Shown here piece by piece: positions 1-64,000 of a DNA stretch of 64,000 bases. How positions within the stretch are numbered: position 1 is the stretch's first letter; every line of letters begins with the position of its first letter. The position numbers were made by a program, and so were the translations under genes. Location: assembly GCF_013179575.1 (NCBI RefSeq), contig NZ_JABMCQ010000002.1, forward strand, positions 1 to 64,000, written 5' to 3'. The notes beneath the pieces were generated by a model, which was not told where the DNA came from, made no database searches, and saw only the letters and a program-made list of their open reading frames with translations. The stretch comes from Sphingobacterium shayense (GTDB lineage: Bacteria > Bacteroidota > Bacteroidia > Sphingobacteriales > Sphingobacteriaceae).

Positions 1-629
1 AGGTAGCGATTTCTGCTGGTTTTCGTGATCAATTTACCTACGAATTTGATGGTATAGAAGTGCTTAAAGATTCTCTGGCGAGGAAACAAGGAGGGATTTT
101 AATATCGGCGCACGTTGGGAATTTTGAGATTGCGGAGCGATTTTTCGCAGATATCGATATTGACTTTCAGATCAATGTGGTCACTGTCGACCAAGAGCAT
201 ACAGCGATTAAAGAATATATCGAGCGCGTGGCAGGAAAATCTAGTGTCAAATTTATCAAAATTACCGAGGACATGTCACATGTCTTTCAGATTAATGAAG
301 CGCTCTCTAATAACGAGCTTATTTGTTTCACAGGGGATCGTTATTTTGTTGGTTCAAAAAAGCTGCGAGCAGAATTATTGGGTGAATTTGCAGATTTTCC
401 GGCAGGACCTTTCTTGATAGCCTCTCGTTTACGAGCTCCACTTATTTTTGTCTATGTCATGAAGGAGAAGGGGTTACATTATCATTTATATGCCCGACAA
501 GCTCCGGATGTTAAACACAGGGATCCAGACTCATATTTGTTAGCGTATATACAAAGCGTGGAAGGAATTTTGCGTAAATATCCGTTACAATGGTTCAATT
601 TTTTTGACTTTTGGAATCGTAAGACTTAA
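1..629 (+). CDS. LpxL-like lipid A biosynthesis acyltransferase (5' truncated by window edge)
   Basis: The reading frame is open from base 3, so the gene begins left of the window; about 209 C-terminal residues are visible. It shows the lysophospholipid/lauroyl acyltransferase signature HVGNFE (HX4E catalytic pair) and, downstream, the block FTGDRY followed by a FPAGP stretch, both typical of the LpxL/HtrB family. These enzymes transfer acyl chains from ACP to a hydroxyl acceptor at the inner membrane. It is the first visible gene of the flexirubin-type cluster and lies 14 bp before darA. In pigment clusters such homologues are thought to acylate a pigment intermediate rather than lipid A; that role is inference. 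Family assignment is fairly secure, substrate is not. Confidence 0.85.
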   Translation, partial: VAISAGFRDQFTYEFDGIEVLKDSLARKQGGILISAHVGNFEIAERFFADIDIDFQINVVTVDQEHTAIKEYIERVAGKSSVKFIKITEDMSHVFQINEALSNNELICFTGDRYFVGSKKLRAELLGEFADFPAGPFLIASRLRAPLIFVYVMKEKGLHYHLYARQAPDVKHRDPDSYLLAYIQSVEGILRKYPLQWFNFFDFWNRKT

Positions 630-643
630 TTAGGTAAGCTCTC

Positions 644-1549
644 ATGAAACACGTTCTATTTATTTATTTTTCCCAATCCGGTCAACTCGAAGAGATAGCT
701 CGTTCTATTGCGACCCCTTTATTGAATGATAGTGATATAGTTGTAGATTTTTATGAGATAAAGATGGTGCATGCCTTTCCATTTCCTTGGGAGTCTGATA
801 CGTTCTTTAATGCGTTTCCGGAATCATTTCGGCAAACTCCAGAGGAAATTCATCCCCCAGCACCAAAAATACTTGAAACCAATTACGATTTGATTGTGCT
901 ACATTATCAGGTATGGTACCTCACGCCGTCAATTCCCGTCAATTCATTTTTGAAGAGTAGATTTGCTCAAAAGATATTTATGAACAAACCTGTGGTAACG
1001 GTTAGCGGAAGCCGTAATATGTGGGCATTAGCACAAGATAAGATGAAGATTCTACTTAGTAATCTTCGAGCGGACTTAGTTGGTAATATTGCGTTGACGG
1101 ACAGAAACCATAATTTGATATCCGTTATAACAATAGTAGATTGGCTCTTTTCTGGAATTAAACGCAAAGCCTATGGCATTTTTCCGATGCCCGGTGTTTC
1201 TGAAGAGGAGATTCATGGGGCGTCAAAATATGGAAAAATTATTTTGAAACACCTGAAACAGGATAGCTATGTCGGTATTCAAAGTGAGTTAGTGAGAATG
1301 GGAGCTGTTGATTATCGTTTTTTCTTGGTTTCTATGGATCAAAAGGGGAACAGAATGTTTAGAATCTGGTCTAAACTTATTTTAGATAACCCTAAATACA
1401 GAAGCCGGTTAATCCGAGCTTTTAAATATTACGTTATTTTCGCAATTTACGGCATTTCGCCTATAGTGTATTTGATAGAGTTAGTATTTTTCCCACTGTT
1501 ATACTTTCTGAAATATAAAAAGGAAAGAAAACATTATCAAGGATTATAA
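644..1549 (+). CDS. darA: DarA-like dialkylresorcinol-condensing enzyme
   Basis: The 301-residue protein begins with a flavodoxin-like segment (residues 3-15, IYFSQSGQLEEIA), as in NAD(P)H-dehydrogenase/flavodoxin folds. It ends with a hydrophobic segment at about residues 265-292 that probably anchors it in the membrane. This layout and the single-base gap to a KASIII-like gene match the DarA/DarB pair that makes 2,5-dialkylresorcinols. DarB condenses two acyl precursors to a dialkylcyclohexenedione and DarA aromatises it. In flexirubin producers the resorcinol is then esterified with an aryl-polyene acid. The assignment rests on fold, length and neighbour; the chemistry is family knowledge. 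Confidence 0.85.
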   Translation: MKHVLFIYFSQSGQLEEIARSIATPLLNDSDIVVDFYEIKMVHAFPFPWESDTFFNAFPESFRQTPEEIHPPAPKILETNYDLIVLHYQVWYLTPSIPVNSFLKSRFAQKIFMNKPVVTVSGSRNMWALAQDKMKILLSNLRADLVGNIALTDRNHNLISVITIVDWLFSGIKRKAYGIFPMPGVSEEEIHGASKYGKIILKHLKQDSYVGIQSELVRMGAVDYRFFLVSMDQKGNRMFRIWSKLILDNPKYRSRLIRAFKYYVIFAIYGISPIVYLIELVFFPLLYFLKYKKERKHYQGL

Positions 1550-1550
1550 A

Positions 1551-2684
1551 ATGTTCGAAGTATATATAAATAGAATTTCAAAATTTCTCCCAAACGGTCC
1601 AATATCCAACGAGGAGATGGAATTATACCTAGGTAAAATAAACGATTATGAATCCAAAGCGCGACGAATAGTATTGCGGAATAACGGTATTCTAACACGG
1701 TATTATGCTTTAACTGAGGAAGGAAAGCCCACTCATACCAACGCCCAGTTAACGGCGGAAGCGATAAATGGATTGTTTGATAACGAGTTCTCAGCTAATG
1801 ATGCGCAATTGTTATCTTGCGGAACATCATCACCGGATTACCTTATGCCCTCCCATGCTGTCATGGTACACGGTGAATTGAGGAACTGTAACCTAGAGGT
1901 TAATTCGGCTTCAGGAAATTGTTGTGCAGGGATGAATGCGTTGAAATTCGGTTATTTGTCCGTAAAAGCTGGAAATACAGATAATGCCGTATGTGCGGGG
2001 TCTGAACGGATGTCTTCTTGGATGATTGCGGATCATTTTAGCCAAGAAATTGAAAATTTAAAGCAGCTCGAGCAGCAACCGACGGTTGCATTCAATAAAG
2101 ATTTTCTTCGATGGATGCTCTCGGATGGTGCAGCAGCAGTATTGTTAGAAAATAAAAAACGAGGACCGTTGGCCCTACGCATTGACTGGATGGAAGGCTA
2201 TTCCTTTGCTCATGAGTTGGAGGTGTGTATGTACGCTGGAGCAGAAAAGAAGGGGGATGGGACGCTAACTTCATTCTCTGACCTGCCTTCTGAGGAATGG
2301 TTACATAGGTCTATTTTTGCCGTTAAACAAGATACGAAGCTGCTGGATCAATATATTTTGGTAAAAGGTGTTGAAAGTATGAAGGCCGCAATGGATAAAC
2401 ATGGAATCACCCCGAGTGATATCGATTTTTTACTTCCGCATGTTTCGTCTCATTTTTTTGTGGAAGGCCTCTACGAAGGATTCGTACAGGCGGGAATTGA
2501 AATTTCCAAAGATAAGTGGTTCATGAACTTGAAGGACGTCGGAAATGTTGGCGCTGGATCGGTCTATCTAATGTTAGAGGAACTATTTGCTTCGGGCCGG
2601 CTAATAAAAGGACAACATGTGATGCTTTGCGTTCCTGAAAGCGCACGGTTCACTTACGCCTACGCATATTTAACTGTATGTTAA
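1551..2684 (+). CDS. darB: DarB-like ketosynthase III (dialkylresorcinol synthase)
   Basis: This 377-residue KASIII-fold protein carries a complete catalytic triad: Cys125 in GNCCAGMN (the Cys followed by Ala-Gly), His297 in LLPHVSSHF and Asn332 in VGNVGAGS. It is longer than FabH (about 320 residues), which fits the DarB subfamily. DarB joins an acyl-ACP/CoA and a beta-ketoacyl partner to form the cyclohexenedione precursor of dialkylresorcinol. It is translationally tight with darA (start one base after the darA stop) and overlaps the next gene, consistent with one operon. Confidence 0.88.
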   Translation: MFEVYINRISKFLPNGPISNEEMELYLGKINDYESKARRIVLRNNGILTRYYALTEEGKPTHTNAQLTAEAINGLFDNEFSANDAQLLSCGTSSPDYLMPSHAVMVHGELRNCNLEVNSASGNCCAGMNALKFGYLSVKAGNTDNAVCAGSERMSSWMIADHFSQEIENLKQLEQQPTVAFNKDFLRWMLSDGAAAVLLENKKRGPLALRIDWMEGYSFAHELEVCMYAGAEKKGDGTLTSFSDLPSEEWLHRSIFAVKQDTKLLDQYILVKGVESMKAAMDKHGITPSDIDFLLPHVSSHFFVEGLYEGFVQAGIEISKDKWFMNLKDVGNVGAGSVYLMLEELFASGRLIKGQHVMLCVPESARFTYAYAYLTVC

Positions 2685-3112
2685 TGAAAATACCTATCTC
2701 TGGCGTCGATTTAAAAGAGCTCATACCTCAAAAAGATCCAATTGTGATGATAAGTTCGTTAGAAACTTACCAAGAGAATGCATTACAATCGTCATTCTTG
2801 GTGACCAAAGAATGTATTTTTATTCAAGACGTTGAGCTTGCGGAGACCGGGCTTATAGAGCACATGGCTCAATCTGTCGCTTTGCATACTGGGTACAGTT
2901 TTTATTTGCAAAATTTGCCAGCACCTATAGGATATATTGGGGCTATACAGCACGTCGAAATCCATCTTTTGCCGAAAATCGGACAGACCATATATAGTGA
3001 TGTAAAGATTATACAAGAATTTTTTGGAGTCACATTAGTAGAAATAATTACTAAATTAGATGGAAAAATAATTGCTAAAGCTCAGATGAAAACCGTTATA
3101 GCCGCGCCGTGA
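2678..3112 (+). CDS. ApeP-like hotdog 3-hydroxyacyl-ACP dehydratase, first copy
   Basis: A 144-residue single hotdog domain. The central helix reads GLIEHMAQ with Glu61 in the place of the FabZ catalytic acid, but the HFPG loop that carries the catalytic His of FabZ is absent. This matches the ApeP type of dehydratase found in aryl-polyene clusters. It would dehydrate 3-hydroxyacyl-ACP during polyene elongation, perhaps with a His-bearing partner. Two starts are possible: ATG 2678 (7-bp overlap with darB) or ATG 2684, which forms a TAATG stop-start junction. Confidence 0.8.
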   Translation: MLMKIPISGVDLKELIPQKDPIVMISSLETYQENALQSSFLVTKECIFIQDVELAETGLIEHMAQSVALHTGYSFYLQNLPAPIGYIGAIQHVEIHLLPKIGQTIYSDVKIIQEFFGVTLVEIITKLDGKIIAKAQMKTVIAAP

Positions 3113-3573
3113 TGAACGAACAATTACAACAAATTGTTGTCGACATAGAAAATTTTTTACCCCATCGTAAGCCTATGTTGATGGTTGATAAGATAATTGC
3201 TATTTCGCCTACATATGTGTTGTGTAGCTTCGCGATCAACAGGGATAATATATTTGTTAGTGGGGATTTTTTCCAAGAAGTAGGGTTAATCGAAAATATG
3301 GCGCAGACCTGCTCATCCATAGTTGGACAAACGTTCTACGACCAAAATTATAATCCAATTTCGGATAAACGTATTATAGGTTTTATTTCTGCTATTAAAC
3401 AACTTTCGATATTTAATTTACCAAAAGTTGGAGCGAATATATCAACGGATTCCACATTGACTTCGCAATTTGACGGTGAAGATTACACCATTTGCACCAT
3501 GTTTGTCCAAGCTAAACATAACGAAGTGCTACTTGCAAATGCAGAGATCAACTTGTTCTTAAAAAAGCAGTAA
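3112..3573 (+). CDS. ApeP-like hotdog 3-hydroxyacyl-ACP dehydratase, second copy
   Basis: A second hotdog protein of 153 residues directly follows the first. It has the family start LPHRKPMLMVD and the helix GLIENMAQ with the conserved Glu. Like its neighbour it lacks the HFP motif. The two copies are divergent in sequence but alike in architecture, suggesting old tandem duplication or subunits of a heteromer. I chose ATG 3112 because it forms a TGATG stop-start junction with the upstream gene; an in-frame GTG at 3109 is the alternative. Role inferred: dehydration steps of polyene synthesis. Confidence 0.8.
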   Translation: MNEQLQQIVVDIENFLPHRKPMLMVDKIIAISPTYVLCSFAINRDNIFVSGDFFQEVGLIENMAQTCSSIVGQTFYDQNYNPISDKRIIGFISAIKQLSIFNLPKVGANISTDSTLTSQFDGEDYTICTMFVQAKHNEVLLANAEINLFLKKQ

Positions 3574-3575
3574 TT

Positions 3576-3980
3576 ATGAAGAAATCAGAAGTTCCTCAGG
3601 ATAACGGTCGCGTGTTTGAGAAAGGCTCACGGGAATTATATTACGCATTGGATGAAAATGGCGAATATACAACAGCGTTAAGTACAGGATGGGAGGTTAA
3701 GAATCAGGTTCAGGACCAAACGATGCTTGAGCTTCAAGAACGAATTGATCGTGCTCGAAACGATTTGAAGACAGGGTTGGTAAGCCCAATCGTTTATTTT
3801 ATGGAGTTACAACGAATGGACTGGCAGATTTTGTCGGACTATACAGGTATATGGAAGTGGCGGATTAAGAGACACGCCAGACCTAAAGTGTTTGCGAAAT
3901 TAAATGATCGTATTTTGAGTAAATACGCGGAAGCATTCGATATCGATATTGATGAGTTAAGGAAATATAGCGGCGTATAA
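3576..3980 (+). CDS. Small protein with degenerate HTH/Xre-like C-terminal domain
   Basis: A 134-residue soluble protein with no signal peptide. Residues about 70-132 are predicted mostly helical and follow the spacing of a five-helix Cro/CI-type domain: a first helix (YFMELQRMD), an HTH-like pair (WQILSDYTG and WKWRIKRHARP), then a long helix and an IDIDELRKY tail, the latter common in Xre-type regulators. It could be a DNA-binding regulator or a structural partner of the biosynthetic complex. It sits between the dehydratase and BtrH-like genes, 2 bp after one and overlapping the next by one base. Function not established. Confidence 0.6.
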   Translation: MKKSEVPQDNGRVFEKGSRELYYALDENGEYTTALSTGWEVKNQVQDQTMLELQERIDRARNDLKTGLVSPIVYFMELQRMDWQILSDYTGIWKWRIKRHARPKVFAKLNDRILSKYAEAFDIDIDELRKYSGV

Positions 3981-4975
3981 TGCAAATAGAATTCGAACAC
4001 CGTATAAGTGCGCATTGCGAAAATGGAGTAGCATCTAATTTACTAACCAACAAAGGGCTCGCTATCAGTGAACCGATGGTTTTTGGAATAGGTTCCGGTT
4101 TGTTTTACGTGTATCTGCCCTTTTTGAAGGTCAATCATGCTCCCGGATTGAGTTATAGGCCGGCTCCCGGATGGATATTCAATCGACTTGCGAAGAGATT
4201 GGGGATTAAGATTAAGCGACTTAAATTTTCAGATAAGCGGAAAGCGCAACAGATCTTAGATGAAAATCTTCGCAATGGAACTCCATGTGGTCTGCAAGTA
4301 GGTGTATATCATTTACCTTACTTTCCCGAAGATTATAGGTTTCATTTTAATGCGCATAATATCGTTGTTTATGGTAAACAAGAAGAAGAATACTTAATAA
4401 GCGACCCGACGATGGAAACCGTCAATCGACTGACGGAGATAGAGTTAGAAAAGGTCCGTTTTGCAAAAGGAGTACTTGCTCCTCGAGGACATATTTATTA
4501 CCCATTGTTTATCCCAAAAGATATTGATTGGCGAAAGGCAATCAATAAAGCAATTAAGAAAACATGTAGCGATATGCTCGCTCCTGTACCGATAATTGGT
4601 GTGCGTGGGATGCGTATGGTTGCTCGCGCTATTCGGCGATGGCCGAAGCGGGTCGGCACAAAAAAGGCCAATTACTATCTTGCGCAAATGGTGCGTATGC
4701 AAGAGGAAATCGGAACTGGCGGCGGAGGCTTTCGATATATTTATTCTGCATTCTTACAAGAAGCGGGCAGATTGGTTGAAAATGAGAGATTGTTGGAACT
4801 TTCAATGGAAATGACCGCTATTGGTGACATATGGCGTGATTTTGCTTTAGAAGCTTCGCGGGTATATAAAAAGAGAAGTAACCAGGAAGACGTATATAAT
4901 AGTCTCGCTGATAGTCTTATGCATCTCGCTGATCTTGAAGAAGCATTTTTTAAGAAATTGAGACGATCACTTTGA
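3980..4975 (+). CDS. BtrH-like cysteine acyltransferase
   Basis: This 331-residue protein matches the BtrH N-terminal domain family (papain/C39-like fold). It has an N-terminal Cys-containing block, AHCENGVASNLL (Cys13), a glycine-rich GIGSGLFY segment, a His block FHFNAHNIVVYG and an Asp in LISDPT, giving a plausible Cys-His-Asp triad. BtrH transfers an acyl group from an acyl carrier protein to an amine in butirosin biosynthesis. Here, in a cluster with its own ACP, it is a candidate for moving the polyene acyl chain onto the dialkylresorcinol hydroxyl; that is inference. The C-terminal half is helical and resembles the DUF4872 extension. Confidence 0.75.
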   Translation: MQIEFEHRISAHCENGVASNLLTNKGLAISEPMVFGIGSGLFYVYLPFLKVNHAPGLSYRPAPGWIFNRLAKRLGIKIKRLKFSDKRKAQQILDENLRNGTPCGLQVGVYHLPYFPEDYRFHFNAHNIVVYGKQEEEYLISDPTMETVNRLTEIELEKVRFAKGVLAPRGHIYYPLFIPKDIDWRKAINKAIKKTCSDMLAPVPIIGVRGMRMVARAIRRWPKRVGTKKANYYLAQMVRMQEEIGTGGGGFRYIYSAFLQEAGRLVENERLLELSMEMTAIGDIWRDFALEASRVYKKRSNQEDVYNSLADSLMHLADLEEAFFKKLRRSL

Positions 4976-4977
4976 AT

Positions 4978-5724
4978 ATGTGTGTAATCGATATAAATAG
5001 TGTAACCAAGCATTATAGGGGAGCTAGTGAAAATGCCGTAGATTCCGTAAGCTTCGCTGTCCAGGCTGGAGAGATTTTTGGGCTATTGGGGCCGAACGGC
5101 GCGGGTAAAACCACGTTGATCTCTATGCTATGCGGACTGTTACGTCCGACTTCTGGAAATTTTGAGATCTGTGGTTTAACATATAGAAAATCATCAACGG
5201 AGTTGAAAAGTCGTATTGGCGTGGTACCACAAGATTTTGCTATCTATCCTTCTTTGACTGCTAGAGAGAATCTGCAGTATTTTGGGGGCATATATAACCT
5301 TAAATCAAAAGATTTATACCACCGCGTTCAAGTTGCTTTAGAAGCTTTGGGTTTAGCACCCTATGCTGATAATCGAGTTGATACGTTTTCAGGTGGTATG
5401 AAACGGAGAGTCAATTTGCTCGCTGCAGTCTTACATAAACCCGATGTTTTATTTTTAGATGAACCTACCGTGGGTGTAGACGTGCATTCAAAAAAGGCGA
5501 TTATTGAATATCTACATAAATTAAATAAACAAGGTACTACAATCGTTTATTCGTCGCATCATCTATTAGAAGCGCAAGAATTATGTAGTCGAGTTGGTAT
5601 TATTGAATCTGGTAAGCTACTTCTTGACGGTGCCCCTAGAGAATTAATCGCTCAGGTGAACGAGGCCCGCGATTTGGAAGATGTGTTTATAAATCTCACA
5701 GGAAAGGGGTTGCGCGATGTTTAA
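4978..5724 (+). CDS. ABC transporter ATP-binding protein
   Basis: A standard ABC ATPase of about 248 residues: Walker A GPNGAGKTT, signature FSGGMKR, Walker B LFLDEPTVGVD and the switch His in YSSHH. The C-terminal part is the DrrA/CcmA type that pairs with ABC-2 permeases. The next gene, an ABC-2 permease, overlaps by 8 bp, so the two form an exporter. I prefer ATG 4978; an in-frame TTG at 4972 overlapping the upstream stop is possible. Probable role is export or flipping of a pigment or pigment-lipid precursor across the inner membrane (inference). Confidence 0.88.
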   Translation: MCVIDINSVTKHYRGASENAVDSVSFAVQAGEIFGLLGPNGAGKTTLISMLCGLLRPTSGNFEICGLTYRKSSTELKSRIGVVPQDFAIYPSLTARENLQYFGGIYNLKSKDLYHRVQVALEALGLAPYADNRVDTFSGGMKRRVNLLAAVLHKPDVLFLDEPTVGVDVHSKKAIIEYLHKLNKQGTTIVYSSHHLLEAQELCSRVGIIESGKLLLDGAPRELIAQVNEARDLEDVFINLTGKGLRDV

Positions 5725-6997
5725 AATATTATTGTCGATAAAAAAGGAGCTGCTCCTGCTTATACGTGATATTGGAGGTGTCGTGATTCTTTTTGTTATG
5801 CCCTTGCTTTTATTGATTGCAGTAACTATGGTACAAAAAGGCTCCTTTGAATCTATCCTTGGTAGTCAAGTGTCCGTACTTTTGGTAGATAATGATAAAG
5901 ACAGCGTGGCTCAGGTGCTTATAGATAAGCTTGGCGAAAACGATGGCATTTTGGTAGTCGACTCCATAGATGGGCGGCCTGTAACGCAGCAGCAGGCGAA
6001 GGAATTAGTTCACAGTGGGCAGTATCAATTAGCGATAATATTACCGTCCGAATTGACTCGGGATCTACAAACGCACGTTCAACAAAATGTTGACAAGGTA
6101 CTTGCAGAATTTGATTTCAGTATGGATACTGTGTCCGAAATTCCCGAAATTGTCGACCCTGGGGAAGTGATACTTTATTTTGATCCAGCTACGCAGGCCG
6201 CGTTTAAGACTGCGATTCGAATGTCAATAGATAAGCTTGTTTCGAATATTGAATCACGAGCCATTTATACAACTTTTCAGCAGGAGCTAGTCGATGATCC
6301 AACTGAAGATTTCGGTATCCAGCAGTTTATTTCTTTTAAAGAGGAGTCTTCAGGCGATAGTGGTTATCAGGAAATACCGAACGCGGCTCAACACAACGTG
6401 CCTGCATGGACGTTGTTTGCGATTTTCTTTATCGTAGTGCCGCTTTCAATAAATATCGTAAAAGAAAAATCCCAAGGGACGATGGTGCGTATCACTACGA
6501 GTCCAACATCGTATTCCGTATTCTTAGTTGGTAAGACAATATGTTATTTGATTATAAGCCTCACTCAATTTTATTTGATGGTATTGGTGGGAATGTTTCT
6601 ATTTCCTTTTATAGGATTGCAGGCGTTTCAGGTAGGAGATAATTTCTTTTGGCTAAGTATCATTGCTTTGTTTAGTGGATTAGCCGCTATTGGGTTAGGT
6701 GTTTTAATCGGTACAATGGCTACGACTCAAGAACAGTCTGCTCCTTTTGGTGCAACATTAACTGTTGTTCTTGCCGCTTTCGGCGGGGTTTGGGTACCGG
6801 TATTTATAATGCCACCTTTAATGCAGACGTTTTCGGCGATATCTCCAATGAATTGGGGTTTGAACGCATTTTACGATGTATTATTGCGGCATGGAGGAAT
6901 GGGCGAGATTCTCCCTGAAATTATTTTGCTATTTTTGTTTTTTGTGCTGACACTTGGGCTAGCAATATTTTATGATAAGAAGAAAAAGGCAGTTTAG
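5717..6997 (+). CDS. ABC-2 type transporter permease
   Basis: A 426-residue permease with one N-terminal membrane segment (about residues 18-40), a large periplasmic loop (about 45-225) and five C-terminal membrane segments, the classical YhiH/DrrB ABC-2 layout. It overlaps the ATPase gene by 8 bp and the following thioesterase gene by 26 bp, indicating translational coupling. Cargo cannot be read from sequence; the operon points to the polyene/resorcinol pigment or its lipid carrier. Confidence 0.87.
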   Translation: MFKILLSIKKELLLLIRDIGGVVILFVMPLLLLIAVTMVQKGSFESILGSQVSVLLVDNDKDSVAQVLIDKLGENDGILVVDSIDGRPVTQQQAKELVHSGQYQLAIILPSELTRDLQTHVQQNVDKVLAEFDFSMDTVSEIPEIVDPGEVILYFDPATQAAFKTAIRMSIDKLVSNIESRAIYTTFQQELVDDPTEDFGIQQFISFKEESSGDSGYQEIPNAAQHNVPAWTLFAIFFIVVPLSINIVKEKSQGTMVRITTSPTSYSVFLVGKTICYLIISLTQFYLMVLVGMFLFPFIGLQAFQVGDNFFWLSIIALFSGLAAIGLGVLIGTMATTQEQSAPFGATLTVVLAAFGGVWVPVFIMPPLMQTFSAISPMNWGLNAFYDVLLRHGGMGEILPEIILLFLFFVLTLGLAIFYDKKKKAV

Positions 6998-7415
6998 TGA
7001 CCCATCTTCACTCGGTGCGTCGATTGATATTTCCGTACGATTTAGCGAAGTCGATTCGCTGGGTATCGTTTGGCATGGTCATTATATTCTGTATTTTGAG
7101 CAAGGTCGTGAAGCATTTGGGAAACTGCATGGTATCGACTATTTGACTATTCAGAGCCATGGCTATACTACGCCGGTGGTGAGCAGTTCTTGTGAGCATA
7201 AGTTACCTCTACGGTACGGCGAGATAGCGCGAATAGTAACTAAATTTCGTAATACACCGGCAGCAAAGTTGATATTTCATTTTGAGATATATAATGAGCA
7301 GAATAGACTCGTTTGTACGGGTGAAACGGTCCAGGTCTTTCTAGATAGCGATAACAATTTAGTGTTAAATTTACCAAAATTTGTCCTTGATTGGAAGCGT
7401 AAAGTGGGTTTATAA
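6972..7415 (+). CDS. 4-hydroxybenzoyl-CoA-type acyl thioesterase (hotdog)
   Basis: A 147-residue hotdog thioesterase of the 4HBT/YbgC family. The diagnostic block VRFSEVDSLGIVWHGHYI contains the catalytic Asp (EVDSLG) and is followed by a YFEQGREAF helix. Such enzymes hydrolyse acyl-CoA or acyl-ACP. In this operon it could release polyene or 3-oxoacyl chains or edit stalled ACP. Its start lies inside the end of the permease gene (26-bp overlap); no better start is seen further downstream before the conserved block. Confidence 0.85.
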   Translation: MIRRKRQFSDPSSLGASIDISVRFSEVDSLGIVWHGHYILYFEQGREAFGKLHGIDYLTIQSHGYTTPVVSSSCEHKLPLRYGEIARIVTKFRNTPAAKLIFHFEIYNEQNRLVCTGETVQVFLDSDNNLVLNLPKFVLDWKRKVGL

Positions 7416-7417
7416 TT

Positions 7418-8515
7418 ATGGAGTGGAAACCTGTATATATACATGACAGCAATTGCGTGAGTCCTCTCGGGATCGACCTGCAATCTAACTGGGCCCAGTT
7501 AACATCTGGGAGTACCGGTATTACCGAACAGAAGATTGGACCATTTGACCATGTTTTTGTAGGGAAGATTTGTAATGATCTATTAGAAAGTTTCCCTGTT
7601 GAAGATACTCATCTTGAGCGGATTCTTTTAGCCGCCGCAACGCCTGTTGTCAAGAAACATCCTCCGGGTCGCCGAACCGTACTTGTCCTTTCAACGACTA
7701 AAGGGAATGTTGATTATTTAAATTTAGATAATTTTCAACAAGCAAGATTTTCATGCTTAGCGAATAAAATCGCCCGTTGTTTGGGATTTCAAACCCAACC
7801 CATCGTAGTGTCACACGCGTGTGTTTCTGGCTTGCTTGCAGTCTCTGTTGCAAAACGCTTGATACAAATGGAGAGTTGTGATGATGCTATTGTCCTTGCA
7901 GGTGATGTCGTAAATTCTTTCGTCGTTTCAGGCTTTAATGCTTTTCAGGCGATGAGTGATGTTCCCTGTAGACCTTTTGATGTGGCCCGTTCGGGAGTGT
8001 CATTGGGTGAGGCTGCGGCTTGTGTCTATATGTCAAAAGAAAAAGGCTCGTTTCGAATATTAGGGGAAGGAGGAAGAAATGATGCAAATCATATTTCAGG
8101 CCCGTCTCGGACAGGAGAGGGTTTATACTTGAGCGTAATTTCCGCTATCAAGGAAGCACAGATCGATATCACATCAATTGATTATATCTGTGCACATGGT
8201 ACCGCAACACAATACAATGATGAGATGGAGGCTATCGCTTTTGATAGGCTCGGATTGTCCAATGTACCTGTAAATAGTTTAAAGGGATATTTCGGACATA
8301 CTTTAGGAGCTTCTAGCCTACTTGAGCTAGTTGTCGCAATGTATTCCATGCAAGAGTCAATGTTGCTCCCAACTTTGGGATTTCAAGAGCTTGGTGTGTC
8401 ACGCGATATAAATGTTATTGATACGCTTCGAAACACGGAAATCAATTGTTTTTTGAAGACTTCATCAGGCTTCGGCGGAAGTAACGTCGCCATATTAATC
8501 GAGAAAGTATGTTAG
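7418..8515 (+). CDS. Beta-ketoacyl-ACP synthase (catalytic, FabF-like)
   Basis: A 365-residue KAS I/II-fold enzyme with all three catalytic residues: Cys135 in SHACVSG, His260 in CAHGTATQYND and His294 in YFGHTLGAS. It is shorter than FabF (about 410 residues) but the core is complete. It catalyses decarboxylative condensation during chain building. The next gene overlaps by 7 bp and encodes a short ketosynthase-like protein lacking catalytic residues, so this looks like the first of two KS/partner pairs in the cluster. Confidence 0.85.
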   Translation: MEWKPVYIHDSNCVSPLGIDLQSNWAQLTSGSTGITEQKIGPFDHVFVGKICNDLLESFPVEDTHLERILLAAATPVVKKHPPGRRTVLVLSTTKGNVDYLNLDNFQQARFSCLANKIARCLGFQTQPIVVSHACVSGLLAVSVAKRLIQMESCDDAIVLAGDVVNSFVVSGFNAFQAMSDVPCRPFDVARSGVSLGEAAACVYMSKEKGSFRILGEGGRNDANHISGPSRTGEGLYLSVISAIKEAQIDITSIDYICAHGTATQYNDEMEAIAFDRLGLSNVPVNSLKGYFGHTLGASSLLELVVAMYSMQESMLLPTLGFQELGVSRDINVIDTLRNTEINCFLKTSSGFGGSNVAILIEKVC

Positions 8516-9105
8516 AATCGTTCTACATCGAGAAATTCTGTAAAATCCATAAGCAGCAAATCGCGGTAGATAGTCAGATCGTATGGCGAGATGAGGAATC
8601 GCCGTTCAGCGAGTTTGTTAAAAACTCATTTCGCAATTTGCAAGTGGAATATCCCAAGTTTTACAAAATGGATCCGCTAAGTAAATTAGCTTTGCTTGCC
8701 TCTGAGTATCTCTTAAAAGATAGTTCTGATAGTAATATTGCCATTGTACTTGCAAACCAATCAGGTAGCATGGATAGCGATGTTAAACATATGCACTCTA
8801 TTAGAGATCCAGAGAGTTTTTTTCCAAGTCCGGCGACATTTGTCTATACTTTAGCAAACATTTGTGCTGGAGAAATAAGTATTCGACACAATCTGCAAAC
8901 AGAAAATGTATTTTTTGTAGATGATCAGTATCCTACTGACCTTATCTATGCCTATACATCCTACCTTTTGCAATCCAATCGCGCGCGAAAGGTACTCTGT
9001 GGTTGGGTAGAATATTTCCAAGAAAATTATAAAGTGGTTTTGTATCTTGTTGGTCGAGATGGCACGCAGATACATTCTGTGAAAAATATAGAAGTATTAT
9101 TTTAA
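8509..9105 (+). CDS. Truncated, catalytically dead ketosynthase-like protein
   Basis: This 198-residue protein resembles only the N-terminal half of a ketosynthase: a segment PSPATFVYTLANICAGEISI aligns in style with the KS dimer-interface region, and the alternating beta/alpha pattern continues to about residue 185. The Cys nucleophile and the entire His-His half are missing. It overlaps the active KS by 7 bp. It may be a stabilising or chain-length-controlling partner of that KS. Reading frame and stop are clean, so it looks like an evolved short form and not a recent frameshift. Confidence 0.65.
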   Translation: MLESFYIEKFCKIHKQQIAVDSQIVWRDEESPFSEFVKNSFRNLQVEYPKFYKMDPLSKLALLASEYLLKDSSDSNIAIVLANQSGSMDSDVKHMHSIRDPESFFPSPATFVYTLANICAGEISIRHNLQTENVFFVDDQYPTDLIYAYTSYLLQSNRARKVLCGWVEYFQENYKVVLYLVGRDGTQIHSVKNIEVLF

Positions 9106-9109
9106 AAAA

Positions 9110-9367
9110 ATGACAGAATTAAAAGAAGAATTGAAAGGTAAAATCATTGAGGTTCTCAATCTAGAGGATATAACCTTGACTGATATTCAGGATGAAGACG
9201 CTTTGTTCGGAGAAGGTTTAGGTTTGGATTCTATTGATGCCTTGGAGTTGATTGTGTTGATGGATAAAGAATATGGCATCAAATTATCGGACCCTAAAAA
9301 AGGGAAGATTATATTCCAGTCAATAAACACAATGGCCTCTTATATTTCGGAAAATCGAACGAAATAG
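9110..9367 (+). CDS. Acyl carrier protein
   Basis: An 85-residue acidic ACP. The phosphopantetheine site is Ser41 within GLGLDSIDALEL, the classical DS motif at the start of helix II. It starts 4 bp after the truncated KS gene and 4 bp before the second KS gene. It is the only carrier protein visible in the cluster, so it is the likely scaffold for polyene or alkyl chain elongation and the donor for the acyltransferases encoded here. Confidence 0.92.
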   Translation: MTELKEELKGKIIEVLNLEDITLTDIQDEDALFGEGLGLDSIDALELIVLMDKEYGIKLSDPKKGKIIFQSINTMASYISENRTK

Positions 9368-9371
9368 TCTA

Positions 9372-10571
9372 ATGGGCAAAGGAAGAGTAGCAATTACTGG
9401 AATGGGAATTATTTCTTCGATAGGTCTTACTGTCGAAGAGAATCTGCATGCACTATTAACGGAACAGCATGGCATTTCTCGATTGGAAAATTTTCCTACC
9501 AAGTGGAGTTCGGATATTCTCGTTGGAGAGGTGAAGCATACCAACGAACAGTTGGCTCGGATTTTAGATGTCGATACGACGGCAGCCTATACGCGGACAG
9601 CACTTTTGGGAATATATGCTGCAAGGCAGGCAGTATACTCGGCGGGTTTAAAAGATTTAGGGGATAATCGAACTGGTCTAATTTCTTCAACAAGTGTGGG
9701 GGGAATGGATTATACCGAAAGATATTTTTATGATTATGTAGATAACCCTGTAATACGACCTTTTATAACGACACATGACCCTGGAAGTTCAACGCAGCAG
9801 ATTGCTAGTGATCTTGGAATCAAAGGTCTTGTGACGACAATTAGTACAGCCTGTTCATCGGCGGCTAATGCGATCATGATGGGCGCGCGACTGATTACTT
9901 CGGGGCGACTGGACCGGGTTATCGTTGGTGGTGCTGATGCGCTAAGTAAATTTACGATTAATGGTTTTAACACATTAATGATCCTCTCCGATAAGCCTTG
10001 TAGACCATTTGATGATCAACGTAACGGATTGAATCTTGGAGAGGCAGCAGCTTATCTGGTTTTGGAGTCAGAGAAATCTATTCAAGCGAGAGAAAGGGAG
10101 GTTTTAGCATACCTGGCTGGTTATGGGAATGCGAATGACGCTTTTCATCAAACGGCATCGTCAGCTGATGGTGAAGGTGCATATTTAGCAATGCACAAAG
10201 CGCTGACGAATGCAGGAATAGAAACTTCAGCAGTCGATTATATTAATGTGCATGGTACTGCTACGGCGAATAATGATCTTTCCGAGGGTTATGCTATATT
10301 ACGTGTTTTTGGTGATAAGCCTCCCGTTTTTAGTTCTACAAAGGCATTTACAGGGCATACGCTTGCCGCCGCCGCTGCAATAGAAGCTGTCTATAGTATA
10401 TTAGCAATACGTCACAATAAGGTTTTTCCAAACCTCAATTTTCAGCGAACTATGCAAGAATTTACCTTCCGTCCGCAGCCAAGTCTTTTGACACAGGATG
10501 TTTCGTGTGTGTTGTCGAATTCGTTCGGATTTGGGGGTAATTGTTCTACTTTAATTTTCACCAAAAAATGA
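9372..10571 (+). CDS. Beta-ketoacyl-ACP synthase II-like ketosynthase
   Basis: A full-length 399-residue FabF-like ketosynthase with Cys161 (STACSSAAN), His294 (NVHGTATANND) and His329 (FTGHTLAAA). The N-terminal ITGMGIISSIG motif is typical. It overlaps the next gene by an ATGA junction; that neighbour is a catalytically dead KS homologue, so the two probably form a KS-CLF heterodimer like ApeO:ApeC of aryl-polyene synthases. Role: iterative elongation with malonyl-ACP to the polyene. Confidence 0.9.
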   Translation: MGKGRVAITGMGIISSIGLTVEENLHALLTEQHGISRLENFPTKWSSDILVGEVKHTNEQLARILDVDTTAAYTRTALLGIYAARQAVYSAGLKDLGDNRTGLISSTSVGGMDYTERYFYDYVDNPVIRPFITTHDPGSSTQQIASDLGIKGLVTTISTACSSAANAIMMGARLITSGRLDRVIVGGADALSKFTINGFNTLMILSDKPCRPFDDQRNGLNLGEAAAYLVLESEKSIQAREREVLAYLAGYGNANDAFHQTASSADGEGAYLAMHKALTNAGIETSAVDYINVHGTATANNDLSEGYAILRVFGDKPPVFSSTKAFTGHTLAAAAAIEAVYSILAIRHNKVFPNLNFQRTMQEFTFRPQPSLLTQDVSCVLSNSFGFGGNCSTLIFTKK

Positions 10572-11629
10572 GCAAGTGTGTCTACATTAATGGAATTGGC
10601 GCTGTTAGCACACAAGGTGCATGGCGTCTAGGTTTGTTCCATCAAGCCCAGGAATTAAATCATGGGATCAATGAGGCCGTCTCACCCTCTTATAAAGAAC
10701 TTATTGCTCCAGCAATGCTCAGACGCATGTCGAATGGCGTTAAGATGGGGATATACGCGGCTCAACAGGCACTCAATGAGTCATTTATCGTTGTTCCTGA
10801 CGCTGTTATCACAGGAACTGGTTTAGGGTGTTCGATAGACTCAGAGAAATTTTTGCGGGGCATATTAGACAACCAGGAAGAGTTTTTGACACCGACGTCC
10901 TTTATTCAGTCAACACACAATACCGTAGCCGCTCAGATAGCTCTTAGGCTAGGGTGCAAAGGTTATAATTTTACCTATGTACATCGTTCAGTTTCATTTG
11001 AATCGGCTGCACTCGATGGGCTAATGCAGCTCCAAGATGACCAGGTTCGTGACATTCTTTTAGGTGGAGTTGACGAGCTATCCCAGCATACCTATGGTTT
11101 GCTACAATTAATCGGCCAAATAAAACAAAATGGGCTACATGAAACGGTGAAATGCAGTGTTTCTAAAGGGGTCAATTACGCAGAAGGAGCGACATTTTTT
11201 ACGCTTAGTTCAGAGCGTAAAGAAACTAGTTACGCACAACTGATTGACGTCTCCCTTCAACATGATCTCGATCATAATGAACTTTCTACTTTCGTCGAAA
11301 ACTTTTTAATAGCACAAAAAATTGATTATGGACAAATAGATGCCATTGTTCTTGGGATCAACGGCGATCGAGAATACGATAAATTCTACGATATATTTGG
11401 TCAAACGTTTGGGGAGATCCCAACCCTGTATTATAAACATTTAATAGGTCAATACGACACCTCTTCGGCCTTCGGTCTCGCGGTAGCGGCACGTGTGTTA
11501 AAGGATCAAGAAATTCCGGATGTTCTTTTTTGGAATACTCATAAAATGTTCAAAACTTTAACGAACATATTAGTTTATAATCAGTTTAACGGTAAAGACC
11601 ATTCTTTAATTCTTGTTCGTGCATGTTAA
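10568..11629 (+). CDS. Chain-length-factor-like ketosynthase homologue
   Basis: A 353-residue KS-fold protein starting at the ATG that overlaps the upstream stop as ATGA; an upstream in-frame ATG at 10541 would lie within the KS gene and is less likely. The nucleophile region reads HRSVSFESAA with no Cys. The second His motif is altered to LIGQYDTSSA (Gln where active KS have GH). These losses are what is expected of a chain-length factor or ApeC-type partner. It would set polyene chain length with the preceding KS. Confidence 0.8.
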   Translation: MSKCVYINGIGAVSTQGAWRLGLFHQAQELNHGINEAVSPSYKELIAPAMLRRMSNGVKMGIYAAQQALNESFIVVPDAVITGTGLGCSIDSEKFLRGILDNQEEFLTPTSFIQSTHNTVAAQIALRLGCKGYNFTYVHRSVSFESAALDGLMQLQDDQVRDILLGGVDELSQHTYGLLQLIGQIKQNGLHETVKCSVSKGVNYAEGATFFTLSSERKETSYAQLIDVSLQHDLDHNELSTFVENFLIAQKIDYGQIDAIVLGINGDREYDKFYDIFGQTFGEIPTLYYKHLIGQYDTSSAFGLAVAARVLKDQEIPDVLFWNTHKMFKTLTNILVYNQFNGKDHSLILVRAC

Positions 11630-12396
11630 AGCATTCCGTTCTTTTTCCGTTATTTATTACCTTAAACAGCTTCACCTTACTAGCCGTCTTTGCAGGGCAG
11701 TCATATGTTTGGTTGTTGTTGTCTTCAATGGTTACCCTAGCGATCGTTACCTTAGGCACCTTCGATATCCGGTTAGGGTATTTCATGCCAATATATTTCA
11801 AAGGGAAGGATACAAGGGATAAATTTATTTCGTTGTCATTCGACGATGGTCCCTCGGACCATACTTCCGAAATACTTTTTCTTTTAGATAAATATAACGC
11901 CAAAGCGACATTTTTTTGTGTCGGTAAACAAGTGAAAATTTATCCAGAGATAGCAAAAAAGATTGTTAGAAATGGGCACACAATAGGAAATCATACCTTT
12001 ACGCATACTCCTCAGTTTGGGTTTATGGATCGTAGGCAGGTTGAGCGGGAATTACGCGATTGCGATCGCACATTTTTAGAAGTAGTAGGCAGGGTACCTC
12101 GTCTTTTTAGACCTCCTTATGGAGTGACTAATCCTTCGATCGCGAAAACAGTCAAAGTTACAAAGCACCATGTAATTGGTTGGAGTAACCGTTCTTTAGA
12201 CACGGTTATAAAGCAAGATGCTAAAATTTATAAGAGAGTCGTTAGAAGGCTTCGTAGCGGTGATATCATCCTTTTTCATGATACATCAGCACGTACCGTC
12301 GAGGTAATCAGGAGATTGTTACCTTTTTTAGTAGAAAACGGGTACGTATGCGTGACAATAGATAAATTGTTAAATTTGCAAGCGTATGAGGATTAG
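11623..12396 (+). CDS. NodB-domain polysaccharide deacetylase, membrane-anchored
   Basis: A 257-residue protein with hydrophobic segments at about residues 5-50 and a NodB domain after them. The metal/catalytic motifs are clear: SFDDGPSDHT (catalytic Asp and metal Asp), HTIGNHTFTH (metal His pair) and RPPYG, with a late LFHDTS motif. This family removes N- or O-acetyl groups from carbohydrates in a metal-dependent manner; homologues occur in flexirubin clusters with unclear substrate. It overlaps the KS-like gene by 7 bp and LolA by 11 bp. Confidence 0.85.
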   Translation: MLKHSVLFPLFITLNSFTLLAVFAGQSYVWLLLSSMVTLAIVTLGTFDIRLGYFMPIYFKGKDTRDKFISLSFDDGPSDHTSEILFLLDKYNAKATFFCVGKQVKIYPEIAKKIVRNGHTIGNHTFTHTPQFGFMDRRQVERELRDCDRTFLEVVGRVPRLFRPPYGVTNPSIAKTVKVTKHHVIGWSNRSLDTVIKQDAKIYKRVVRRLRSGDIILFHDTSARTVEVIRRLLPFLVENGYVCVTIDKLLNLQAYED

Positions 12397-13012
12397 TTTA
12401 ATATATATTATTCTGTTTATTATCCCTTTTTTGGGTTGGAGCCAATCCCGAAAAATGGATGCTACGCAAATTCAGACTTTTGAGCAGTCACTGCGTCAGC
12501 TGGATAAGGTGGAAACTCTGGAGGCAGATTTTGTACAGTATAAACATATGAGTTTTATAAAAAGGCCAATCGTTTCTAAAGGGAAACTGTATTTAAAAGG
12601 TACTAAATTACTGCGGTGGTCATATCTTTCACCCTTTGTTTATGACATGGTTTTTAAGGAAGGAACGATTCGGATTAACGACCAAGGAAATAAACGTACA
12701 ATAAATATTGGTGATAGTAAGCAGTTTGAGAAGATAAGCGGTTTAGTTTCTTCAAGTATGCGTGGAGGTAGTTATAATCAAAAGGAGTTTACAGTCGGTT
12801 ATTTTATTAAAGATGGAGCGAATATGGTTCGCCTTACACCCAAAGGAAACGAAGCAAAAAAATATATAGAAACGATTGAAATTATATTTTCACGATCCGA
12901 CAAGAGTATACAGGAGGTCATTTTAACAGAACCATCTAAGGACTATACTCGTTTCGTGTTATCCAATAAAAAAGTAAACAAATATATCGATGATTCGATT
13001 TTTAACCTATAG
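12386..13012 (+). CDS. LolA-like outer-membrane lipoprotein carrier protein
   Basis: A 208-residue protein with an N-terminal signal peptide (hydrophobic residues 3-17, ending LGWSQS) and a LolA-type beta fold. Typical blocks are LEADFVQYKHM, SKGKLYLKG and LLRWSYLSPF. LolA ferries hydrophobic lipoproteins through the periplasm. As a member of the pigment operon it may carry pigment or pigment-bearing lipids to the outer membrane. It overlaps its neighbours on both sides (11 and 23 bp). Confidence 0.8.
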   Translation: MRISLIYIILFIIPFLGWSQSRKMDATQIQTFEQSLRQLDKVETLEADFVQYKHMSFIKRPIVSKGKLYLKGTKLLRWSYLSPFVYDMVFKEGTIRINDQGNKRTINIGDSKQFEKISGLVSSSMRGGSYNQKEFTVGYFIKDGANMVRLTPKGNEAKKYIETIEIIFSRSDKSIQEVILTEPSKDYTRFVLSNKKVNKYIDDSIFNL

Positions 13013-13604
13013 TGCATTTTTAGTATTTCTTCTGTTTTCTTGTCGAAGTTATCGATACGCCGATGCGGTCGGCGTTAGACCAGCAAGCCAGGAAATAAAC
13101 ACCTTTTTTTTAGACACGGCTGAATCGATCGTTTATCGGGCAAAAATTGATGCATTTTCGCGAAAAATTAATGGGACAGCGCTTATAAAGACGTTAGCTC
13201 CACAGGAGCATCGCGTAGCCTTAGTCAGCGATTTTGGTCAAACTTTATTTGACGTCAGCATTTCTAATGATGACTATACGTCACATTATATCGCCCCAGA
13301 CTTAGCAAAAAATACGGTGATTAATACGGTAGTAAATATCTTTCGGACTATCACCGAGCGTCGATTTGCTAATTCTGCTTTAATCTTTAAAGATAAACAA
13401 CATTACCCCGTGTATGTCGTCGAAGATAGCTATTACAAGTTTAAAGAGAATAAAGTGAATAGTATAACGCAAGTTAAAAGGCTAAAAGAAGAGTTTATCG
13501 TAAATTTTACATCATCGGGAGACTCTATACCTACACATATTGACGTGCAACATAAAAAATATCCATTTACGATGAGTTTGGTCTTGGATCAGCAGGATCA
13601 ATAG
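12990..13604 (+). CDS. LolB-like / DUF3261-like outer-membrane lipoprotein
   Basis: A 204-residue lipoprotein: signal hydrophobic core at residues 5-17 and lipobox LLFSC (Cys18). The mature part is a beta-rich domain containing INGTALIKTL and VALVSDFGQTLFDVSI, resembling the DUF3261/LolB-like proteins of aryl-polyene clusters. Directly following a LolA-like gene, it is the likely outer-membrane receptor of a dedicated Lol-type carrier route. Specific family membership is a judgement from pattern, not from a search. Confidence 0.65.
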   Translation: MIRFLTYSAFLVFLLFSCRSYRYADAVGVRPASQEINTFFLDTAESIVYRAKIDAFSRKINGTALIKTLAPQEHRVALVSDFGQTLFDVSISNDDYTSHYIAPDLAKNTVINTVVNIFRTITERRFANSALIFKDKQHYPVYVVEDSYYKFKENKVNSITQVKRLKEEFIVNFTSSGDSIPTHIDVQHKKYPFTMSLVLDQQDQ

Positions 13605-13623
13605 ATCTATAATCATTAAATTT

Positions 13624-14001
13624 ATGATGTTAAAAGAGTTTTATACGATTGAGAATATTATAGAGCACGATGTCCAGTCTTACGATGTGCAGATCCGTTT
13701 GAACCCCAAACATGATATTTTTAAGGGACATTTTCCGAATAACCCGGTAACACCGGGGGTTTGTATGATGCAAATTATTAAGGATCTAAGTGAGCATGTA
13801 ACGGGAAAACAACTATTTCTAACAAAGTCTTCCAATGTAAAATTTATGGCTCTAATCAATCCAGATCAGAATCCTCTTTTGAACCTAAATTTATCCATCG
13901 AGGCAGACGAGCAATACGGATTAAAGGTGAAAAATGTAACAAGTTTTGATCAGACGGTTGCTTTGAAGCTAACTAACATATATAAAATTATAATATCATG
14001 A
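13624..14001 (+). CDS. FabZ/ApeI-like hotdog 3-hydroxyacyl-ACP dehydratase
   Basis: A 125-residue hotdog domain with the full HFPNNPVTPGVC loop, placing catalytic His36. The residue that is Glu/Asp in FabZ/FabA (four to five residues after PGV) is Gln here (CMMQII). It therefore has the His that the two ApeP-like proteins lack, and lacks the acid that they keep. It may form a mixed active site with one of them. The start could be either of two consecutive ATG codons at 13624/13627. It overlaps the next gene by 4 bp (ATGA). Confidence 0.8.
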   Translation: MMLKEFYTIENIIEHDVQSYDVQIRLNPKHDIFKGHFPNNPVTPGVCMMQIIKDLSEHVTGKQLFLTKSSNVKFMALINPDQNPLLNLNLSIEADEQYGLKVKNVTSFDQTVALKLTNIYKIIIS

Positions 14002-14483
14002 AAAGTCTAGCGGTTATTCTGTGCTTGTTTCTCGGCTGGATTGCCGTAGATTTGCCAACTATTCGTGAACACTTTCGCAAGGCGAAAGATTCACAATCAG
14101 CGACGGAATCACTTTATAACGAGTTGGTTGGTTATACGATGGGCGATCCAGTAGTACTTGCATATAAGGGAGCTTCTCAAACTTTAAAAGCCAGGTTTGA
14201 AAAAAATCGGGCTAAGAAAAAAGTTTTGGTCGGGCAAGGCATAAAAATTTTAGAAGAATCTGTAAAAGCGGCACCTGATGAAGTAGAAATTCGACTAGTG
14301 CGACTAGCTATTCAAGAAAATGCACCCAAAATCCTTAAGTATAAAGCAAATATGAAAGAGGACAAGCAGATGATTTTGACTAATTTCGCAGCTCAATCCG
14401 TGGCGGTCAAGAGAATAATTAGGCAGTATGTGGCACAATCCGACTATTTCTCGCAAACGGAGAAAGATAAGGTCGCAGAGTAG
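13998..14483 (+). CDS. Secreted helical protein of unknown function
   Basis: A 161-residue protein with an N-terminal hydrophobic signal or anchor (residues 3-17) and a mostly helical, Lys/Glu-rich remainder with two segments (about 70-110) that look like a helical repeat. No catalytic motif or known domain is recognised. The ATGA overlap with the hotdog dehydratase gene and the 8-bp gap to the glycosyltransferase place it firmly in the operon. It may be a periplasmic accessory protein of pigment transport. Confidence 0.6.
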   Translation: MKSLAVILCLFLGWIAVDLPTIREHFRKAKDSQSATESLYNELVGYTMGDPVVLAYKGASQTLKARFEKNRAKKKVLVGQGIKILEESVKAAPDEVEIRLVRLAIQENAPKILKYKANMKEDKQMILTNFAAQSVAVKRIIRQYVAQSDYFSQTEKDKVAE

Positions 14484-14491
14484 TTTTTCTA

Positions 14492-15676
14492 ATGGATGAA
14501 CACGAATCTATAGTATTGAAGATAGCGCAACAGGGTGTTGTTATTATTATACCAACATATAATAATGAGAAGACCCTAGCGCGTGTTATTGACGGTGTAC
14601 TGGAGTATACCTCGTCTGTGATCGTCGTAGATGATGGGTCCACTGACGGCACCAAACAGATTCTTTCAAATTATCCACAAATTGATATTATTAATTGTCC
14701 CGTTAATCAGGGAAAGGGCATGGCATTGCGAAAAGGATTTCAATTTGCGTGTGCTCATGGCTTTAAATATGCAATAACGATTGATTCTGATGGTCAACAT
14801 TATCCTTCCGATATTCCTGTGTTTATCAATCGTCTTGATCAGCTTGCGGAACCGACGTTGCTGATTGGTAGTCGAAACATGGCGCATGAATCGGTACCGA
14901 GGAAAAGTAGTTTTGGTAATCGGTTCTCTAATTTTTGGTTTTGGTTTGAGACAGGTGTGAAACTATCGGACACGCAATCTGGATTCCGCGCGTATCCACT
15001 TCAGGCTTTAGCAAGAAAGTACTACACTAGGAAATTTGAGTTTGAAATCGAAGTTATTGTTCGTGCGGCATGGCATAGTATTGCTGTAGAAAATGTTCCT
15101 ATTCAGGTGTTGTATGATTCAAAGGAGCGTGTAAGTCATTTTCGTCCATTTAAGGATTTTACGCGGATTAGTATTTTAAATTGTGTGTTGGTTCTTCTGA
15201 CCTTTTTATACATTATTCCGCGTAATTTTATAGGTAGTTTCAAAAAAAAAACTTTTACAGAATTCGTTCGTGAGAATATTTTCGGTAGCGAAGATTCTCC
15301 GGAGAAAAAGGCGTTATCCATAGGCTTAGGCGTGTTTTTCGGGATCGCACCGGTTTGGGGATTTCAAACTGCATTAACGATCACATTGGCGGTTTTTTTT
15401 CGATTAAATAAAATTTTAGCATTCGCCTTCTCAAATATCAGTTTTGCACCCTTTATACCGATCATTATTTATGTTTCGTTGTTGGTTGGCAGTGCCGTCT
15501 ATCCATCGGCGGAAAGTCTTCATATAGAGTCGATTTCTTTAGATACCATAAAATCTCACCTATGGCAATATTTAACTGGTAGCTTGATTCTCGCGTTTGG
15601 AATGGCCTTATTGTTTGGCGTTTCAAGCTACATGTTTTTTAAACTTAATCAGCAACGATCAATTTCAGCACCGTAA
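14492..15676 (+). CDS. GT2 glycosyltransferase fused to DUF2062
   Basis: A 394-residue two-domain protein. Residues about 10-235 form a DPM1-like family 2 glycosyltransferase: IIPTYNNEKTL start, VVDDGSTDGT nucleotide-binding block and IDSDGQHYPSD with the metal-binding acidic motif. Residues about 270-390 are the DUF2062 membrane domain (GVFFGIAPVWGFQTAL and several hydrophobic helices). Similar fusions are regular members of aryl-polyene and flexirubin clusters. It may glycosylate a polyprenyl or pigment intermediate. The stop overlaps the next start by one base. Confidence 0.82.
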   Translation: MDEHESIVLKIAQQGVVIIIPTYNNEKTLARVIDGVLEYTSSVIVVDDGSTDGTKQILSNYPQIDIINCPVNQGKGMALRKGFQFACAHGFKYAITIDSDGQHYPSDIPVFINRLDQLAEPTLLIGSRNMAHESVPRKSSFGNRFSNFWFWFETGVKLSDTQSGFRAYPLQALARKYYTRKFEFEIEVIVRAAWHSIAVENVPIQVLYDSKERVSHFRPFKDFTRISILNCVLVLLTFLYIIPRNFIGSFKKKTFTEFVRENIFGSEDSPEKKALSIGLGVFFGIAPVWGFQTALTITLAVFFRLNKILAFAFSNISFAPFIPIIIYVSLLVGSAVYPSAESLHIESISLDTIKSHLWQYLTGSLILAFGMALLFGVSSYMFFKLNQQRSISAP

Positions 15677-18600
15677 TGGACGTATTTTTTTATCAGATAT
15701 ATCTATGGGTGCAACGCAAGAAAATAATTTCATGCGTGATTGTTTTTTTGTTTTTGATCATTTGCACTTTTCTTGCTTCGAAAATCCGTTTTGAGGAGGA
15801 TGTTACGGCGATTATTCCGAACTCCCAGCAGTCGGAGGAACTCTCCCGGGTGCTAAGTCAGATCAATTTTGCAGACAAGATTACCATACTTATTGAAAAA
15901 ACGGGAAGCGGAGATTTTGGCGTAATGGCTGAAATGGCGAGACAATTTGTTGATTCAACAAGTGTAGATACTTCTTACATACGAGCGGTAACCGGTGCGA
16001 TAGGGCAGAGCCAGATGGCGGATGCTGTAAATTTTGTGTATCAGAATTTACCTTTTATACTTGATCAATCGGATTATACGGTGATTCAGCAGAAACTAAC
16101 TCGGGATAGCTTGCGGAGCCAGATAGAGAGCAATTATCGGCGGCTGATTTCTCCCGAAGGTATGTTTATGCGTGACATGCTGCTAAATGACCCCTTGGGC
16201 TTGACTACTATTGGATTGAAGAAAATGCAGTATAGTGCAGTTGGAGACAATTTTATTTTAGTAAACGGCTATATTTCAACTCTAGATAGCAATAAATTAC
16301 TTCTTTTTATTGATCCTAAGTACCAAGGGACGGACACAGAACATAACACATTCTTTGTTGATCATTTGAATGACTTAAAAAAGCAATTGAATGAACAATA
16401 TCAAGATCGAGCAGAAATATCGTATTACGGAGCGCCTTTTGTTGCTGTCGCGAATGCCAAACAGATAAAGAAGGATATTTCCACTACCGTCGTTGTTTCG
16501 ATGTCAGTATTAATGGTGTTACTAGTGCTATTTTATAGACGTATCTATGTGCCTCTGTTGGTGTTTATTCCAACGGTGTGTGGTACATTATTTGCATTGG
16601 CTTGTTTGTATCTCTATAAGCCCATCATTTCAGCAGTATCGTTGAGTATCGGTGCAGTCCTTATCGGAATCACGATAGATTTTGCCCTGCATTTATTAAC
16701 GCACTACAAGAAATCTGCGAATCCAAAAATGCTTTTTAAGGAGTTGACACGGCCTCTACTGATGAGCGGGGCTTGTAATGCACTAGCATTTCTTTGTCTG
16801 TTGTTTGTACATTCTGAAGCACTGGTGGATCTAGGTATTTTTGCATCAATATGTATTTTCTCCTCTGCGGTTTTTTCATTATTGATAATACCTCATTTAT
16901 ATCACCCAAAAGAACAACTGCGCCATAGTAATCTGATTGATAAGATTGCGTCGTTTCCTTTTGATCGGAGCAAAATTTTAATAGCAGTTTGCTTGTTGTT
17001 GATATTTGGAAGTATATTTAGTAGTGGACGAGTGAGCTTTAATAAAAATATTGCAGACCTAAATTTCGTTCCGCCAGATCTTCGATTGGCAGAAAGTAAG
17101 CTCGATAGCATAACATCTGGGTCTACAAAGTCATTGTACTTAGTGTCAACTGGGAAAAGTTTTGAAGATGCAGCGCGCCAATCAGATACTTTGTTAACTA
17201 CTCTAAAACGGACGTATGATCAAGGTATTATAAATGCATATCAGGGCTTTCATATATTGCCTTTGTCGAAATCGGCTCAGCAATACAAAATAGAGCAGTG
17301 GAATAATTTTTGGACACCAGCGAAGAAACGCGCGCTTATAGAAGAATTATTGCAAGAAGAGGAACGCTATGGATTTTCTTCCGATGCACATCAATCATTT
17401 TTCGAACTCCTCGATAGACATGTTGAACCATTAAGCTTTATAGATTATCAAACGTTATCGCTGCCAGGGTTTACCGATTACATCGCCGAGCGAGATAGTT
17501 TTTATACCATATCAACTCTCGTGAAATTACCGGTTTCAAATAAAGATACTTTTGTAAAGCAGATAAATAAAGAACATAAAGTCCTTGTTGTTGATAGACA
17601 ACATCTTAATGAAACTTTTTTAGGACAGCTGCGAAACGATTTTAACAGGCTTATCGGCTACTCTTTTTTAGCGGTTCTTTTGATCTTGTGGTGCTTCTTC
17701 AAAAAGATTGAACTCGTATTGCTGAGTGCGATACCGATTGGTCTTACGGGTCTGGTTACCACTGGTTTGATGGGGGTATTTGGATTGGAATTTAATATAT
17801 TTAGCGCGATAGTATGTACATTGGTTTTCGGCCACGGGGTAGATTTCAGTATTTTTATGACCGCTGCCTTACAACAACAATACACGACGGGTAAGGATGA
17901 ATTGCAGACCTACCGTACATCAATTCTATTGGCCGTGCTTACAACCGTGCTTGCAGTAGGCGCTCTTGTATTTGCAAAACATCCTGCGCTACTTTCAATC
18001 GCTTCGGTTTCGCTCATTGGTGTCTTTGCAGCAGTGATAATTACGTTTGTATTCTACCCGATGTTGTTCAGGTTCTTCATCTCCGATCGAGCAAAGAAGG
18101 GGCAGTCACCGTTTACTATCATCCAATTATTACTTTCATTAGCTTTTTTTGCTTATTATGGAATTGGAAGTTTTTTGATTTCAATTTTCGGATCGGTGAT
18201 GCATTCTATCTTTCCCAGGGATAAAATGCATAAAGAGCTGTTCTTTAGGGGATTAATCGTTAGGTTTATGAACTCTGTGTTATCTTTGAATCCGAGGGTG
18301 AAAAGGAGATTGTTAAACCCTACTGGTGAAAGATTTCAACGGCCTGCCATAATTATAGCTAATCATAGCTCTTTCCTAGATACATTATCCATGGCGACAC
18401 TTGTGCCAAAAAGTATTTTCTTGGTCAATGATTGGGTGTGGAATTCACCTATTTTTGGTCGCGCAGTACGTCTACTTGGAGCTTATCCTGTTAATAATGG
18501 ACTGGAAGATGGGATAGAGGTACTCCGTCATAAGGTAGAAAATGGATATTCGTTGATTGTTTTTCCTGAAGGTACCAGGTCTTATGACAATGAAGTACGA

Positions 18601-19329
18601 CGGTTCCATAAAGGAGCGTTCTATTTGGCAGAGAAGTTAAGTGTTGATATATTACCAGTCTATCTTTTGGGTAACGGAGACGTGCTTCCTAAAGGTGATA
18701 TACTTATTCATAATGGTGTTTTAACCCAGATTGTCGGGTCTCGGATCGGGATGTTAGACCGTACATTTGGCGAGGGCTATAGTGAACGCACGAAACTTAT
18801 TGCACATTATTTTCGTGCACAATACGCAGATTATAGATCGCAAGAGCAGGATCATTATTATTTCCATAAAAAAATACTGCTTGCCTACAGGTATAAACAT
18901 CCGTCAATTCAACGGATGGTGGAGAAAAATTTGTCAAGTTTTGCGTCGTTTTACGAAGAGGTAGATCAGCAATTGGGCAATCAAGTTTCGGTAGTACATT
19001 TCTCTGATTCTGTTGGTGAGTTAGATTACCTGCTTTCATTGAAACAGGGGCGTAGAAAAGTTTATGGTTTAATTGAGGATCCAGAACGGAATGCAATCGC
19101 ACAAAGTATCTATTGGAACATACATCGTAATATAATATTTCTGCGTTCCGCAGACGGGTTACAAGGGTATCCTTTGGTTATACATCCTAATTTCACAGCT
19201 TCGTGTCTTCCAATTGCACAGTTGCACACATTCTCAGAAATATATACCTTTAGACAGGAGGATAAACTTACTGAAAATGGCTGGACGGAAAGCCGCGTCT
19301 CAGGAATGGTGTACCGTTATTTCAAATGA
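15676..19329 (+). CDS. MMPL/RND exporter fused to PlsC acyltransferase and a degenerate C-terminal domain
   Basis: A 1217-residue protein. Residues 1 to about 800 form an MMPL/RND transporter: one membrane helix near the start, a periplasmic loop, then helix bundles at about 270-410 and again at about 655-800 (for example VFGHGVDFSIFMTA). Residues about 860-1030 are a PlsC-type 1-acylglycerol-3-phosphate acyltransferase with NHSSFLD (HX4D) and FPEGTRS. The final 180 residues resemble a class I methyltransferase in layout (KVYGLIEDPERNAIAQ) but the glycine-rich SAM loop is absent. It could acylate and export the pigment in one machine. It overlaps the FAD oxidoreductase gene by 4 bp. Confidence 0.85.
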   Translation: MDVFFYQIYLWVQRKKIISCVIVFLFLIICTFLASKIRFEEDVTAIIPNSQQSEELSRVLSQINFADKITILIEKTGSGDFGVMAEMARQFVDSTSVDTSYIRAVTGAIGQSQMADAVNFVYQNLPFILDQSDYTVIQQKLTRDSLRSQIESNYRRLISPEGMFMRDMLLNDPLGLTTIGLKKMQYSAVGDNFILVNGYISTLDSNKLLLFIDPKYQGTDTEHNTFFVDHLNDLKKQLNEQYQDRAEISYYGAPFVAVANAKQIKKDISTTVVVSMSVLMVLLVLFYRRIYVPLLVFIPTVCGTLFALACLYLYKPIISAVSLSIGAVLIGITIDFALHLLTHYKKSANPKMLFKELTRPLLMSGACNALAFLCLLFVHSEALVDLGIFASICIFSSAVFSLLIIPHLYHPKEQLRHSNLIDKIASFPFDRSKILIAVCLLLIFGSIFSSGRVSFNKNIADLNFVPPDLRLAESKLDSITSGSTKSLYLVSTGKSFEDAARQSDTLLTTLKRTYDQGIINAYQGFHILPLSKSAQQYKIEQWNNFWTPAKKRALIEELLQEEERYGFSSDAHQSFFELLDRHVEPLSFIDYQTLSLPGFTDYIAERDSFYTISTLVKLPVSNKDTFVKQINKEHKVLVVDRQHLNETFLGQLRNDFNRLIGYSFLAVLLILWCFFKKIELVLLSAIPIGLTGLVTTGLMGVFGLEFNIFSAIVCTLVFGHGVDFSIFMTAALQQQYTTGKDELQTYRTSILLAVLTTVLAVGALVFAKHPALLSIASVSLIGVFAAVIITFVFYPMLFRFFISDRAKKGQSPFTIIQLLLSLAFFAYYGIGSFLISIFGSVMHSIFPRDKMHKELFFRGLIVRFMNSVLSLNPRVKRRLLNPTGERFQRPAIIIANHSSFLDTLSMATLVPKSIFLVNDWVWNSPIFGRAVRLLGAYPVNNGLEDGIEVLRHKVENGYSLIVFPEGTRSYDNEVRRFHKGAFYLAEKLSVDILPVYLLGNGDVLPKGDILIHNGVLTQIVGSRIGMLDRTFGEGYSERTKLIAHYFRAQYADYRSQEQDHYYFHKKILLAYRYKHPSIQRMVEKNLSSFASFYEEVDQQLGNQVSVVHFSDSVGELDYLLSLKQGRRKVYGLIEDPERNAIAQSIYWNIHRNIIFLRSADGLQGYPLVIHPNFTASCLPIAQLHTFSEIYTFRQEDKLTENGWTESRVSGMVYRYFK

Positions 19330-20858
19330 ACGATCAAAAACCTACATATGATGTTCTGGTTATCGGCAGTGGCTTAGGCGGACTTGTTTCCGCTGTTATT
19401 CTTGCAAAGGAAGGTAAGCGGGTGTGTGTCATTGAAAAAAATAATCAGTTTGGCGGTAATTTGCAAATATTTTCGCGCGACAAAAAGATTTTTGATACCG
19501 GGGTTCATTATATAGGGGGGCTCTCAAGAGGGCAAAATCTATCTCGTTATTTTTCATATTTAGGGATTTTTCAGGATCTTTCACTGGAAATTATGCCGGA
19601 GGTCTTTGACAAAATATACTTTGAACAGACTAATACCATCTATCCCATTGCTCAGGGTTATGATGCATTTGTTCGTCATCTTTCTGTTTTTTTTCCTGAG
19701 GAAATTGCTACCCTAGAGCAGTATGTTGAAGATTTAAAAGCTACATGCGCAGCTTTCCCTTTATATAATCTGGAAGACAGTGAAGGTTATGGGAAACAGA
19801 TCATGAGACAGGGAGTTAAAGAATATTTCCAGCAGCTCACGTCAAATTCTGTTCTGCAAGGGGTCCTAGCTGGAACCAATTTTTTATATGCAGGGATCGG
19901 GGATAAAACACCGTTTTATATACATGCTCTTACCGTCAATTCCTATTTACAGAGTGCCTATCGCTGTCGCAAGGGGGGAGGCCAGATTGCTAAGTTGCTG
20001 ATACGGGAACTTCGAAAACATGGCGGTGAGGCTTTTAAGCGGCAGGAAGTTACTGCTCTTGAGATGGAAAATGGTCGTATTAAGAGTATAGTAACGAGTC
20101 AGGGACATCGATTTTACGCCGACCTTTTCATCAGCAATATAGATCCTAAGGCATTCTTAGCGATGATGGGGAAAGAGCACTTTCGCCCTTCCTATTTTAA
20201 TAGGATTCAAGGCCTGGAAGTTACTACATCTGCTTTTAGTTTACACGTCGTTCTACGGCCGGAAAAAATGAAGTATATTGCCTATAATCTATATGGACAT
20301 AGAGATTTTACTACTGTATGGACCGCAGCGGATTATGGTATGAAAGATTGGCCCGCTATGTTTATGGTGTCTATGACCGAAGACAGCAGACATCCTGGAT
20401 TTGCAGATACGGTAACGATATTGACATATATGCATTTCGATGAGGTTGAACCCTGGGAACGAACTCGTAACACGGTCGTTCTGGGGCAGGATCGCGGACC
20501 GAGCTATGAAGCATTTAAACGGACGAAGGGACAGATACTTTTGAATGACGTCTCGCGTGTTATCCCAGATTTGAATGACGCTATAAAAGATACATACATA
20601 TCTACTCCACTTTCATATCGTGACTATATTGGGATGCATAAAGGAAACCTATACGGTCACGTAAAGGATATCGAGGATCCCTTGAAGACGTTTATTGCAC
20701 CGAAGACCAAGGTGGATAATTTATTTTTTACGGGTCACGCGACGTCCATGCATGGTATCTTAGGTGTTACGATTGGGGCTGTAACGACCTGTTCGGAGAT
20801 ATTAGGGCGCTCCTATTTGTTAGAAAAGATCAGAAAGGAGACTGATGTTACGGTATAG
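19326..20858 (+). CDS. FAD-dependent phytoene-desaturase-like oxidoreductase
   Basis: A 510-residue flavoprotein with the N-terminal dinucleotide-binding motif VIGSGLGGLVSAVILAKEGK, the acidic end of beta-2 (VIEKNNQFGGN) and a C-terminal FAD block FTGHATSMHGILGVTIGA. This is the CrtI/retinol-saturase family. In aryl-polyene-type clusters such enzymes may desaturate or oxidise the polyene or its aryl ring (inference). It begins 4 bp before the end of the MMPL gene and overlaps the following gene by 14 bp. Confidence 0.83.
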   Translation: MNDQKPTYDVLVIGSGLGGLVSAVILAKEGKRVCVIEKNNQFGGNLQIFSRDKKIFDTGVHYIGGLSRGQNLSRYFSYLGIFQDLSLEIMPEVFDKIYFEQTNTIYPIAQGYDAFVRHLSVFFPEEIATLEQYVEDLKATCAAFPLYNLEDSEGYGKQIMRQGVKEYFQQLTSNSVLQGVLAGTNFLYAGIGDKTPFYIHALTVNSYLQSAYRCRKGGGQIAKLLIRELRKHGGEAFKRQEVTALEMENGRIKSIVTSQGHRFYADLFISNIDPKAFLAMMGKEHFRPSYFNRIQGLEVTTSAFSLHVVLRPEKMKYIAYNLYGHRDFTTVWTAADYGMKDWPAMFMVSMTEDSRHPGFADTVTILTYMHFDEVEPWERTRNTVVLGQDRGPSYEAFKRTKGQILLNDVSRVIPDLNDAIKDTYISTPLSYRDYIGMHKGNLYGHVKDIEDPLKTFIAPKTKVDNLFFTGHATSMHGILGVTIGAVTTCSEILGRSYLLEKIRKETDVTV

Positions 20859-22512
20859 CATTTTGTTTATAATTTCCTTAATGCTGTTGAGTTCTTGTAA
20901 GTTGTCTCGTATGCGGGCGGAGCTAGATCCAGGTTCAGTTGTTCAACCGCAAATGGACTTATTAGTTTTGAAAAGTGATTCCTTAATGTTTTCGGGGGAT
21001 GACTATATGGTGAAAAATGAATTAGCCAATTGGGAATTATATGTTCAAGGAAGTCCCGAGGTAATCGGAGCAAAAATCGGGTTGTTGTCGAAGGATTTAT
21101 ATCGGAATCAAGAAAATATTTTTGCTGAAAAGCTGTTAGAGTTAGTACCGTCAAAAAGAAAACAAAAGAGAATAATGTCTTTTTTGAATTGGTATACACG
21201 AAAGCTTGATGATTATATTCCTAAGGAATACTTGAAGGAGATTTATGCGCTTTCAAAGTTTTTGGATACGACATATAACTATTTGGGAAGTCCTTATCAA
21301 CGAACTCTATGGATGCATGGTGCCCATGATATTGGCCATGTGTTGCAGGATTTGGCTATGGTAGGTTGTTCTTCATTTGCCTTTTGGGGTGAGAATACGC
21401 AAGATGGGAATCTACTTATCGGGCGCAATTTGGATTTCTATATGAATGACGATTTTGCTAAACAAAAAATACTTTATTTTGTAAAGCCTTTGTCGGGTCA
21501 TCCGTACATGTCGGTGTCGTGGCCGGGTATGATGGGCGTGCTCTCTGGAATGAACCGTGAGGGCTTGACTATTACCCTGAACGCAGGGAAGTCTTCCATT
21601 CCATGGTCCGCAAAGACCCCTATTTCGATTGTCGCGCGAGAGGTACTCCAATATGCTGCAAACATCGAAGAGGCACTGCGTATATTAGAGAAGAAAAAGG
21701 TGTTTGTATCTGAAACGTTGATGATCGGTAGCGCACAAGATAAAAAAGCGATCCTTGTTGAGATAACACCGAGGAAGATAGATGTTGTGAATTCAGTGGA
21801 TAATCGTCTATTATCTACCAACCACTTTCAAGGAAAGTTGTTGGGCAATGATAAACGAAATACGAAACACATTGCGCGTAGCCACTCTATGTATCGTTTT
21901 CAGAAGCTCCAAATGCTACTCGATACGACGAGAGACTTAACACCGGAGAAAGCGATATCGATTATGCGAAATAAAGATGGACATCAAGGGGAAAAACTTG
22001 GTTTGGGCAATGAGAAAAGTTTAAACCATCTACTAGCACATCATGGTGTTGTTTTTCAGCCCGAAGATAGACTTGTTTACGTATCGAGCGCACCTGGGCA
22101 AATGGGGGCATATAAAGCATACGATTTGAAAGCGGTGTTTGATAGGACATGGCAAGCGGGTGCGGAGCGAAGTGTCGATTCTTTGTTAATTCCGGCTGAC
22201 ACATTTATTGGAACTCGAGAGTATTTTAATTTTAAATCTTTTCAGCGTCTAACGCAGTATTATCTCGAAAAAATCTATCGGAACGATATATTGGTGGTTG
22301 ATAGTCAATTACAAGAATATATTGATTTGAATCCAGATTTATGGCTAGGCTATTATATCGTTGCTCAAATATATTATCTTCAAGGTGATTATCCTAAAGC
22401 GGAGCAATATTTTAGATCGGCAGCTTGTAAAGTTTTGCCGACCGCACAAGTGAAAATTGATATACAGAAACATTTGAAAAAAGTGAGCAAGAGATGGAAG
22501 AAAACACAATAA
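20845..22512 (+). CDS. C45-type Ntn hydrolase/acyltransferase lipoprotein with TPR tail
   Basis: A 555-residue lipoprotein: signal core and lipobox LLSSC (Cys18). The central domain has the Ntn-hydrolase block GCSSFAFWGENTQDGN with Cys175 as probable nucleophile and LLIGRNLDF after it, as in C45/choloylglycine-hydrolase-like enzymes. Unlike autoprocessed members, a long 174-residue segment precedes the Cys. Residues about 495-545 form a TPR-like hairpin (AQIYYLQGDYPKAEQYF). It is the cluster's candidate for hydrolysing or transferring acyl/amide bonds in the periplasm. It overlaps its neighbours on both sides. Confidence 0.78.
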   Translation: MLRYSILFIISLMLLSSCKLSRMRAELDPGSVVQPQMDLLVLKSDSLMFSGDDYMVKNELANWELYVQGSPEVIGAKIGLLSKDLYRNQENIFAEKLLELVPSKRKQKRIMSFLNWYTRKLDDYIPKEYLKEIYALSKFLDTTYNYLGSPYQRTLWMHGAHDIGHVLQDLAMVGCSSFAFWGENTQDGNLLIGRNLDFYMNDDFAKQKILYFVKPLSGHPYMSVSWPGMMGVLSGMNREGLTITLNAGKSSIPWSAKTPISIVAREVLQYAANIEEALRILEKKKVFVSETLMIGSAQDKKAILVEITPRKIDVVNSVDNRLLSTNHFQGKLLGNDKRNTKHIARSHSMYRFQKLQMLLDTTRDLTPEKAISIMRNKDGHQGEKLGLGNEKSLNHLLAHHGVVFQPEDRLVYVSSAPGQMGAYKAYDLKAVFDRTWQAGAERSVDSLLIPADTFIGTREYFNFKSFQRLTQYYLEKIYRNDILVVDSQLQEYIDLNPDLWLGYYIVAQIYYLQGDYPKAEQYFRSAACKVLPTAQVKIDIQKHLKKVSKRWKKTQ

Positions 22513-23798
22513 TGGAACGGCAATTCTCTTTTGAGATTAAAGCCTACCAGGAAGAACTTTTGCGTAGGCAGTTGACCTATTTAAGCGAATATTCTCCATA
22601 TTATAAACGCTTATTTGAGCAACACCGCATTGATATAAAAGCGATAAACACAATAGAAGATCTTTCTCGCATCCCTACGACAAGCAAAGATGATGTACAA
22701 CTTTTTAATGAAGATTTTTTCTGCGCACCAAAGAGCGAAATTATCGATTATTGTTCTACATCCGGTACCCTAGGTAAGCCGGTGACCTTCGGCCTAACAG
22801 ATGCAGATCTCGAACGCTTGGCCTACAACGAGATGCGTTCATTTCGTACTATAGGTGTAGAGAAAGGTGATCGTGTACAATTGATGACGACGATTGATCG
22901 TAGATTCATGGCGGGCTTAGCCTATTTTCTTGGGCTTCGTAAACTTGGGGCAGGCGTTCTACGTGTTGGTTCTGGAATTCCGCAGATGCAATGGGATTCA
23001 ATCCTTCAGCACACGCCTCGCTTTCTTATAGCTGTTCCGTCATTTTTGTTAAAAATGATCGAATATGCCGAACAGCATCAGATCGATTATTGTAATAGTA
23101 GTGTTGAGGCTGTGTTATGTATCGGCGAATCGTTACGTGATGCATCCTTTGGTGATAGTACGCTTACTAGAAGAATAAAGGAAAAGTGGCCGATTAAGTT
23201 ATTTTCCACGTACGCTTCGACAGAAATGGGGGCGGCTTTTACGGAATGTGAGGCCTCAATGGGAGGACATCTTCACGAAGATCTGATAATTACTGAGGTG
23301 CTAGATGAAGATGAAATTCCGGTTCCTGACGGACAGCCCGGCGAGCTTGTTGTTACGCCGTTAGGAATACAAGGAGTGCCACTTTTGAGATTTAAAACGG
23401 GCGATATTGTACGGAGACATATTGAGCCGTGCTCATGCGGGCGTCAAAGTTATCGTATAGGCCCGGTAGAGGGACGCAAACAACATATGATTAAGTATAA
23501 AGGAACTACATTATTTCCTCCTGCTATGCATGATTTGTTGACAGAATTTCCCGCCTTAGAACACCATCTTATCGAGATAACCCATAACAATATAGGAACT
23601 GACGAGATTACAATTTATATTAGCGCAAGAGAGCCCAGCGACGAGATACTGTACCAAGTTAAAAATCTGTTTAGAGCGAAATTACGGGTCGCGCCTACAG
23701 TGGAATGGCGTTCTTCTCAGGAGCTTCAAAAGATTATATTCAACCCAATGAGTCGAAAGCCTATTATGTTTATTGATCGTCGAAAGACGAATTATTAA
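22494..23798 (+). CDS. Phenylacetate-CoA-ligase-like adenylating enzyme
   Basis: A 434-residue ANL-superfamily enzyme of the PaaK type: P-loop-like STSGTLGKPV, the adenylate-binding TYASTEMGAAF and the hinge region FKTGDIVRRH. PaaK relatives activate aryl acids with ATP and CoA (or load ACP). For a flexirubin cluster the natural substrate is a cinnamic/4-coumaric-type starter acid made by an aromatic ammonia lyase, which is not visible in this window. It is the last gene of the + strand pigment operon and its stop overlaps the stop of the convergent helicase gene. Confidence 0.82.
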   Translation: MEENTIMERQFSFEIKAYQEELLRRQLTYLSEYSPYYKRLFEQHRIDIKAINTIEDLSRIPTTSKDDVQLFNEDFFCAPKSEIIDYCSTSGTLGKPVTFGLTDADLERLAYNEMRSFRTIGVEKGDRVQLMTTIDRRFMAGLAYFLGLRKLGAGVLRVGSGIPQMQWDSILQHTPRFLIAVPSFLLKMIEYAEQHQIDYCNSSVEAVLCIGESLRDASFGDSTLTRRIKEKWPIKLFSTYASTEMGAAFTECEASMGGHLHEDLIITEVLDEDEIPVPDGQPGELVVTPLGIQGVPLLRFKTGDIVRRHIEPCSCGRQSYRIGPVEGRKQHMIKYKGTTLFPPAMHDLLTEFPALEHHLIEITHNNIGTDEITIYISAREPSDEILYQVKNLFRAKLRVAPTVEWRSSQELQKIIFNPMSRKPIMFIDRRKTNY

Positions 23799-26671
23799 CG
23801 AAGCAGCTCCTGAATGTCTTCTGATGACAAAGATTTAATGAAACTCTCTTCAGTTGTAATTAAGGCTGCGGACAAAGCTTTCTTTCTGTTTTGAAGAGCC
23901 AGTATTTTCTCTTCAACGGTATCTTTGGTGATAAACTTATAGATGAACACGTTTTTCGTTTGCCCAATACGGTGTGATCTGTCAATTGCTTGTTGTTCAA
24001 CTGCAGGATTCCACCAGGGATCGAGAATAAACACATAGTCTGCCTCGGTAAGATTCAGTCCGACACCACCCGCCTTTATTGATATTAAAAATATTTGTGT
24101 GTCTTGTCTTTCTTTGAAAGTATTTACTGCGCTAGCACGATCTTTAGTGGCCCCATCAAGGTAAGCATATTTAATGTGTTGTCTGTCAAAGTGATCTCTA
24201 AATAAGTGTAAATGTTTGACAAATTGCGAGAAGATAAGCACTTTATGTTTTTCTGCGATAATGGATTCTAGCATCTCATTGACAGCGTCAAATTTACCCG
24301 ATGTAAGCTGATCTTGACTATCGATCATTTTGGGGTGGTTCGCAATTTGTCGAAGTTTCGTCAGCCCCTGCAGAAGGAGGATTTGATTTCCTTTCCCTTG
24401 ACCGGTTAAGGCTGTATCCAATAGCGCATTTCGGTATTCTGATTTTGTGTTCTCGTAATAGCTTGCCTGCTCTTCAGACATCTCACAGTAAAGAATTTGC
24501 TCTGTTTTGGCGGGTAGCTCGGTCGCCACCTGGTCTTTGGTACGTCGTAATACGAAGGGTTTAATAATCGCCTGTAAACGAATCGCTTTTGCTTCATCCT
24601 TCTTTTTCTCGATAGGAATTACAAATTCTTTTTGGAAGAAGGTGTAGGAACCAAGAAGTCCAGGGTTGGTAAAGTGCATCTGCGACCATATATCAGCAAC
24701 AGAGTTTTCTATCGGCGTACCGCTAAGCGCCAACTTATGACGACTACTTAGGCTTTTAATCGCTTTAAAAGATTTTGAAGTAGGATTTTTGATGTGTTGA
24801 CTTTCATCGAGGATGATATAATTGAAGAAAAATTTCTTTAACATTTCGTTGTCGCTACGGGCTATACCATACGTTGTGATGATCAGATCAAAATGAGAAA
24901 ATCCGAAGGCGTCCCGCAAACGATTACTCCCTGCATGTATATGTATACGTAATTGCGGCGCGAATTTCTCGGCTTCTTTCTGCCAGTTGTACAGGAGTGA
25001 CGTTGGGAGAATAAGTAAAGATACCTTTGCTTGTTCAGTTGGTAACAATAGTTCGCGTTGCTGTTGAAGTAATGCTAGTGTCTGAACGGTCTTTCCAAGC
25101 CCCATATCGTCGGCGAGGCAACCTCCAAATTTGAACTTTTGTAAAAAATGAAACCAATTGTATCCGGCTCGCTGATAGGGACGGAGTTCCCCATGAAATG
25201 TTTTTGGCAGTGGGGCCTCGTCGATGATTTCGAAATTTAGGAGATTCTCTAATTTGCGATGAAAGGTAACTTCAGTCTGGTCAGAGATTTCATGGAGTAA
25301 TCCAATGTGTGTCTTACTGATTTGAAGAGCGTCTTTTTTTGTGTTGAAGTGAAATAAATGTGCATATTTGGCGAACCATTCCTCTGGTATAAAGGTAACT
25401 TCTCCGTTTGGTAGGACGAATTCGTGAATCTTTTTCAATATGTGGTCGCGAAGATCTAGGAAGGGTATTTCATATTCGCCGAATCGCGCAACAGCATGAA
25501 TATCAAACCAATCGTTTCCTTCTTCAATATTGATTTCTAACGATGTTTGCCCCAAGAAAATACGCGTGTTTCCTTGCGTTTGCTTAATAACGAAATTCTT
25601 TTTAAGAAGTTCAGTTTGGTTGTTTGTTAACCACGAAATCACCGATTCATTTTCGTTTTTTGTTGTGAAGACGTTATACATGGGCCCACGGCTTTTTAAA
25701 CCTAGGGATTCCAGTAGCTCGATTTGTTTCTTCTCCCAAAGTGACGATCTTTTAATCCTATGGAACGTGTATTTGTCTCGCTCTGGATCGTGTTCGACTC
25801 TCACACTAATAGGCATCACCGAACTGGAAGGGAATTCATATTTATCGTATTGGAAATAGAGCTCCAACGATGAATTTTCTGGCGAAATATAATAAAGCTT
25901 GATTAATGCAGTAGCTTGTTCTTTGTATGTTTTTATCTCGAAGCCTTCCGCATATACGTTGTACCGCTCAATTAAACCAGCAACAAACGTATTGAAATAT
26001 TTCTGTTCGGTTTCTCGTGGGACGGCTATGTATCGTTTATTCAAGAAGGGGCTCAACTTTTTTCCATCAATATCTTGGTTAAAATGATAAAGGGTGTTTT
26101 CAATGAGAATCCATGCTTGTTCATTTATGATGACTTGGGCGTCTTTATACATGAATTCTAGTCGATTTCCTTCGTGCTTTAACGTTGGAAAATACCTTGT
26201 TTCCAGTTCGTTTCGACGGAAATGAAAAAGAATGGATGTTGCTTCTTGAGCGATGTTTATCTCCTGGTCGGCTGGATAACCATCTTTGCTCATGAGAAAT
26301 AAGGGTTTGGTTCCGATAGAGTTGAGCACCTCTAGTAGTTTTCTTTCAATGCGAGGGCGCAGAAAATCATAAATCTTTGAATCGAAGTTTTTACTAAAAA
26401 AATCGAGCGGCCGCATCGCTTTCTTTGTATACGATTTTATAATGTGCGTCTGTTCTATTTGATCTAATAGAGCGATGAGTCTATAGTCCACGTCGTCTAG
26501 AACCGGTGCAAAATCGCCAATCGTATTCGTGAAGATACGTTTATAACTTAAAGAATATGATCCGTTTGCGTTTAGGTATACTATATGTGGTTCAATTAAA
26601 TAGCCTAGATATGGATGTAATCCTAAGGAGTAGACGAGTTTAAACTTTAAATTACTTTCGACTTGTATCAT
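23795..26671 (-). CDS. SNF2-family DEAD/DEAH helicase
   Basis: A 958-residue protein whose C-terminal half (about residues 490-955) is a SNF2/Rad54-type ATPase: motif I DDMGLGKTVQT, motif II DESQH, motif III LALSGTPIEN, and motif VI QAIDRSHRIGQT. The N-terminal half is a Bacteroidota-type extension of unknown fold. Such bacterial SNF2 proteins remodel protein-DNA or RNA-polymerase complexes (RapA-like) or act in recombination. It runs opposite to the pigment operon and shares stop-codon bases with it. Housekeeping context. Confidence 0.9.
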   Translation of the reverse strand: MIQVESNLKFKLVYSLGLHPYLGYLIEPHIVYLNANGSYSLSYKRIFTNTIGDFAPVLDDVDYRLIALLDQIEQTHIIKSYTKKAMRPLDFFSKNFDSKIYDFLRPRIERKLLEVLNSIGTKPLFLMSKDGYPADQEINIAQEATSILFHFRRNELETRYFPTLKHEGNRLEFMYKDAQVIINEQAWILIENTLYHFNQDIDGKKLSPFLNKRYIAVPRETEQKYFNTFVAGLIERYNVYAEGFEIKTYKEQATALIKLYYISPENSSLELYFQYDKYEFPSSSVMPISVRVEHDPERDKYTFHRIKRSSLWEKKQIELLESLGLKSRGPMYNVFTTKNENESVISWLTNNQTELLKKNFVIKQTQGNTRIFLGQTSLEINIEEGNDWFDIHAVARFGEYEIPFLDLRDHILKKIHEFVLPNGEVTFIPEEWFAKYAHLFHFNTKKDALQISKTHIGLLHEISDQTEVTFHRKLENLLNFEIIDEAPLPKTFHGELRPYQRAGYNWFHFLQKFKFGGCLADDMGLGKTVQTLALLQQQRELLLPTEQAKVSLLILPTSLLYNWQKEAEKFAPQLRIHIHAGSNRLRDAFGFSHFDLIITTYGIARSDNEMLKKFFFNYIILDESQHIKNPTSKSFKAIKSLSSRHKLALSGTPIENSVADIWSQMHFTNPGLLGSYTFFQKEFVIPIEKKKDEAKAIRLQAIIKPFVLRRTKDQVATELPAKTEQILYCEMSEEQASYYENTKSEYRNALLDTALTGQGKGNQILLLQGLTKLRQIANHPKMIDSQDQLTSGKFDAVNEMLESIIAEKHKVLIFSQFVKHLHLFRDHFDRQHIKYAYLDGATKDRASAVNTFKERQDTQIFLISIKAGGVGLNLTEADYVFILDPWWNPAVEQQAIDRSHRIGQTKNVFIYKFITKDTVEEKILALQNRKKALSAALITTEESFIKSLSSEDIQELLR

Positions 26672-26735
26672 TAAAAAAGATGAGTGCCCATGAAAAAAGG
26701 CTCTAATATACTAATTTTCTATAAACAAGCTCCAG

Positions 26736-27515
26736 TTAGATTTCTCCTTGGAAAACGAAATCTGCAGGTCCTATTAAACGGACCTTTGTAAAGGTATATC
26801 CTTCTCTGTAAAACGAAATGTAAAGCTGGCCTCCTAAAACGCGGATAGGAATTTGTATAGCCCCATATTGATTTGTATGTATCGCCATTGCTATCGCCGC
26901 CGCCGTGGCTCCTGTCCCGCACGCCAAAGTTTCGTCCTCCACGCCGCGTTCGTATGTCCGGACGAAATAGCCATTTTCTTCCTCCTGAACGAAATTGACG
27001 TTTATGCCGTCTATATGATAAGTATCATTGTTGCGGATTTCTCTCCCTGCGTTAAATACGTCCATTTTATCCAGTTGTTCAACAAGTTTTATATAATGGG
27101 GAGATCCCGTATTCAACACGAAAGCCTGATCATCTTTCGTTATGTCTTGTACATCGATCATTCCTAAATCGACTTGGTTGTTTTGTATTTTTGCTTCGTG
27201 ACGCCCATCTACTGCCAAAAAGTCCGCTTTGTTATCGATAATGCCAAGATCCCGCGCGAAAGCCACGATACATCTCCCCCCATTACCGCACATCGAACCC
27301 TCGTTCCCGTCCGCGTTATAATATTTCATTTCGAAATCAAAATTTTTATTATATTGAAGTAGCATTAGTCCGTCTGCTCCAATTCCAAACCTCCGATCAC
27401 AAAGGTTTTTAACCAATATGGTATTTGTTTCGTCGAATACGTTGGTCCTATTGTCAATTAGAATGAAGTCATTACCAGCGCCCTGGTATTTATGGAATTT
27501 TATAATTTCAGCCAT
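26736..27515 (-). CDS. dapF: Diaminopimelate epimerase
   Basis: A 259-residue DapF with both catalytic cysteine motifs: GNEGSMCGNGGRC (first Cys) and DETLACGTGATA (second Cys), in the mirrored two-domain arrangement. It converts LL- to meso-diaminopimelate for lysine and peptidoglycan synthesis in the cytoplasm. Normal DapF length is about 260-280 residues. It is divergent from the htrA gene, with a 210-bp intergenic region between them. Confidence 0.95.
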   Translation of the reverse strand: MAEIIKFHKYQGAGNDFILIDNRTNVFDETNTILVKNLCDRRFGIGADGLMLLQYNKNFDFEMKYYNADGNEGSMCGNGGRCIVAFARDLGIIDNKADFLAVDGRHEAKIQNNQVDLGMIDVQDITKDDQAFVLNTGSPHYIKLVEQLDKMDVFNAGREIRNNDTYHIDGINVNFVQEEENGYFVRTYERGVEDETLACGTGATAAAIAMAIHTNQYGAIQIPIRVLGGQLYISFYREGYTFTKVRLIGPADFVFQGEI

Positions 27516-27631
27516 TTTTTAGTGAAATATTAGTTATTTTTAAAATTCTTGTTACAATTCTTATGTTTTTTGTTAAAAGCTGTTAAAAGTTACGTTACGC
27601 GTCTCCAGTTAACATTTTTTAACTGCCAAAA

Positions 27632-27663
27632 TTTGACTTGCTAGCCCGATGGTATTACTTTTG
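27632..27663 (+). promoter_or_regulatory. Bacteroidota-type promoter upstream of htrA
   Basis: A TTTG -33 element at 27632-27635 is separated by 20 bp from TACTTTTG at 27656-27663, a full match to the TAnnTTTG -7 box. Transcription would start near 27668 and give a 5' leader of about 60 nt for the HtrA gene. Predicted from consensus only. Confidence 0.55.
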
Positions 27664-27725
27664 AACAAGCCAGATCACAATAAATATTTTTTAAAGATAA
27701 TAGTTAATACAGTAAAAAAGATAAT

Positions 27726-29270
27726 ATGAAGAAAATAGGAATTACATTGGTGACCGCTTTGGTGGGTGGCGCTGTGGCTATCGGAGGTTATAAGCTTTTG
27801 GAAAGCAAGCAGGCTGAACACATGAGTTTTGAAGAAAAACAAAATGTGTTTTATGCCAGCAATCCCCTGCCTGATATGATTTCCTCAACGGGGAACCCAG
27901 ATTTTACAGAAGCGGCGGCCGCAGTGTCACCGGGAGTTGTACATATAAAAGTGACCATGACAGCACGAGGTAGTCAGCGTGGAGGTGGTCAAGCCTCGCC
28001 ATTTGACATGTTCGAGGAGTTTTTCGGTATGCCTCAACAGCGTCCCCAGTCACGTCCACGACAGGCAATGGCATCAGGATCGGGCGTTATGATTTCGAAT
28101 GACGGATACATTGTCACAAATAACCACGTTGTAGAAGACGCAGACAAGATTGAAGTGCAATTAACGAATCAACGGTCTTATGAAGCGAAGGTTATTGGAA
28201 GAGATCCTGACTTTGACTTAGCGTTACTTAAAATTAATGCTACGAATCTCCCCTTTGTTAAATTTGGTGACTCTGATAATGTTCGTATTGGAGAATGGGT
28301 TCTTGCGGTAGGATATCCTTTAAGTTTGCAGTCTACTGTGACCGCAGGGATCGTTAGCGCGAAAGGACGACAGATCGGTATATTAGGTGAACAACAAAAC
28401 ACACCATATGGATACGGACAGCCTGAAGAACCAATTGTGCGAACTGCTGTTGAGTCGTTTATTCAAACAGATGCGGTAATCAACAAAGGAAATAGCGGAG
28501 GAGCGTTGGTTAATGCGCGCGGAGAGTTAATCGGTATTAATGCTGCGATTGCATCCCCAACCGGTGTATACGCCGGATACGGTTTTGCTATTCCTGTCAA
28601 CCTTGTTAAAAAAATCATTAATGATTTCAAAGAATTTGGAGCAGTGCAACGTGGTTATGTGGGTGTTAGCTTCCGCGAAGTAGATGAGGCTATTCGTGAG
28701 AAATATAGTATCGATGACGTTCAGGGACTATATGTGTTAGATGTAGTAGAGGGTGGTGCAGCTGCAGGCAGCGGTATTAAGCAAGGCGATATTATCACTA
28801 AGGTAGAAGGCAAGACAGTATTTTCGTCGTCGGATTTGCAAGAGCGTGTAGCTCGACTTAGCCCTGGTGATAAAGTGAAAATTACGTACAAACGCGATGG
28901 AAAAGAAAAGGATGTGACTTTGACGCTCAAAGGACGTGAGACCAAGGCGAAAGAAGAAGCGGCGGGAAGTAATAAAAGCGGCGCTGAAATTTTTAATAAA
29001 CTAGGTGCTAGTTTCAAGGCAGCTACTGACGCTCAGAAAAAACACTATGGAATCAGTTCAGGCGTTGTAGTAACTCAGGTTCATCGTGAAGGGATCTTTG
29101 GATATTTTGGTGTTGAGCGTGGGCTGATTGTAACGCATGTTAATGGTAAACCTGTTAACAATGTTGATCAAATAGAATCAGCACTAGCCGATACTAAACG
29201 TAATATTGTGCGGATCACGGGGGTTTCAGATAACGGAACGGTAGAATTCAATTTCCCAATTGAATATTAA
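27726..29270 (+). CDS. Do/HtrA-family periplasmic serine protease
   Basis: A 514-residue HtrA/DegP protein. An N-terminal hydrophobic segment (residues 5-20) serves as signal or anchor. The chymotrypsin-like domain carries His134 (TNNHVVEDAD), Asp164 (DFDLALLKI) and Ser257 (NKGNSGGALV). Two PDZ domains follow (about 315-400 and 420-510). It degrades or refolds misfolded envelope proteins. Its N-terminus and length are typical for Sphingobacteriales. It is monocistronic: it has its own promoter and is followed by a terminator hairpin. Confidence 0.95.
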   Translation: MKKIGITLVTALVGGAVAIGGYKLLESKQAEHMSFEEKQNVFYASNPLPDMISSTGNPDFTEAAAAVSPGVVHIKVTMTARGSQRGGGQASPFDMFEEFFGMPQQRPQSRPRQAMASGSGVMISNDGYIVTNNHVVEDADKIEVQLTNQRSYEAKVIGRDPDFDLALLKINATNLPFVKFGDSDNVRIGEWVLAVGYPLSLQSTVTAGIVSAKGRQIGILGEQQNTPYGYGQPEEPIVRTAVESFIQTDAVINKGNSGGALVNARGELIGINAAIASPTGVYAGYGFAIPVNLVKKIINDFKEFGAVQRGYVGVSFREVDEAIREKYSIDDVQGLYVLDVVEGGAAAGSGIKQGDIITKVEGKTVFSSSDLQERVARLSPGDKVKITYKRDGKEKDVTLTLKGRETKAKEEAAGSNKSGAEIFNKLGASFKAATDAQKKHYGISSGVVVTQVHREGIFGYFGVERGLIVTHVNGKPVNNVDQIESALADTKRNIVRITGVSDNGTVEFNFPIEY

Positions 29271-29294
29271 AATAATTTTGGTTGATTAGATTAG

Positions 29295-29323
29295 GGTGGG
29301 TCAGTTTTGATCCACCTTTTTCT
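29295..29323 (+). terminator. Rho-independent terminator after htrA
   Basis: An 8-bp stem (29295-29302 with 29309-29316, one G-T mismatch) encloses a short loop and is followed by a T-rich tract. It lies 25 bp after the htrA stop. Confidence 0.7.
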
Positions 29324-29356
29324 TTGCTATCTAGGTATTAATCGTATTTTCGTAAT

Positions 29357-29800
29357 ATGAAGATTTTGATGGTTTGTCTAGGGAATATATGTAGGTCACC
29401 CCTCGCGCATGGTATATTAGCACATCTCGTGAAACAAGAAGGGCTCGACTGGGATGTCGATTCCGCAGGTACAGGGGATTGGCATGTTGGACAGCAACCG
29501 GATAGGCGTTCGGTAGCTGTTGCTAAAAAGTTTAATATTGATATATCTACACAACGAGCGCAACTATTTCAAACGTCATTTTTTGATGAATACGATCATA
29601 TCTTCGTTATGGATGAGAGTAATTATAACGACGTTATTGCGTTAGCGCGAAATGATGAGGACCGAAGGAAAGTAAGAATGTTTCTTCTTGACGGAGAAGT
29701 TCCTGACCCGTATTTTGATGCCACTCAATTTGAATCAGTTTACCTTATGATTGAAAATCGCTGTAAAGAATTGGTGCGGGAATTAAAAAGCGAGGTTTAA
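29357..29800 (+). CDS. Low-molecular-weight protein-tyrosine phosphatase
   Basis: A 147-residue LMW-PTP with the P-loop CLGNICRS (CX5R; Cys7 nucleophile, Arg13) at the N-terminus and the general-acid motif DPYFD near residue 118. It dephosphorylates tyrosine phosphate; in bacteria partners are often BY-kinases of capsule systems, none of which is present nearby. Length is typical. A near-consensus -7 box (TATTTTCG) lies only 5 bp upstream of the start. Confidence 0.93.
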   Translation: MKILMVCLGNICRSPLAHGILAHLVKQEGLDWDVDSAGTGDWHVGQQPDRRSVAVAKKFNIDISTQRAQLFQTSFFDEYDHIFVMDESNYNDVIALARNDEDRRKVRMFLLDGEVPDPYFDATQFESVYLMIENRCKELVRELKSEV

Positions 29801-29940
29801 ATTACTTCGTTGTACAGTCGTCTTTTGCTATTTCCTTCAGTTCTGATAGAAGTCCTTTTTATTTTCCTATTTTTGCTACGTTGGGTTAGTTACTTAAAAC
29901 GTTATTAATCTTTTGCATAAAACACGAATTAAAAATTGAA

Positions 29941-30291
29941 ATGAAAGCATCTGAAGTAAATAAAAAATGGGCCAAACTGCAGGAGACGATTGCAACAGAA
30001 TTCGACATGGAGCTTCCCGATATGAAGGTATTACTTTTTTTGATCGGAGTACAAGAACTTGGTAAGGGTCCGCAGGAGTTTTCGAAAAGGGAAAAAGAGG
30101 AACTTATGCATATTGCGACCTGCCGGATGTTTAGTGCGATGGGTTTCTACGAACTGAACGGACTTGATGAAGATGGATGGCCTCATTGGGAACTGGTGAA
30201 ACCTATACCAAACTATACCTTGCTTGAACAAGAACTTATAATGAAGTCGCTTATAATTGATTATTTTCAGGATACATATGCGTTATCCTAA
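29941..30291 (+). CDS. Conserved hypothetical protein (Bacteroidota)
   Basis: A 116-residue soluble acidic protein, predicted largely helical, without signal peptide. It has a distinctive LLFLIGVQELGKGP segment and a hydrophilic middle. I recognise it only as the kind of short conserved protein found beside cyclophilin genes in Sphingobacteriales; no function can be assigned. It starts 140 bp after the phosphatase and 15 bp before the cyclophilin gene, so co-transcription with the latter is likely. Confidence 0.7.
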   Translation: MKASEVNKKWAKLQETIATEFDMELPDMKVLLFLIGVQELGKGPQEFSKREKEELMHIATCRMFSAMGFYELNGLDEDGWPHWELVKPIPNYTLLEQELIMKSLIIDYFQDTYALS

Positions 30292-30306
30292 ACTTAAAAA
30301 ATACGA

Positions 30307-31071
30307 ATGAAGGAACTATTAAAGAAGACTCTACTTTTTACATTTTGTTTATTTATTTCTGCAACGGTTTTCGGGAAAAAGCCAGTTTTTCACTACATAC
30401 ACATTGATACTGATAAAGGGAGTTGTCTTTTAAAACTTTATAATGAAACACCTACGCATCGAGATAATTTTGTGAAATTGGTTCGTGAAGGATATTATGA
30501 GGATCTGATGTTTCACCGCGTTATCAACAATTTTATGATACAGGGGGGAGATCCTGATTCTAGGTTCGCTGCAGAGAAGCAAGCATTGGGCGATGGAGGA
30601 CCTGACTATACATTGCCGGCAGAAATTTATGAAGGCTTAATTCATAAGAAGGGCGCTGTTGGTGCCGCTCGTGACAATAATCCCGCGAAGCGATCCTCTG
30701 CATCGCAATTTTATCTTGTTCAAGGTCACGTTTTTACACAGGCAGGTTTAGATTCTCTGGAGCAATTTCGCTTAAAAGGAAAAAAGCTAACCCCCCTGCA
30801 ACGTGAAACATATTCAACTATCGGCGGAGCACCCCATCTAGATAATAATTATACGGTCTTTGGAGAATTAATTAAGGGAGTTGAAACTATCGATAATATT
30901 GCGAGCGTTGAAACGGACACGCGCGATAGACCTATAAACGACGTTAGAATGACGATGAAAGTATTGACAAGACGGGAAGCACTGAATCTGGAACGAGAGC
31001 AAGCTGGTCTACCGGCTAAAAATGGTGCATTAACTAAATTTTTTGACCTATTTTCCTCGCCTAATTACTGA
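30307..31071 (+). CDS. Peptidyl-prolyl cis-trans isomerase, cyclophilin type
   Basis: A 254-residue secreted cyclophilin. A signal peptide (hydrophobic residues 8-20) is followed by the cyclophilin core with FHRVINNFMIQGGDPDS, FYLVQGHVFTQ and NYTVFGELIKGVETID blocks. An insertion of about 30 residues (LDSLEQFRLKGKKLTP) before the FGEL block is typical of Bacteroidota homologues. It catalyses proline isomerisation in the periplasm. The final base of its stop is the first base of the next start (TGATG). Confidence 0.92.
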   Translation: MKELLKKTLLFTFCLFISATVFGKKPVFHYIHIDTDKGSCLLKLYNETPTHRDNFVKLVREGYYEDLMFHRVINNFMIQGGDPDSRFAAEKQALGDGGPDYTLPAEIYEGLIHKKGAVGAARDNNPAKRSSASQFYLVQGHVFTQAGLDSLEQFRLKGKKLTPLQRETYSTIGGAPHLDNNYTVFGELIKGVETIDNIASVETDTRDRPINDVRMTMKVLTRREALNLEREQAGLPAKNGALTKFFDLFSSPNY

Positions 31072-31835
31072 TGAAAATAATTACTTATAACGTAAACGGG
31101 CTACGAGCGGCGTTAAAAAAAGACTGGTTGGGTTGGCTTAAAAATGTAAATGCGGATGTCGTTTGTTTACAAGAGATTAAAGCGACGCCCGATCAGGTTC
31201 CAGAGGTTGCTATATTGGAACAATTAGGTTATGAGCATTATTGGTATCCAGCACAGAAAAAAGGATATAGCGGCACAGCTATCTTTACTCGTATTTCTCC
31301 GACACAAATCATATATGGTTGTGGGCATGAGGATTATGATTTTGAGGGAAGGGTAATTCGTGCCGATTTTGACGATGTGTCTGTAATGAGTGTTTACTTC
31401 CCTTCGGGAACAACAGGAGACATACGACAAGATTTTAAATACATGTTTCTGGATGATTTTCAGCAATATAGTGACAAATTGCTATTAGAAAGACCAAATT
31501 TAGTTATTTGTGGAGACTATAATATATGCCACCGAGCGATTGATATACATAATCCAAAGTCAAATGCGAATAGTTCTGGATTTCTTCCAGCAGAACGTGA
31601 ATGGATGGAAAATTTTATCAATTCGGGGTACGTCGATTCTTTTAGGCAGTTCAACCCTGAGCCGCATAATTACACGTGGTGGAGCTATCGTGCAGGTGCT
31701 AGGGCAAGAAATTTGGGTTGGCGTATTGATTATAATATGGTATCTAATGCCCTTTCTGACAGAATAATTGCCGCTGAAATTATTCCCTCGGCCGTTCATT
31801 CGGATCATTGTCCAGTACTTCTCGAACTACAGTAG
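31071..31835 (+). CDS. xth: Exodeoxyribonuclease III
   Basis: A 254-residue EEP-fold nuclease. The metal and catalytic residues are clear: NVNGLRAAL at the N-terminus, CLQEIKA (metal Glu), GDYNICH and a C-terminal SDHCPV His motif. It is an AP endonuclease/3'-5' exonuclease of base-excision repair. Its start overlaps the cyclophilin stop, an accidental-looking but common operon arrangement in this phylum. Convergent with queD. Confidence 0.94.
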   Translation: MKIITYNVNGLRAALKKDWLGWLKNVNADVVCLQEIKATPDQVPEVAILEQLGYEHYWYPAQKKGYSGTAIFTRISPTQIIYGCGHEDYDFEGRVIRADFDDVSVMSVYFPSGTTGDIRQDFKYMFLDDFQQYSDKLLLERPNLVICGDYNICHRAIDIHNPKSNANSSGFLPAEREWMENFINSGYVDSFRQFNPEPHNYTWWSYRAGARARNLGWRIDYNMVSNALSDRIIAAEIIPSAVHSDHCPVLLELQ

Positions 31836-31859
31836 AGAACAATAATATTCTGAATACGG

Positions 31860-32282
31860 CTAAAGTGAATTATATGTTGCTGAACATTTTGCTGTTTCTT
31901 CAACCCGGCAGGCCATAAGTTTTACAGGATAACCTTTAAGTTGAAGAGGTCCGATTTCTTCAACTAGATATTCTGCAATTCGTTCAGCGGTTGGATTGAA
32001 TGGGACGACAACTAAACTTTCCGGTGAAACAGCCTTCAACGATACAAGTAACTCATCTTTCTCCCAGATCAGAAATTTGTGATCGAAGTTATCTTCAAGC
32101 CATTGACATAAAGCTGATTTAATAACTGAGAAATCCACAACGCGGCCTACGGCATCGAGTTCGGTAGCGGCAACCGTAAAATGGATACGGTAATTGTGTC
32201 CATGCAAAAACTGGCACTTGCCTTCATGCCCTACAACACGATGCCCGCATGAAATGTCATGGTATCTTTCAGCAATTATCAT
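31860..32282 (-). CDS. queD: 6-carboxy-5,6,7,8-tetrahydropterin synthase
   Basis: A 140-residue QueD/PTPS-family enzyme. Zinc ligands His14, His27 and His29 and the catalytic Cys23 are in place (GHRVVGH, GKCQFLHGHNY). A further DHKFL and a late ECRVEET-like block (CRVEETAKC) complete the fold. It makes the carboxypterin intermediate of queuosine/preQ0 synthesis from dihydroneopterin triphosphate. No other que genes are nearby. A TATATTTG -7 box ends only 4 bp before its start codon. Confidence 0.94.
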   Translation of the reverse strand: MIIAERYHDISCGHRVVGHEGKCQFLHGHNYRIHFTVAATELDAVGRVVDFSVIKSALCQWLEDNFDHKFLIWEKDELLVSLKAVSPESLVVVPFNPTAERIAEYLVEEIGPLQLKGYPVKLMACRVEETAKCSATYNSL

Positions 32283-32286
32283 AAGG

Positions 32287-32294
32287 CAAATATA
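32287..32294 (-). promoter_or_regulatory. -7 promoter box close to the queD start
   Basis: On the minus strand TATATTTG matches TAnnTTTG exactly and ends 4 bp before the queD ATG, so transcription would begin at or next to the start codon. No clear -33 TTG at normal spacing is seen. Confidence 0.4.
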
Positions 32295-32379
32295 GTAATT
32301 GATTTCCGAGCTTCTATTATCCCTAACGACACATTTTAGAGCGCGGCTACTCGCACGGGCTCTAAAAAGGTTTAAATAA

Positions 32380-33543
32380 TTAAATTAATCGCCCAGGGAA
32401 TTGGGATACATTTTCTAAGGTTAGTTGCTGCATCACCTGATAAAGCTGTGCTTTGAACATATTTATCGTATGCTCCCCCCCTTGATTTCCTAAAGCACCC
32501 ACGCCATACATAAAAGGTCTTCCCATGAAATTGAATTCTGACCCTACAGCGTGTGCCCTAGCTAGATCTACTCCAGATCTTATGCCGCCGTCGAGCATGA
32601 TTTTGATTTTCTCTTTATATGATGGGTTTTGTGCTAAGTGTGTTAAAGATTTTATTGATGACTCACCTGCGTCAATTTGACGTCCTCCGTGGTTCGAAAC
32701 GATGACCCCGTCGACCCCTAGACTTATAGCAGCTTGCATGTCTTGGTCTGTTGTAATTCCTTTAAGTACTAATGGACCGTTCCAGATATCACGTATAGCT
32801 TTGACCTTTTCTATATTGACTTTTCCAGTGAACGTACGGTTCATAAACTGTCCAAGTTGGGCTAAATCAAGGCCCTTTTCCATATATGGTTTAAGTGTTG
32901 CAAACGATGGGATTCCGTGCTGTAAGGTTTTTATACCCCAAGTCGGTCGTAACATAGCTTGAATAACATTAGAAATATTCATCTTCGGAGGCATGGAGAG
33001 CCCGCTCTTGATTTCTCTATAACGTAGTCCGAAGGATGGTACGTCGACAAGGACCACTAGCACTGGACATTCAACGTCTTTCAATCGGCGAAGAATATCA
33101 TCTCGCAGCCTGTTTTCTGTAGGGTGGTAAAGTTGAAACCAAGCTTTCCCGTCGGAAACTTCGGCTATTCGTTCGATACTGGCTGTCGATACTGTACTTA
33201 ATATGTAAGGGACATCGTGTTTAGCGGCAGCTTTTGCAAGAATCTCGGGAGCGTTTGGCCACATTAACCCTTGAAGGCCGATAGGAGAGATTCCAAAAGG
33301 AGCGCTGTAACGTCTTCCAAAAAGTTCGACTGACATGTCGACGTCGCCAGCGACATGAAGATACTGTGGTTTTAAATAAATTTCATCAAAATCGTTCTCA
33401 TTTCTGAAGAGATTTAATTCTTCGTTCGTTCCACCGTCTAAATAATCAAACGCAAATTTGGGGATACGTGATTTTGCCTTCTTTCTTAAATCTGTTACTG
33501 AAGGATATTTAGAATTGTACTGAAATGCAATTTTTTTACTCAT
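32380..33543 (-). CDS. lldD: FMN-dependent alpha-hydroxy-acid (L-lactate) dehydrogenase
   Basis: A TIM-barrel FMN enzyme of about 387 residues (start chosen at ATG 33543 in front of MSKKIAFQYN; an in-frame upstream ATG at 33591 would add 16 residues with no family resemblance). Signature blocks: FDYLDGGTNEE near the start, SNHGGRQIDAG (active-site His and Arg) and LDGGIRSGVD plus GRPFMYG for FMN phosphate binding. It oxidises L-lactate or a related 2-hydroxy acid to the keto acid, feeding quinones. Monocistronic; substrate by homology only. Confidence 0.85.
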   Translation of the reverse strand: MSKKIAFQYNSKYPSVTDLRKKAKSRIPKFAFDYLDGGTNEELNLFRNENDFDEIYLKPQYLHVAGDVDMSVELFGRRYSAPFGISPIGLQGLMWPNAPEILAKAAAKHDVPYILSTVSTASIERIAEVSDGKAWFQLYHPTENRLRDDILRRLKDVECPVLVVLVDVPSFGLRYREIKSGLSMPPKMNISNVIQAMLRPTWGIKTLQHGIPSFATLKPYMEKGLDLAQLGQFMNRTFTGKVNIEKVKAIRDIWNGPLVLKGITTDQDMQAAISLGVDGVIVSNHGGRQIDAGESSIKSLTHLAQNPSYKEKIKIMLDGGIRSGVDLARAHAVGSEFNFMGRPFMYGVGALGNQGGEHTINMFKAQLYQVMQQLTLENVSQFPGRLI

Positions 33544-33674
33544 GAAAACCAACGTTTTATAATGTTGGGGTCGAAGATACACACTAATCATTAATTTACC
33601 ATCCTGTACAAGGCTGTTTCACTTTAAGTGTGTTATTTTTTTGGAATTTAATTTGTAATTCTTATCTTAGCAGC

Positions 33675-33777
33675 GCTTATAGAGAAAGGCCGAGGGAATA
33701 GACCCGCTGAAGCCTTAGCAACCTGTCCTTTGACAAGGTGCTACATTCTACTCCGCAAATAGCAGAGAAAGATAAGC
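33675..33777 (+). ncRNA. SAM-I (S-box) riboswitch upstream of metE
   Basis: The leader contains the S-box core: AGAGAAAGGCCGAGGGA, then GACCC, a GCTGAAGCC block and AGCAACC, followed by the P3/P4 region. P1 can be formed by 33675-33680 with 33772-33777. SAM binding would repress the downstream methionine synthase. No U-tract terminator is visible between aptamer and metE, so control is probably translational or uses another mechanism. The match to the S-box consensus is strong by eye; a covariance search would settle it. Confidence 0.9.
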
Positions 33778-33852
33778 TGAGATACTGTTCTGGTGTCCTT
33801 CTCTCCAAGCATCAATATTTAAGGAAAGAAAAAATTTAACAAGCACACATTT

Positions 33853-36165
33853 ATGTTATTAACAAACAATTTAGGGTACCCGCGTGTGGGTCCATTCCGC
33901 GAATTGAAAAAGGCCAATGAAGCATATTGGGCAAAAAAAATTAGCGCGGATGAGTTATTACAAGCCGGGAAGAAAATTCGTGAAGGCAACTGGAAGACGC
34001 AACAGAACGCTGGTATTGACTTGATTCCTTCGAATGATTTTTCGTTTTATGATCAAGTATTGGACTTATCTTTAACTGTTGGCGCAATTCCTACACGTTA
34101 CAATTCTCTTTTAGATAAAGTAGATCGTCAATATAACTTAGATTTGTATTACGCGATGGCTCGTGGTTTTCAGCAAGACGGCGTAGACGTAACTGCGATG
34201 GAAATGACGAAATGGTTCGATACGAATTATCACTATATCGTTCCTGAATTCACAAAAGATCAAACTTTCAAATTGACATCTGAGAAATTTTTAAGTGAAT
34301 ATAACGAAGCTAAAAATTTAGGGATAGAAACTAAACCAGTATTAATTGGTCCTATCACGTATCTTCTAGTTGGTAAAGAAAAGGAATCGGGGTTCAACCG
34401 TATTGATCTTATCGATAGATTACTACCGGTATACGAGGAAATTTTAGGTAAGCTAGCTGATGCAGGAGCAAAATACGTTCAAATCGACGAGCCTTTCTTA
34501 GCTTTGGATTTAGATGTTGATACACGTGCTCTTTACAGTAAGGTATTTGCAAAATTAGCTGCTGCAGCAAAAGATATTAAGTTAATCGTTGCAACGTATT
34601 TTGAAGCATTAGGCGATAACGAAGAGACTGCATTAAATTTGCCGGTGTACGCATTACACGTAGATTTAGTTCGTGGTGAAAACCAATTGGATACTGTTTT
34701 GGCGAAAGTTCCAGCGTCCTTAACACTTTCTTTAGGTGTTGTTGAAGGTAGAAATATATGGAAAAATGATTATGAACAATCATTAGCCAAAATTAAGCAA
34801 GCTGTTGATATTTTAGGTGCTGATCGTGTTTGGGTTGCACCTTCATCATCGTTGTTACATGTACCTTTTGATTTGGATAACGAGGATAATGAAGAATCGT
34901 TACCTGCTGAAGTTAAAAATTGGTTAGCATTCGCTAAGCAGAAGTTGGCAGAAGTAAAAGATCTTGCTGTACTAAGTGGTGGTGATTTTGACGAGGCGAC
35001 ATCGGAGCGATTCCGCGCTAATAAGGCTGCAGCTGAAAGCCGCCGTACCTCTCCGTTAATACACAAGCCAGAAGTTAAAGAGCGTACTGCTAATATTACC
35101 GATGACGATGCACGGCGTACTTCTGTTTTTGGTGCACGTAAGGCAGCACAACTTGCAAAATTTAATTTGCCGGCATTTGCAACTACGACGATTGGTTCAT
35201 TTCCACAAACAAAAGATGTACGTAAGTGGAGAGCGGACCTTAAAAAAGGCGCAATTTCTCAAGAGCAATATGATAAAGAAATTGCAGAGGAAACAGAAAG
35301 AACAATTCGTTTACAAGAAGAGTTAGACATTGACGTATTAGTTCACGGAGAATTCGAACGTAACGATATGGTCGAATATTTCGGTGAACAATTAGCGGGA
35401 TACGCATTTACTAAGAACGGATGGGTTCAATCGTATGGTTCGCGTTGCGTTAAACCGCCAGTAATATATGGTGATGTCTATCGTCCAGCAGACATGACTG
35501 TTCGTTGGTCAGCATATGCACAATCATTGACAACCCGGCCGGTAAAAGGTATGTTGACGGGTCCTGTAACAATCTTACAATGGTCATTCGTCCGTAACGA
35601 TCAACCGCGTTCGACAACTACATACCAAATTGCGCTCGCTATTCTTGATGAGGTTCAGGCCTTAGAGAAAGCAGGTATTAAAATTATACAAATTGATGAG
35701 CCGGCTATCCGTGAGGGATTGCCTTTACGCAAAGCTGATCAGCAAGAATACTTAAACTGGGCAGTCCGTGCATTCCGGGTCTCGTCGTCAAATGTGGATG
35801 ATGATACACAGATTCATACACATATGTGTTATTCTGAGTTTAATGATATCATTCAAGATATCGCAGCAATGGATGCAGACGTGATTACCATCGAAACTTC
35901 ACGTTCCCAAATGGAGCTCTTAGATGCGTTTGCAGGAGAATTTAAATATCCAAATGATATTGGTCCCGGTGTTTATGATATCCATTCCCCGCGTGTTCCA
36001 AGCACTGAGGAGATGGTAGATCTATTACGTAAAGCGAAGGCTGTAGTGCCAGCTGAGCAACTTTGGGTAAATCCAGATTGTGGACTAAAAACTCGTGCAT
36101 GGCCAGAGACGAAAGCCGCTTTGGAGTCTATGGTCGAAGCTGCAAAAATTTTGCGTGCCGAATAA
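33853..36165 (+). CDS. metE: Cobalamin-independent methionine synthase
   Basis: A 770-residue MetE of normal length. The N-terminal barrel begins NNLGYPRVGPFRELKKA. Zinc ligands in the C-terminal barrel are His657 and Cys659 (HTHMCYSEF) and Cys743 (NPDCGLKTR). It transfers a methyl group from 5-methyl-THF-triglutamate to homocysteine. The SAM-I riboswitch just upstream explains its regulation, and a terminator follows 23 bp after the stop, so it is a single-gene unit. Confidence 0.97.
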   Translation: MLLTNNLGYPRVGPFRELKKANEAYWAKKISADELLQAGKKIREGNWKTQQNAGIDLIPSNDFSFYDQVLDLSLTVGAIPTRYNSLLDKVDRQYNLDLYYAMARGFQQDGVDVTAMEMTKWFDTNYHYIVPEFTKDQTFKLTSEKFLSEYNEAKNLGIETKPVLIGPITYLLVGKEKESGFNRIDLIDRLLPVYEEILGKLADAGAKYVQIDEPFLALDLDVDTRALYSKVFAKLAAAAKDIKLIVATYFEALGDNEETALNLPVYALHVDLVRGENQLDTVLAKVPASLTLSLGVVEGRNIWKNDYEQSLAKIKQAVDILGADRVWVAPSSSLLHVPFDLDNEDNEESLPAEVKNWLAFAKQKLAEVKDLAVLSGGDFDEATSERFRANKAAAESRRTSPLIHKPEVKERTANITDDDARRTSVFGARKAAQLAKFNLPAFATTTIGSFPQTKDVRKWRADLKKGAISQEQYDKEIAEETERTIRLQEELDIDVLVHGEFERNDMVEYFGEQLAGYAFTKNGWVQSYGSRCVKPPVIYGDVYRPADMTVRWSAYAQSLTTRPVKGMLTGPVTILQWSFVRNDQPRSTTTYQIALAILDEVQALEKAGIKIIQIDEPAIREGLPLRKADQQEYLNWAVRAFRVSSSNVDDDTQIHTHMCYSEFNDIIQDIAAMDADVITIETSRSQMELLDAFAGEFKYPNDIGPGVYDIHSPRVPSTEEMVDLLRKAKAVVPAEQLWVNPDCGLKTRAWPETKAALESMVEAAKILRAE

Positions 36166-36188
36166 ATAATTAGTGATATAAAATAATA

Positions 36189-36225
36189 AACAGCCTGAAG
36201 TTCTACTTTAGGCTGTTTTCGTTTT
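36189..36225 (+). terminator. Terminator after metE
   Basis: A 12-bp stem (36189-36200 with 36206-36217, one G-T pair) with a short loop is followed by TTTTCGTTTT. Classic Rho-independent shape just after metE. Confidence 0.85.
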
Positions 36226-36327
36226 ACTGCTATCTGTGAAATATAGAGAACTGCTGTTTTTTAGAAAGATTGTTTTTCAGTAATCTAACTTTTTCTTCGA
36301 TCGATTGTTATTCAGTAAAAGGAGGTT

Positions 36328-36504
36328 ATGATGAAATCGTTTATAAATATTTTTATTTTTGTCTTTTTAACAGTAATTCTCACTAGTTGCGAACTAATAG
36401 AGGGTATATTCGAGGCGGGGGTTTGGTCCGGCGTTATCATCGTTGTTTTGGTGATTGTTTTGATTTTATGGTTAATCGTAAAGGTTCTCGGTAGAAATAA
36501 ATAG
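36328..36504 (+). CDS. 58-residue small lipoprotein with C-terminal membrane helix
   Basis: A short gene of 58 codons, preceded by a perfect Shine-Dalgarno GGAGG (36321-36325), unusual for this phylum, and starting with two ATG codons (36328 and 36331). The product has a signal core ending in lipobox LTSC (Cys21), then a short acidic segment and a second strongly hydrophobic helix (about residues 35-53) followed by a basic tail. Short lipoprotein/membrane peptides of this layout (SCELIEGIFEAG-like) are widespread in Bacteroidota, often misannotated. Function unknown. Confidence 0.7.
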   Translation: MMKSFINIFIFVFLTVILTSCELIEGIFEAGVWSGVIIVVLVIVLILWLIVKVLGRNK

Positions 36505-36571
36505 CGATGATTAACCACCTTTCAAGCGGCCTGTTTATGAGAGTGGGGTTTGTCTTGGGACACTAGAATTT

Positions 36572-37096
36572 ATGCAGAAAATAGTTTGCTTTAGCTTGTT
36601 GTTGTTTTTTGGGCTGTCAGGTTGTCTCCTCGGGCAGGAGGGGTATCCTGTACCTAAAGTTAAAAATCTCCTGTTTTATGTGCAGCATAACCGAGGGTAT
36701 AATACTTTCTTTTATACATTGAATTTACAAGCAAACGGACAGATTGATCGTAAAGAACCTGTTGTTGTTCGTCGTCAGTTATTTGATGAAGATGGTGCGA
36801 TAAAGACGCTTACTGGTATCCAGAATCGCTTTGCCTACGGAGTGAAAGGTAGATTTGTGAATTCCAAACGTTATGAGTTTGCCTTGGCAGGGTATGCTAA
36901 TCAGGTTTTTCTTTTGGACCTTAGCGAAAGGAAACCGCGGGTAAAAACCATTGTTAATGGTCGTGAGATATTTCTGAATCGAATGTTCCTTTATCAAACT
37001 GAAGGATCAACAGGTTTAAATACTAAACTCGATTATATCTTGTTTTTCGGACTAAATACCTCCGTGCGTCCCGTGGTCGAAAAGCTTATACCGTAG
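36572..37096 (+). CDS. DUF4833-like secreted protein
   Basis: A 174-residue protein with signal peptide (residues 3-18, with a GCLLGQ segment that may be a lipobox). The mature part begins PVPKVKNLLFYVQHNRGYN and continues with a beta-rich domain matching the DUF4833 family, which is common in Bacteroidota and of unknown function. It is probably periplasmic. It is followed by a hairpin with a T-run. Confidence 0.7.
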   Translation: MQKIVCFSLLLFFGLSGCLLGQEGYPVPKVKNLLFYVQHNRGYNTFFYTLNLQANGQIDRKEPVVVRRQLFDEDGAIKTLTGIQNRFAYGVKGRFVNSKRYEFALAGYANQVFLLDLSERKPRVKTIVNGREIFLNRMFLYQTEGSTGLNTKLDYILFFGLNTSVRPVVEKLIP

Positions 37097-37133
37097 CGAA
37101 CATTGATAAGAAAATAGTTTTGTTCTGCGTTTC

Positions 37134-37153
37134 TCGTTGTGTAACGAGTTTTT
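37134..37153 (+). terminator. Terminator after the DUF4833 gene
   Basis: A 6-bp perfect stem CTCGTT/AACGAG with a small loop is followed by a run of five T residues. Confidence 0.55.
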
Positions 37154-37197
37154 GACCTGAAACGCCCGGAAGTTAACATGTTTTTTACAAATTGGTA

Positions 37198-37228
37198 TTG
37201 CTCACACTAAAGTAGCTTGGTAGTTTTG
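37198..37228 (+). promoter_or_regulatory. Bacteroidota-type promoter for the 122-residue membrane protein
   Basis: TTG at 37198-37200, a 20-bp spacer and a perfect -7 box TAGTTTTG at 37221-37228. The box ends 6 bp before ATG 37235, so the mRNA would be nearly or fully leaderless. Confidence 0.5.
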
Positions 37229-37234
37229 CATCAA

Positions 37235-37603
37235 ATGTTACTTAAGCTGGTTCACTATTTTGTTCTGTTGTGTTATCTCAACATTCTTGCCTATGAGGTA
37301 GGGAGTGGGACAGCCCCAGTTGTGAGCTCTCCAATTTTAAATGGTGAATCGATTTTAGAATTCGTTTTGGAAGATGTGTTGTCGATTCCTATCGATAAGA
37401 GTTCTGATATACAAATTCGTTATGATGAGTATCGTGTTATACTAAATTATTTTCTTCTTCTACCGTTATTCGTTCTTCTTGTTGGATTTGTCTTTAGCAC
37501 CAGACTCCTCGGTGAAAAGGCACGACATCCAGTTTATGATGGAAAGAAACGGCATATAGTACCTGGCTACTATAAGTACTTGCACCGTTTGAAACTCTAC
37601 TAA
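37235..37603 (+). CDS. Small membrane protein of unknown function
   Basis: A 122-residue protein (start at ATG 37235; an upstream TTG at 37217 lies within the -7 promoter box and is unlikely). It has an N-terminal hydrophobic segment (residues 4-20), a hydrophilic middle part and a second membrane segment (about 73-92), ending in a basic cytoplasmic-looking tail with HPVYDGKKRH. No known domain recognised. It stands alone between the DUF4833 gene and the efflux operon. Confidence 0.55.
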   Translation: MLLKLVHYFVLLCYLNILAYEVGSGTAPVVSSPILNGESILEFVLEDVLSIPIDKSSDIQIRYDEYRVILNYFLLLPLFVLLVGFVFSTRLLGEKARHPVYDGKKRHIVPGYYKYLHRLKLY

Positions 37604-37707
37604 TTTACCTTTCCCAATATTTTCCTAATTCCTAGGATACTTTTGTTCACAAGAGATGAGTGAACTATAGCCTCGTTTTTTTTATTTTTTTAAATTTTCT
37701 ATTTGAT

Positions 37708-38811
37708 ATGAAGACATTTATTTCATTTCTTACTCCGTTTACGGGGGTAATTTTACTTGTAGCTAGTTGTACTGTGAAAAGTACCGAAAATAAATTGGAG
37801 CCCGCAAGGCAAGTTCCTGTTGTCGGCCTATCGGTACAGGATACGACCATTTTTAAAGAGTATATTGCGGATATTCAGGCCGCGAGAAACGTAGAGCTGC
37901 GCTCTCGCTTGGGAGGGTTTTTAGATAAGATTTACGTGGATGAAGGAGCGGTTGTCAATGCAGGCCAAGTACTATTTAAGCTGAATGATGAAGAGTATAA
38001 GGCAGACTATGCAAAGGCAGAGGCGGCTTTGAACATCGCAATTTCTGAAGCAAAGAAAGTCGAATTAGAAAAAGAACGCACAGAGAAACTGATTAACAAG
38101 AACATTGTATCGCACACGGAGCAAGAGCTGATGGCTGTCCAATATAGAGCTGCACTGTCTAAAGTTGAAGAAGCAAAGGCCGTCCTAAGTCAAGCGCGAA
38201 CTAAGTTATCTCAAACAGCTATTCGTGCTCCATTTAACGGTAGAATCAATAGGATATTGCTTAAAGCAGGATCATTGCTCGAGGAAGGATCATTAATTAC
38301 CACGATCTCTGATTTGAATGCGGTTAACGTGTATTTCGATATCTCCGAAGCTGAATACCTGAATCTTGCAAATGATTCCAGCTTTTCGAGCAACAATTTT
38401 AGGAGGAAAGTTAAGTTGATTTTAGCGAATGGTCAGGAATACCCTCACACGGGCGAGGCTCGAATTGTAGAGAGTGAATTTCAACCCAACACCGGGTCAA
38501 TTTCCTTACGTGCTAAGTTTCCAAATTCCGAAGGCTTATTGAAACATGGCGCTTCAGGCAAGATTGGTGTGCCCATTTCGACGGGTGTCACACATTTCGT
38601 CCATCAAAAATCAGTTATCGAAGTTCAAGATAAGGCTTATGTATACGTTGTCAATGACGACGAAACTGTAACCATGACTCCGTTCCTCGCGGGAAATCGT
38701 ATCGGACACTACTATGTGGTAGAAGGTGGGCTGGATAAGAACCAAAGGATAGTTTACGAAGGTGTACAGGGGCTACGTGATGGAATGAAAATTCGCGAAC
38801 TTAAAAAATAA
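37708..38811 (+). CDS. RND efflux periplasmic adaptor (membrane fusion protein)
   Basis: An HlyD/AcrA-type adaptor of about 367 residues. Start chosen at ATG 37708, giving a lipoprotein signal with lipobox LVASC; the upstream in-frame GTG at 37660 adds a segment without family likeness. It shows the lipoyl half-motifs (GGFLDKIYVDEGAVVNAGQVLFKL and TAIRAPFNGRINRILLKAGS, quoted in part), a coiled-coil hairpin between them and the beta-barrel. It links the RND pump to the outer-membrane channel. It starts the efflux operon, 49 bp before the fused pump gene. Confidence 0.9.
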   Translation: MKTFISFLTPFTGVILLVASCTVKSTENKLEPARQVPVVGLSVQDTTIFKEYIADIQAARNVELRSRLGGFLDKIYVDEGAVVNAGQVLFKLNDEEYKADYAKAEAALNIAISEAKKVELEKERTEKLINKNIVSHTEQELMAVQYRAALSKVEEAKAVLSQARTKLSQTAIRAPFNGRINRILLKAGSLLEEGSLITTISDLNAVNVYFDISEAEYLNLANDSSFSSNNFRRKVKLILANGQEYPHTGEARIVESEFQPNTGSISLRAKFPNSEGLLKHGASGKIGVPISTGVTHFVHQKSVIEVQDKAYVYVVNDDETVTMTPFLAGNRIGHYYVVEGGLDKNQRIVYEGVQGLRDGMKIRELKK

Positions 38812-38860
38812 TGACTACTACGCGTTGAGCGATTAGTGAGAAAGATAATCATATAAATTT

Positions 38861-41800
38861 ATGTTTGAAACTTATATTAAAAGGCCTATTCTATCGTTGG
38901 TGATATCTTTATTTATCACGCTACTAGGATTACTGGCTCTATTTACATTACCTATTACGCAGTTCCCTGATATTGTACCTCCTTCGGTGGTTGTTACGGC
39001 AAATTATACGGGAGCCAATGCAGATGTCAGCACCAATGCTGTAGCAATACCCTTGGAACGAGCCATTAACGGGGTGGCAGGAATGACATCAATGAATACG
39101 GTCACTACAAACAATGGGACGACCTTGATTCAAGTGGCATTCAAAGTAGGGGTTGATCCCGATGTTGCCGCTGTTAATGTACAGAACCGGGTAACTACGG
39201 TTTTAGATGAGTTGCCTGAAGAAGTTATTCGCGCTGGAGTGACCACGGAGAAAGAAGTGAACAGTATGCTGATGTACCTGAACGTGTACACGTCCGACGA
39301 AACTGCGGATGAACGCTTTATTTACAACTTTACTGATATAAATATTCTAAAAGAGCTAAAGCGGATAGAAGGTGTCGGATTTGCTCAAATTATGGGTATG
39401 CGCGATTACGCCATGCGTGTTTGGTTAAAGCCGGACAGGCTAGCTGCATACGAGATATCTCCAGACGAGGTGATCGAATCACTACGTAAACAGAATATTG
39501 AAGCTGCACCAGGACAAACAGGGATTAGTTCCGATAAAACTGTAAACATGCAGCAATATGTACTTCGATATCCAGGTAAATTTACCGAAGCCGAAGAGTA
39601 TGCAAACGTACCAATTCGTGCAAATAATGATGGGTCGATCATACGTATACGGGACGTAGCGGATGTTGAATTTGGGTCATTGGATTACGAAATGGTTTCT
39701 AAGACAGACGGACGTCCCTCTGCATCGATTATGTTGAAGCAGCTACCAGGTTCAAATGCTCAGGACGTTATTCAACGTGTAAAAGATCGCATGGAGGAAC
39801 TGAAAGCGGCTACTTTTCCTCCTGGGATGACGTACACGATGGGGTATGATGTGTCTCGTTTCCTCGACGCGTCAATCGCCAGCGTTATCAAAACCTTACT
39901 CGAAGCATTCTTACTTGTGTTCATTGTTGTTTTTGTTTTTCTACAGAATTTCCGCGCGACAATTATACCTATTCTAGCTGTTCCCGTTAGTTTAATTGGG
40001 GCATTGTTTTTTATGCAAATGATGGGGTTCTCGATTAACCTATTGACGTTGTTCGCTCTAGTGCTTGCTATTGGTATTGTTGTCGATAATGGCATCGTGG
40101 TCGTTGAGGCTGTTTATGCAAAAATGGAGGAAGAGCACCTGCCACCAATGGAAGCTACACTTGCAGCAATGAAAGAGGTGGGGACGGCGGTTATTGCTAT
40201 TACGTTAGTAATGTCAGCCGTGTTTGTACCCGTAGCGTTTTTGTCTGGTCCCGTGGGGATATTTTACCGACAATTCTCGTTAACATTAGCGTCCGCAATA
40301 GTAATATCAGGAATTAATGCTTTGACGTTAACACCAGCGCTTTGTGCCCTTATGTTGCGTTCGCCGCATGACCAAAAAGAATCGAATAGCTTGCTAACCC
40401 GGTTTTTCAAAAAGTTTAACAGTGGTTATGAAAAAATTGCAGGTCGTTATAAAGGTTTATTGGCTAGAATTGCAGGTCGTCGTATAATTACTGTTGGACT
40501 TTTGAGTTTATTTTTCGTGGCTACGTGGGGAACGAGTGCAATCCTTCCTTCCGGCTTTATTCCGACTGAGGATCAAGGGATGGTGTATGTTAGTGTCACC
40601 ACACCGCCAGGAGCAACGGTTGATCGTACGGAACGTGCATTGGATGAGGTCGATCGGATCGCAAGGGAGCTGGAGTCCGTAGAGACGGTATCTACTTTGG
40701 CTGGCTACAGTATTTTAACAGAAGTTTCTGGGGCTTCTTTTGGCATGGGAATGATCAATTTGAAGGCTTGGGACGAACGCAGTGTCTCGCTTGATGAGGT
40801 GATGGTTGAGTTACGCACGAAGACTGCGCATATCGCTGATGCTGAAATTGAGTTTTTTCCACCTCCGACTGTACCTGGTTTCGGTAATGCTGCAGGTTTC
40901 GAGATGCGTATACTTGACCGAAGTGGAAGTGAAGATTTAACGAAGACAGCGGAGATCGTTGATAAGTTTATCACTGAAATGAATGCTTCAGAAGCGATTG
41001 AATCTGCTTCTTCGAGTTTCGACGTCAGTTTCCCTCAATACATGCTTAATATCGATTATGATATGGCTGCTAAACTTGGTATTTCGGTAGAAAATGCCAT
41101 GAACACGCTTCAAACGTTGATGGGTAGTTTCTATGCGACGAATTTTATCCGTTACGGGCAGATGTACAAAGTCATGGTACAAGCTGACCCTCACTACCGT
41201 CAGACTCCAGAAGACGTTTTAAATTTGTTTGTCCGCACGGATCAAGGTGAGATGGTTCCGTACTCATCGTTTATCACGATGCGACGTGTTTACGGTCCCG
41301 AGCAAATTACACGCTATAATATGTTTACCTCAGCGATGGTTACCGGACAACCAGCTCCTGGGTTTAGTACTGGTCAAGCGATTGAGACCGTTCAAAAATT
41401 ATCCGAATCTTTGCCACAAGGTTTTTCGATTGAGTGGTCTGGGATGACGCGTGAACAGGTGATTTCTGGGAACCAAGCGATCTATATATTTGCGTTGTGT
41501 TTAGTTTTTGTGTATCTGCTTTTGGCAGCACAGTATGAGAGTTTCCTTTTGCCTCTTCCAGTTATTTTATGTTTACCAGCAGGTATTGCTGGGGCATTCT
41601 TTTTCCTGAAAATTTTTGGTTTGGAAAATAACATCTACGCCCAAGTGGCGCTTGTCATGTTGATTGGGCTGTTAGGGAAGAATGCTATTTTGATCGTAGA
41701 GTATGCTGTGCTAAAGCAAAAACAAGGAATGAATGTTATTCAAGCAGCGGTAGAAGGCGCTTATGCCCGTTTACGTCCAATTCTTATGACGTCTTTCGCT

Positions 41801-43426
41801 TTCATTGCGGGATTAATCCCTTTAATGATGGCAAGTGGAGCCGGTGCAATTGGCAACCGTACAATCGGGACAGCCTCAGTAGGCGGGATGTTTATCGGTA
41901 CAATTTTGGGAGTTATAATTATCCCCGGCCTCTTTGTGCTGTTTTCTAAAAAACGAAAGGTGAAAAAGAAAAAAGTAATTCCGCAGGTTATATCTATGAT
42001 CTTGATCGGGATAACCGTTGTCTCGTGTAACGTACCTAAAGAATTAGAGAAGGCGGAACATAAACCGTTGCCATCTCAGTTTGATTCGTTGATTATTAAT
42101 AAATCAGATACGACCTCGATAGCTAAGCTTCCGTGGCGCGAAGTATTTACTGACCCGCATCTTAAGAAGTTGATTGATTCGGCATTAGTTTACAATCACG
42201 ATATTCAGCAAGCATTAAAGCGAATTGACATCGCGCAAGCAAGTTTCAAACGACGTAAAGCAGCTTTACTGCCAAGTTTGGATGCTGCCGCAGAAGCTGG
42301 ATTGCAAAAGTATGGATTTTACACAGAATCGGGAATTGGAAATTATGACACCAATTTTTCTGAAAATCTTTCTGAGGATGAGCGGGTTCCTCAACCGGTG
42401 GTTCCAGATTTTTTTGTAGGTGTGCGGGCTTCTTGGGAGTTAGATTTATGGGGTAAAATTAAAAGCCAGAAGAATGCTGCTTATAACGCATTGTTGGCTG
42501 AAAATGAGGCTCGTAGACTTGTTGAAACCGAAATAATAACTAATTTGGCGTCCGCCTACTTTGAATTAATTAGTTTGGATGCGAAGATTAAGGTGTATGA
42601 CAATAATATCATCTTAAATCAGCAAGCGTTGGAAATTTCTGAATTGCAGAAGGAAGCGGGGCGTTCGACACAACTAGGTGTGCAGCAATTTAAAGCTATC
42701 GTCGCAAATGGAAAAGGAGAACGTGAACGTGTTAAACAAGAAATTACTAACCTTGAACATCATATAAACTTTTTGACGGGCCATTTCAATCGACCTGTTG
42801 TTCGTTCTACGGACAATATGATGGGGCAGCGGTTATTTAAGGAGTTGGGTACTGGAGCGCCGCTAGAGCTCCTTGCACATCGTCCAGATGTTCGTGAAGC
42901 ATCTTTTAGTCTACTAGAAGCCGAGTTTGATGTGCGATCTGCAAAAGCAGCATTTTTACCGTCAGTAGTTTTATCTCCGTATTTCGGCTTACAATCATTC
43001 AGTTTGAATAAATTGACGAATTTGGATAAATCATTAACGTATGGTTTGATAGGTGGTTTAACCGCACCTATTTTTAACCAGCGCCAACTTAAAACACAGT
43101 ACGAAACATTCAAAGCGCAGTATGGGCTAGATTTCTTAGAGTATGAAAAGCGGGTATTAAATGCTTATAATGAGGTTTCCAATGCCATAAAAACACAGGA
43201 GCATATTCAACAAAGAGAAATTTTCGTTACCGAACAAGTTGAAGCCTTAGGCGGAGCAGTCGAAGCTGCTAACGAGTTATTTATTGCCGGTCGCGCCAAT
43301 TATTTGGACATTATTACTGCGCAAAAGAATGCAGTGGAAGCAGAGTTAGAAGCTGTAGAGGTTCAAAAAGAAGGATTGATGAATGAAATCGTGATATACA
43401 AAGCCTTGGGCGGAGGTTGGCAGTAA
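38861..43426 (+). CDS. RND efflux pump fused to TolC/NodT-type outer-membrane channel
   Basis: One uninterrupted 1521-codon frame. Residues 1 to about 1035 are a complete HAE1/AcrB-type pump: 12 membrane segments in two groups, the VVDNGIVVVEAV motif with proton-relay Asp residues and the second-half block LLGKNAILIVEYA. After a Lys/Arg-rich linker comes a hydrophobic stretch and lipobox VVSC (Cys1056). Then follows an entire NodT-family outer-membrane efflux lipoprotein (LPWREVFTDPHL, ASWELDLWGK, RPDVREA) to the C-terminus. The pump and the channel would normally be separate proteins. Whether the product is cleaved at the internal lipobox is unknown. In-frame ATG 41996 (Met1046) could also start the channel separately. 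Confidence 0.9.
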   Translation: MFETYIKRPILSLVISLFITLLGLLALFTLPITQFPDIVPPSVVVTANYTGANADVSTNAVAIPLERAINGVAGMTSMNTVTTNNGTTLIQVAFKVGVDPDVAAVNVQNRVTTVLDELPEEVIRAGVTTEKEVNSMLMYLNVYTSDETADERFIYNFTDINILKELKRIEGVGFAQIMGMRDYAMRVWLKPDRLAAYEISPDEVIESLRKQNIEAAPGQTGISSDKTVNMQQYVLRYPGKFTEAEEYANVPIRANNDGSIIRIRDVADVEFGSLDYEMVSKTDGRPSASIMLKQLPGSNAQDVIQRVKDRMEELKAATFPPGMTYTMGYDVSRFLDASIASVIKTLLEAFLLVFIVVFVFLQNFRATIIPILAVPVSLIGALFFMQMMGFSINLLTLFALVLAIGIVVDNGIVVVEAVYAKMEEEHLPPMEATLAAMKEVGTAVIAITLVMSAVFVPVAFLSGPVGIFYRQFSLTLASAIVISGINALTLTPALCALMLRSPHDQKESNSLLTRFFKKFNSGYEKIAGRYKGLLARIAGRRIITVGLLSLFFVATWGTSAILPSGFIPTEDQGMVYVSVTTPPGATVDRTERALDEVDRIARELESVETVSTLAGYSILTEVSGASFGMGMINLKAWDERSVSLDEVMVELRTKTAHIADAEIEFFPPPTVPGFGNAAGFEMRILDRSGSEDLTKTAEIVDKFITEMNASEAIESASSSFDVSFPQYMLNIDYDMAAKLGISVENAMNTLQTLMGSFYATNFIRYGQMYKVMVQADPHYRQTPEDVLNLFVRTDQGEMVPYSSFITMRRVYGPEQITRYNMFTSAMVTGQPAPGFSTGQAIETVQKLSESLPQGFSIEWSGMTREQVISGNQAIYIFALCLVFVYLLLAAQYESFLLPLPVILCLPAGIAGAFFFLKIFGLENNIYAQVALVMLIGLLGKNAILIVEYAVLKQKQGMNVIQAAVEGAYARLRPILMTSFAFIAGLIPLMMASGAGAIGNRTIGTASVGGMFIGTILGVIIIPGLFVLFSKKRKVKKKKVIPQVISMILIGITVVSCNVPKELEKAEHKPLPSQFDSLIINKSDTTSIAKLPWREVFTDPHLKKLIDSALVYNHDIQQALKRIDIAQASFKRRKAALLPSLDAAAEAGLQKYGFYTESGIGNYDTNFSENLSEDERVPQPVVPDFFVGVRASWELDLWGKIKSQKNAAYNALLAENEARRLVETEIITNLASAYFELISLDAKIKVYDNNIILNQQALEISELQKEAGRSTQLGVQQFKAIVANGKGERERVKQEITNLEHHINFLTGHFNRPVVRSTDNMMGQRLFKELGTGAPLELLAHRPDVREASFSLLEAEFDVRSAKAAFLPSVVLSPYFGLQSFSLNKLTNLDKSLTYGLIGGLTAPIFNQRQLKTQYETFKAQYGLDFLEYEKRVLNAYNEVSNAIKTQEHIQQREIFVTEQVEALGGAVEAANELFIAGRANYLDIITAQKNAVEAELEAVEVQKEGLMNEIVIYKALGGGWQ

Positions 43427-43463
43427 GCCTCTCCGTAGAGCGATTCGTAGATTAGAAAACATT

Positions 43464-43506
43464 AACCCCATAATTTGAAATATTTCGTTTTTCAAATTAT
43501 GGGGTT
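43464..43506. terminator. Bidirectional terminator between the efflux operon and the two-component operon
   Basis: A perfect 17-bp stem (43464-43480 with 43490-43506) with a 9-nt loop. It serves the + strand efflux genes and the convergent response-regulator gene. Confidence 0.8.
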
Positions 43507-43621
43507 TTAATAAATCGGGAATACCTTATACATAAATTGCATCAACTGAAAAGGATTCTTTAATGTTACGTTAAAGGCGGAGAATCCCTACCAAATTTGA
43601 AACCTAAAGCTTTTAACCAAT

Positions 43622-44314
43622 TTAACTAACTAATAGTTTATAGCCTTTTCCATGTACATTCACAATTTCTACATTTGGATCTTCCTTAAGATATTTTCGC
43701 AGCTTACTTAGAAAAACATCCATACTACGGCCTGTAAAATAGTTGTCGTCATGCCAGATTTTCACCAATGCTTCTTCGCGGGTCAGAACGTCATTTTTAT
43801 TTAGACATAACAGTCGTAATAGTTCTGCTTCCTTGGTCGAGAGCTTTTGTTGCTGCCCTTTAAATGAAATGACTTGACTGGTGTAATCAAAAAAATAGTC
43901 TCCGATTTCGAACTTGTCAATAACCTCTTCATCTTTATCCTTGAGTGCACGCTTTAAAAGGGCATTTATTCGTAAAAGTAATTCTTCGACGCGGAAAGGT
44001 TTGGTGATATAATCGTCTCCACCGAGTTCGAACGCCTGTGTCTTATCTTCCATCATTCCTTTTGCAGTGGCATAAATAATAGGAACAGTCTTGTCCATTT
44101 TACGGATGTCTTTCCCTAAAGAGAAGCCATCTTTTTTTGGCATCATGACATCCAGTATACAAAGGTCATATTGATTATTGCGGAAGGCATTCAATGCTTC
44201 ATCTCCGTCTTGCGAGAGCGTAACGTCAAATTTTCCTTTTAATTCTAAATAGTCTTTGAGAAGTTCTCCCAAATTTGGGTCATCTTCAGCTAATAATATT
44301 TTCTGCATAAGCAT
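43622..44314 (-). CDS. OmpR-family response regulator (RprY-like)
   Basis: A 230-residue two-domain regulator. The receiver domain has the acidic pocket (LAEDDPNL), the phospho-acceptor Asp in CILDVMMPKKDG and the Lys of TKPF. The C-terminal domain is a winged helix of OmpR/PhoB type ending in VNVHGKGYKLLV. Its kinase gene lies 19 bp upstream. The pair resembles RprX/RprY of Bacteroides, but the orthology is not certain. It converges on the efflux operon, which could be a target (inference). Confidence 0.9.
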   Translation of the reverse strand: MLMQKILLAEDDPNLGELLKDYLELKGKFDVTLSQDGDEALNAFRNNQYDLCILDVMMPKKDGFSLGKDIRKMDKTVPIIYATAKGMMEDKTQAFELGGDDYITKPFRVEELLLRINALLKRALKDKDEEVIDKFEIGDYFFDYTSQVISFKGQQQKLSTKEAELLRLLCLNKNDVLTREEALVKIWHDDNYFTGRSMDVFLSKLRKYLKEDPNVEIVNVHGKGYKLLVS

Positions 44315-44333
44315 GTTCTGTTTTTAATCTAAA

Positions 44334-46151
44334 TCAATCTTGAGATTTATTTTTCAGGGGAAATGTTAGCTCAAAGACTGTGCCTTTATCTTTTTCACTT
44401 TTTACTTGAATATTCCCGCTTAATCGCCGAACAATGTCATTTACATAACTTAGTCCTAAGCCAAACCCTTTCACGTTATGTACATTACCCGTAGGTATGC
44501 GATAGAATTGATCAAAAATTTTTTCTTTTTGATCTTTGGTCATACCCATGCCTCTATCGGCGATCGTTATATGAATATCGTTTTTATTATTATAAGTTTT
44601 TACGGTAATCTCTGGAGCACCTTTGCTGTATTTTATGGCGTTGTCTACTAAGTTAAAGAATACGTTAGAAAGATGCAATTCGTCGCCAATCACTAGGTCA
44701 TCGTTCGCCGCAAGATCCATCGTTAATTTTCCGTTCGCTTTTTGTAATTGTAAGTTCATGCTGTCTAGGACGCCGGAGACCACTAAGTTAATGTGGACAT
44801 TTGTTTTTTCGATCTTAAGATTTTCTTTTTCTAGACGAGCGATGTTTAGTACGCGTTCAATATGGTTCCCTAGACGGACATTTTCGTCGTAAATAATATT
44901 TGCTAACCGGTTCACACGTCGTTCATCAGCAGCTATTTCTGGGTCACGTAGCGATTCGCTAGCAATCATAATTGTTGCTACTGGAGTTTTGAACTCGTGC
45001 GTCATATTGTTCATGAAATCCGTTTTCATCGCCGAAATTTTCTTCTGGCGGAAGATTATGATGAGTGTGTACGCGAAGGCTCCAATAAGAAGGCCCAATA
45101 AGGCGACCATCGGTAGAAGCATATAGCTCATTGTGTCCCTGATGACCGTTGATTTATTTGGGAAATAGATTGAAAGAAGTCCCGGGGAACTTCCTAAGTC
45201 ATTTTCGAACAAAAGAGTGCTATAGCGCGGGACTTTAGCATCAGCCTCGGGTTTCGTACTACGTATAGTTTCGAAAATAATCGTATTGCGATCATCCCTT
45301 ACTTCCATATTGAAAGGTGCGGCGATTTGTCTTTTGTTTAACTCCGCGTCCAATTCGCTACGGAGTAAACGTACGTTCACGCGTTCTTGAATTGGTCTTT
45401 TTGATAATTGTTCAGTAGCAGCAACACTGGTTAACAATTCTATATTTTTCCCGCCAATAACTGCGACACTATCATAGATATTCTGAGCGGCATCAAGCCT
45501 CAACTGATGCTCAAGTTGCTGAATTCTAGAAGCGATTTTTAAGTATTCTCGAGCGGGAAGAGCGCGAACAACCCAGTTAATTGTGTTGTAGGTGTTGGAG
45601 AACGCTAAGTAGCGTGTGCTATCGTCTTTTGCCGGAATTAGAGGGAGTTCTTTTGTGGCATACACGTCAACATTATTGTTTTGAATATCCCCCTCAATTT
45701 CGCCTGGGAGCACCCGAATTGTTACCAAGTGGTTATATCGTCGTCTCTTTACGTAGGTTTCATAGAAGGGATTTTCAACATACGCAACTAAAGGATATCT
45801 TGCTTTAAGTTTGTCTTCCTCGTCCTTAAATGCTTGTTCCGCTTCGTATTGCTGAATACGCAGTTCTTCAATTCTTTTTTGTAAAGCTATCTGCTGGTTA
45901 AGTTTTTCGTGTTTTGCCTGTTCTTGTCTATACTTCTCTTGTTCAACCTTTTGTTGATGCTGAAGAAAGTCATATACTTCTTGTTTTTCAATACGCCCAG
46001 CAACTGTTGTTAATGACGCTCGGACGGCTTCGTCGAAAAGTTGTGATTTCTGGATATAAGATTCATGAACAAAATAGTATTGCATAGCCATTACTCCCAG
46101 TAGCGCAATCGACATTAACCAAATAATCAGTGTAATACTACGTTTCTTCAT
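44334..46151 (-). CDS. Sensor histidine kinase (RprX-like)
   Basis: A 605-residue membrane kinase: TM1 at residues about 5-27; a periplasmic sensor part to about 340 that starts with a Gln/Glu/Lys-rich coiled coil (about 55-120); TM2 at about 344-368; HisKA with phospho-acceptor His385 in MTHEFKTPVATI; and an HATPase with NLVDNAIKYS, DRGMGMT and GFGLGLSY. It phosphorylates the adjacent response regulator. The extended coiled coil outside the membrane suggests mechanical or envelope-stress sensing, an inference. A TATTTTTG -7 box ends 5 bp before its start. Confidence 0.9.
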   Translation of the reverse strand: MKKRSITLIIWLMSIALLGVMAMQYYFVHESYIQKSQLFDEAVRASLTTVAGRIEKQEVYDFLQHQQKVEQEKYRQEQAKHEKLNQQIALQKRIEELRIQQYEAEQAFKDEEDKLKARYPLVAYVENPFYETYVKRRRYNHLVTIRVLPGEIEGDIQNNNVDVYATKELPLIPAKDDSTRYLAFSNTYNTINWVVRALPAREYLKIASRIQQLEHQLRLDAAQNIYDSVAVIGGKNIELLTSVAATEQLSKRPIQERVNVRLLRSELDAELNKRQIAAPFNMEVRDDRNTIIFETIRSTKPEADAKVPRYSTLLFENDLGSSPGLLSIYFPNKSTVIRDTMSYMLLPMVALLGLLIGAFAYTLIIIFRQKKISAMKTDFMNNMTHEFKTPVATIMIASESLRDPEIAADERRVNRLANIIYDENVRLGNHIERVLNIARLEKENLKIEKTNVHINLVVSGVLDSMNLQLQKANGKLTMDLAANDDLVIGDELHLSNVFFNLVDNAIKYSKGAPEITVKTYNNKNDIHITIADRGMGMTKDQKEKIFDQFYRIPTGNVHNVKGFGLGLSYVNDIVRRLSGNIQVKSEKDKGTVFELTFPLKNKSQD

Positions 46152-46156
46152 TTTTA

Positions 46157-46164
46157 CAAAAATA
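46157..46164 (-). promoter_or_regulatory. -7 promoter box close to the histidine kinase start
   Basis: TATTTTTG on the minus strand (exact TAnnTTTG match) ends 5 bp before the kinase ATG, implying a leaderless or nearly leaderless transcript. No convincing -33 element at normal spacing. Confidence 0.4.
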
Positions 46165-46260
46165 GAGATGGTAAACTGTTAAATACTTCATTTAACACAA
46201 TTTAACAAGGATATAGTGATAAATACCATTGTATGAAAGCAAACCGGACAAAATAGTAAA

Positions 46261-46310
46261 CCCAACATGTCGCTTAATTTGGTGCGTTATGTTGGGCTCG
46301 TTTTTAGTAT
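46261..46310. terminator. Hairpin downstream of the 2OG oxygenase gene
   Basis: An 8-bp perfect stem CCCAACAT/ATGTTGGG (46261-46268 with 46289-46296), extendable with mismatches, lies 25 bp from the oxygenase stop. It has T-rich flanks on both strands. It would end the minus-strand oxygenase transcript. Confidence 0.5.
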
Positions 46311-46320
46311 GTATGATCAG

Positions 46321-47283
46321 TTACATTTTCAAACCGATTTCGCGCAGTCGTTCATCTAAATATTGCCCAGCAGTATAATCCTCATATATTTTAGGGTAAT
46401 CATCAGAAATACATGTCTCTAAGCTAGCTAAACTCATTGAAGATTTTGGGTGTAGAAAAAATGGAACAGAATAGCGTGAATTCCTCATCTGTTCTTTTGG
46501 AGGGTTCACTACACGGTGTGTTGTTGATTTGAGCTTGTTATTGGTAAGGCGTTGAAGCATATCGCCCACATTTACAACGATGTCTTCTCCGTGAGCTTTG
46601 ATCGGAAACCAGTCGCCCTCCTTCGTTAAAACTTCAAGCCCATCAGCACTAGCTCCGATTAACAAGGTAATCAGGTTTATGTCTTCATGTGCTCCAGCGC
46701 GAACTGCATCCGGAGAGATGGTCTCAACATTATCGATTGGGAAGTAATGAATCGCACGAAGGATAGAATTTCCATTAATGACGTATTGTTCGAAAAAATT
46801 TCGATCTAGTTCAAGGTAAGAAGCAATAGCTTTTAGGAGTTCGCGGCCAGCATCTTCCAGTTTCTTATAGATCTCAGCTGTTACCTGATTAAAACGGGGT
46901 AGTTCGTGGACAAGTGGGTTGTCTGGGAAGTCAGTTTTTGAATATTCTTCGCCAACAATAGTTTGACCACGTTGCCAGAATTCTTTTAGATCGGGCGTAT
47001 TCGCATCTTTTGCTTTTTCTTTTCCTTTGGACGTGTATCCACGCTGTCCAGCAAGTTCGGGGAATTCGTATTTACGTTTAACCGCCTCTGGTTGATCAAA
47101 GAACGCTTTAACTACTTGGTAAAGTTCGCTGATCAATTCAGGACTTATCCCATGGTTCGCGATAGTTACAAAGCCTGTCTCATTAAATGCTTTGCCGATA
47201 TTTTGAATGAACGCTTGGCGTTCAGCGTCACTTCCTTTGGTGAATTGGAGCAAATCTAATCGTGGGATATTTACTAATGCCAT
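46321..47283 (-). CDS. Isopenicillin-N-synthase-type 2OG-Fe(II) oxygenase
   Basis: A 320-residue enzyme of the IPNS/plant 2OG-dioxygenase family. An N-terminal DIOX_N-like part (TGFVTIANHGISPEL) precedes a double-stranded beta-helix with the iron facial triad HED (GAHEDINL) and His in STTHRVVNP, plus the Arg of NSRYSVPFF for 2-oxoglutarate. Homologues in bacteria act on diverse small molecules; substrate unknown. It is divergent from the MarR-fad operon and has a TAACTTTG -7 box 19 bp upstream. Confidence 0.88.
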   Translation of the reverse strand: MALVNIPRLDLLQFTKGSDAERQAFIQNIGKAFNETGFVTIANHGISPELISELYQVVKAFFDQPEAVKRKYEFPELAGQRGYTSKGKEKAKDANTPDLKEFWQRGQTIVGEEYSKTDFPDNPLVHELPRFNQVTAEIYKKLEDAGRELLKAIASYLELDRNFFEQYVINGNSILRAIHYFPIDNVETISPDAVRAGAHEDINLITLLIGASADGLEVLTKEGDWFPIKAHGEDIVVNVGDMLQRLTNNKLKSTTHRVVNPPKEQMRNSRYSVPFFLHPKSSMSLASLETCISDDYPKIYEDYTAGQYLDERLREIGLKM

Positions 47284-47302
47284 ATGCTTGAAATTTATGT
47301 TA

Positions 47303-47310
47303 CAAAGTTA
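47303..47310 (-). promoter_or_regulatory. -7 promoter box of the 2OG oxygenase gene
   Basis: TAACTTTG on the minus strand, an exact TAnnTTTG match, ends 19 bp before the start codon. A matching -33 TTG was not found at ordinary spacing. Confidence 0.4.
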
Positions 47311-47490
47311 AGCGAATATTCTTAGTTTATGTTCGCTGACCGTTTAAAACCTCGCATTTATTTAACGTAAATTCAAGTAATACAGCGGTTAAAAGTTTTC
47401 CACATTGGTATTTAGCCAATGCTCTTTACCTACCTTAGAGAGTGTGATGCGTGTTTTTCGGTCATAATCCCGAATTAACCAAAAAAAGAG

Positions 47491-47521
47491 TTTGATTATT
47501 CAATGTAATCATTTAAATTTG
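47491..47521 (+). promoter_or_regulatory. Promoter of the marR-fadN-fadA-fadE operon
   Basis: TTTG at 47491-47494, a 19-bp spacer and TAAATTTG at 47514-47521 form a textbook Bacteroidota promoter. The predicted start is about 47526, within the operator palindrome, giving a leader of about 30 nt to ATG 47555. Confidence 0.65.
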
Positions 47522-47538
47522 TTATGCTTGCATAGCAA
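47519..47538. promoter_or_regulatory. Putative MarR operator (20-bp palindrome)
   Basis: TTGTTATGC-TT-GCATAGCAA is a two-half-site palindrome with 8 of 9 symmetric positions. It overlaps the end of the -7 box and the expected transcription start of the marR gene, where a bound MarR dimer would block initiation. Autoregulation of marR and repression of the fad genes is inferred. Confidence 0.6.
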
Positions 47539-47554
47539 AAATATACATCAAATT

Positions 47555-48004
47555 ATGAACCAAGATAATACAATTGATTATTTTTTAAAAACGAGTTGGC
47601 AAACAGTTGCAAACAAATATAACCTCATCGCATCGCAATTTGGGTTCACCCAAGCTGCGGGTTATATTCTTATAAACATCCATAAGGACGGCACGTCAGT
47701 TTCGCAGATAGCGAATTCCACCGGAGTCAAAACGACGTCGCTTTCTCGGGTGTTGAACAACTTAGAAAGTTTAGGGTTTATATACAGAGAGGTGAACGCT
47801 GAAGACAAACGTTCGGTTAAGGTATATCTTACTGAATTGGGACGGGAGAAACGTAAGATTGCAAAAGATGTGGTGAGAGAGTTCAACGATTATCTAGAAT
47901 CTGCCATTCCTGAAAAAGATAGACAATTATTTGTCGGCCTCTTGCAAAAAGTAAATGAACTTGCGGCAAGTTATGACCCGAAAATGAAGACTGTGGTCGG
48001 TTGA
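47555..48004 (+). CDS. MarR-family regulator of the beta-oxidation operon
   Basis: A 149-residue winged-helix protein. Start at ATG 47555, behind the predicted promoter; a TTG at 47492 lies inside the promoter and is rejected. The DNA-binding part has VSQIANSTGVKTTSLSRVLN as HTH and a wing NAEDKRSVKVYLTE; flanking helices form the dimer interface. MarR proteins next to fatty-acid genes (FabT, FadR-like) respond to acyl-CoA or acyl-ACP. It lies 25 bp before fadN and probably represses the operon until an acyl-CoA ligand binds (inference). Confidence 0.9.
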   Translation: MNQDNTIDYFLKTSWQTVANKYNLIASQFGFTQAAGYILINIHKDGTSVSQIANSTGVKTTSLSRVLNNLESLGFIYREVNAEDKRSVKVYLTELGREKRKIAKDVVREFNDYLESAIPEKDRQLFVGLLQKVNELAASYDPKMKTVVG

Positions 48005-48029
48005 ATGTAAACGTGAAAATATAATTGAG

Positions 48030-50456
48030 ATGAATAGAAATATTAAAAAAGTTGCGGTATTGGGATCGGGCGTTATGGGCTCGAGGATTGCGTGTCACTT
48101 CGCTAATATTGGGGTAGAGGTACTCTTGTTAGATATTGTTCCGCGTGAGCTTTTACCCGCTGAGCAAGCAAAAGGCTTAGACTTACAACATCCTTATGTT
48201 CGCAATCGCATTGTAAATTTGTCGTTGGATACTGCACTTAACACAAATCCATCACCAGTTTACAGTAGAAGCTATATCTCTCGTATAAAAACGGGGAATT
48301 TCGATGATAACATGAAAGACATTGTCGAATGCGATTGGGTTATTGAAGTGGTTGTGGAGCGTTTAGATATAAAAAAATCTGTATTCGATCAGGTAGAACG
48401 TTTTAGAAAAACGGGTACCTTGGTTACTTCTAACACCTCTGGCATTCCGATCCATTTGATGACCGAGGGTCGGTCAGAGGACTTTAAAAAGCATTTCTGT
48501 GGAACCCATTTTTTTAATCCTCCACGATATTTGGAACTCTTAGAGATTATACCTACTCAATTTACCGACACTGATGTTGTAGATTTTCTTACCAATTTCG
48601 GCGATAAAATACTTGGTAAGTCGGTAGTATTATGTAAAGATACACCAGCGTTTATTGGTAATCGTATTGGCGTATACTCGATGCTCGCTGTCACTCATCT
48701 CGTCGAGCAACTTGGGTTATCTGTTGAGGAAGTTGATAAGTATACTGGCCCAGCAATGGGACATCCGAAATCCGCGACGTTTAGAACAGCAGATGTTGTG
48801 GGGCTTGATACCTTGGTGAATGTGGCTAACGGGCTTGCTGAAAATGCACCAGAGGACGAAGCAAAGGGTGTGTTTCGGTTACCGACATACCTGACTAAAA
48901 TGGTCGAAAATAAATGGCTTGGCGAGAAAACAAAACAAGGATTCTATAAAAAGGAAAAAGATGATCAAGGTCGGTCAATGATTTTGTCGCTAGACTTAAA
49001 TTCTCAATCGTACGTCGAACAGAAAAAAATAAAATCGACGACCTTGGAGGCAACAAAACCGATAGAAGACATTCGCAAACGGATGAAGGTTTATGAGCAA
49101 GGCAACGATAAAGCAGCGGAACTGTTTCGGGCGATGCATTATCCTCTTTTTGAATACGTTTCGCGTCGTGTACCGGAAATTACAGACGATTTCTACCGCA
49201 TCGATGATGCTATGCGTGCCGGATTCGGATGGGAACTAGGACCTTTTGAAGTTTGGGACGCTCTAGGTGTACGCCAGACACTTGATAAAATCAAAAACGA
49301 ACCCAAGCGACTTGATGGACAAAGTGGAGATGTTGCTGCATGGGTACACGAGATGCTCGCCGCGGGGTATGAATCCTTCTACAGTATACAAAACGGCATA
49401 AAACATTACTATGATCTTGCCTCAAAATCCTACAAGCCGATTCCAGGTTCGCAAGATCTAATTGTTTTAGAAAATATTCGCGAGAGTAAGACGCTATGGA
49501 AAAATAGTGGTGTAACGATAATAGACCTAGGGGATGGTATACTAAACTGTGAGTTCCACACGAAAATGAACACAATCGGTGGAGATGTCATTCAGGGGAT
49601 CAATAAGGCTATCGATTTAGCGGAGAGAGAATATCGAGGATTAGTGATTGCTAACGATGGTAAAAACTTCTCGGCAGGAGCCAACATCGGAATGATTTTT
49701 ATGATGGCTGTTGAGCAAGATTATGATGAATTAAATATGGCCGTTCGTATGTTTCAGGACACCGCAATGCGAATTCGATATTCGTCCATACCCGTTGTGG
49801 TCGCACCTTTTCAAATGACGTTAGGAGGCGGTTGCGAATTTTCGATGCATGCGGATTTCGTTCAGCTTCATGCAGAAACATATATGGGGCTCGTAGAGTT
49901 TGGTGTCGGTGTTATTCCTGGTGGTGGCGGTTCTAAAGAATTCGCCTTGCGTGCTTCGGATGAATACAAGTCAGATCAAGTTGTTCAAAACACTTTCAAA
50001 GATAGGTTTTTAACAATTGGTCAGGCCAAAGTGTCTACTTCTGCAGTTGAAGCATATGACCTCGGTTATTTACAAAGGGGAAAATATGCTATAACGATGA
50101 ACCGTAAACGCTTGCTTGCTGATGCGAAAGCTAAAGCACTCGAGTTGGCAAAGGCTGGATATGTTCAACCTGCACCACGCAATAATATTAAAGTTCTCGG
50201 AAATCAAGGTTTGGGAATTGTTTATGTTGGTGCTTCATCAATGCATGCGGGGAATTATATCTCCGATCATGATAAAAAGATTTCGGAAAAATTAGGATGG
50301 GTTATGTGCGGGGGAAATCTCTCCGCTCCTACGGAAGTTTCTGAACAATATTTGCTCGATATGGAACGAAAAGCATTTTTAGAATTATGTAAAGAAAGAA
50401 AAACGCTTGAGCGCATTCAGCATATGTTGACCAAAGGCAAACCTTTGAGAAACTAG
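48030..50456 (+). CDS. fadN: 3-hydroxyacyl-CoA dehydrogenase / enoyl-CoA hydratase, FadN type
   Basis: An 808-residue bifunctional enzyme. The N-terminal half is an NAD-dependent 3-hydroxyacyl-CoA dehydrogenase (LGSGVMGSRIACHFANIG Rossmann loop; SNTSGIPIHLM; HFFNPPRY). The C-terminal part is a crotonase fold (NFSAGANIGMIF and TLGGGCEFSMHAD oxyanion motifs). This HCDH-first order is that of Bacillus FadN, opposite to E. coli FadB. It carries out hydration and dehydrogenation of trans-2-enoyl-CoA. It is the first structural gene of the fad operon. Confidence 0.93.
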   Translation: MNRNIKKVAVLGSGVMGSRIACHFANIGVEVLLLDIVPRELLPAEQAKGLDLQHPYVRNRIVNLSLDTALNTNPSPVYSRSYISRIKTGNFDDNMKDIVECDWVIEVVVERLDIKKSVFDQVERFRKTGTLVTSNTSGIPIHLMTEGRSEDFKKHFCGTHFFNPPRYLELLEIIPTQFTDTDVVDFLTNFGDKILGKSVVLCKDTPAFIGNRIGVYSMLAVTHLVEQLGLSVEEVDKYTGPAMGHPKSATFRTADVVGLDTLVNVANGLAENAPEDEAKGVFRLPTYLTKMVENKWLGEKTKQGFYKKEKDDQGRSMILSLDLNSQSYVEQKKIKSTTLEATKPIEDIRKRMKVYEQGNDKAAELFRAMHYPLFEYVSRRVPEITDDFYRIDDAMRAGFGWELGPFEVWDALGVRQTLDKIKNEPKRLDGQSGDVAAWVHEMLAAGYESFYSIQNGIKHYYDLASKSYKPIPGSQDLIVLENIRESKTLWKNSGVTIIDLGDGILNCEFHTKMNTIGGDVIQGINKAIDLAEREYRGLVIANDGKNFSAGANIGMIFMMAVEQDYDELNMAVRMFQDTAMRIRYSSIPVVVAPFQMTLGGGCEFSMHADFVQLHAETYMGLVEFGVGVIPGGGGSKEFALRASDEYKSDQVVQNTFKDRFLTIGQAKVSTSAVEAYDLGYLQRGKYAITMNRKRLLADAKAKALELAKAGYVQPAPRNNIKVLGNQGLGIVYVGASSMHAGNYISDHDKKISEKLGWVMCGGNLSAPTEVSEQYLLDMERKAFLELCKERKTLERIQHMLTKGKPLRN

Positions 50457-50565
50457 AGTTTCAAAATTTGATGAAGATATAATTGGTATTTTAAAACGAA
50501 TTGAAGCAATGATAATGCGAAATTATTAATCGTAATTCGCTAGTTACACTGTAAAATAGAACAAA

Positions 50566-51738
50566 ATGGAAGCATATATTATAGCAGGGTATAGAACAGC
50601 AGTAGGAAAAGCTCCACGTGGCGTCTTTCGCTTTATGCGAGCTGACGATCTGGCTGCGGAGGTAATACAGCATATGGTGTCCAGCATACCAAACTTAGAT
50701 GTAGAACAGATTGATGATGTCATCGTAGGTAACGCGATGCCCGAGGCAGAACAAGGATTGAATGTTGGTCGTTTAATTTCCCTTATGGGATTAAGTACGG
50801 ATAAAGTACCTGGTGTTACTGTAAACCGTTACTGTGCGTCGGGTTTAGAAACAATAGCGACAGCCGTAGCCAAGATTAAAGCGGGAATGGCCGATTGTAT
50901 CATAGCGGGTGGCGTTGAAGTGATGTCCGGGATGCCTTTCGGAGGATGGAAGATAGTACCCAATCCTGTTGTAGCTAAAGAACATCCAGACTGGTACTGG
51001 GGAATGGGTTTGACGGCGGAAGCTGTTGCAAAAGAATTTAACGTTTCTCGTGAAGACCAGGATGAATTTGCGTTGCGTTCTCATCAAAAAGCAGCGTCAG
51101 CCATTCAAGAAGGTTACTTTAAATCAGGGATTGTCCCAATTAAAGTAACAGAAACCTATATCAAAGACGGAAAAATTTCGAGTAGAGATTCTATTGTAGA
51201 TACGGACGAAGGACCTAGGTTCGATTCTAGTATTGAAGCACTCGCAAAGCTAAGACCGGTGTTCGCGGCTGATGGTTGCGTGACTGCGGGAAATTCGTCC
51301 CAAACGTCCGATGGAGCGGCCTTTGTACTGGTCGTTTCAGAGAAACGGCTAAAAGAGTTGCAGGTAGACCCTATCGCACGACTCGTAAGTTTTGCGGTTG
51401 CAGGAGTACCGCCCAGGATTATGGGTATTGGTCCTATTGCAGCGATTCCGAAAGCCTTAAAACAAGCTAATTTGACCAAAGACGCTATAGATCTCATAGA
51501 GTTGAATGAGGCTTTCGCATCTCAGTCTTTAGCGGTAATTCGCGAGTTAGAACTCGACCAATCGCGCGTGAACATTAACGGAGGTGCGATTGCATTAGGT
51601 CATCCGCTCGGTTGTACTGGGGCTAAACTTACCGTGCAAGTGATAAACGATTTACAGCGGCGCAACGAAAGGTATGGAATGGTGACGATGTGCGTTGGTA
51701 CTGGTCAGGGCGCGGCTGGCATATTTGAAATGTTATAA
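50566..51738 (+). CDS. fadA: Acetyl-CoA C-acyltransferase (3-ketoacyl-CoA thiolase)
   Basis: A 390-residue thiolase. Nucleophile Cys in VNRYCASGLETIA, NEAFASQ with the substrate-binding region, the His of GGAIALGHPLGCTGAKL, and the second Cys in MVTMCVGTGQGAAG. It cleaves 3-ketoacyl-CoA to acetyl-CoA and a shortened acyl-CoA. It follows fadN after 109 bp and precedes fadE by 29 bp. Confidence 0.95.
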   Translation: MEAYIIAGYRTAVGKAPRGVFRFMRADDLAAEVIQHMVSSIPNLDVEQIDDVIVGNAMPEAEQGLNVGRLISLMGLSTDKVPGVTVNRYCASGLETIATAVAKIKAGMADCIIAGGVEVMSGMPFGGWKIVPNPVVAKEHPDWYWGMGLTAEAVAKEFNVSREDQDEFALRSHQKAASAIQEGYFKSGIVPIKVTETYIKDGKISSRDSIVDTDEGPRFDSSIEALAKLRPVFAADGCVTAGNSSQTSDGAAFVLVVSEKRLKELQVDPIARLVSFAVAGVPPRIMGIGPIAAIPKALKQANLTKDAIDLIELNEAFASQSLAVIRELELDQSRVNINGGAIALGHPLGCTGAKLTVQVINDLQRRNERYGMVTMCVGTGQGAAGIFEML

Positions 51739-51767
51739 TCAAGAACGTTATCTAATTTAAAATAGAT

Positions 51768-53552
51768 ATGACAGAAAAAGTTGCAATAAAAGGAGGAGAA
51801 TTTGTAATCCGTGAGACGGCGTATACTGATGTTTTTATACCTGAAGAATTTGATGAAGAAGCGAGAATGATTCGACAGACATGTCTGGACTTTTTGGATA
51901 CCGAGGTTTTAAATAAGCTTGATCGTATTGATTCTCAAGAGGAGGGACTGATGCAATCCTTAATGGATAAAGCGGGTGAACTGGGTATGCTTGGTGTTTC
52001 TATTCCTGAAGAATATGGTGGTTTTGGAAAAGATTTCAATACATCGATGCTGGTAACCGATGCCGTAGGGGGTGGATATTCATTTGCCGTTGCGCTTTCT
52101 GCGCATACAGGAATAGGTACTTTACCAATTCTATATTACGGAAACAAAGAACAAAAAGACAAGTATATACCTAGGCTTGCTACGGGAGAGTGGAAAGCTT
52201 GTTACTGTCTGACAGAACCTAATGCCGGGTCAGATGCCAATTCGGGCAAAACGTCTGCTAAGTTAAACGATCAAGGGACGCATTATATGATTAATGGTCA
52301 GAAGATGTGGATTACTAATGGTGGTTTTGCGGATATCTTTATTGTTTTCGCGAAGATTGATGATGATAGAAATTTAACCGCGTTTATCGTTGAAAAGGAT
52401 TTCGGAGGCATCACGATGAACCCAGAGGAGCACAAATTAGGGATAAAAGGTTCGTCAACCAGACAGGTTTTTTTCAACGATTGCCCTGTGCCTATTGGAA
52501 ATATGTTGTCAGAGCGTGAGAACGGTTTTAAGATAGCTGTCAACATTTTAAATATAGGACGTATCAAGCTTGGCGCGGCAACAATTGGTTCAGCACGCTC
52601 AGTGATTTCTCAAGCGACAAAATATGCAAATGAACGAGTACAATTCGATTTACCGATCTCAAAATTTGGTGCGATACGATATAAGCTAGCCGAAATGGCT
52701 ATACGGCTATTTGCAACTGAGTCTGCGACATATAGGGCGGGACAAAATATCGATGATGCGTATCGTTATTTGCTTGCCGAGGGGATGGACGAGGCAAAAG
52801 CGAAACTTAAATCTGTTGAACAATTTGCTATCGAATGTGCCATTATTAAGGTCTGGTGTTCCGAGATGCTGGATTATGTTGTGGACGAGGGGGTACAAAT
52901 CTACGGAGGTATGGGGTATTCAGCCGAAGCGCCGATGGAGCGTGCGTATAGGGATGCGCGTATTAATAGGATCTTTGAGGGAACTAACGAAGTAAATCGC
53001 CTACTAATTGTTGATATGCTTCTAAAGCGAGCTATGAAAGGGGAGATTGATTTAATGGGGCCGGCAACTGCTGTAGCTAATGAATTAATGGCCATTCCGG
53101 AGTTTGGTGACGAGGACGAGACACCTTTTGCTAAAGAGAAAAAGGTGATTGCAAATTTGAAGAAAACGGGATTGTTAATCGCAGGAGCAGCTGTGCAGAA
53201 GCTGATGATGTCACTAGCTAAAGAAGAAGAGATTCTAATGAATATCGCAGATATAATTGGATATACATACGTCGCTGAATCGGTTCTGCTTCGTGCCGAA
53301 AAAATCCATAACACACAAGGAGAACAAACTTCAATGTATGCCACTGATATGGCGAAGGTATATTTATATGGAGCTGTAGATAAAGTGAATATAGCGGGCA
53401 AAGAAGCGTTGAATTCTTTCGCTGAAGGGGATGAGTTAAAAATGATGCTCATTGGATTACGTAGATTTACTAAAATGGAGCCATTTAATATTAAAGAAGC
53501 AAGGCAGCGTATTGCGAAGAAACTTATCGATGAAAACAGCTATTGTTTTTAG
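51768..53552 (+). CDS. fadE: Acyl-CoA dehydrogenase
   Basis: A 594-residue FAD-dependent acyl-CoA dehydrogenase of the long-chain type with a C-terminal extension of about 200 residues, as in Bacillus FadE and mammalian VLCAD. Motifs: CYCLTEPNAGSDANS, MWITNGGFADIF and YGGMGYSAEAPMERAYRDAR (FAD region). The catalytic Glu is expected in the IFEGTNEVNRL block. It performs the first oxidation of beta-oxidation and is the last gene of the operon, 28 bp before a strong terminator. Confidence 0.95.
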   Translation: MTEKVAIKGGEFVIRETAYTDVFIPEEFDEEARMIRQTCLDFLDTEVLNKLDRIDSQEEGLMQSLMDKAGELGMLGVSIPEEYGGFGKDFNTSMLVTDAVGGGYSFAVALSAHTGIGTLPILYYGNKEQKDKYIPRLATGEWKACYCLTEPNAGSDANSGKTSAKLNDQGTHYMINGQKMWITNGGFADIFIVFAKIDDDRNLTAFIVEKDFGGITMNPEEHKLGIKGSSTRQVFFNDCPVPIGNMLSERENGFKIAVNILNIGRIKLGAATIGSARSVISQATKYANERVQFDLPISKFGAIRYKLAEMAIRLFATESATYRAGQNIDDAYRYLLAEGMDEAKAKLKSVEQFAIECAIIKVWCSEMLDYVVDEGVQIYGGMGYSAEAPMERAYRDARINRIFEGTNEVNRLLIVDMLLKRAMKGEIDLMGPATAVANELMAIPEFGDEDETPFAKEKKVIANLKKTGLLIAGAAVQKLMMSLAKEEEILMNIADIIGYTYVAESVLLRAEKIHNTQGEQTSMYATDMAKVYLYGAVDKVNIAGKEALNSFAEGDELKMMLIGLRRFTKMEPFNIKEARQRIAKKLIDENSYCF

Positions 53553-53580
53553 GGATAAACTATCTGTATTTTTAAGGATG

Positions 53581-53631
53581 AATAAACAATAAAAGTCTAC
53601 TATTATAGTAGACTTTTATTGTTTATTTTTA
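53581..53631. terminator. Strong bidirectional terminator, 23-bp perfect stem
   Basis: Bases 53581-53603 and 53605-53627 are perfect reverse complements around one central base, followed by a T-run. It is one of the longest perfect hairpins in the window and closes the fad operon. Confidence 0.9.
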
Positions 53632-54283
53632 TATTTGTTGTGGTCGTTTCGATTGGCGTTGGCGCGAGTGTATTAAAAATTAAACTACTATGAAAAACTA
53701 TTATATTAACAGTAAGAAATATAATATTCTGCCTACATTTGATAATATCTATCTGATTGCTCGGAGTAAAATCGTTAAAACTTAAAATTGTAAAGTGAAT
53801 AAGGTAGCTTCGACTTCAATTTATTTTAAGTTTAATGGCCGTTTGCACTTGTGGATATTCGCTATTAGCGTCCCTAAAACGGAAAGATTATAGCGTATCT
53901 CAGTCTAAATTTTCGATGTCATTTTTTAGTCTTTAATCGCTTAGGTTCGCGAGGATCAAGCTTATTATAAGCAACCCTTTCTAAGGGCTAGTGTCCATAT
54001 TCTGACTAAAAGTCCAATAGAATGAGCAATGTTGCATTGCGATGTCGCAAAAAGGGGGGAGAAACGATAATGTTTTTCTAGGCGACCGACTCAATTAATT
54101 ATAAATTAGTACGTCAGAATAGAAACAAGAGCCAAAATGATCAAGATTATCTTACGGTTTAAAAAAAGGGAAACTGTAAAATGAGCTTAGTATTCTTGCT
54201 GGAAATATCTCATTTATTGAGGGCGAGGAACGCAAAAGAGGAATGCTATATAGATTTGTTTATACAATTAAGAGGAGGTGAGA
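53632..54283. other. About 0.65 kb with no convincing gene
   Basis: Between the fad terminator and the CrtI-like gene I see only two very short open frames (31 and 38 codons; see rejected items), small hairpins such as CCCTTTCTAAGGG, and a -7-like box with a strong Shine-Dalgarno at the far end. No tRNA, transposase remnant or small RNA family is recognised. It could hold an unrecognised regulatory RNA or be a decayed gene. Confidence 0.5.
54251..54258 (+). promoter_or_regulatory. -7 promoter box upstream of the CrtI-like oxidoreductase
   Basis: TAGATTTG matches TAnnTTTG and lies 25 bp before the TTG start. No -33 TTG at 19-21 bp was found, so support is partial. Confidence 0.35.
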
Positions 54284-55720
54284 TTGAAACAATATGATGC
54301 CATAGTGGTAGGATCCGGACCAAATGGGTTTTCAGCAGCGATAACTTTGCAGCGGCAAGGATTGTCAACACTCTTAGTTGAGGGGGCAGATTCGATAGGT
54401 GGCGGCACACGAACAAAGGAATTGACAGTACCGGGATTTAAACATGATATTTGCTCTGCAATTCATCCGATGGCATTTGCATCACCATTTTTCTCCTCCC
54501 TTCCCCTCGATGAATTCGGCTTAAGTTTTACTCACGCACCATATCAGGTCGCTCATCCATTACTTTCTGGAGAGACGGGTATATTACATAGAGATATCGA
54601 AGAGATGGTTCGGGAACTTGGTATAGATGGTGATGCCTATCTGCGCTTAGTCGAACCTGTTGTAAATAATTGGGAGAAGCTAGCAAATGACACCATGGGC
54701 CCAATGCGTTTCCCTAAAAATCCTTTGCTCTTGGCAAAATTTGGTTTGGACGCCCTGCAGCCTGCAACGTGGATTGCAGGGCGTTTTAAAACAGAAAAGG
54801 CCCGTGCCTTGTGGGGCGGGGTGGCGGCGCACGGTATTCAACCGTTATCCAACTTCACAACTAGCGCCATTGGCATAGTTTTGTGCGGTATAGGGCATAA
54901 ATACGGATGGCCAATTCCTATTGGTGGATCACAATCTATCGCAAATGCGCTTTCTGCCTATTACCGCTCTTTGGGGGGAGAAATTGCGGTGGATTATTGG
55001 TTGACCGATCGTGCTGATTTACCGAAGCATAAAATATTGGTATTGGATCTTACGCCTCAGCAGATCTTAAAAATAGAAGGGTTAGATCTGATGCCGAATT
55101 TTAAAAAACAGCTACAGCGGTATCGTCAAGGCATGGGGGTGTTTAAAGTAGATTGGGCATTATCGAATCCAGTCCCGTTTACAGATAGTCGGTGTGGTCA
55201 AGCCGCGACAGTGCATTTGGGAGATACTTTTTCAGAGATTGCTCGAAACGAACAATTGACCAATAGCGGACAACTCGTCTCCAGGCCATTTGTGTTATTT
55301 TCTCAGCAAAGCGTTTTCGATGATACACGGGCGCCTCAAGGTAAACATACCGCATGGGCTTATTGTCATGTTCCAAATGGCTCGCGTTCTGATAGGACCG
55401 AGTTTATCGAAAATCAATTAGAACGATATGCCCCGGGCTTTAAGGATACAATTATCGCACGTTCTACAATGAATACGCGACAACTTGAGATGTATAATCC
55501 TAACTATATTGGAGGAGATATCAATGGAGGGGTGATGGATATATTTCAACTTTATACGCGGCCGACTTGGCGATTTACACCATATCGAACATCGAACAAG
55601 TCAGTATATATCTGTTCCTCGTCCACCCCACCTGGAGGTGGTGTTCATGGTATGAGTGGTTTCCACGCTGCAAAAACAGTGTTAAGAGACCATTATAATA
55701 TAAGTGTAGAAATTCAATAG
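54284..55720 (+). CDS. FAD-dependent phytoene-desaturase-like oxidoreductase
   Basis: A 478-residue flavoprotein beginning MKQYDAIVVGSGPNGFSAAI: dinucleotide-binding motif at residues 5-19 with the acidic VEGADSIGGG block after it, and a C-terminal FAD region SSSTPPGGGVHGMSG. The start is unusual: the strong Shine-Dalgarno AGGAGG (54273-54278) covers the nearest GTG (54278), so initiation should be at TTG 54284, 5 bp after it. It belongs to the NAD(P)/FAD oxidoreductase (CrtI/retinol dehydrogenase-like) family; substrate unknown. It overlaps nothing but lies 1 bp before the epimerase gene. Confidence 0.85.
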   Translation: MKQYDAIVVGSGPNGFSAAITLQRQGLSTLLVEGADSIGGGTRTKELTVPGFKHDICSAIHPMAFASPFFSSLPLDEFGLSFTHAPYQVAHPLLSGETGILHRDIEEMVRELGIDGDAYLRLVEPVVNNWEKLANDTMGPMRFPKNPLLLAKFGLDALQPATWIAGRFKTEKARALWGGVAAHGIQPLSNFTTSAIGIVLCGIGHKYGWPIPIGGSQSIANALSAYYRSLGGEIAVDYWLTDRADLPKHKILVLDLTPQQILKIEGLDLMPNFKKQLQRYRQGMGVFKVDWALSNPVPFTDSRCGQAATVHLGDTFSEIARNEQLTNSGQLVSRPFVLFSQQSVFDDTRAPQGKHTAWAYCHVPNGSRSDRTEFIENQLERYAPGFKDTIIARSTMNTRQLEMYNPNYIGGDINGGVMDIFQLYTRPTWRFTPYRTSNKSVYICSSSTPPGGGVHGMSGFHAAKTVLRDHYNISVEIQ

Positions 55721-55721
55721 T

Positions 55722-56636
55722 ATGAAGATTGTGTTAGCGGGAGGAACAGGAAATATTGGCGAATTGCTGATAGCCTCTTTTTTGAGTCAAGGATTTAAAG
55801 TTACTGTTCTCACTAGATCGGTAAAGTACAGCGATCAGGTTGATTACGTTCAGTGGGACGGCGAACATATCGGAGATTGGGTAGGAGCATTGGAACGTAC
55901 GGACGTATTAATTAACCTGTGCGGGGAGACCATAACAAAGCGTTTTACTGAAAAAAACCGCAAGATTCTTGAAAATTCCCGATTATTACCGACATCGGTA
56001 ATAGGGGTAGCGATCGAACGCATGGTCAATCCCCCTCGATTATGGATTAATTTTTCAGGGATATCTATCTATAGTGGAGTAAAAAAAATACAAGACGAGA
56101 GCAGCGTGTTATATGGGAATGACTTCTTGGCAAATTTAACGAAGCAGTGGGAAAGGAGCTTTTTAAGTTCGGAAGCTCGCTCGACAAAAAAAGTTATCCT
56201 ACGTATTAGCGCTGTTTTATCTCCGAATTTCGGGATGGTAAAGGAATTATACCCGTTAGCAAAGATAGGGCTTGCTGGAACTATCGGAAACGGTCGACAG
56301 TATATTAGTTGGATTCATCAAGATGATTTAGCGAGATTGATTAACTGGATTATAACTTTGGAAAATCCGCGTGAGCTATATCATGCTTGTAGCCCAAACC
56401 CAGTTAAAAATCGTGAATACATGGCTGCATTTCGCCAAGCGGTAGGCGTTTTAGTAAGTATACCTTTACCAAAATTACTCGCTAAAATTGGCGCGTTTGC
56501 AAAGGGAGTAGATTCTAGCTTACTTCTTCAAACCGTGCCAGCGACTACCCATTATACTTTGGATGATGGATTTGTTTTTCAATTTCCATATATTGCACCA
56601 GCATTTAATCAACTTATAAAATCGAATAATTTTTAA
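55722..56636 (+). CDS. TIGR01777-type NAD-dependent epimerase (SDR39U1 family)
   Basis: A 304-residue extended SDR with VLAGGTGNIGELL at the N-terminus for dinucleotide binding, LINLCGETI, and the late block YISWIHQDDLARLI common to the SDR39U1/YfcH family. The exact reaction of the family is not known. It starts directly after the oxidoreductase gene (1-bp gap) and 6 bp before the YeiH-type gene, so all three form one operon. Confidence 0.85.
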   Translation: MKIVLAGGTGNIGELLIASFLSQGFKVTVLTRSVKYSDQVDYVQWDGEHIGDWVGALERTDVLINLCGETITKRFTEKNRKILENSRLLPTSVIGVAIERMVNPPRLWINFSGISIYSGVKKIQDESSVLYGNDFLANLTKQWERSFLSSEARSTKKVILRISAVLSPNFGMVKELYPLAKIGLAGTIGNGRQYISWIHQDDLARLINWIITLENPRELYHACSPNPVKNREYMAAFRQAVGVLVSIPLPKLLAKIGAFAKGVDSSLLLQTVPATTHYTLDDGFVFQFPYIAPAFNQLIKSNNF

Positions 56637-56642
56637 AATTTT

Positions 56643-57896
56643 ATGTCAACTTCTAAATCGTTTTCCCTGTCAGAAGACTGGGTCGTTGTTATTTTAGGCT
56701 TTGCTATTATCCTCTTAGCTTTAATAGGAGTAGCGGTACCTCGTCCGAGTTTTTCGTGGAACAACAGCGATGAGTTAATGAATTCCGTAATTTCAGGAGC
56801 AAATTTATTTAAAATTGGGGCGCAATTTATACTAGTCTTTTTTATCGCTATCCTTGGAGCAATGCTGTTAGGTAAATCATTAAAAAATTTATTAATAGTC
56901 TTTCCCGCGGTTTTTATTATTACTGCTGTGGCGCTTATTTTGGCGGGAAACGCTGTTGTACAGGATTATAATCTTGAAGCGGTAATATTTAGCTTGGGTA
57001 TTGGATTGATTATAGGAAATTTTTTTACATTACCAACCTGGTTTCGTGAGGCTTTGTCTACTGAGCTTTATGTAAAGATTGGATTAGTGCTTTTGGGTAC
57101 TTCCGTTATCTTCCGAGATATTTTAACTGCTGGAGGCCTTGGGTTGCTTCAAGCTATTGTAGTCGTTTTGTCGGTATGGTATTTTGCATTTTGGCTTTGT
57201 AAAAAATTGAAAATTGATTCAGAAATGGCAATGATGTTATCGTCTGCGGTATCAATTTGCGGAGTTTCAGCAGCAATAGCTACTTCAGGGGCGATAAAAG
57301 GAGACTCAAAAAAATTATCCTATATCGTTTCGTTAGTATTAATTACTGCTATTCCGATGATGATTTTCATGCCCTACATTGCTAATTGGCTTGGCTTGTC
57401 ACAAGAGGTGACAGGTGCTTGGTTAGGAGGGAGTATTGATACTACTGGAGCAGTCGTTGCTTCGGGATCGTTAGTTGGTGAAGAAGCTTTAAAAATCAGC
57501 ACTATTGTTAAGTTTTCTCAAAACGTATTGTTGGGCATTGCTGCCTTCGCCATTAGTGTTTATTGGACTTACTCCAATTCCAAAAGTGCAGAAAATGCGG
57601 AAAAACCCACTTTGAAAATTATTTGGGACCGCTTTCCTAAATTTGTTCTAGGCTTCGTGGGAGCCTCTTTATTATTTTCATTCGTGATTTCTCCAGAGCA
57701 CGTTGCTACGGTTAAAGGTAGTTTAAAAAGTGTTCAAGGACTTTGGTTTGCCCTCGCGTTTACGTCAATAGGGCTTGAAACGAATTTTAAGGATTTATTT
57801 GTTCACAACAACAGGAAACCGTTGTATGCATTTTTAATCGCACAAACATTTAACATAATCGTAACACTAGTTGTCGCAATGTTATTATTTGGTTAA
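56643..57896 (+). CDS. YeiH-family putative sulfate exporter
   Basis: A 417-residue integral membrane protein with about 10-11 hydrophobic segments. It matches the YeiH/UPF0324 (Cons_hypoth698) family: SVSICGVSAAIATSGAIKG and WLGGSIDTTGAVVASG are the characteristic blocks. The family is called a putative sulfate exporter but has no firm function. Third gene of the oxidoreductase-epimerase operon. Confidence 0.85.
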   Translation: MSTSKSFSLSEDWVVVILGFAIILLALIGVAVPRPSFSWNNSDELMNSVISGANLFKIGAQFILVFFIAILGAMLLGKSLKNLLIVFPAVFIITAVALILAGNAVVQDYNLEAVIFSLGIGLIIGNFFTLPTWFREALSTELYVKIGLVLLGTSVIFRDILTAGGLGLLQAIVVVLSVWYFAFWLCKKLKIDSEMAMMLSSAVSICGVSAAIATSGAIKGDSKKLSYIVSLVLITAIPMMIFMPYIANWLGLSQEVTGAWLGGSIDTTGAVVASGSLVGEEALKISTIVKFSQNVLLGIAAFAISVYWTYSNSKSAENAEKPTLKIIWDRFPKFVLGFVGASLLFSFVISPEHVATVKGSLKSVQGLWFALAFTSIGLETNFKDLFVHNNRKPLYAFLIAQTFNIIVTLVVAMLLFG

Positions 57897-58007
57897 AGCG
57901 GAGTGCCTTTATAATATATAGAGACCTATTTTGTCGATTTTCATTCTTGAATTTGACGTTCCTTTATGGATTTCTGAAAAATAAAGCATCATTAATATAA
58001 GGTGATT

Positions 58008-58556
58008 ATGGCTGAAAGAGAACTATTAGTACAATATAAAAGCACTGGAGATGTGGATGTATTAGGGAAGTTGTTCTCGCCATATATGTCGTTACTATAC
58101 GGCGTTTGTTTTAAATATCTTCAAGACCGAGATGCGAGTCAAGACGCCGTTATGCAGATTTTTGAGCAGCTCGTTAAAAAGTTGAGAGTACATGAAGTCG
58201 AAAATTTTAAAAGCTGGCTCTATGTTTTTGCGCGCAACTATTGTTTGATGGAATTGCGTAAAAATAAAGGAAAAACTAATGTAGATATCGATGAGCATAC
58301 CGTAGAGAGCGAAGCGGTGTTGAATGTGGATGACTACGTTCGGTGGGAGGAGTCTGATTTTGAAAAAATGGAGCTCTGCTTATCCCGTCTACCAGAGGTT
58401 CAAGCAATTTGTATTCGTTTGTTTTACTTGGAACAGATGTGTTATAAGGACATTCATGAGAAATTAAATATTGACTTAAATCAGGTTAAAAGTTCGATCC
58501 AAAATGGGAAGCGTAATCTGAAAATCTGTATGGAGAAAAAGAACAATGGAAAATAA
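58008..58556 (+). CDS. ECF-type RNA polymerase sigma factor
   Basis: A sigma-70 family factor of about 182 residues with region 2 (YGVCFKYLQDRDASQDAVMQIF, quoted in part) and region 4 (LSRLPEVQAICIRLFYLEQ, then the HTH YKDIHEKLNIDLNQVKSSIQ). Start chosen at ATG 58008, placed 6 bp after an AGG-rich site; GTG 58002 is possible. Such Bacteroidota ECF factors pair with a membrane anti-sigma encoded next; the following gene overlaps by 11 bp. Confidence 0.88.
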   Translation: MAERELLVQYKSTGDVDVLGKLFSPYMSLLYGVCFKYLQDRDASQDAVMQIFEQLVKKLRVHEVENFKSWLYVFARNYCLMELRKNKGKTNVDIDEHTVESEAVLNVDDYVRWEESDFEKMELCLSRLPEVQAICIRLFYLEQMCYKDIHEKLNIDLNQVKSSIQNGKRNLKICMEKKNNGK

Positions 58557-59187
58557 TTATCAGTTGTCGAGGATTCATAATTACGTTCAGGGTTTGATGA
58601 ATAAGGAAGATATGCATACTTTGGAACGGGAAGCCCTGAACGATCCGTTTTTACAGGATGCTATTGAAGGATACAAATTGCAACAAGGGGTCGATGCGAA
58701 ATCCTTGAGCCTATTACAGCAACGACTCGAACGCCGTATTGCTGCTGACCGAGAGCAGAAAAACCGATTTTATTTCAGCGGACAGCGTTTAGCTATTGCG
58801 CTAACTGCAGCGGTGATGTTTGTAGCGGTTTGTACGCTACTAATGTTACGTTATTTACCTAGTCAGTCTTCAAATAGTGAAACAGAGGTTTTGTTAATGG
58901 ATGATTTCCTACAGCGCACGTCCGTTGTACCCTTGGCTGGTTCTGATGCTGTTCCACTAGGGGGGTGGGATGAAATCTCTGAATTTATATCGCAGAATTA
59001 TTCAGGGCTGAACGAAAATAGACGTTTGCAAATTCTCTTTAAAGTCAATGCCAAGGGTGTTCCATATGATATTCAGCCGCAGGTAGATTCAGATTCGGAT
59101 ATTTATAAAGAGATCGTTAAGATACTTCAAGTCGGCCCAAAGTGGAGTGGGACGGAAGGGAACATTGAAATTGTCTTCCCCGAATAA
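58546..59187 (+). CDS. Membrane anti-sigma-like protein with TonB-C-like tail
   Basis: A 213-residue protein: an N-terminal cytoplasmic part (residues 1-75) with YVQGLMNKEDMHTLEREALNDP, a pattern seen in Bacteroidota anti-sigma/sigma-interacting proteins; one membrane helix (about 79-101); and a periplasmic domain whose end (RLQILFKVNAKGVPYDIQPQ to WSGTEGNIEIVF) resembles a TonB C-terminal fold. It overlaps the sigma gene by 11 bp, so it probably controls that sigma factor. Confidence 0.65.
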   Translation: MENNYQLSRIHNYVQGLMNKEDMHTLEREALNDPFLQDAIEGYKLQQGVDAKSLSLLQQRLERRIAADREQKNRFYFSGQRLAIALTAAVMFVAVCTLLMLRYLPSQSSNSETEVLLMDDFLQRTSVVPLAGSDAVPLGGWDEISEFISQNYSGLNENRRLQILFKVNAKGVPYDIQPQVDSDSDIYKEIVKILQVGPKWSGTEGNIEIVFPE

Positions 59188-59197
59188 CCCCTATCTG

Positions 59198-60136
59198 ATG
59201 AAAGGGCTAATTCTTCTGTTTATAATTGGAGGCATAATTAATTTTAGTTCTTTTTCTTGCTATGGTCAAATCGAGCAGCCATTATCCAAAGATCGGGTAA
59301 GTTGGAAAGCGCCCGAACGTCTTCGATATGGAAATGTCAGGTCAACAGAGTATATCAAAAAACTAGTTATAGCGAATGATCAATATGACTCTATAGAAGC
59401 TTATCAGAAAATGTTTGGATTTGAGGAAAGCTCTTATTTTTCTAATCTCGATTCTATCCTTTACATTATTCGAATCGAGTATCCCATTGTAATTTTTCAT
59501 AAAAAGAACGTTAAAACATACATAAACTTAAATTGCGAACAGGAAAAAGAAATTGGATCAGGCGTATTCGTGGGGGTTATTCGAAATGATTCTTTATTTT
59601 TAAAGACGCTTAATCGGTTTTATAAATATGAAGACGAGTTTTATAATCTTAAAATTGATCCTCTAACACGAAGGTTGAAAGAAACCAAGCTAAAGCGTAG
59701 ATCTGTAAAGTACTATTCAAAACTTAATGGAAATGAGTTAAGTCAGTTAGAGTTTAGGTGTCTTTTTACCAAAGTTTATTATCGAAATGAAGGCGTCACC
59801 AAAGAGCCCCATCCTTTAAAGGAATTAAATCTGGTACATAAGGGACTGATCGATGAATGTTTTTGGGACAAAGTTGATTCTCTGAGGATAGCTAGGGACA
59901 ATATTAACGTAATATTCCAATATTTGGTGAATTCTGACGGATCTGTATCGGATGTCTCTTTCGATATATACGATGCGACGACGCGGAAGTCTTTAGAATT
60001 GGCTTCCTTTAAATATTATAAGGTGTCGCTGAAAGAACAAGTGCGTCAGGCCGTTCTTTTTTCGCCCGCGGAAAAGAACGGTTCTAAAGTCAAATCTGTT
60101 TTTTTAGTAAATGTAAATCCTCATTTCGAATATTAG
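59198..60136 (+). CDS. Secreted protein of unknown function, third gene of ECF operon
   Basis: A 312-residue protein. ATG 59198 gives a clean signal peptide (hydrophobic 4-17, ending CYGQIEQ); an in-frame GTG at 59147 inside the upstream gene does not. The mature domain is unrecognised, but its C-terminal part (INVIFQYLVNSDGSVSDVSF) again has the TonB-C-like pattern seen in the preceding protein. It may be an envelope output or signal of the sigma system. A terminator follows. Confidence 0.6.
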   Translation: MKGLILLFIIGGIINFSSFSCYGQIEQPLSKDRVSWKAPERLRYGNVRSTEYIKKLVIANDQYDSIEAYQKMFGFEESSYFSNLDSILYIIRIEYPIVIFHKKNVKTYINLNCEQEKEIGSGVFVGVIRNDSLFLKTLNRFYKYEDEFYNLKIDPLTRRLKETKLKRRSVKYYSKLNGNELSQLEFRCLFTKVYYRNEGVTKEPHPLKELNLVHKGLIDECFWDKVDSLRIARDNINVIFQYLVNSDGSVSDVSFDIYDATTRKSLELASFKYYKVSLKEQVRQAVLFSPAEKNGSKVKSVFLVNVNPHFEY

Positions 60137-60186
60137 ATAATAGCTTACGCTTGATGTTGACTATTAAAATTTCGATATCAAAAATT

Positions 60187-60216
60187 AAAACCCCTGCCAA
60201 TATAGTCAGGGGTTTT
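60187..60216 (+). terminator. Terminator after the ECF operon
   Basis: Perfect 10-bp stem AAAACCCCTG/CAGGGGTTTT with a 10-nt loop (60187-60196 and 60207-60216). The A/T ends suit both directions; it also lies about 75 bp downstream of the minus-strand DUF3127 gene. Confidence 0.85.
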
Positions 60217-60290
60217 ATAGTTGGAGAAATTAGACTCCGTGTATGACTGTCCTAATAACTTCTTTAGGAAGCTATATTTGTTAACGTGAT

Positions 60291-60665
60291 TTAAAAAGGT
60301 AAATCATCGTCATCTGAGCCAGAAGACGATATGTCTACAGGGGGCATGTCTGCATACCCTGGTGTAGGTGCTGTCTGAGCCGTTCCTGCAAGTTTAGTAA
60401 CACGCCAGGCAACTAATGAGTTGAAATAAGTTGTGACACCTTCCTTGTTTGTCCATGGGCGACCTCTTAAATTAAAAGAGATTTCAATTTCTTCCCCTAC
60501 AGATAGGTTGTCAAATATATTAACACGATCTTGAGTGGCCTCAAAACGGATGTACTCTACAAATTGTGGGTTTTCAGCGTATGCAACAATTAAGTCTCTC
60601 TTTTTGAAAGATTCAGTAACTTGTTGCGTAGCGCCTATCTCATGAACTTTTCCTCTTATTTCCAT
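60291..60665 (-). CDS. DUF3127 protein with SSB-like acidic C-terminal tip
   Basis: A 124-residue protein of the Bacteroidota-specific DUF3127 family (EIRGKVHEIG, FKKRDLIVAYAENPQ and FNSLVAWRVTKL blocks), predicted beta-rich and OB-fold-like. After the domain, a Pro/Gly/Ser-rich linker ends in DDDDLPF. This tip is nearly the conserved DDDIPF tail by which SSB recruits partner proteins. A single-strand nucleic-acid-binding role is therefore likely. A TAGTTTTG -7 box ends 2 bp before its start. Confidence 0.85.
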   Translation of the reverse strand: MEIRGKVHEIGATQQVTESFKKRDLIVAYAENPQFVEYIRFEATQDRVNIFDNLSVGEEIEISFNLRGRPWTNKEGVTTYFNSLVAWRVTKLAGTAQTAPTPGYADMPPVDISSSGSDDDDLPF

Positions 60666-60667
60666 AT

Positions 60668-60675
60668 CAAAACTA
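60668..60675 (-). promoter_or_regulatory. -7 promoter box 2 bp before the DUF3127 start
   Basis: TAGTTTTG on the minus strand exactly matches TAnnTTTG and ends 2 bp before the ATG. If used, the mRNA would be leaderless. Confidence 0.4.
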
Positions 60676-60717
60676 ATTAAACTGTAAAATTAAGCATTTT
60701 TTGCTAAGCAGAATAAG

Positions 60718-60725
60718 TAACTTTG
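60718..60725 (+). promoter_or_regulatory. -7 promoter box 7 bp before the methyltransferase start
   Basis: TAACTTTG on the + strand matches TAnnTTTG. The nearest TTG lies only 14 bp upstream, shorter than the usual 19-21 spacing. It predicts a start at or near ATG 60733. Confidence 0.4.
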
Positions 60726-60732
60726 GAAAAAT

Positions 60733-61899
60733 ATGATGGAAGTTTTCAACACCCCCCGTAAGGTTATCATTACCTGTAACAGACGTCTATCTCCTTTTTT
60801 AGAGCAGGAGGTAAAAGATCTTGGTTTTAATGTTGTACGTTTATTTAACACTGGTTTAGAGTTAAAAGTATCTGTTAATGACTGTATTAAACTGAATTTG
60901 AATCTTCGTGTTGCGAGTCAAGTATTGTACGAGATTAAATCGTTTAAAGCAGCCGATGCAAATGAGCTTTATAAAAATTTAGTAATGATTCCATGGGAGG
61001 AACTTTTGCCTTTCGATGGCTATTTTTCGGTGACTTCTAATGTACATAACGAAACTATAACAACTCCTTTGTTTGCAAACGTCAAAGTTAAGGATGCGAT
61101 TGTTGATCGGATTAAAGAAAAAAAGGGAGTGCGTCCGAACACCGGACCGGAACTTAATCGTGCTGTCGTTCATTTACATTGGATGGAAGACCGGGCAGAA
61201 ATATTTCTTGATACTTCGGGAGAGACACTAGCCAAACACGGGTATCGGAAACATCCGGGAAAGGCCCCAATGTTGGAGGCACTAGCTACCTCAACGATTT
61301 TGGCTACAAAATGGGATGGAAAGAGCCCGTTTGTAAATCCGATGTGTGGATCTGGTACACTTGCGATTGAGGCAGCGCTGATTGCGCAAAATCGGAGGCC
61401 AGGACTTCAACGTATGAATTATTCCTTCATGCATTTTATCGGTTATAACGAAGAGGTGTTTTTTGAAGAGAGGCGTGTACTAAAAGAAATTACGGATAAG
61501 ACCAACTTGCCCGAAATTATTGCTTCTGATATCTCTGAAGAAGCGATTGATATTTCAATACAGAATGCGAAGACAGCTGGAGTTGAACATTTAATTACCT
61601 TTGAAACTTGTGATTTTGCAAATACGAGTATACCTGATAGCCCAGGCGTTATTATGTTTAACCCAGAATACGGTGAACGCTTAGGTGTGCATAACAAACT
61701 CGAAGTGACATATAAACGTATTGGCGATTTTTTAAAGCAAGATTGTAAAGAATATCGTGGCTATATATTTACGGGAAACCCGGACCTTGCAAAGAAAATT
61801 GGCTTACGGGCTTCTCGCCGTTTCGAATTCTTCAATGGTAAACTAGACTGTAGATTGTTACAATACGAATTGTACGACGGGTCAAAAGACCGTACTTAA
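60733..61899 (+). CDS. THUMP-domain class I rRNA methyltransferase (RlmL/RlmK-like)
   Basis: A 388-residue RNA methyltransferase. The N-terminal THUMP-like part ends near residue 150; the SAM-binding domain has PFVNPMCGSGTLAIEAALIA (motif I) and FNPEYGERLG (the NPP[YFW]-like catalytic motif, here NPEY). It is related to E. coli RlmL, which methylates 23S rRNA G2445. NPEYG instead of the canonical NPPYG is a recurrent variant in Bacteroidota and is noted for reference. It is co-oriented with, and 1 bp from, the HD hydrolase. Confidence 0.88.
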   Translation: MMEVFNTPRKVIITCNRRLSPFLEQEVKDLGFNVVRLFNTGLELKVSVNDCIKLNLNLRVASQVLYEIKSFKAADANELYKNLVMIPWEELLPFDGYFSVTSNVHNETITTPLFANVKVKDAIVDRIKEKKGVRPNTGPELNRAVVHLHWMEDRAEIFLDTSGETLAKHGYRKHPGKAPMLEALATSTILATKWDGKSPFVNPMCGSGTLAIEAALIAQNRRPGLQRMNYSFMHFIGYNEEVFFEERRVLKEITDKTNLPEIIASDISEEAIDISIQNAKTAGVEHLITFETCDFANTSIPDSPGVIMFNPEYGERLGVHNKLEVTYKRIGDFLKQDCKEYRGYIFTGNPDLAKKIGLRASRRFEFFNGKLDCRLLQYELYDGSKDRT

Positions 61900-61900
61900 T

Positions 61901-62548
61901 ATGCAACATTTAATCGATCAAACGGCTGCTTTTGTGCGCGCTCGTTTAGAAGGTGCTGAATCAGGTCATGACTGGTGGCACATTGAACGGGTTTGGAATA
62001 ACACTAGGCTTATTCTGGAAACTGAAGATGCTGATGCTGTGGTTTGTGAGCTTACGGCTTTGTTACATGACATAGCTGATAGTAAATTTCACAATGGCGA
62101 TGAAAGTATTGGGCCGCGTATAGCGGGCGAGTTTCTAGAGAGCATAGGAGTAAAGCCCGTTATTATCGAACATGTTCAAAATATAATATTGAACATGTCT
62201 TACAAAGCCTCATTAGGTGACGTCATATTTAATTCTAAAGAACTAGAAGTCGTTCAAGATGCTGATCGGCTGGACGCTATGGGGGCAATTGGTATTGCTC
62301 GTGCTTTTAATTATGGGGGATTTAAAAACCGTGAAATTTATAACCCTACAATTCCTCCCGAAACTCAATTGGACAAGGAACAATATAAAAGTTCCACAGC
62401 GCCGACTATTAATCATTTTTACGAAAAATTATTGCTGTTGAGAGATAAAATGAATACCTCCACAGGTAAGCGTATCGCAGCAAAACGCCATGAGTATATG
62501 GAATCATTTTTGCAACAATTCTATAACGAATGGGACGGCAGATTGTAA
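61901..62548 (+). CDS. HD-domain phosphohydrolase (YedJ/YpgQ-like)
   Basis: A 215-residue metal-dependent HD hydrolase: HDWWHIERVW, the central LLHDIADSKFHNGDE with the HD pair and QDADRLDAMGAIGIAR. This is the YpgQ-type subfamily, which hydrolyses nucleoside phosphates or ITP-like substrates. It starts 1 bp after the methyltransferase gene and is probably co-transcribed. Confidence 0.9.
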   Translation: MQHLIDQTAAFVRARLEGAESGHDWWHIERVWNNTRLILETEDADAVVCELTALLHDIADSKFHNGDESIGPRIAGEFLESIGVKPVIIEHVQNIILNMSYKASLGDVIFNSKELEVVQDADRLDAMGAIGIARAFNYGGFKNREIYNPTIPPETQLDKEQYKSSTAPTINHFYEKLLLLRDKMNTSTGKRIAAKRHEYMESFLQQFYNEWDGRL

Positions 62549-62661
62549 TTTAATATTATGTTAATCCATTTTTGGTATATTCGTTACGTAAAATCAACCC
62601 GAATATATCAAGAAGCTCCGGTTTATGGAAATAGACGGTAATAAATTATAACTGCAGTAAA

Positions 62662-63429
62662 ATGAAAAACAAAACACTTGTTATGCTTACGCTGTTGTCG
62701 GCGGTAAGTTTCGCATCTTTTGCTCAAACGCAAATTATTGCTCATCGTGGTGTATGGAAAAATACGAATCTGCCACAGAACTCAATCGCGTCGTTGAACG
62801 CTGCTGTTGAACAGAAACTATGGGGGTCAGAATTCGATGTGCATTTGACAAAAGACGATGTGTTGGTGATTAACCACGATAACGATTTTTATGGTATTGA
62901 TATTGCGACATCGACCTATGAAGAGTTATTAACAAAGAAGCATCCTAATGGAGAGAAAATCCCTACGCTTACGGAATATTTGAAAGAAGGTCTTAAACAA
63001 AAAGACGTGAAATTGGTATTGGAGCTGAAAACCAATAAACTTGGAACGGAACGAACTTTAAAGGCTGCGGATCTTGCAATCGCGACAGTCAAAGAGCTCA
63101 AAGCGAAAAACGCTGTAGAATATATCGCGTTTAGTTACGATGCTTGTGTACGTCTACGAGAACTCGACAAAAAAGCAAAGATTCATTACTTAAATGGTGA
63201 CAAAAGTCCGAAAGAATTGAAAGACGCTAAATTTGATGGTTTTGATTATAATCTCTCCGTTTTGAAGAAACATCCTACTTGGATTAAAGAAGCGAAAGAT
63301 CTTAAATTGAAAACGAATGTTTGGACTGTAAATACAGAAGCTGATATGATTTTTTTCTTAGGAGAGAACGTTGATTATATTACAACCGATCAACCTGAAC
63401 TGTTACGCACTGTAAAAGAAAAAAAGTAA
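62662..63429 (+). CDS. Secreted glycerophosphodiester phosphodiesterase
   Basis: A 255-residue GDPD-family enzyme with signal peptide (residues 5-20, ASFAQT cleavage region). Catalytic and metal residues appear in IAHRGVWKNTNLPQNS, SEFDVHLTKDD and INHDNDFYG, and the barrel ends with VWTVNTEADM. It hydrolyses glycerophosphodiesters to glycerol-3-phosphate in the periplasm. Only 10 bp separate it from the next gene, also a secreted phosphodiesterase-type enzyme. Confidence 0.92.
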   Translation: MKNKTLVMLTLLSAVSFASFAQTQIIAHRGVWKNTNLPQNSIASLNAAVEQKLWGSEFDVHLTKDDVLVINHDNDFYGIDIATSTYEELLTKKHPNGEKIPTLTEYLKEGLKQKDVKLVLELKTNKLGTERTLKAADLAIATVKELKAKNAVEYIAFSYDACVRLRELDKKAKIHYLNGDKSPKELKDAKFDGFDYNLSVLKKHPTWIKEAKDLKLKTNVWTVNTEADMIFFLGENVDYITTDQPELLRTVKEKK

Positions 63430-63439
63430 GCTATTTAAC

Positions 63440-64000
63440 ATGAAAAAGATATTAGTAGCGATTATACTGACTTTAGGGTTCATCGGCGTTCGTGCACAAG
63501 AGTTAAGGGTTGCGACATTTAATATTCGTATGAAAACAGATGCTGACACGGGGAATCTTTGGGATGACCGGAAATCGGCGGTTACCGGCCTGATTAAATT
63601 TCATGAATTTGAAATTTTTGGTGTGCAGGAAGCTTTTCGTGAACAAATTGATGATATGAAGGGATTTTTACCCGAATTTTCTTATGTTGGTGTAGGCCGT
63701 GACGATGGTGCAAAAAAAGGAGAGCACTCAGCGATATTCTTTAATACAAAGCGGTTTAAAGCAATTAAAAATGGGACGTTTTGGCTTTCGGCAACTGATA
63801 CAGAGCAACCTAATAAGGGTTGGGATGCGGCACTTCCACGGATCTGTACATGGGGCGTTTTTCAGGATTTAGAAAATGGCAAACAGTTTATTTTTATGAA
63901 TACTCATTTTGATCATGTGGGAATCGAGGCTCGTCGAGAGAGTGCGAAGCTTATCTTGAATAAAGCGACTGAATTTGCGAAAGGTTTGCCATTGATCCTC
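63440..64000 (+). CDS. Secreted endonuclease/exonuclease/phosphatase-family protein (3' cut)
   Basis: At least 187 residues, continuing past the window. A signal peptide (KILVAIILTLGFIGVRAQ) is followed by an EEP/DNase I-like fold: TFNIRMKTD, GVQEAF (metal Glu) and MNTHFDHVG (catalytic His). Secreted members of this Bacteroidota family are sphingomyelinase- or endonuclease-like phosphodiesterases. It is probably co-transcribed with the glycerophosphodiesterase. Confidence 0.88.
   Translation, partial: MKKILVAIILTLGFIGVRAQELRVATFNIRMKTDADTGNLWDDRKSAVTGLIKFHEFEIFGVQEAFREQIDDMKGFLPEFSYVGVGRDDGAKKGEHSAIFFNTKRFKAIKNGTFWLSATDTEQPNKGWDAALPRICTWGVFQDLENGKQFIFMNTHFDHVGIEARRESAKLILNKATEFAKGLPLIL

Follow-up and report, generated by a model that had tools for sequence, protein, structure and literature searches.

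A fused RND pump and outer-membrane channel gene in Sphingobacterium shayense, with a predicted internal lipoprotein signal at the junction

One open frame for a pump and a channel

The window analyzed here, a 64,000-nucleotide stretch of the Sphingobacterium shayense genome (contig NZ_JABMCQ010000002.1, positions 1 to 64,000), holds a single open frame of 1521 codons in which a pump module is followed by a channel module (Table 1). The first 1028 residues match positions 1 to 1020 of the 1021 in Pfam ACR_tran (PF00873) at 991 bits, making this a complete AcrB-type pump, and the protein is a member of the HAE1 pumps by the NCBIfam profile TIGR00915 (1038 bits against a cut-off of 940), with CmeB, MexB, and AcrB as relatives in the PDB. 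The second module is a complete NodT/OprM-type channel, a member of outer_NodT by TIGR01845 (253 bits against a cut-off of 210) and closest in sequence to OprM and CusC. Pfam OEP matched two stretches of the 1521-residue protein, the best of them being residues 1101 to 1307. By fold, Foldseek placed the channel with OprJ, CusC, OprM, and OprN, the best matches (OprJ, CusC, and OprM) reaching TM-scores of 0.81 to 0.86 on the target. The original prediction that pump and channel share one 1521-residue frame is borne out, since all 1521 codons are open and both NCBIfam profiles score above their cut-offs. An AlphaFold2 model of residues 984 to 1521, made with 45 fused relatives as input (mean pLDDT 78.9, low around the junction), gives in order the last pump helix, a low-confidence linker, a separate helix, an irregular segment, and the channel fold.

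Table 1. Features of the fused gene and the adaptor gene upstream of it, in window coordinates.
Feature	Position	Strand	Basis or remark
Periplasmic adaptor (MFP/AcrA-like), first gene of probable operon	37708..38811	+	TIGR01730 RND_mfp, 227 bits
Fused RND pump–outer-membrane channel gene	38861..43426	+	1521 aa; 89 non-redundant fused proteins found
AcrB-type (HAE1) RND pump module, residues 1-1028	38861..41944	+	PF00873, TIGR00915, PDB relatives
Lys/Arg-rich stretch SKKRKVKKKK, residues 1029-1038	41945..41974	+	Predicted cytoplasmic; putative n-region of internal signal
GTG (Val1034), only in-frame start here able to give n-region and signal	41960..41962	+	Judged unused
Hydrophobic segment VIPQVISMILIGITVVS, residues 1039-1055, 17 aa	41975..42025	+	Hydropathy, AlphaFold2 helix
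Cys1056, predicted lipidated, predicted first residue of mature channel	42026..42028	+	Conservation in fused proteins
NodT/OprM-type outer-membrane channel module, residues 1056-1521	42026..43423	+	TIGR01845, OprM/CusC by sequence, Foldseek

The adaptor gene ends 49 bases upstream of the fused gene on the same strand, as befits the adaptor of a tripartite RND system. We translate it from ATG 37708 (GTG 37660 in the ORF list), and its product is itself a predicted lipoprotein (MKTFISFLTPFTGVILLVAS-C21). In the ORF list no separate channel gene adjoins the operon, and a scan for promoters and terminators gave nothing decisive. A small DUF4833 protein is encoded upstream of the operon (36572-37096, plus strand); downstream and convergent with it lie a response regulator and a histidine kinase (43622-46151, minus strand), which may or may not regulate it. 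LspA, the signal peptidase II, is encoded in the same genome (at C43).

The source genome is a draft of 360 contigs, and a frame of this kind might come from a sequencing or assembly error that deleted a stop codon or a frameshift between two genes, the weak point that the original prediction itself had named. We reject this explanation, whose probability we consider negligible, because dozens of species share the fusion and because it is also present in single-contig genomes, NZ_CP038159.1 and NZ_LT906468.1 among them. The 89 non-redundant fused proteins come from Sphingobacteriaceae and a few other Bacteroidia, and fused relatives from many species show 63-89% identity. Among the matches listed for 201 genomes of the family, 50 span both modules without a stop and 9 have one stop between them. 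A scan of GTDB genomes returned 80 loci in fused and split forms; the fused ones are from Sphingobacterium, Pedobacter, Arcticibacter, Rhinopithecimicrobium, and one Sphingobacteriales MAG, and the split ones from Algoriphagus, Belliella, Emticicia, Arcicella, Flectobacillus, and others. Pump relatives and channel relatives in Bacteroidota also came from a search of a plasmid collection. A 1464-residue open frame first indicated at C328 was absent from the stretch retrieved, where the longest ORF was 1028.

The junction and its conserved cysteine

The junction reads SKKRKVKKKK-VIPQVISMILIGITVVS-C1056, with the positive n-region, the hydrophobic core, and the small residue followed by Cys that characterize a lipoprotein signal, and the lipobox VVSC is present at Cys1056 as had been proposed. 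This signal is internal, after 12 pump helices, and not at the N-terminus of the primary product. In the AlphaFold2 model, a helix (H57-72 of the model, residues 1040 to 1055) ends directly before Cys1056.

The same series of basic residues, hydrophobic segment, and [Ser/Ala/Gly]-Cys is kept in 89 of 89 non-redundant fused proteins, most of which form one group and so do not amount to 89 independent tests, and in which the Cys was picked under the requirement of a preceding Ser, Ala, or Gly (L019 and L020 also have an earlier Cys). Across these proteins the mean hydropathy of the 14 residues preceding the Cys has a minimum of 1.64 and a median of 2.14. The strict lipobox [LVI][ASTVI][GAS]C fits 46 of the 89, and the lipoboxes that depart from it, about half, mostly have Phe at −3 or Gly at −2. 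The Cys is the sole invariant column from the last pump helix to the channel (positions 41-118 of a 45-row alignment of fused proteins), and it is the only Cys in 80 of the 86 channels counted. The linker ahead of the signal differs among relatives in sequence and in length, with 23 to 63 aa between the end of TM12 and the Cys; one of them, L133 (G050:C1), carries a Gly/Asp-rich insertion of about 35 residues past the last pump helix and ahead of the internal signal. Fused and unfused proteins do not differ in how far the Cys lies from the first channel helix; where the motif could be located, this spacing is mostly 31-40 residues.

If the channel were produced separately by internal translation initiation, the start would have to be ATG 41996, from which the original prediction derived a second product, or GTG 41960, which together with the following KKKKVIPQVISMILIGITVVSC is readable as a lipoprotein signal peptide. 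The distribution of start codons argues against this route. All 50 unfused relatives with a recognized lipobox have an ATG positioned so as to yield a signal peptide, a somewhat generous count as these were scored over the whole channel frame, but only 14 of the 89 fused genes do (Fisher p 2.5e-25, indicative only, the sequences being related). With GTG and TTG also admitted, a suitably placed start exists in 28 of the 89, and 61 have none that would give an n-region. In the gene studied here, no Lys or Arg lies between Met1046, encoded by ATG 41996, and Cys1056, so this start, which is not conserved, leaves no positive charge ahead of the hydrophobic core and would not give a working signal peptide, and GTG 41960 is not conserved either, reading ATA in the nearest relative, L038. 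The second product from ATG 41996 is thus disfavored, and we consider initiation at either codon very unlikely, although internal starts might serve individual members, for example L133 or those Pedobacter sequences that have an ATG at −23. The signal and the Cys have thus outlasted the start codon, and the signal is retained as a feature of the protein.

A maximum-likelihood tree of 97 pump modules, from a quick search and with SH-aLRT as its only support measure, contains at least six changes between the fused and unfused states, all forced by starred branches, a count that on the pump tree alone cannot separate gain from loss. One of the six fused groups is the main Sphingobacteriaceae group; the other five (L122-L126, L079, L138, L172, and L173) are groups or single sequences, and signal and Cys are retained in every one of the six. 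Since split groups intervene between the fused ones on this tree, repeated fusion is a simpler reading than loss. In unfused relatives, the channel ATG mostly lies between 26 bases before and 17 bases after the pump stop, close enough for a short change in this region to fuse the two genes. The AcrB-channel fusions in L122-L126 (other Sphingobacteriaceae), L138, L172, and L173 involve paralogous or distant pumps, keep the junction Cys, and are probably independent. The S. shayense genome also encodes a paralogous pump and channel in overlapping frames (L003, at C132; pump 752-3925, channel from 3885), an arrangement that could give rise to a fusion.

Fate of the fused chain

If the chain were left uncut, 12 pump helices and a 13th, anchoring helix would stay joined to the channel in one covalent protein spanning the envelope. 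AcrB and TolC are both trimers, and with pump and channel both trimeric a 1:1 chain is conceivable; the single open frame and the lack of a conserved internal start are likewise compatible with it. This would, however, leave the invariance of the Cys unexplained, and the Cys would be held at the inner membrane although the stretch following it is not extended relative to unfused channels. In OprM, the lipidated N-terminal Cys is located at the outer membrane, with a helical barrel reaching more than 100 Å into the periplasm (PMC4790312); an uncut chain whose segment after the Cys is unchanged would not permit this placement of the Cys unless that segment is arranged differently.

The fusions of another RND subfamily bear on the same question. 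CusA-type fusions are common among the 198 Bacteroidia genomes searched, and S. shayense itself has two CusA-type metal RND pumps fused to a TolC-type channel (C77:411-4766 and C320:51-4406, both on the minus strand). CusA-type junctions carry basic residues and a hydrophobic segment followed by Ala/Gly-Gln in 31 of the 31 read, and a lipobox-like pattern in 1 of the 31. In Bacteroidetes, most substrates of signal peptidase I have Gln as the first residue past the cleavage site (PMC5837995), and the Ala/Gly-Gln of these junctions agrees with such a site. If cleavage matters, two fused families would be expected to keep two different peptidase sites, as these do; an uncut chain gives no reason to expect this and would leave the signal peptidase I site of the CusA-type fusions without an explanation. 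The single trans-envelope chain, also among the outcomes originally put forward, is less likely than cleavage by signal peptidase II, and we regard it as improbable.

On the evidence of sequence comparison, the fused gene quite probably encodes a precursor of two proteins, which signal peptidase II would cut at Cys1056 into a pump and a lipidated channel. Among the three alternatives originally proposed, we favor this one because all 89 fused proteins, set against 50 unfused relatives, keep the signal and the [SAG]-Cys, the start having been lost in most of them, because they do so in six groups, and because the CusA-type fusions keep a different site. It is favored further because the spacing between Cys and channel equals that of unfused proteins while the linker is free to vary, LspA is present, and there is no separate channel gene by the operon. 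Against cleavage stands the position of the site: signal peptidase II is familiar from signal peptides at the N-terminus, and an internal one behind 12 helices is unusual. The departure of about half of the lipoboxes from the strict pattern counts against it as well.

The predicted topology, processing, sorting, and function would then be as follows. The 12 pump helices would insert as in an ordinary AcrB-type pump, with a cytoplasmic C-terminus. The Lys/Arg-rich stretch would remain on the cytoplasmic side, and the hydrophobic segment after it would act as an internal signal peptide for the Sec machinery, by which the channel module would be carried into the periplasm. Lgt would lipidate Cys1056, and signal peptidase II would cut between Ser1055 and Cys1056. 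One product would be a 1055-residue pump that keeps the former signal peptide as its 13th helix; the other would be a lipidated OprM-type channel, sorted to the outer membrane. Together with the upstream adaptor, these two products, made in a 1:1 ratio, would constitute a tripartite efflux pump. The equal dosing that had been expected of every alternative would follow from a cleaved or an uncut chain, but not from internal initiation.

A wider reading, to which we give even chances, is that the Bacteroidia have a recurrent polyprotein strategy, in which fusions arise repeatedly, the peptidase is the same as for the free channel, and the 13th helix may be an AcrZ-like modulator. If so, signal peptidase II would process the AcrB/OprM types, and signal peptidase I, with its Gln, the CusA types.

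Relation to known systems

If the chain is cleaved, this would be a conserved case in which signal peptidase II acts on an internal signal that follows 12 membrane helices and in which one chain supplies both an inner- and an outer-membrane protein at a fixed 1:1 ratio. It would also be a natural system in which to test the subunit stoichiometry and assembly order of tripartite pumps. The fusion accounts for missing channel genes in Bacteroidota efflux operons, and many annotated “RND permease” entries of 1450-1550 residues include the channel too.

The pump is known and the channel is known; it is the precursor that is unusual. No natural RND-channel fusion, and no internal lipoprotein signal after a transporter, came up in a literature search that had most subscription journals outside its reach and is weak evidence of novelty; nor do the available parts of a tripartite-pump review and an outer-membrane-pore survey mention a natural RND-channel fusion. 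A precedent that the search did not return is the cytochrome b/c1 precursor encoded by Bradyrhizobium fbcH, in which a multi-helix membrane protein and a periplasmic protein are cut apart at an internal signal peptide. Unlike the RND-channel fusion, it yields no lipoprotein and has no outer-membrane partner.

Closer to hand, the CusA/CzcA-type fusions likewise have pump and channel in one frame and a signal-peptide-like segment at the junction, but they belong to another RND subfamily and carry a signal peptidase I site (Ala-Gln). The unfused pairs of Cytophagales and Flavobacteriia (for example in Algoriphagus, Emticicia, and Arcicella) share a pump at 63-67% identity, a related channel, the kind of signal peptide, and the spacing of the Cys, and differ in having separate, often overlapping genes. 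Like MexAB-OprM and AcrAB-TolC, the system described here has an AcrB-type pump, an OprM-type channel that is predicted to be lipidated, and an adaptor gene directly upstream; in contrast to them, pump and channel are written in one frame, and the pump would keep an extra C-terminal helix.
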